Source: Actinomycetota bacterium (GTDB lineage: Bacteria; Actinomycetota; Actinomycetes; Nanopelagicales; Nanopelagicaceae). Taken from it: a stretch of DNA of 13,493 nt. Positions 1-13,493 of the stretch are shown here, piece after piece. A program made the translations under genes and the position numbers. Numbering within the stretch: the first letter of the stretch is position 1; the number at the start of each line of letters is the position of its first letter. Under the pieces are notes generated by a model, which ran no database searches, had not been told where the DNA came from, and saw only the letters and a program-made list of their open reading frames with translations. Where the stretch lies: NCBI GenBank assembly GCA_026392815.1, contig JAPLBI010000061.1, positions 1 through 13,493 on the forward strand, written 5' to 3'.

Positions 1-1158
1 TTCACAAACTGCAACTGCAAAGAATGGAAGGAATGAGAGTTTTACGCCTTCACGTGCTTCGAATGTTGCCTTTGAGCGATCACGCAGACGGGCAATCTTT
101 GTTACATCTACTTCGACGACAGTTGTTAACTGCGCACTTACTTGAAGTGACTCGACCATGCGGGCTGCGATTACCTTACGAAGACGTGACATGGTTACGG
201 TAGTTCCGCGAAGTGGAGATGTTGCAACGACAGGTGCAGCTGCTGAACGCTGTGCAGGTGCCGCTGTTGTTGTTGAAACCGGAGCGGCGCTCTTGGGTGC
301 AGCAGCTTCAACATCTTCCTTGCGAATTCGTCCACCTACACCAGAGCCTTTAACGTTTGCCAGGTTTACCCCAAGATCGTTAGCTAACTTACGAACGATT
401 GGAGTTACATAAGCATCGGCAGGTTGTGAGACAGGTGCACTTGCAGCAACAGGTGCGGGCGCTGGTGGTGCTACTGGCGCTGGAGCAGAAATAACTGGTG
501 CAGCAACAACTGGTGGCGCTGGGGGAGCTGCAACTGGTGCGGCAGGTGCGGAAGCTCCTGCGCCACCGATAACTGCTAAACGTGCGCCAACTGGAACAGT
601 TGAATCAACAGGAACATCGATTGAAAGAATTGTTCCGGCAACAGGTGAAGGAATTTCGGTATCAACTTTGTCAGTTGAAACTTCGAGAAGAGCTTCATCA
701 ACTGCGACTGAATCTCCGACGCCCTTTAACCAGCGCGTAACAGTTCCTTCGCTAACGCTCTCGCCAAGTGCTGGCATGGTAATAATTGTTCCGGCAGATG
801 GCGCAACCGGTACTGCAGGAGGTGGAGTCACCGGTGCAGCTGGCGCAGGTGCGGCAGGAGGCGGAGTAACAGGTGCGGCAGCAACTGGCGCTGCAGGTGC
901 AGGGGTTGAAGCAGGCGCTCCACCATCGGCGATGATTGCAAGCTCTGCTCCAACTGGAACGGTCTGATCAATTGCAACAACTATTTTTTGCAAGATACCG
1001 GCAACAGGTGAAGGAATTTCGGTATCGACTTTGTCGGTTGATACTTCAAGGAGTGGCTCATCCATTGCGACATGATCGCCTTCGGATTTAAGCCAACGTG
1101 TGACTGTACCTTCGCTGACACTTTCGCCAAGTGCTGGCATAGTTACTGAGAAAGTCAT
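1..1158 (-). CDS. sucB: 2-oxoglutarate dehydrogenase E2 (dihydrolipoamide succinyltransferase), 3' end cut by window edge
   Basis: E2 core subunit of a 2-oxoacid dehydrogenase complex. It moves the acyl group from its lipoyl arm to CoA in the TCA cycle. The 386 residues visible show two lipoyl domains (about 5-79 and 124-200), each with the lipoylated-lysine motif STDKVDTE (Lys43 and Lys164). These are separated by Ala/Pro-rich flexible linkers. An E3-binding domain follows (about 250-287, [13 protein letters not shown]...GRIRKEDV), then the start of the catalytic acyltransferase domain (from about 315, [11 protein letters not shown]). The active-site His-x-x-x-Asp end lies outside the window. 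The ATG at 1158 is preceded by AGGAAAA about 6 nt upstream and lies 16 nt after the lpdA stop, so the two genes are almost certainly co-transcribed. The product could be an E2 shared with pyruvate dehydrogenase, as DlaT is in mycobacteria; the gene neighbourhood favours SucB/DlaT either way. Confidence 0.93.
635..1026 (-). repeat. Internal duplication: paired lipoyl-domain coding segments in sucB
   Basis: The two lipoyl-domain segments are close copies at DNA level. A 29-nt stretch is identical at 635-663 and 998-1026, encoding the [15 protein letters not shown] part. The flanking [18 protein letters not shown] blocks also match at protein level. This is a normal tandem lipoyl-domain architecture, with enough DNA identity to permit recombination or assembly collapse. 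Confidence 0.85.
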
Positions 1159-1174
1159 TGCGTTTTCCTATTCT

Positions 1175-2526
1175 CTATCCGTGAGCGTGAAGTGGTTTGC
1201 CGGCAAGTGCCATATGCGCTTCACCCATTGCTTCAGAAAGCGTTGGGTGGGCGTGGATCAATGGAGCAACATCATCTGCTGATGCTTCCCAGTTAAAGAT
1301 TAATTGAGCTTCGGCCAGTAGTTCACCGACACGTGAACCAACCATGTGAATTCCTAGAACTGGTCCACCTTTTTGCGAGACCAGCTTTATTGAACCCGCT
1401 GTCCGCAGAATCTGCGCCTTACCGTTTCCGGCTAAGTCATAGTTAAGTTCGACGACGTCATGCCCGCGCTCCTTTGCCTGCGCAGTTGTTAAACCAACAG
1501 AGGCAACCTCTGGCTCTGAGTAAGTAACGCGAGGAACACCGTCGTAATTAATTGGTCGATCTCCTCAGCAACCAAGATGCCTTCTCCGAAACCAACATGA
1601 GCGAGTTGCAGCGTTGGAATCAAATCTCCAACTGCCCAAATACCTGGCACATTGGTGCGGCACTTGTTATCAACCAGAACATAGCCACGATCCATGGTGA
1701 TGCCTTGTTCTTCATAGCCGAGGTTGGCGGAAACTGGACCGCGGCCAACAGCGACCAAGAGGACTTCAGCGGTAAATGTCTTTCCATCTTCCAAAGTTAC
1801 GGTCACGCCATCAGCTGTGACTGCATGGGATTTAAAGCGAACGCCGAGTTCGAAGTTGATTCCGCGCTTGCGGTAGGCGCGCTCTAACTGCTTACTTGAT
1901 GACTCATCTTCCAGAGCCACAAGATGTGGCAAGCCTTCAATAATTGTCACTTCTGCACCGAATGATTTCCAGACTGATGCAAACTCGCATCCGATGACTC
2001 CGCCACCAAGAACAATTACGCTCTTTGGCACATATTCCATCTTCATCGCCTGATCAGATGTGATGACTTTCTTTCCATCAATATCTAGACCAGGGAGAGT
2101 GCGGGCATAAGAACCGGTTGCAAGAAGAATATTTTTTCCTGTGTAGCGAGCGCCATTAACTTCGATGGTGTCCTTAGATACAAGCTTGCCGTGGCCTTCG
2201 ATAAAGGTGATGTTTCGTGATTTAACTAGACCTTGCAGACCCTTATGTAACTTTGAAACCACGCCATCCTTGTAGGCATTAACACCAGTCATATCTATTG
2301 AATTAAAAGTTGCATTTACGCCGAAGTGGCTCGCATCGCGTGCGCCATCTGCAATCTCACCGGCATGGAGCAGGGCCTTAGTTGGGATACATCCGCGGTG
2401 AAGACAAGTGCCGCCTAATTTATCTGCCTCGATTAGCGCTACGGATAGTCCGAGTTGAGCGCCGCGTAGCGCAGCTGCGTAACCGCCACTGCCGCCACCT
2501 AAAACTACGAGATCAAAGTTAGACAC
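1175..2526 (-). pseudogene. lpdA: Dihydrolipoamide dehydrogenase (E3), interrupted by a small frameshifting deletion
   Basis: FAD flavoenzyme that reoxidises the dihydrolipoyl arms of 2-oxoacid dehydrogenases and of the glycine cleavage H-protein, passing electrons to NAD+. The first part shows the FAD-binding fold (VVLGGGSGGYAAALR, about residues 7-21), the redox pair Cys41/Cys46 (GGTCLHRGC) and an NAD-binding GGGVIGCEFAS segment. Reading this frame breaks after EEID at about 1557. The remainder resumes in another frame from about 1555 with PINYDGVPRVTYSEPEVASVGL and runs to the active-site HAHPTLSEAMGE and a TAG stop at 1175. About 16 nt (residues like LNPVP) appear lost; restoring them gives about 455 residues, normal for the family. 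I chose the GTG at 2526 because AAGGAG sits 9 nt upstream. The ATGs at 2547 and 2544 have no ribosome site. The gene is expected to be essential, so artefact must be considered. Confidence 0.9.
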
Positions 2527-2535
2527 GTCTGCTGA

Positions 2536-2541
2536 CTCCTT
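2536..2541 (-). promoter_or_regulatory. Ribosome binding site that sets the lpdA start
   Basis: AAGGAG lies 9 nt before the GTG codon at 2526 and inside the open frame that begins at 2547. This placement favours the GTG start (VSNFDLVVLGGG) over the upstream ATG pair. Confidence 0.65.
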
Positions 2542-2601
2542 CATCACCGAGGGCCACGAAGCGCCTGGATTGAGACCTATCTTGCCAGTTTTAGCGCCCG
2601 A

Positions 2602-4101
2602 TTACGAAATGGCGGCAGATTCAGCAAGGGCCACCAATGAGCGCAGAGCAACTCCAGTGCCGCCAACTGGCGTATAGCCATATGGATCGCCTTCGTTGTA
2701 GGCCGGACCTGCAATATCGAGATGTAACCAAGGTAACTCAGGTGCAATGAACTCCTTTAGAAAGAGGCCAGCGACCATCATTCCACCCATACGTTCACCG
2801 ATATTTGCCATGTCAGCAACAGGTGAATCAAGGGATGCGCGAAGTTCGACAGGAAGTGGCATCGGCCAGAAAGCTTCGCCAACCTCTTTTGTTATTGCAA
2901 AGAAGTGATCACTAAATTCTTGGTTGTTGGTCATGATTGCGCTTGTGCGGGTACCGAGTGCAACAACTTGAGCACCGGTAAGAGTTGCAACATCGACGAT
3001 TCCGTCTAGATCTTTATTCTCTTGCGCCTTCACCAGCGCATCACCAAGGACTAAACGCCCTTCCGCATCTGGGTTTAGGACCTCAATAGTTTTGCCACCA
3101 TACATAGTGATGATGTCACTTGGACGAGTTGCGTTATCGCTGACCATATTTTCAGCAAGCGGCGCGTAACAATCAATGGCTATCGGAAGCTTCAGAAGTG
3201 CGATTGCGATAGTTGCTGCGCAAACAGCAGCAGCTCCCGACATATCGGATTTCATCGCTTCCATTCCGGCAGCTGGCTTAAGCGCTAAGCCACCAGTATC
3301 GAAGGTGATTCCCTTGCCAACGTAAGCGAAGGTCTTACGCGCCTTAGCCTTCACTGGACGATATGAAATTTGAAGTAGTCGTTGTGGATTCGCTGAACCT
3401 TGTCCGACTGCGGTGATTCCGCCATATCCCTTTGCCTTTAACTGTGAATCAGTCATTATCGAAACCTTTAAGCCGGCTGCGGCACCGCCTGCTTTCTTAA
3501 CGATTTCAGTAAATGTCTTGCAGAACGAATCAGGAGTTAAGTGACTTGGGGGAGTGTTGATGAGATCGCGAACAATTGCGGTGTAATCCCCAATAATCGC
3601 TGCTCGTTTAACCGCTGCCTTCGCCTTTGGATCTTGGGCAAGGGATGAGTGAACCGTTACCGACTTAAGGCTCGGGCGGCGATCACTTAGTGAATCAACT
3701 CTAAATTTGTTAAAGACATACGCGCCCATTAGCGCGCCCTCTGCAACAGCTCCGACTGCATTTGTTTTCTTTGCTGGAAGCGAGAAGGTGGCGCTGGAAT
3801 TTCCGGCCAGAGCTCGCGCGGCTGCACCTGCTGCGCGGCGCAGGGTCTCATCGTCGAAGGTGGCTTTATGTTCGCCGAGTCCGGTGAAGATTAATAGACG
3901 CGTACTAGTACCAGGGATTTTAATGACTTCATCGGCCTTGCCAGTTGCACCCATATCGGCCAAGGTCGCCAAAATTTTCTTTGTATCAAGTGCGATATCG
4001 CCACTTTCAATTGTTAGCGAGGATTTGCTCTTCTTATGAGATAGCCCAACTACCAGAATCTCATCTTTGATGATTCCATCAGAGAGGTGGATCGTTGTCA
4101 T
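2602..4101 (-). CDS. pepA: Leucyl aminopeptidase (M17 family cytosol aminopeptidase)
   Basis: Cytoplasmic two-metal exopeptidase that removes N-terminal residues from peptides. Its 499 residues match the family's usual length (about 500). The N-terminal domain (to about residue 165) is followed by the catalytic domain. Metal ligands can be placed by motif: Lys263 and Asp268 in VGKGITFDTGG, Asp286 in MKSDMSG, and Asp345 and Glu347 in NPDAEGRL. The likely catalytic pair is Lys275 and Arg349. The signature is normally NTDAEGRL; here the second residue is Pro344. The ATG at 4101 has a clear AAGGAG 6 nt upstream (4108-4113). It is the first gene of a minus-strand group with lpdA and sucB, although the 75-nt gap before lpdA could hold a separate promoter. 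It is divergent from gcvT. Confidence 0.95.
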   Translation of the reverse strand: MTTIHLSDGIIKDEILVVGLSHKKSKSSLTIESGDIALDTKKILATLADMGATGKADEVIKIPGTSTRLLIFTGLGEHKATFDDETLRRAAGAAARALAGNSSATFSLPAKKTNAVGAVAEGALMGAYVFNKFRVDSLSDRRPSLKSVTVHSSLAQDPKAKAAVKRAAIIGDYTAIVRDLINTPPSHLTPDSFCKTFTEIVKKAGGAAAGLKVSIMTDSQLKAKGYGGITAVGQGSANPQRLLQISYRPVKAKARKTFAYVGKGITFDTGGLALKPAAGMEAMKSDMSGAAAVCAATIAIALLKLPIAIDCYAPLAENMVSDNATRPSDIITMYGGKTIEVLNPDAEGRLVLGDALVKAQENKDLDGIVDVATLTGAQVVALGTRTSAIMTNNQEFSDHFFAITKEVGEAFWPMPLPVELRASLDSPVADMANIGERMGGMMVAGLFLKEFIAPELPWLHLDIAGPAYNEGDPYGYTPVGGTGVALRSLVALAESAAIS

Positions 4102-4186
4102 GTAGAGCTCCTTAAGAAGTAACCTGCGTCGTGGTGACTCGCTACTAAATGATGGTTCTTATCTGGTGGCGATGCTCGGGTAAGTG

Positions 4187-4192
4187 TAAGTT
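4187..4192 (+). promoter_or_regulatory. Candidate -10 box of a leaderless gcvT promoter
   Basis: TAAGTT (TAnnnT) occupies -12 to -7 relative to the A of the gcvT ATG at 4199, so transcription would start at or next to the start codon. There is no Shine-Dalgarno sequence before this ATG. No good -35 box is visible. Confidence 0.5.
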
Positions 4193-4198
4193 GTCTAC

Positions 4199-5287
4199 AT
4201 GAAAAATTCACCACTTGCCGAAAAACATCTTGCACTTAATGCAAAGATGGCCGATTTCGGCGGTTGGTTGATGCCTATTGAGTACCCAGCATCGGGCGTA
4301 ATCGCCGAACACACCGCTGTTCGGGAGCGAGTTGGGATATTTGATGTATCTCACCTCGGCAAAGTCAGCGTGATTGGCGAAGGAGCGCTGGAATTTCTCA
4401 ACTCTGTCTTTACCAATGATTTAAATCGAATTACCGATGGACAGGCCCAATACACCCTTCACTGCAACTCTGCTGGCGGAGTTATCGATGATCTGATTGT
4501 TTATCGAAATAGCCCGACTGATTTATTTCTGATCCCTAACGCATCCAACACATCAGATGTAGTCGCTGCCCTCATGGCTGTTGTGCCTATTGGAATCACG
4601 ATTATAAATCTCCACGAGAAATTTGCAGTCATCGCAGTGCAAGGCCCAAAATCTAAATCGGTCATTGAATCCCTTGGCTTAAACCCTGCGATGGATTACA
4701 TGGCCTTTGAACACATCCAGATTTCAGGGCGCCCTGCCATTTTGTGTCGCACTGGTTACACCGGCGAACATGGATATGAAATTCTTCCAAGCTGGAGCGA
4801 TGCTGGCGCTGTTTGGGAATCCCTGGTCGAAGCAATTAAGCCATACGACGGTTTAATCTGCGGCTTAGGTGCGCGCGATACCTTGCGCACCGAAATGGGA
4901 TATCCACTTCATGGACACGAGTTAACTCTTCAAATAACACCGGTTCAAGCATCAGCCACTTGGGCGATTGGTTGGGAAAAACCAACTTTCAGTGGCGCTA
5001 AAGCGCTTAGTGAGCAACGTGAAGCGAAATCGCACACCAAACTGCGCGCCCTTGTTAGCAAAGATCGCGGTATTCCACGAGCAGGGATGCAGATTAAGAA
5101 TTCAAGTGGCGAAGTTGTTGGCGAGATAACGAGTGGAACTTTCTCGCCAACCTTAAAAAAAGGTATCGCCTTGGCTTTGGTCAACCCCGAATACAAAGTG
5201 GGCGATGAATTAATTGTCGATGTTCGTGGAAGAGTTAGCGTTTCGGTAATTACTAAGTTGCCGCTGGTCACTTCAAACGTGCGCTGA
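4199..5287 (+). CDS. gcvT: Glycine cleavage system T-protein (aminomethyltransferase)
   Basis: Transfers the methylene group from the aminomethyl-lipoyl arm of H-protein to tetrahydrofolate and releases ammonia. The 362-residue protein is full length. It begins NSPLAEKHLALNAKMADFGGWLMPIEY and contains FDVSHLGK, GGVIDDLIVYR (Asp97/Asp98, around the folate-contacting catalytic Asp), CRTGYTGEHGYEI, LGARDTLRTEMGYPLHGHEL and a C-terminal ITSGTFSPTLKKGIAL barrel segment. No ribosome site precedes the ATG, but a -10-like box fits leaderless expression. Its partner lpdA (L-protein) lies 1.7 kb away on the other strand; gcvH and gcvP are not in the window. Its last 20 bases overlap the 3' end of the convergent ECF S-component gene. 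Confidence 0.95.
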   Translation: MKNSPLAEKHLALNAKMADFGGWLMPIEYPASGVIAEHTAVRERVGIFDVSHLGKVSVIGEGALEFLNSVFTNDLNRITDGQAQYTLHCNSAGGVIDDLIVYRNSPTDLFLIPNASNTSDVVAALMAVVPIGITIINLHEKFAVIAVQGPKSKSVIESLGLNPAMDYMAFEHIQISGRPAILCRTGYTGEHGYEILPSWSDAGAVWESLVEAIKPYDGLICGLGARDTLRTEMGYPLHGHELTLQITPVQASATWAIGWEKPTFSGAKALSEQREAKSHTKLRALVSKDRGIPRAGMQIKNSSGEVVGEITSGTFSPTLKKGIALALVNPEYKVGDELIVDVRGRVSVSVITKLPLVTSNVR

Positions 5288-6071
5288 ACTCGACTGGCGT
5301 TAAGAAGGCGGCTTTAGTTCTTGTTCTACGCAGCGCCGATAGAACAGCGGGCGCGGTAATAACAATTAGCGTTGACGTCAAAACAGCTCTTGGAATATCC
5401 CACGCCATTGACGATAGAAAGTGAAAGGTTATAAATCTGTTCAAGTTCTCCCATATGGGAGCTCCTGGTAGATAAGAGAGTTGGGTATCTCCACCTAACG
5501 CCCAAGGCCAGAATTGCAGATCCATTAATAAACCGAAGATCAGGGAAGCAAGAATTGCAATAAAGACCAACAACAAGATTTCTGCTCGCCCCTTAAACCT
5601 TTTCGGGAAAGAACCTGCAAATAAACCCACTAAACCGGCGGCGAAGAGTTGATAAGCAAGCCAGGGTCCAAACCCACCAGTAAGAAGAGCCGATGCCAAC
5701 ATTCCGAGCACGCCCAACAAAAATCCAAATGCCGAACCAAAGACGCGGGCTGCAAGAATTAAAAGAAACCACATCGGTTCAAGACCCACTGCGCCTGCGC
5801 CTAGCGGTCGAAGTGCAGCAAGAAGCGCAGCGAGAGTTCCTAGTAGCGCAACAGATTTAGCATCTAATCCAGAATCACTCAGTTGTGCGATTAACAGAAA
5901 GATTGAAGCAGGAACAGCTGCCCAGAAAAAGTATTGTGCAAACTGCGCCGAACTTTGAGATTGCACATAGAAAGGCCAAGTAAAACCAGCAAATACGGTA
6001 GCCGAAACGATGGCAAGAGCGATTCTCGATCTGCCGCTGAAGCGATAGATATCGTTAGTTAAATACTTCAT
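5268..6071 (-). CDS. ECF transporter S component, probable cobalamin-type substrate-binding subunit
   Basis: Integral membrane protein of 267 residues with about six hydrophobic segments: near 17-33, 47-63, 73-90, 100-135, 140-150 and 165-185, plus one near the C-terminus. Recognisable family motifs include SGLDAKSVALLG, LRPLGAGAVGLEP and LLTGGFGPWLAYQ. S components capture the vitamin and dock on the EcfA-EcfT energy-coupling module. The start overlaps the ecfA stop as ATGA (6068-6071), indicating translational coupling. Substrate is inferred, not read from the protein: the operon sits behind a cobalamin riboswitch, so B12 or a B12 precursor is the simplest choice (compare the predicted CbrT-type systems). 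Alternatives such as another vitamin cannot be excluded. Confidence 0.82.
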   Translation of the reverse strand: MKYLTNDIYRFSGRSRIALAIVSATVFAGFTWPFYVQSQSSAQFAQYFFWAAVPASIFLLIAQLSDSGLDAKSVALLGTLAALLAALRPLGAGAVGLEPMWFLLILAARVFGSAFGFLLGVLGMLASALLTGGFGPWLAYQLFAAGLVGLFAGSFPKRFKGRAEILLLVFIAILASLIFGLLMDLQFWPWALGGDTQLSYLPGAPIWENLNRFITFHFLSSMAWDIPRAVLTSTLIVITAPAVLSALRRTRTKAAFLTPVEFSARLK

Positions 6072-7655
6072 CGGGAATCAGCCTCTTGATCTAGCGCGCG
6101 CATTACATCGTTAACTGTTAACCATCTGCGCGGAGCCATTACTTTTGCTACTTGAGGAGCGAAAGCCGGTGATGCCAATAAAATATCGATCGTTGGTCCG
6201 TCTGCAACAACTTCTCCCTCAGATAAGAAGATAACTCGATCTGCTAGCTCAGCCACGAGTTCTACATCGTGAGTTGCGATAACAACAGCCCTTCCAGGTT
6301 GTGCGGCAAAGCCTTTGAGAATTTCGATCAGCAACGATTTGGATTGATAATCCAATCCACGCGTTGGCTCATCCAGGATTAGCGCGCGAGGTTGTGCAGA
6401 GAGAACTACGGCTAGCGCCAGCGCCAAACGCTGCCCTTCCGATAAATCGCGTGGATGGGTCGCAGGCGAAACTGAAGGAACTAGCTCTTGAAGTAAAGCA
6501 AAGGTCGTTCCGCTTGCGATTTCATTATCTTTATCGGCTTGCGAACACTCTTGCGTAACGCTTTGCGCATATAAGAGATCGCTAGGTTCTTGCGGGATAT
6601 AACCAACGGTTGCGCGGCGCAGCGCACCCTTCAGACTCATTGGGGGGTGGGTGAAAACAGATATCTCACCACGATCCAACTCTTTAACTCCGACGATTGA
6701 TTGCAGAAGTGAACTCTTACCGGCGCCATTTCTACCCATCAAGGCAACTATCTCGCCTTCCATTACAAGTGCATCAACGTTCTTTAGCGCAAGATGTGAG
6801 CCGTAAGAAATCGAAGCTCCCTTAACTGAAATAGCCGTTGGGGTCGTTTCCTTTAGTACCTGCGGATTCTCTTTCCCATCGCGTCTGACATCTTCGGTCA
6901 TTCTTCGAACATCGCGAACGCTAAGACCGAGTTGATTCAATTTAAGGGCGCGCGATAGATGAACGATTGGGGGAGCGATTTCTGAATTTTTTAGGATGTT
7001 TTCTGGGAGATCAATCTGGGCTTGACCATCTCCTGCGATATGAATGATTCGATCAGCAAAACCAATTACTCGCTCTAAGCGATGTTCTGCAATCACAACC
7101 GTCAGGCTGAGGTCGTGTACTAAGCGATGGATGATTGAGAGAACTTCTTCCGCTGCGATCGGGTCAAGTGCGCTGGTTGGTTCATCCAAAACCAAAATCT
7201 TGGGATGCATCACGAGGGCGCTGCCGATTGCTAAACGTTGTTGTTCGCCACCGCTGAGAGTTGAAATCGCTCGATTGCGAAGTGGCGCCAAGGCCAATAG
7301 ATCAAGAATCTCTTCAACGCGTTTGCGCATTACATCCGGAGCCACATTTAGCGACTCCATACTAAAGACGAGTTCTTCTTCAACGGTATCGGTTACAAAG
7401 CCGCTACTTGGGTTCTGGCCTACAATTCCAATGAGATGAGCCAACTCACCTGGTCGCACAAGTTGAGTCGAAATTCCATCAACTGTTACATCACCTGCCA
7501 AAATTCCACCGGTGTGATGCGGAACCAAGCCATTTATTAAACGTAAGAGTGAAGATTTTCCAGTTCCGGTCGAACCAATAACCAGAACCATTTCACCTTC
7601 TTCAATAGAAAATGTCAGTCTTTCTAAAAAGTGAGACATTTGAAAATTTGATCAT
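6068..7655 (-). CDS. ECF transporter double ATPase (two fused ABC domains), 5' end frameshifted
   Basis: Energy-coupling ATPase with two nucleotide-binding domains in one chain. Domain 1 has Walker A GSTGTGKSS, Q-loop VGQNP, signature LSGGEQQR, Walker B ILVLDEPTSALD and H-loop AEHR. Domain 2 has GRNGAGKSS, IPQEP, LSEGQRLALA, ALILDEPTRGLD and ATHD. The longest frame starts at an ATG at 7639 and gives 523 residues, but it lacks the usual first strand and aromatic A-loop. That piece is present one frame over: an ATG at 7655, overlapping the EcfT stop as ATGA, encodes MIKFSNVSL. The frames need 3k+2 inserted nucleotides near 7620-7630; perhaps 8-10 residues are missing. Thus the native start is probably 7655, and the 7639 start is a by-product of the deletion. 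The ATGA overlaps at both ends mark the central gene of an ecfT-ecfA-S operon. Confidence 0.88.
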
Positions 7656-8398
7656 GAAGTCACCGACCAGACAAGACCAAGAAGAACGAGGCAACTAGAA
7701 AAAATCGCAGTATCCGCAGAGCGCCACTTGATTGGGCGATACCTAGAGCGAACTCGACTTACGCCATATCCACGCGAATCCATCGCCGCTGCAAGATCGA
7801 GCGACTTTGCTAAAGCCTCTTCTAAGAGTGGCAGAGCGATGGATTTAAACCTTGGTTTCTCATCGCCTCTTAGAATTCGAGCGCGTTTAATCCGTGAGTA
7901 ACTTGCAACAAGTTGTGGAAGTGATGAGGTAGCAATAACAATCGCAACCCCAAATTCATAAACGATTACGGGAAGTACTCGCAACATTTTATGAGGACTG
8001 GTAAGTGACACCGCTGCACCAAAGAGCGCGATGACAGAGACAATTATCAGCCCCTCATGCAGTGATGAGGTAAGTCGTTCTTGGGTAATAACGCCGCCAA
8101 TGCGGATGCCCGCCATCCAATCCGGTAAAGGAATAATTGGAAGCTCAATGATTTTCGTTCCAGGGATTGGCACACCGATTAATACACCGGTGACTGCTCT
8201 GACAATCAAAATAAAGGCCCCCAAGCGAAGGGAAAACCAGAAACTCTTCGACCAAGGAAAATCTCCAGCCCAGCGCCAAACTATGAGCGCTGCACCCGCA
8301 ATAACCAAAGCAGCATAGAGAGCGCTATTGGCACGAATTACCGTGACGATTAAAGCGATACTCCAAAGCCACCAAGTAAGCGGGTGCAGCGATTTCAT
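7652..8398 (-). CDS. ECF transporter T component (CbiQ/EcfT family transmembrane protein)
   Basis: Membrane scaffold that couples ATP hydrolysis in EcfA to movement of the S component. The 248 residues begin MKSLHPLTWWLW, with hydrophobic segments near 8-45, 55-75, 115-140 and 145-165, then a cytoplasmic helical region carrying the family coupling motifs RIKRARILRG and AAMDSRGYG, and a last hydrophobic segment before the stop. Many actinobacterial relatives carry extra membrane segments after the SRGYG motif; this one has a single one, so it is on the short side. The stop overlaps the ATG of ecfA (ATGA at 7652-7655). The gene follows the SCO2322-like gene by 18 nt without a clear ribosome site, consistent with one operon. 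Confidence 0.88.
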   Translation of the reverse strand: MKSLHPLTWWLWSIALIVTVIRANSALYAALVIAGAALIVWRWAGDFPWSKSFWFSLRLGAFILIVRAVTGVLIGVPIPGTKIIELPIIPLPDWMAGIRIGGVITQERLTSSLHEGLIIVSVIALFGAAVSLTSPHKMLRVLPVIVYEFGVAIVIATSSLPQLVASYSRIKRARILRGDEKPRFKSIALPLLEEALAKSLDLAAAMDSRGYGVSRVRSRYRPIKWRSADTAIFSSCLVLLGLVWSVTS

Positions 8399-8416
8399 AA
8401 CAGTTGAGCGCTTTTC

Positions 8417-8980
8417 TTACTTCTTAAGGGAAGTAGGTGTTGCGATTTCAGTACCGCACTCTTTTGCTGGGTAACCATTGAGACCGCAGATGAGCCCGCT
8501 CTTAGCAGCGCGTACCTTCATGGCCATTCCAAGAACATCGATACCTTGCGATGTCTTTGCGGTACGGACACAAGTTGTGATTGTCTTCTTTACTTTTTCA
8601 CCTTTTGGCGCATACGCCTTCGATCCAAAATCAATCACCAGCGCGATTCGCTTTGTATCTTTATCGGCCTTTGTCTTTCCGCAGATGGATGCAAAGTTTG
8701 GTTTTACTGAAGGGGGAGTTGATGGAATGTCATCGCTGCTGAATACAAATGACCAGCCTTCAACGGCGCCATCTTCAATATCTACTGTTGGACCAGTCAT
8801 TGCAGCAGTCCATGTATTGGCACCGGGAGCTGCTTGGTAATAACCCCAGTAACGCCAACCTTTATCGGCAGCGTTGGCTGAAGCAACTGGAATTATTTGA
8901 GCAGCAACAAGGGCTAGAACGAATAAGGTTGGGGTGAACTTGCGAGACGATATTCCGTTAGACATTTTTAAGTTTAACAT
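8417..8980 (-). CDS. Secreted SCO2322-like protein, first gene of the riboswitch-controlled ECF operon
   Basis: Exported protein of unknown biochemical function, 187 residues. Residues 1-38 form a signal peptide: a basic start with ISSRK, a hydrophobic core FVLALVAAQIIPV, and a likely cleavage after ASANA before ADKGWRYWGYY. The mature part has WRYWGYYQ, a VEGWSF segment, RIALVIDFG and four cysteines (SICGK, TTCVRT, LICGL, KECGT) that could form two disulfides outside the membrane. I recognise the pattern as resembling the SCO2322 family, found beside ECF transporter genes in Streptomyces. An extracytoplasmic accessory role in vitamin capture is conceivable but only inferred from position. 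The start could be the ATG at 8980 or the one at 8965; a GAGAGG 13 nt before 8980 is a distant ribosome site. Confidence 0.78.
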   Translation of the reverse strand: MLNLKMSNGISSRKFTPTLFVLALVAAQIIPVASANAADKGWRYWGYYQAAPGANTWTAAMTGPTVDIEDGAVEGWSFVFSSDDIPSTPPSVKPNFASICGKTKADKDTKRIALVIDFGSKAYAPKGEKVKKTITTCVRTAKTSQGIDVLGMAMKVRAAKSGLICGLNGYPAKECGTEIATPTSLKK

Positions 8981-8985
8981 TATTA

Positions 8986-9020
8986 CTGTGGAGCCTCTCT
9001 AGAAATTAAGAGCCTCACAG
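8986..9020 (-). promoter_or_regulatory. Hairpin just upstream of the SCO2322-like start codon
   Basis: Inverted repeat CTGTG/CACAG (8986-8990 with 9016-9020), with an inner CTCT/AGAG pairing. On the transcript it would enclose the GAGAGG sequence that is the only ribosome-site candidate for the 8980 start. It could be part of the translational switch. No U-run follows, so it is not an obvious terminator. Confidence 0.4.
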
Positions 9021-9067
9021 GGGTAGCGCAATAAAAGTATTGAATCTACTTTTTCTTGAGACTACGC

Positions 9068-9085
9068 CCCGCAAACCTCGGCGGG
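9068..9085 (-). promoter_or_regulatory. Candidate P13/L13 hairpin of the cobalamin riboswitch
   Basis: A CCCGC/GCGGG stem (9081-9085 with 9068-9072) closes an 8-nt loop containing GGUU on the transcript, immediately 3' of the aptamer. The aptamer's conserved CGCAACCGUAAG loop contains AACC (9163-9166), which can pair with it. That matches the L5-L13 kissing interaction known from cobalamin riboswitches. Pairing was judged by eye. Confidence 0.5.
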
Positions 9086-9097
9086 TGTTGGTCAATT

Positions 9098-9247
9098 ACG
9101 CTTTCTGGTGAGGTAATCCGACTTAAGTTCTAGTGGCGCTTTGACTGCCATGAAACTCTTACGGTTGCGGGTCAGCGTCGGATTTTCACCGACTTCCCCT
9201 CAAGAGAAAGTATTGCTATTTAGTTGTAGGTACCTGCGAAGAAAACC
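9098..9247 (-). promoter_or_regulatory. Cobalamin (AdoCbl/B12) riboswitch aptamer
   Basis: Reading the minus strand, the conserved elements occur in order: GGTACCT near the 5' end, GGGGAAGTCGGTGAAAATCC, GCTGACCCGCAACCGTAAG, and the B12 box AAGTCGGATTACCTCACCAG. The ends can close a P1 helix (UUUUCU near 9240-9245 with AGAAAG near 9101). It lies 120 nt upstream of the SCO2322-like gene and its ECF transporter genes. When B12 is abundant, such elements switch off downstream expression. With no terminator U-run visible, control is more likely at translation. Confidence 0.92.
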
Positions 9248-9274
9248 ATAGGTGACGGGTGATAGCAATTCACC

Positions 9275-9280
9275 ACGCTA
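9275..9280 (-). promoter_or_regulatory. Weak -10 candidate for the riboswitch leader
   Basis: TAGCGT on the minus strand fits TAnnnT and would start the leader near 9268, upstream of the aptamer. No convincing -35 box is visible. It sits back to back with the aldo/keto reductase promoter. Confidence 0.25.
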
Positions 9281-9294
9281 CTTAAGAGTGGGGG

Positions 9295-9300
9295 TATGGT
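9295..9300 (+). promoter_or_regulatory. Candidate -10 box of a leaderless aldo/keto reductase promoter
   Basis: TATGGT lies at -13 to -8 of the ATG at 9308. It includes the alternative ATG at 9296, which argues that 9296 is part of the promoter and 9308 is the true start. Confidence 0.45.
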
Positions 9301-9307
9301 TTCGCCT

Positions 9308-10275
9308 ATGGAATATCGTCGCCTCGGCAGCTCAGGAATGTACGTCTCAGAGATTTCTTATGGAAATTGGATAACCCACGGATCTCAGGTTGAGGCTGAT
9401 GCCGCAGTTAAGTGCGTACGCACCGCCTATGACCTAGGCATCACGACATTCGATACTGCAGATGTATATGCAGCAACTAAAGCTGAATCCGTATTAGGTC
9501 GCGCGCTTAAGGGAATCAAGCGTGAATCCTATGAGCTATTTACCAAGGTTTATTGGCCAACTGGTTCAGGTAAGAATGATCGCGGTCTATCTCGCAAACA
9601 CATTATTGAATCCTGCAACGCCTCGCTAAAGCGTCTCAATACCGATCACATCGATCTTTACCAGATGCATCGCTTTGACTATGAAACCCCACTAGAAGAG
9701 TCACTAAGCGCATTCGACGATCTGATTCGTGCTGGAAAAGTTCATTACATAGGTTTCTCTGAATGGAACGCTAAGCAGATCGCAGATGCGCTGCGCATTC
9801 AAGATGCCAAGGGTTACAACCGATTTGTATCAAGCCAGCCGCAATAGTGCCGCTAAGCAAGCGCGAAGGAATCGGACAGATCGTTTGGTCACCTATGGCG
9901 CAAGGAGTTCTAACTGGAAAGTATCTTCCAGGAAAGAAACCACCGGTGGGTTCTCGCGCAACAGATAAGAAATCTGGCGCAGATATGATCTCGCGCTGGA
10001 TGCGCAATGACGTACTTAGCGCAGTTCAAAACCTGGCTCCGATTGCCAGAGACTTAGATTTAACGATGGGTCAACTATCAATTGCCTGGGTTCTTCAAAA
10101 CTCAAATGTTTCAAGCGCGATCATGGGCGCTACAAAGCCAGCTCAGGTAAAAGAGAATGTAAAGGCGTCGGGAGTTAAGTTATCTGCCGATGTCATGCAC
10201 GCTATTGATAAGGCGCTTGGAAATATTCCAACTACCGATCCGAAAGAGACGAAGAGCCCAAACCCTAGGGCTTAA
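9308..10275 (+). pseudogene. Aldo/keto reductase (Kv-beta-like group), split by a small frameshifting deletion
   Basis: NADPH-dependent oxidoreductase of the aldo/keto reductase superfamily; the natural substrate is unknown. The first frame begins MEYRRLGSSGMYVSEISYGNW and, numbered from the 9296 ATG, carries the catalytic tetrad Asp53 and Tyr58 (FDTADVY), Lys84 (TKVYW) and His125 (YQMHRFD). It runs to SSQPQ and then meets TAG at 9845. The next frame resumes from 9847 with VPLSKREGIGQIVWSPMAQG and continues to VLQNSNVSSAIMGATKPAQV, the cofactor-phosphate region, stopping at 10273-10275. Family members have about 11 more residues here (QPQYSMLWR...EAEV), so about 34 nt seem lost. Repaired length would be about 333 residues. 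The ATG at 9308 is preferred because family members start MEYRRLG and a -10 box covers 9296. It ends 1 nt from the convergent DUF3043 gene's stop. Confidence 0.88.
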
Positions 10276-10276
10276 G

Positions 10277-10813
10277 TTAAATCTTTTCGCCAGCTTTCAC
10301 TTGTGGCTTAGGTGCACGCATACGTCGCATTTGTGTGGAACGAAGCCAGCCGTAAAGCCCAAGACCCTTGGTGCTCTTATCTGGGAAACGCTTCGTAATC
10401 TCGGCCTTAATTTTGCGAGATAAGAAGAAGCCATCGATGATTGAGAAGAGAAGAACGCTATACATAATCACGATCCCAGCCACAGCAAAAACACTTAGCG
10501 GGATGAGGGAAAGAATTAACACAAAGCCGATGATTGGAAGGAAATATTCACCGATCGAACGACGGGCATCGATGTAATTTCGAACAAACTTCTTTTCTGG
10601 ACCACGATCACGCATTGGTAGCGCATTCTCATCGCCACGAAGATAGGCCTGGCGCTGCAAGAGACGTGCTGCACGTGCCTGATCTTTAGCGCGCTTCTTC
10701 TCGGCCTTAGTTGACGCTGGCGCTAGTGAAGAAACCTTTGTCGCCGCCTGCGCTTCTTTTCGCTTTGGGGTTGGGCGACCTTTTTTCTGGCTATTTTCTG
10801 GAGTAGAAGTCAT
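10277..10813 (-). CDS. DUF3043 family membrane protein
   Basis: Conserved actinobacterial protein of unknown function, 178 residues. It has a highly basic, Ala/Lys-rich N-terminal tail (GRPTPKRKEAQAA, KAEKKRAKDQARAARL), a conserved block ALPMRDRGPEKKFVRNYIDARRSIGEYFLP, two adjacent membrane helices (about 90-130), and a basic C-terminal tail (GLYGWLRSTQMRRMRAPKPQVKAGE). The tails are likely cytoplasmic. The open frame extends to a TTG at 10819, but the ATG at 10813 is a better start: it has TATAGT at exactly -12 to -7 and no ribosome site. It lies 7 nt downstream of nadA, so read-through from nadA is also likely. Confidence 0.87.
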   Translation of the reverse strand: MTSTPENSQKKGRPTPKRKEAQAATKVSSLAPASTKAEKKRAKDQARAARLLQRQAYLRGDENALPMRDRGPEKKFVRNYIDARRSIGEYFLPIIGFVLILSLIPLSVFAVAGIVIMYSVLLFSIIDGFFLSRKIKAEITKRFPDKSTKGLGLYGWLRSTQMRRMRAPKPQVKAGEKI

Positions 10814-10819
10814 GGGCAA

Positions 10820-10825
10820 ACTATA
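10820..10825 (-). promoter_or_regulatory. Candidate -10 box of a leaderless DUF3043 promoter
   Basis: TATAGT spans -12 to -7 of the ATG at 10813 and includes the TAG stop codon of nadA. No Shine-Dalgarno sequence precedes this ATG. A 6-bp stem with a 2-nt loop (CGAGCA/TGCTCG) lies just upstream inside nadA. Confidence 0.5.
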
Positions 10826-11981
10826 GGGCGAGCATCTGCTCGAGTGCGAGTTTGGAGAACTTGGCTACATTCGGAGCAACGCTAATCTGGTTTACAACGT
10901 GGCCATCGACTAAAGATTCCATCGCCCAAACCAGATGCGGAAGATCGATCCGGTTCATGGTTGAGCAATAGCAAACTGTCTTATCTAGAAAGACAATCTT
11001 CTTATCGGGGTGAGCCTTGGCAAGGCGTGAAACTAAATTCAGCTCGGTACCGATTGCCCATACGCTTCCTGCAGGAGATTGCTCTACAGTTTTGATGATC
11101 ATCTCGGTACTACCTACGACATCAGCGGCGGCAACAACTTCATGTTGGCACTCTGGATGAACCAAAACCTTTACCTCTGGAAGTTGTTTTCTCACCTCGT
11201 TCACAGATTCCAAAGTAAAGCGTCCATGAACAGAGCAATGTCCGCGCCATAAAATTATCTTCGCCCCACGAATTTCTTCAGGAGTTAACCCACCCATTGG
11301 CTTCCATGGATTCCATAGAACGCAATCCTCAAGAGTCAGGCCTAGCGAAAGAACCGCTGTATTTCTACCTAAATGCTGATCGGGGAGGAAGAGAATCTTC
11401 TCGCCTTTGGAAAGCGCCCACTCCATACTCTTCTTAGCATTCGATGACGTGCAGATAGTTCCGCCATGTTCACCGGTAAAACTCTTAATTGCAGCAGATG
11501 AGTTCATATATGTAACTGGAATTGTTGTATCGGCGACGTCAACTTCTTGGAGATCTTTCCAGCATTGAGTTACTTGGTTTGCCGTGGCCATGTCAGCCAT
11601 TGAACAACCGGCAGCGAGATCAGGAAGAATTACCTTCTGGTTATTTGAAGTCAGAATGTCAGCGCTTTCTGCCATGAAGTGAACGCCGCAGAAAATTATG
11701 TATTCAGCACTTGATTGAGCTGCGGCAGCCTGTGCCAACTTAAATGAATCTCCTGTTACATCGGCAAATTCAATTACCTCATCTCGCTGATAGTGATGGC
11801 CCAAAACAAGTGCGCGATCACCAAGTGCCGCGCGAGCAGCCCTTGCTCTAGAGATTAAATCAGGATCACTCGCTTCAGGCAGTTCACCGGTACAAGAGAC
11901 GCCTCGCTCAGATGCCAGATCGCGACCCTGCCCAAGAAGGAGCAGATCAGTCAGCGATGTCGAGCGAGTAGGTGTGGACAT
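10821..11981 (-). CDS. nadA: Quinolinate synthase A
   Basis: [4Fe-4S] enzyme that condenses iminoaspartate with dihydroxyacetone phosphate to quinolinate in de novo NAD synthesis. The 386 residues from the ATG at 11981 begin MSTPTRSTSLTDLLLLG and match the longer Streptomyces-type NadA. Motifs are LGHHYQRDEVIEFADVTGDSFKL, YIIFCGVHFMAESADIL, GCSMADMA, YMNSSAAIKSFTGEHGG, CTSSNA, ILWRGHCSVHGRF, HPECQHEVV, ELNLVSRLA and TVCYCSTMN; the conserved cysteines in FCGVH, HPECQ and TVCYC include the cluster ligands. The open frame continues to 12131 across erpA on the other strand, but that is non-homologous shadow. Alternative starts at 11999 (ATG) and 11987 (GTG) cannot be excluded; none has a good ribosome site. 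It is divergent from the Fe-S carrier gene, which suits an Fe-S enzyme. Confidence 0.95.
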   Translation of the reverse strand: MSTPTRSTSLTDLLLLGQGRDLASERGVSCTGELPEASDPDLISRARAARAALGDRALVLGHHYQRDEVIEFADVTGDSFKLAQAAAAQSSAEYIIFCGVHFMAESADILTSNNQKVILPDLAAGCSMADMATANQVTQCWKDLQEVDVADTTIPVTYMNSSAAIKSFTGEHGGTICTSSNAKKSMEWALSKGEKILFLPDQHLGRNTAVLSLGLTLEDCVLWNPWKPMGGLTPEEIRGAKIILWRGHCSVHGRFTLESVNEVRKQLPEVKVLVHPECQHEVVAAADVVGSTEMIIKTVEQSPAGSVWAIGTELNLVSRLAKAHPDKKIVFLDKTVCYCSTMNRIDLPHLVWAMESLVDGHVVNQISVAPNVAKFSKLALEQMLAL

Positions 11982-12010
11982 GGACACATTCTCGCGCATA
12001 TTTAGGGTTG

Positions 12011-12025
12011 CTGTCGCATCGACAG
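12011..12025. promoter_or_regulatory. Perfect 6-3-6 palindrome between nadA and erpA; candidate operator
   Basis: CTGTCG-CAT-CGACAG is a perfect inverted repeat in the short divergent promoter region. It covers -38 to -24 relative to the erpA start codon, overlapping where the -35 element of its leaderless promoter would lie, and it lies about 30 nt upstream of the nadA ATG. A shared regulator for both genes is possible. I do not recognise the motif. Confidence 0.4.
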
Positions 12026-12036
12026 TAGGTGGCAGG

Positions 12037-12042
12037 TAGTCT
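12037..12042 (+). promoter_or_regulatory. Candidate -10 box of a leaderless erpA promoter
   Basis: TAGTCT occupies exactly -12 to -7 of the ATG at 12049, the same spacing as at gcvT and DUF3043. There is no Shine-Dalgarno sequence. Confidence 0.45.
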
Positions 12043-12048
12043 TTACCC

Positions 12049-12477
12049 ATGACTACAGAGACATCGAACTCAACAACAGAAGCGCCAGCATCGACTGGCC
12101 CTATCGTCCTGACAGAAGTTGCCGCAGCCAAGGTAGCAGCGCTCCTTGCTCAAGAAGGTCGCGATGATCTCTACCTCCGCGTTGCTGTTCAGCCAGGTGG
12201 TTGTTCGGGCTTGCGCTACCAGCTCTACTTCGATGATCGCGATCAAGAAGGCGATATCTCACATCAATTCGGAACTGTAAAAGTTGTTGTAGACAAGATG
12301 AGCGATCCATATTTGATGGGCGCCTCAATTGATTTCGTTGACACGATTGAGAAGCAGGGCTTCACAATTGATAATCCAAATGCTGGCGGATCTTGCGCCT
12401 GCGGCGATTCTTTCAACAGTTCACCGACTCACTCGTTGCTGGATCACTCGAAAAAGTTTCACTCTCATTTCTCGTAG
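12049..12477 (+). CDS. erpA: A-type iron-sulfur carrier (ErpA/HesB family), stop codon lost so the frame runs on
   Basis: Small scaffold/carrier that delivers Fe-S clusters to target enzymes; NadA, encoded next door, is a plausible client. Residues 1-25 are a variable tail. The HesB fold follows with VAVQPGGCSGLRYQLYFDD (first conserved Cys) and, at the end, the paired cysteines in GGSCACGDSFN, giving the C...C-x-C cluster site. Relatives such as Mycobacterium Rv2204c end exactly at GDSFN; here that is residue 123, ending at 12417. Instead of a stop, the next codons read SSPTHSL... to TAG at 12477. Those 19 extra residues are out-of-frame sequence of the adenosine-kinase-like gene that follows. 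A deletion has therefore removed the erpA stop. The native gene should be 12049 to about 12420. Function is probably retained if the tail is tolerated. Confidence 0.88.
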   Translation: MTTETSNSTTEAPASTGPIVLTEVAAAKVAALLAQEGRDDLYLRVAVQPGGCSGLRYQLYFDDRDQEGDISHQFGTVKVVVDKMSDPYLMGASIDFVDTIEKQGFTIDNPNAGGSCACGDSFNSSPTHSLLDHSKKFHSHFS

Positions 12478-13340
12478 ATGGCCTGGAAGTTCGCCGTGGG
12501 GGATGCGCAGCAAATATCGCATTCGGTATGGGTTCACTCGGCCTTAATCCAATTTTGATCGCGGCCGTTGGAATCGACTGGCCAGATTACGATGCTTGGT
12601 TGGTGCGCCATGGCGTTGATACATCACATGTTTTAGTTTCCACAACGCTTCACACCGCACACTTCATGGTGACCACAGATACCGAGTTAAACCAGATCGC
12701 ATCGTTCTTTCCTGGTGCGATGTCGGAAGCGCGCAACATTGAGCTTTCACCAATTATGGAAAAGACCGGCAAATTAGATCTGATTGTCATTTCACCTGAT
12801 GACCCAGAGGCGATGTTGCGCCACTCAGAGGTAGCCCGCCAAGAGGGAATTGCTATAGCGGCTGATCCTTCACAGCAGATGGCTCGTATGTCTGGCGAAG
12901 ATATTAAGAAGTTGATTACTGGGGCTACCTACTTATTTATGAATGAGTACGAATTGGCGCTTGCGATTCAGAAAACTGGTTGGAGCGATCGTGAGATTCT
13001 CGAACAAGTTAAATTCCGAGTCGTGACACTTGGTTCTGAAGGAGCGAGAGTCGAGTCCCTGCATGGCGAAACAATTAAAGTGACAACGCCGAAGGAAAAA
13101 TCTCAGACTGATCCAACTGGAGTTGGTGATTCATTTAGATCTGGATTTGTTGCCGGTCTGGCCTGGGGCCTAAACCACGAAAGATGTGCGCAGTTAGGTT
13201 CGATGATCGCTACTTATGTAATTGAAACAACTGGCACACAGGAGTACCGCTTTACTTCAGCAGAATTCTTAGCGCGCTTTAAAGAGGCATACGGTGCTAG
13301 CGCTGCTGCTGAGATCGAACCTCATCTACCAAAGCGTTAA
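12420..13340 (+). CDS. PfkB-family kinase, adenosine kinase (AdoK/CbhK)-like, N-terminus deleted
   Basis: Ribokinase-family sugar/nucleoside kinase most like Mycobacterium Rv2202c (AdoK), which phosphorylates adenosine. Homologous sequence begins at 12420 with FTDSLVAGSLEKVSLSFLVDG. It contains the GG pair in VRRGGCAANIAFGMGSLG, FFPGAMSEARNIEL, DPSQQMARMSGE, TYLFMNEYELAL, and the anion-hole and catalytic-base motif DPTGVGDSFRSGF near the C-terminus. From that point there are 306 residues, against about 304 in the mycobacterial protein. Missing are only the first roughly 20 residues, the TGSIATDHLM-type substrate-binding strand, together with the start codon. An upstream in-frame TTG at 12393 gives a longer frame, but its first nine codons are erpA sequence read in another frame. 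As drawn the gene is 5'-truncated. Its 3' end overlaps the convergent cysteine desulfurase by 44 bases. Confidence 0.87.
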   Translation, partial: FTDSLVAGSLEKVSLSFLVDGLEVRRGGCAANIAFGMGSLGLNPILIAAVGIDWPDYDAWLVRHGVDTSHVLVSTTLHTAHFMVTTDTELNQIASFFPGAMSEARNIELSPIMEKTGKLDLIVISPDDPEAMLRHSEVARQEGIAIAADPSQQMARMSGEDIKKLITGATYLFMNEYELALAIQKTGWSDREILEQVKFRVVTLGSEGARVESLHGETIKVTTPKEKSQTDPTGVGDSFRSGFVAGLAWGLNHERCAQLGSMIATYVIETTGTQEYRFTSAEFLARFKEAYGASAAAEIEPHLPKR

Positions 13341-13493
13341 TCAGTAATTCAACTTCTTCTGCAGTAGTTTCTGCATGCAGGTTAATTCGAATATTTCCAT
13401 CAGTTGGTAGCCCCATAGCGGCCAAAACATGGCTAGGTTGCAGATTCATTGCAGTACATGCCGAGCCCGAATCAACTGATAGGCCACGGGCGC
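13297..13493 (-). CDS. Cysteine desulfurase (class V aminotransferase fold), C-terminal part; start beyond the window
   Basis: PLP enzyme that takes sulfur from cysteine for Fe-S cluster and other sulfur pathways. Only the last 65 residues are inside the window. They contain the active-site loop DSGSACTAMNLQPSHVLAAMG, whose Cys carries the persulfide in IscS/NifS-type enzymes. GNIRINLHAETTAEEVELLINALV follows, then a short polar tail and TAG at 13297. Its 3' end overlaps the kinase gene by 44 nt tail to tail. Position beside erpA and nadA fits an Fe-S assembly role. Whether it is IscS-, SufS- or another NifS-like subtype cannot be decided from this fragment. Confidence 0.85.
   Translation of the reverse strand, partial: ARGLSVDSGSACTAMNLQPSHVLAAMGLPTDGNIRINLHAETTAEEVELLINALVDEVRSQQQR

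Follow-up and report, generated by a model that had tools for sequence, protein, structure and literature searches.

Apparent short deletions at four loci of a Candidatus Planktophila draft genome are very probably errors of contig joining

The DNA stretch analyzed here (the window; 13,493 nt) corresponds to contig C29 of G000, a draft genome of Candidatus Planktophila that comprises 1,228,979 bases (1.23 Mb) in 207 contigs with a completeness of 82%. The window contains, in this order, sucB, lpdA, pepA, gcvT, ECF transporter genes, a small protein gene, an aldo/keto reductase gene, a membrane protein gene, nadA, erpA and adoK. Several of these gene names are interpretations based on Pfam hits and gene order. 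The nearest named relative found for the window was Candidatus Planktophila lacus MMS-21-148 (L035, NZ_CP016769.1), a complete isolate genome that is collinear with the window over its full length at 92.9% identity. In contrast to this overall likeness, four loci that are broken in the window (Table 1) are all intact in P. lacus. The sucB-like gene (positions 1-1158) codes for two similar lipoyl-type N-terminal segments and an Ala/Pro-rich linker, which displays natural-looking in-frame indels of 12 and 9 nt relative to P. lacus.

Table 1. Junctions and affected reading frames in the window.
Feature	Position	Strand	Observation
Junction 1, lpdA (dihydrolipoamide dehydrogenase)	1555..1559	-	16 nt absent, frame broken (P. 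lacus alignment)
lpdA ORF	1489..2547	-	352 aa as read, truncated; 461 aa in most relatives
Junction 2, 5' end of ECF transporter ATPase gene	7628..7630	-	26 nt absent after 7628 (alignments)
ECF ATPase ORF	6068..7639	-	523 aa from downstream ATG; 542 aa in P. lacus
Junction 3, interior of aldo/keto reductase gene	9846..9847	+	34 nt absent after 9846, frame broken (alignments)
Aldo/keto reductase	9296..10275	+	split into two ORFs (9296-9847 and 9847-10275); 337 aa in P. lacus
Junction 4, erpA/adoK	12417..12418	+	100 nt absent after 12417 (alignments)
erpA (iron-sulphur biosynthesis A-type protein)	12049..12477	+	reads on beyond lost stop
adoK (pfkB-family kinase)	12393..13340	+	own start missing; called length 315 aa, versus 324-326 aa in most relatives

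The original prediction, made from the window sequence, had placed short gaps in lpdA, the ECF ATPase gene, the aldo/keto reductase gene and at the erpA-adoK boundary, with guessed sizes of about 16, about 26-29, about 34 and at least about 63 nt. Alignment with P. lacus confirmed all four gaps and gave sizes of 16, 26, 34 and 100 nt. The frame losses were also as predicted (3k+1, 3k+2 and 3k+1 nt, plus a lost stop/start pair). Junction 1 was located after position 1555 by global alignment and after 1558 by BLAST; the remainder of lpdA lies downstream of the truncated ORF in a different frame. As the reading frame of the ECF ATPase remains open starting at the downstream ATG (7639), the damage at junction 2 is limited to the first codons. 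The 100 nt missing at junction 4 comprise the stop codon of erpA, the spacer, and the start codon and first codons of adoK. Within genic regions, the P. lacus side of the global alignment with the window was free of frame-breaking gaps. Remaining indels of the window relative to P. lacus were a 15-nt insertion close to a start codon and a single 1-nt intergenic insertion. At position 9282, a non-coding 15-nt gap upstream of the reductase gene might be either natural or a fifth join. Comparison of the 500-nt flanks with P. lacus revealed a less similar right side at the ECF ATPase (0.920 vs 0.960), the reductase (0.886 vs 0.928) and the erpA/adoK junction (0.890 vs 0.960), while both sides were equal at the lpdA junction.

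Nucleotide alignment with close relatives, proposed as a check in the original prediction, detected the gaps in the window alone. In multiple alignments, none of the aligned genus relatives exhibited the gaps in lpdA (n=13), erpA/adoK (n=11), the ECF ATPase gene (n=10) or the reductase gene (n=9), and the 16 nt missing from lpdA of the window were present in 13 of 13 relatives. The comparison was extended to 92 other loci (sets of 13 and 79, with several genomes included twice, e.g. L022 and L044). A split lpdA was found in none of them (86 intact, 4 cut by contig ends, 2 absent), nor was a split reductase gene (47 intact, 1 partial, 44 absent). For the ECF ATPase gene, 60 loci held an intact copy, 3 a cut copy and 28 none; the one split copy was interrupted at an N-run of the draft genome UBA5975 (L051). 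Since the start of adoK is invisible to such a tally, it was examined separately in the loci containing both erpA and adoK, where the adoK alignment began no later than residue 3 in all 56 cases. A lineage-specific deletion common to relatives was therefore rejected, as the same junction occurred in no independent genome compared. Stops reported in lpdA of two relatives (G014 and G008) were dismissed, because the two loci contain long uninterrupted frames (456 and 455 codons).

Metagenome protein listings were available for LpdA, the ECF ATPase and adoK, covering the best 120 matches each. Among the best 120 of 8000 scored LpdA relatives, the shifted tail of the window protein was found in none and the intact stretch in 119. 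One of them, P0014 (461 aa), represents 146 contigs and is 100% identical across the aligned 93%. The adoK start of the window occurred in 1 of the 120 listed proteins, namely the window's own P0241, which represents a single contig of 13493 bases; 113 proteins possessed a longer N-terminus and 6 were short or started later. None of the 120 listed ECF ATPases shared the start found in the window. Their length was 531 to 547 aa in 118 cases, and two were shorter (504 and 476 aa). The nearest listed non-window ECF ATPase and adoK proteins are 97% identical, so that at these two loci intactness is documented for close relatives rather than for the exact strain.

Frame-breaking deletions recur across the assembly. 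From G000, 61 contigs including the window were sampled, of which 40 were unmasked (351 kb). The indel comparison comprised 25 contigs (227 kb) aligned to 800 kb of P. lacus; the other 15 unmasked contigs may fall in the 45% of P. lacus outside the compared 800 kb. With 13 deletion events close to N-runs excluded from the counts, 13 frame-breaking deletions of at least 8 nt within genes were opposed by 2 insertions in 227 kb (sign test, P 0.007), and these deletions were spread over 10 of the 25 aligned contigs. Five further deletions are located at gene edges; two of them, with 100 nt in the window and 110 nt in L174, span gene boundaries, and three of 14 nt look natural. Only 3 of 15 deletions within genes were multiples of three, a random distribution of frame classes as expected where selection has not acted. 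The window displayed a higher density (4 in 13.5 kb) than the remainder (11 in 213 kb, one at a gene boundary), having been chosen for its deletions. A single MAG (G042) served as control. Of its 20 sampled contigs, 15 were unmasked, and 9 stretches totalling 72 kb were aligned to P. lacus, to which G042 is less closely related (80 to 88% identity). These 72 kb contained no frame-breaking genic deletion of at least 8 nt; at the frequency seen in G000, 4.1 would be expected, and the Poisson probability of finding none is 0.016, a modest value. The control showed one gene-edge deletion, one insertion in a doubtful 82-aa ORF and 12 frame-breaking indels of less than 8 nt within genes, compared to 5 in G000.

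The same assembly contains joins that are visible as such. Of the 40 unmasked contigs (351 kb), 12 contained N-runs, 17 in total with lengths of 1 to 106 nt, whereas the control sample harbored none. Thirteen of the 17 were comparable with P. lacus, and their N count was off by -85 to +124 nt (mean spacing error +11, SD 56). At contig L170, a single N adjoins an uncollapsed overlap, i.e. the overlap is written twice. For comparison with junctions lacking Ns, 17 were selected by judgement from 25 deletions of at least 14 nt touching genes, leaving aside three multi-block deletions, three 14-nt deletions at gene edges, of which one is repeat-mediated, and two additional repeat-mediated ones. According to P. 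lacus, gap sizes ranged from -15 to 135 nt at the N-runs and from 16 to 116 nt at the 17 selected junctions. The two ranges overlap without a clear difference (Mann-Whitney test, P 0.057, and 0.18 when restricted to positive gaps), the N-less gaps tending to be somewhat larger (median 47 vs 26). Passages of Chen et al. (2020; PMC7111523) describe scaffold-join and local errors in metagenome assemblies and draft MAGs that result in incomplete or incorrect genes, and report for IDBA-UD and CLC assemblies that Ns were introduced although the flanks overlapped. The situation in L170 resembles the latter. In contrast, joins without Ns that lose tens of bases, as we propose here, go beyond the description in those passages.

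All these results suggest that the four apparent deletions of the window are very probably scaffold-join errors of the draft assembly and not biological; the four joins lacking Ns might equally be worded as false closures. The genes most likely look broken because the assembly butted contig pieces together and omitted the short stretches between them. We infer that contigs were joined at the junctions without Ns and that the genes are intact in the cell. The assembler would have put contigs in order, probably with the help of paired reads, and would have written as many Ns per gap as it estimated, its estimates being off by tens of nucleotides. Where the estimate was zero or negative, the contigs would have been abutted or falsely closed without Ns, and the unassembled 16 to 116 nt between their ends would simply be missing from the sequence. 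Several lines of evidence argue for such errors: the intactness of all four loci in the collinear, complete P. lacus genome, the recurrence of frame-breaking deletions across G000 and their lack in the control, the wrong-length N-runs and uncollapsed overlap of the same assembly, the overlapping gap sizes with and without Ns, and the intact LpdA relatives listed, including that representing 146 contigs. They also support the assembly artefact considered in the original prediction. Blunt junctions and undiminished constraint in the broken genes, described below, point in the same direction. Secondary structure of the missing stretches was tried as a cause of assembly breaks and rejected, as random segments of P. 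lacus gave matching fold energies (mean z 0.04, 22 deletions).

Whether the deletions could have arisen in the cell was judged from coding constraint and junction homology. The share of substitutions at third positions was 0.861 in 14 broken genes and 0.848 in 196 others, and nonsense codons amounted to 1 in 5009 codons compared to 8 in 64428. On account of this unrelaxed constraint and the nonsense counts, gene decay or pseudogenes were rejected, in agreement with the original prediction, in which random decay had been regarded as unlikely. The same values speak against real, recent microdeletions in the strain, by which blunt end-joining in a decaying or hypermutating lineage would have broken core genes. 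In favor of such events, the deletions are clean and were seen only in G000, and the blunt junctions would fit end-joining. However, they would have struck lpdA and erpA, both usually essential, in a genome with few small frame-breaking indels (the 5 of less than 8 nt within genes). Moreover, the N-runs demonstrate that joins of equal size went wrong in the same assembly, and 146 contigs are represented by an intact LpdA that matches fully across the aligned 93%. We thus consider real microdeletions highly improbable. A Planktophila strain that really underwent a genome-wide burst of blunt, repeat-independent core-gene deletions of 16 to 116 nt, too recent for visible decay, seems very improbable as well.

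The alternative raised in the original prediction, a genome in which short repeats promote slippage, was not supported for the window. Homology at its four junctions was 2, 1, 0 and 0 nt, i.e. at the random level (mean 0.69 nt), and the mean of the 17 selected junctions was 0.59 nt. Over all 22 single-block deletions the mean was 1.95 nt, raised by three clearly repeat-mediated deletions in other sampled contigs with homologies of 6 and 8 nt (L120) and 19 nt (L119). Some deletions in the G000 sample are therefore probably repeat-mediated and natural, but polymerase or replication slippage between short direct repeats is an extremely implausible origin of the four gaps in the window. A similarly clean set of deletions limited to one assembly would be expected from template switching during single-cell whole-genome amplification. 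Amplification chimeras usually show short homology, and an artefact of this kind leaves the wrong-length N-runs of the same size and the overlap beside a single N unexplained; in place of scaffolding, we regard it as a very remote explanation. In association with repeats, G000 and P. lacus differ in length at about position 6180 of L160, about 1317 of L119 and about 2986 of L120 (a 26-nt insertion and deletions of 30 and 57 nt), which are unlike the blunt gaps.

The apparent loss of lpdA, erpA and adoK function in this draft should be kept out of metabolic or pseudogene inference. Real deletions would mean that a freshwater lineage had lost usually essential genes, for which there is no other support here. 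Blunt, frame-random losses of tens of bases, combined with short N-runs of odd length elsewhere in the assembly, provide a cheap means of spotting errors of this kind in other drafts.

Among 93 loci of relatives, N-runs were restricted to two UBA drafts, UBA5975 (L051) and UBA7398 (L095). Both resemble the G000 assembly in having N-runs, but belong to species other than that of the window. UBA5975 contains N-runs at positions 1766 and 7157, within the ECF ATPase and lpdA genes, and its ECF ATPase frame breaks at one of them, differing between the two sides of the N-run. Close relatives of the Planktophila region were also found in public MAGs labelled Bifidobacterium breve (L038, L062 and L103) and Streptomycetaceae (L040, L054 and L082), labels that look wrong.
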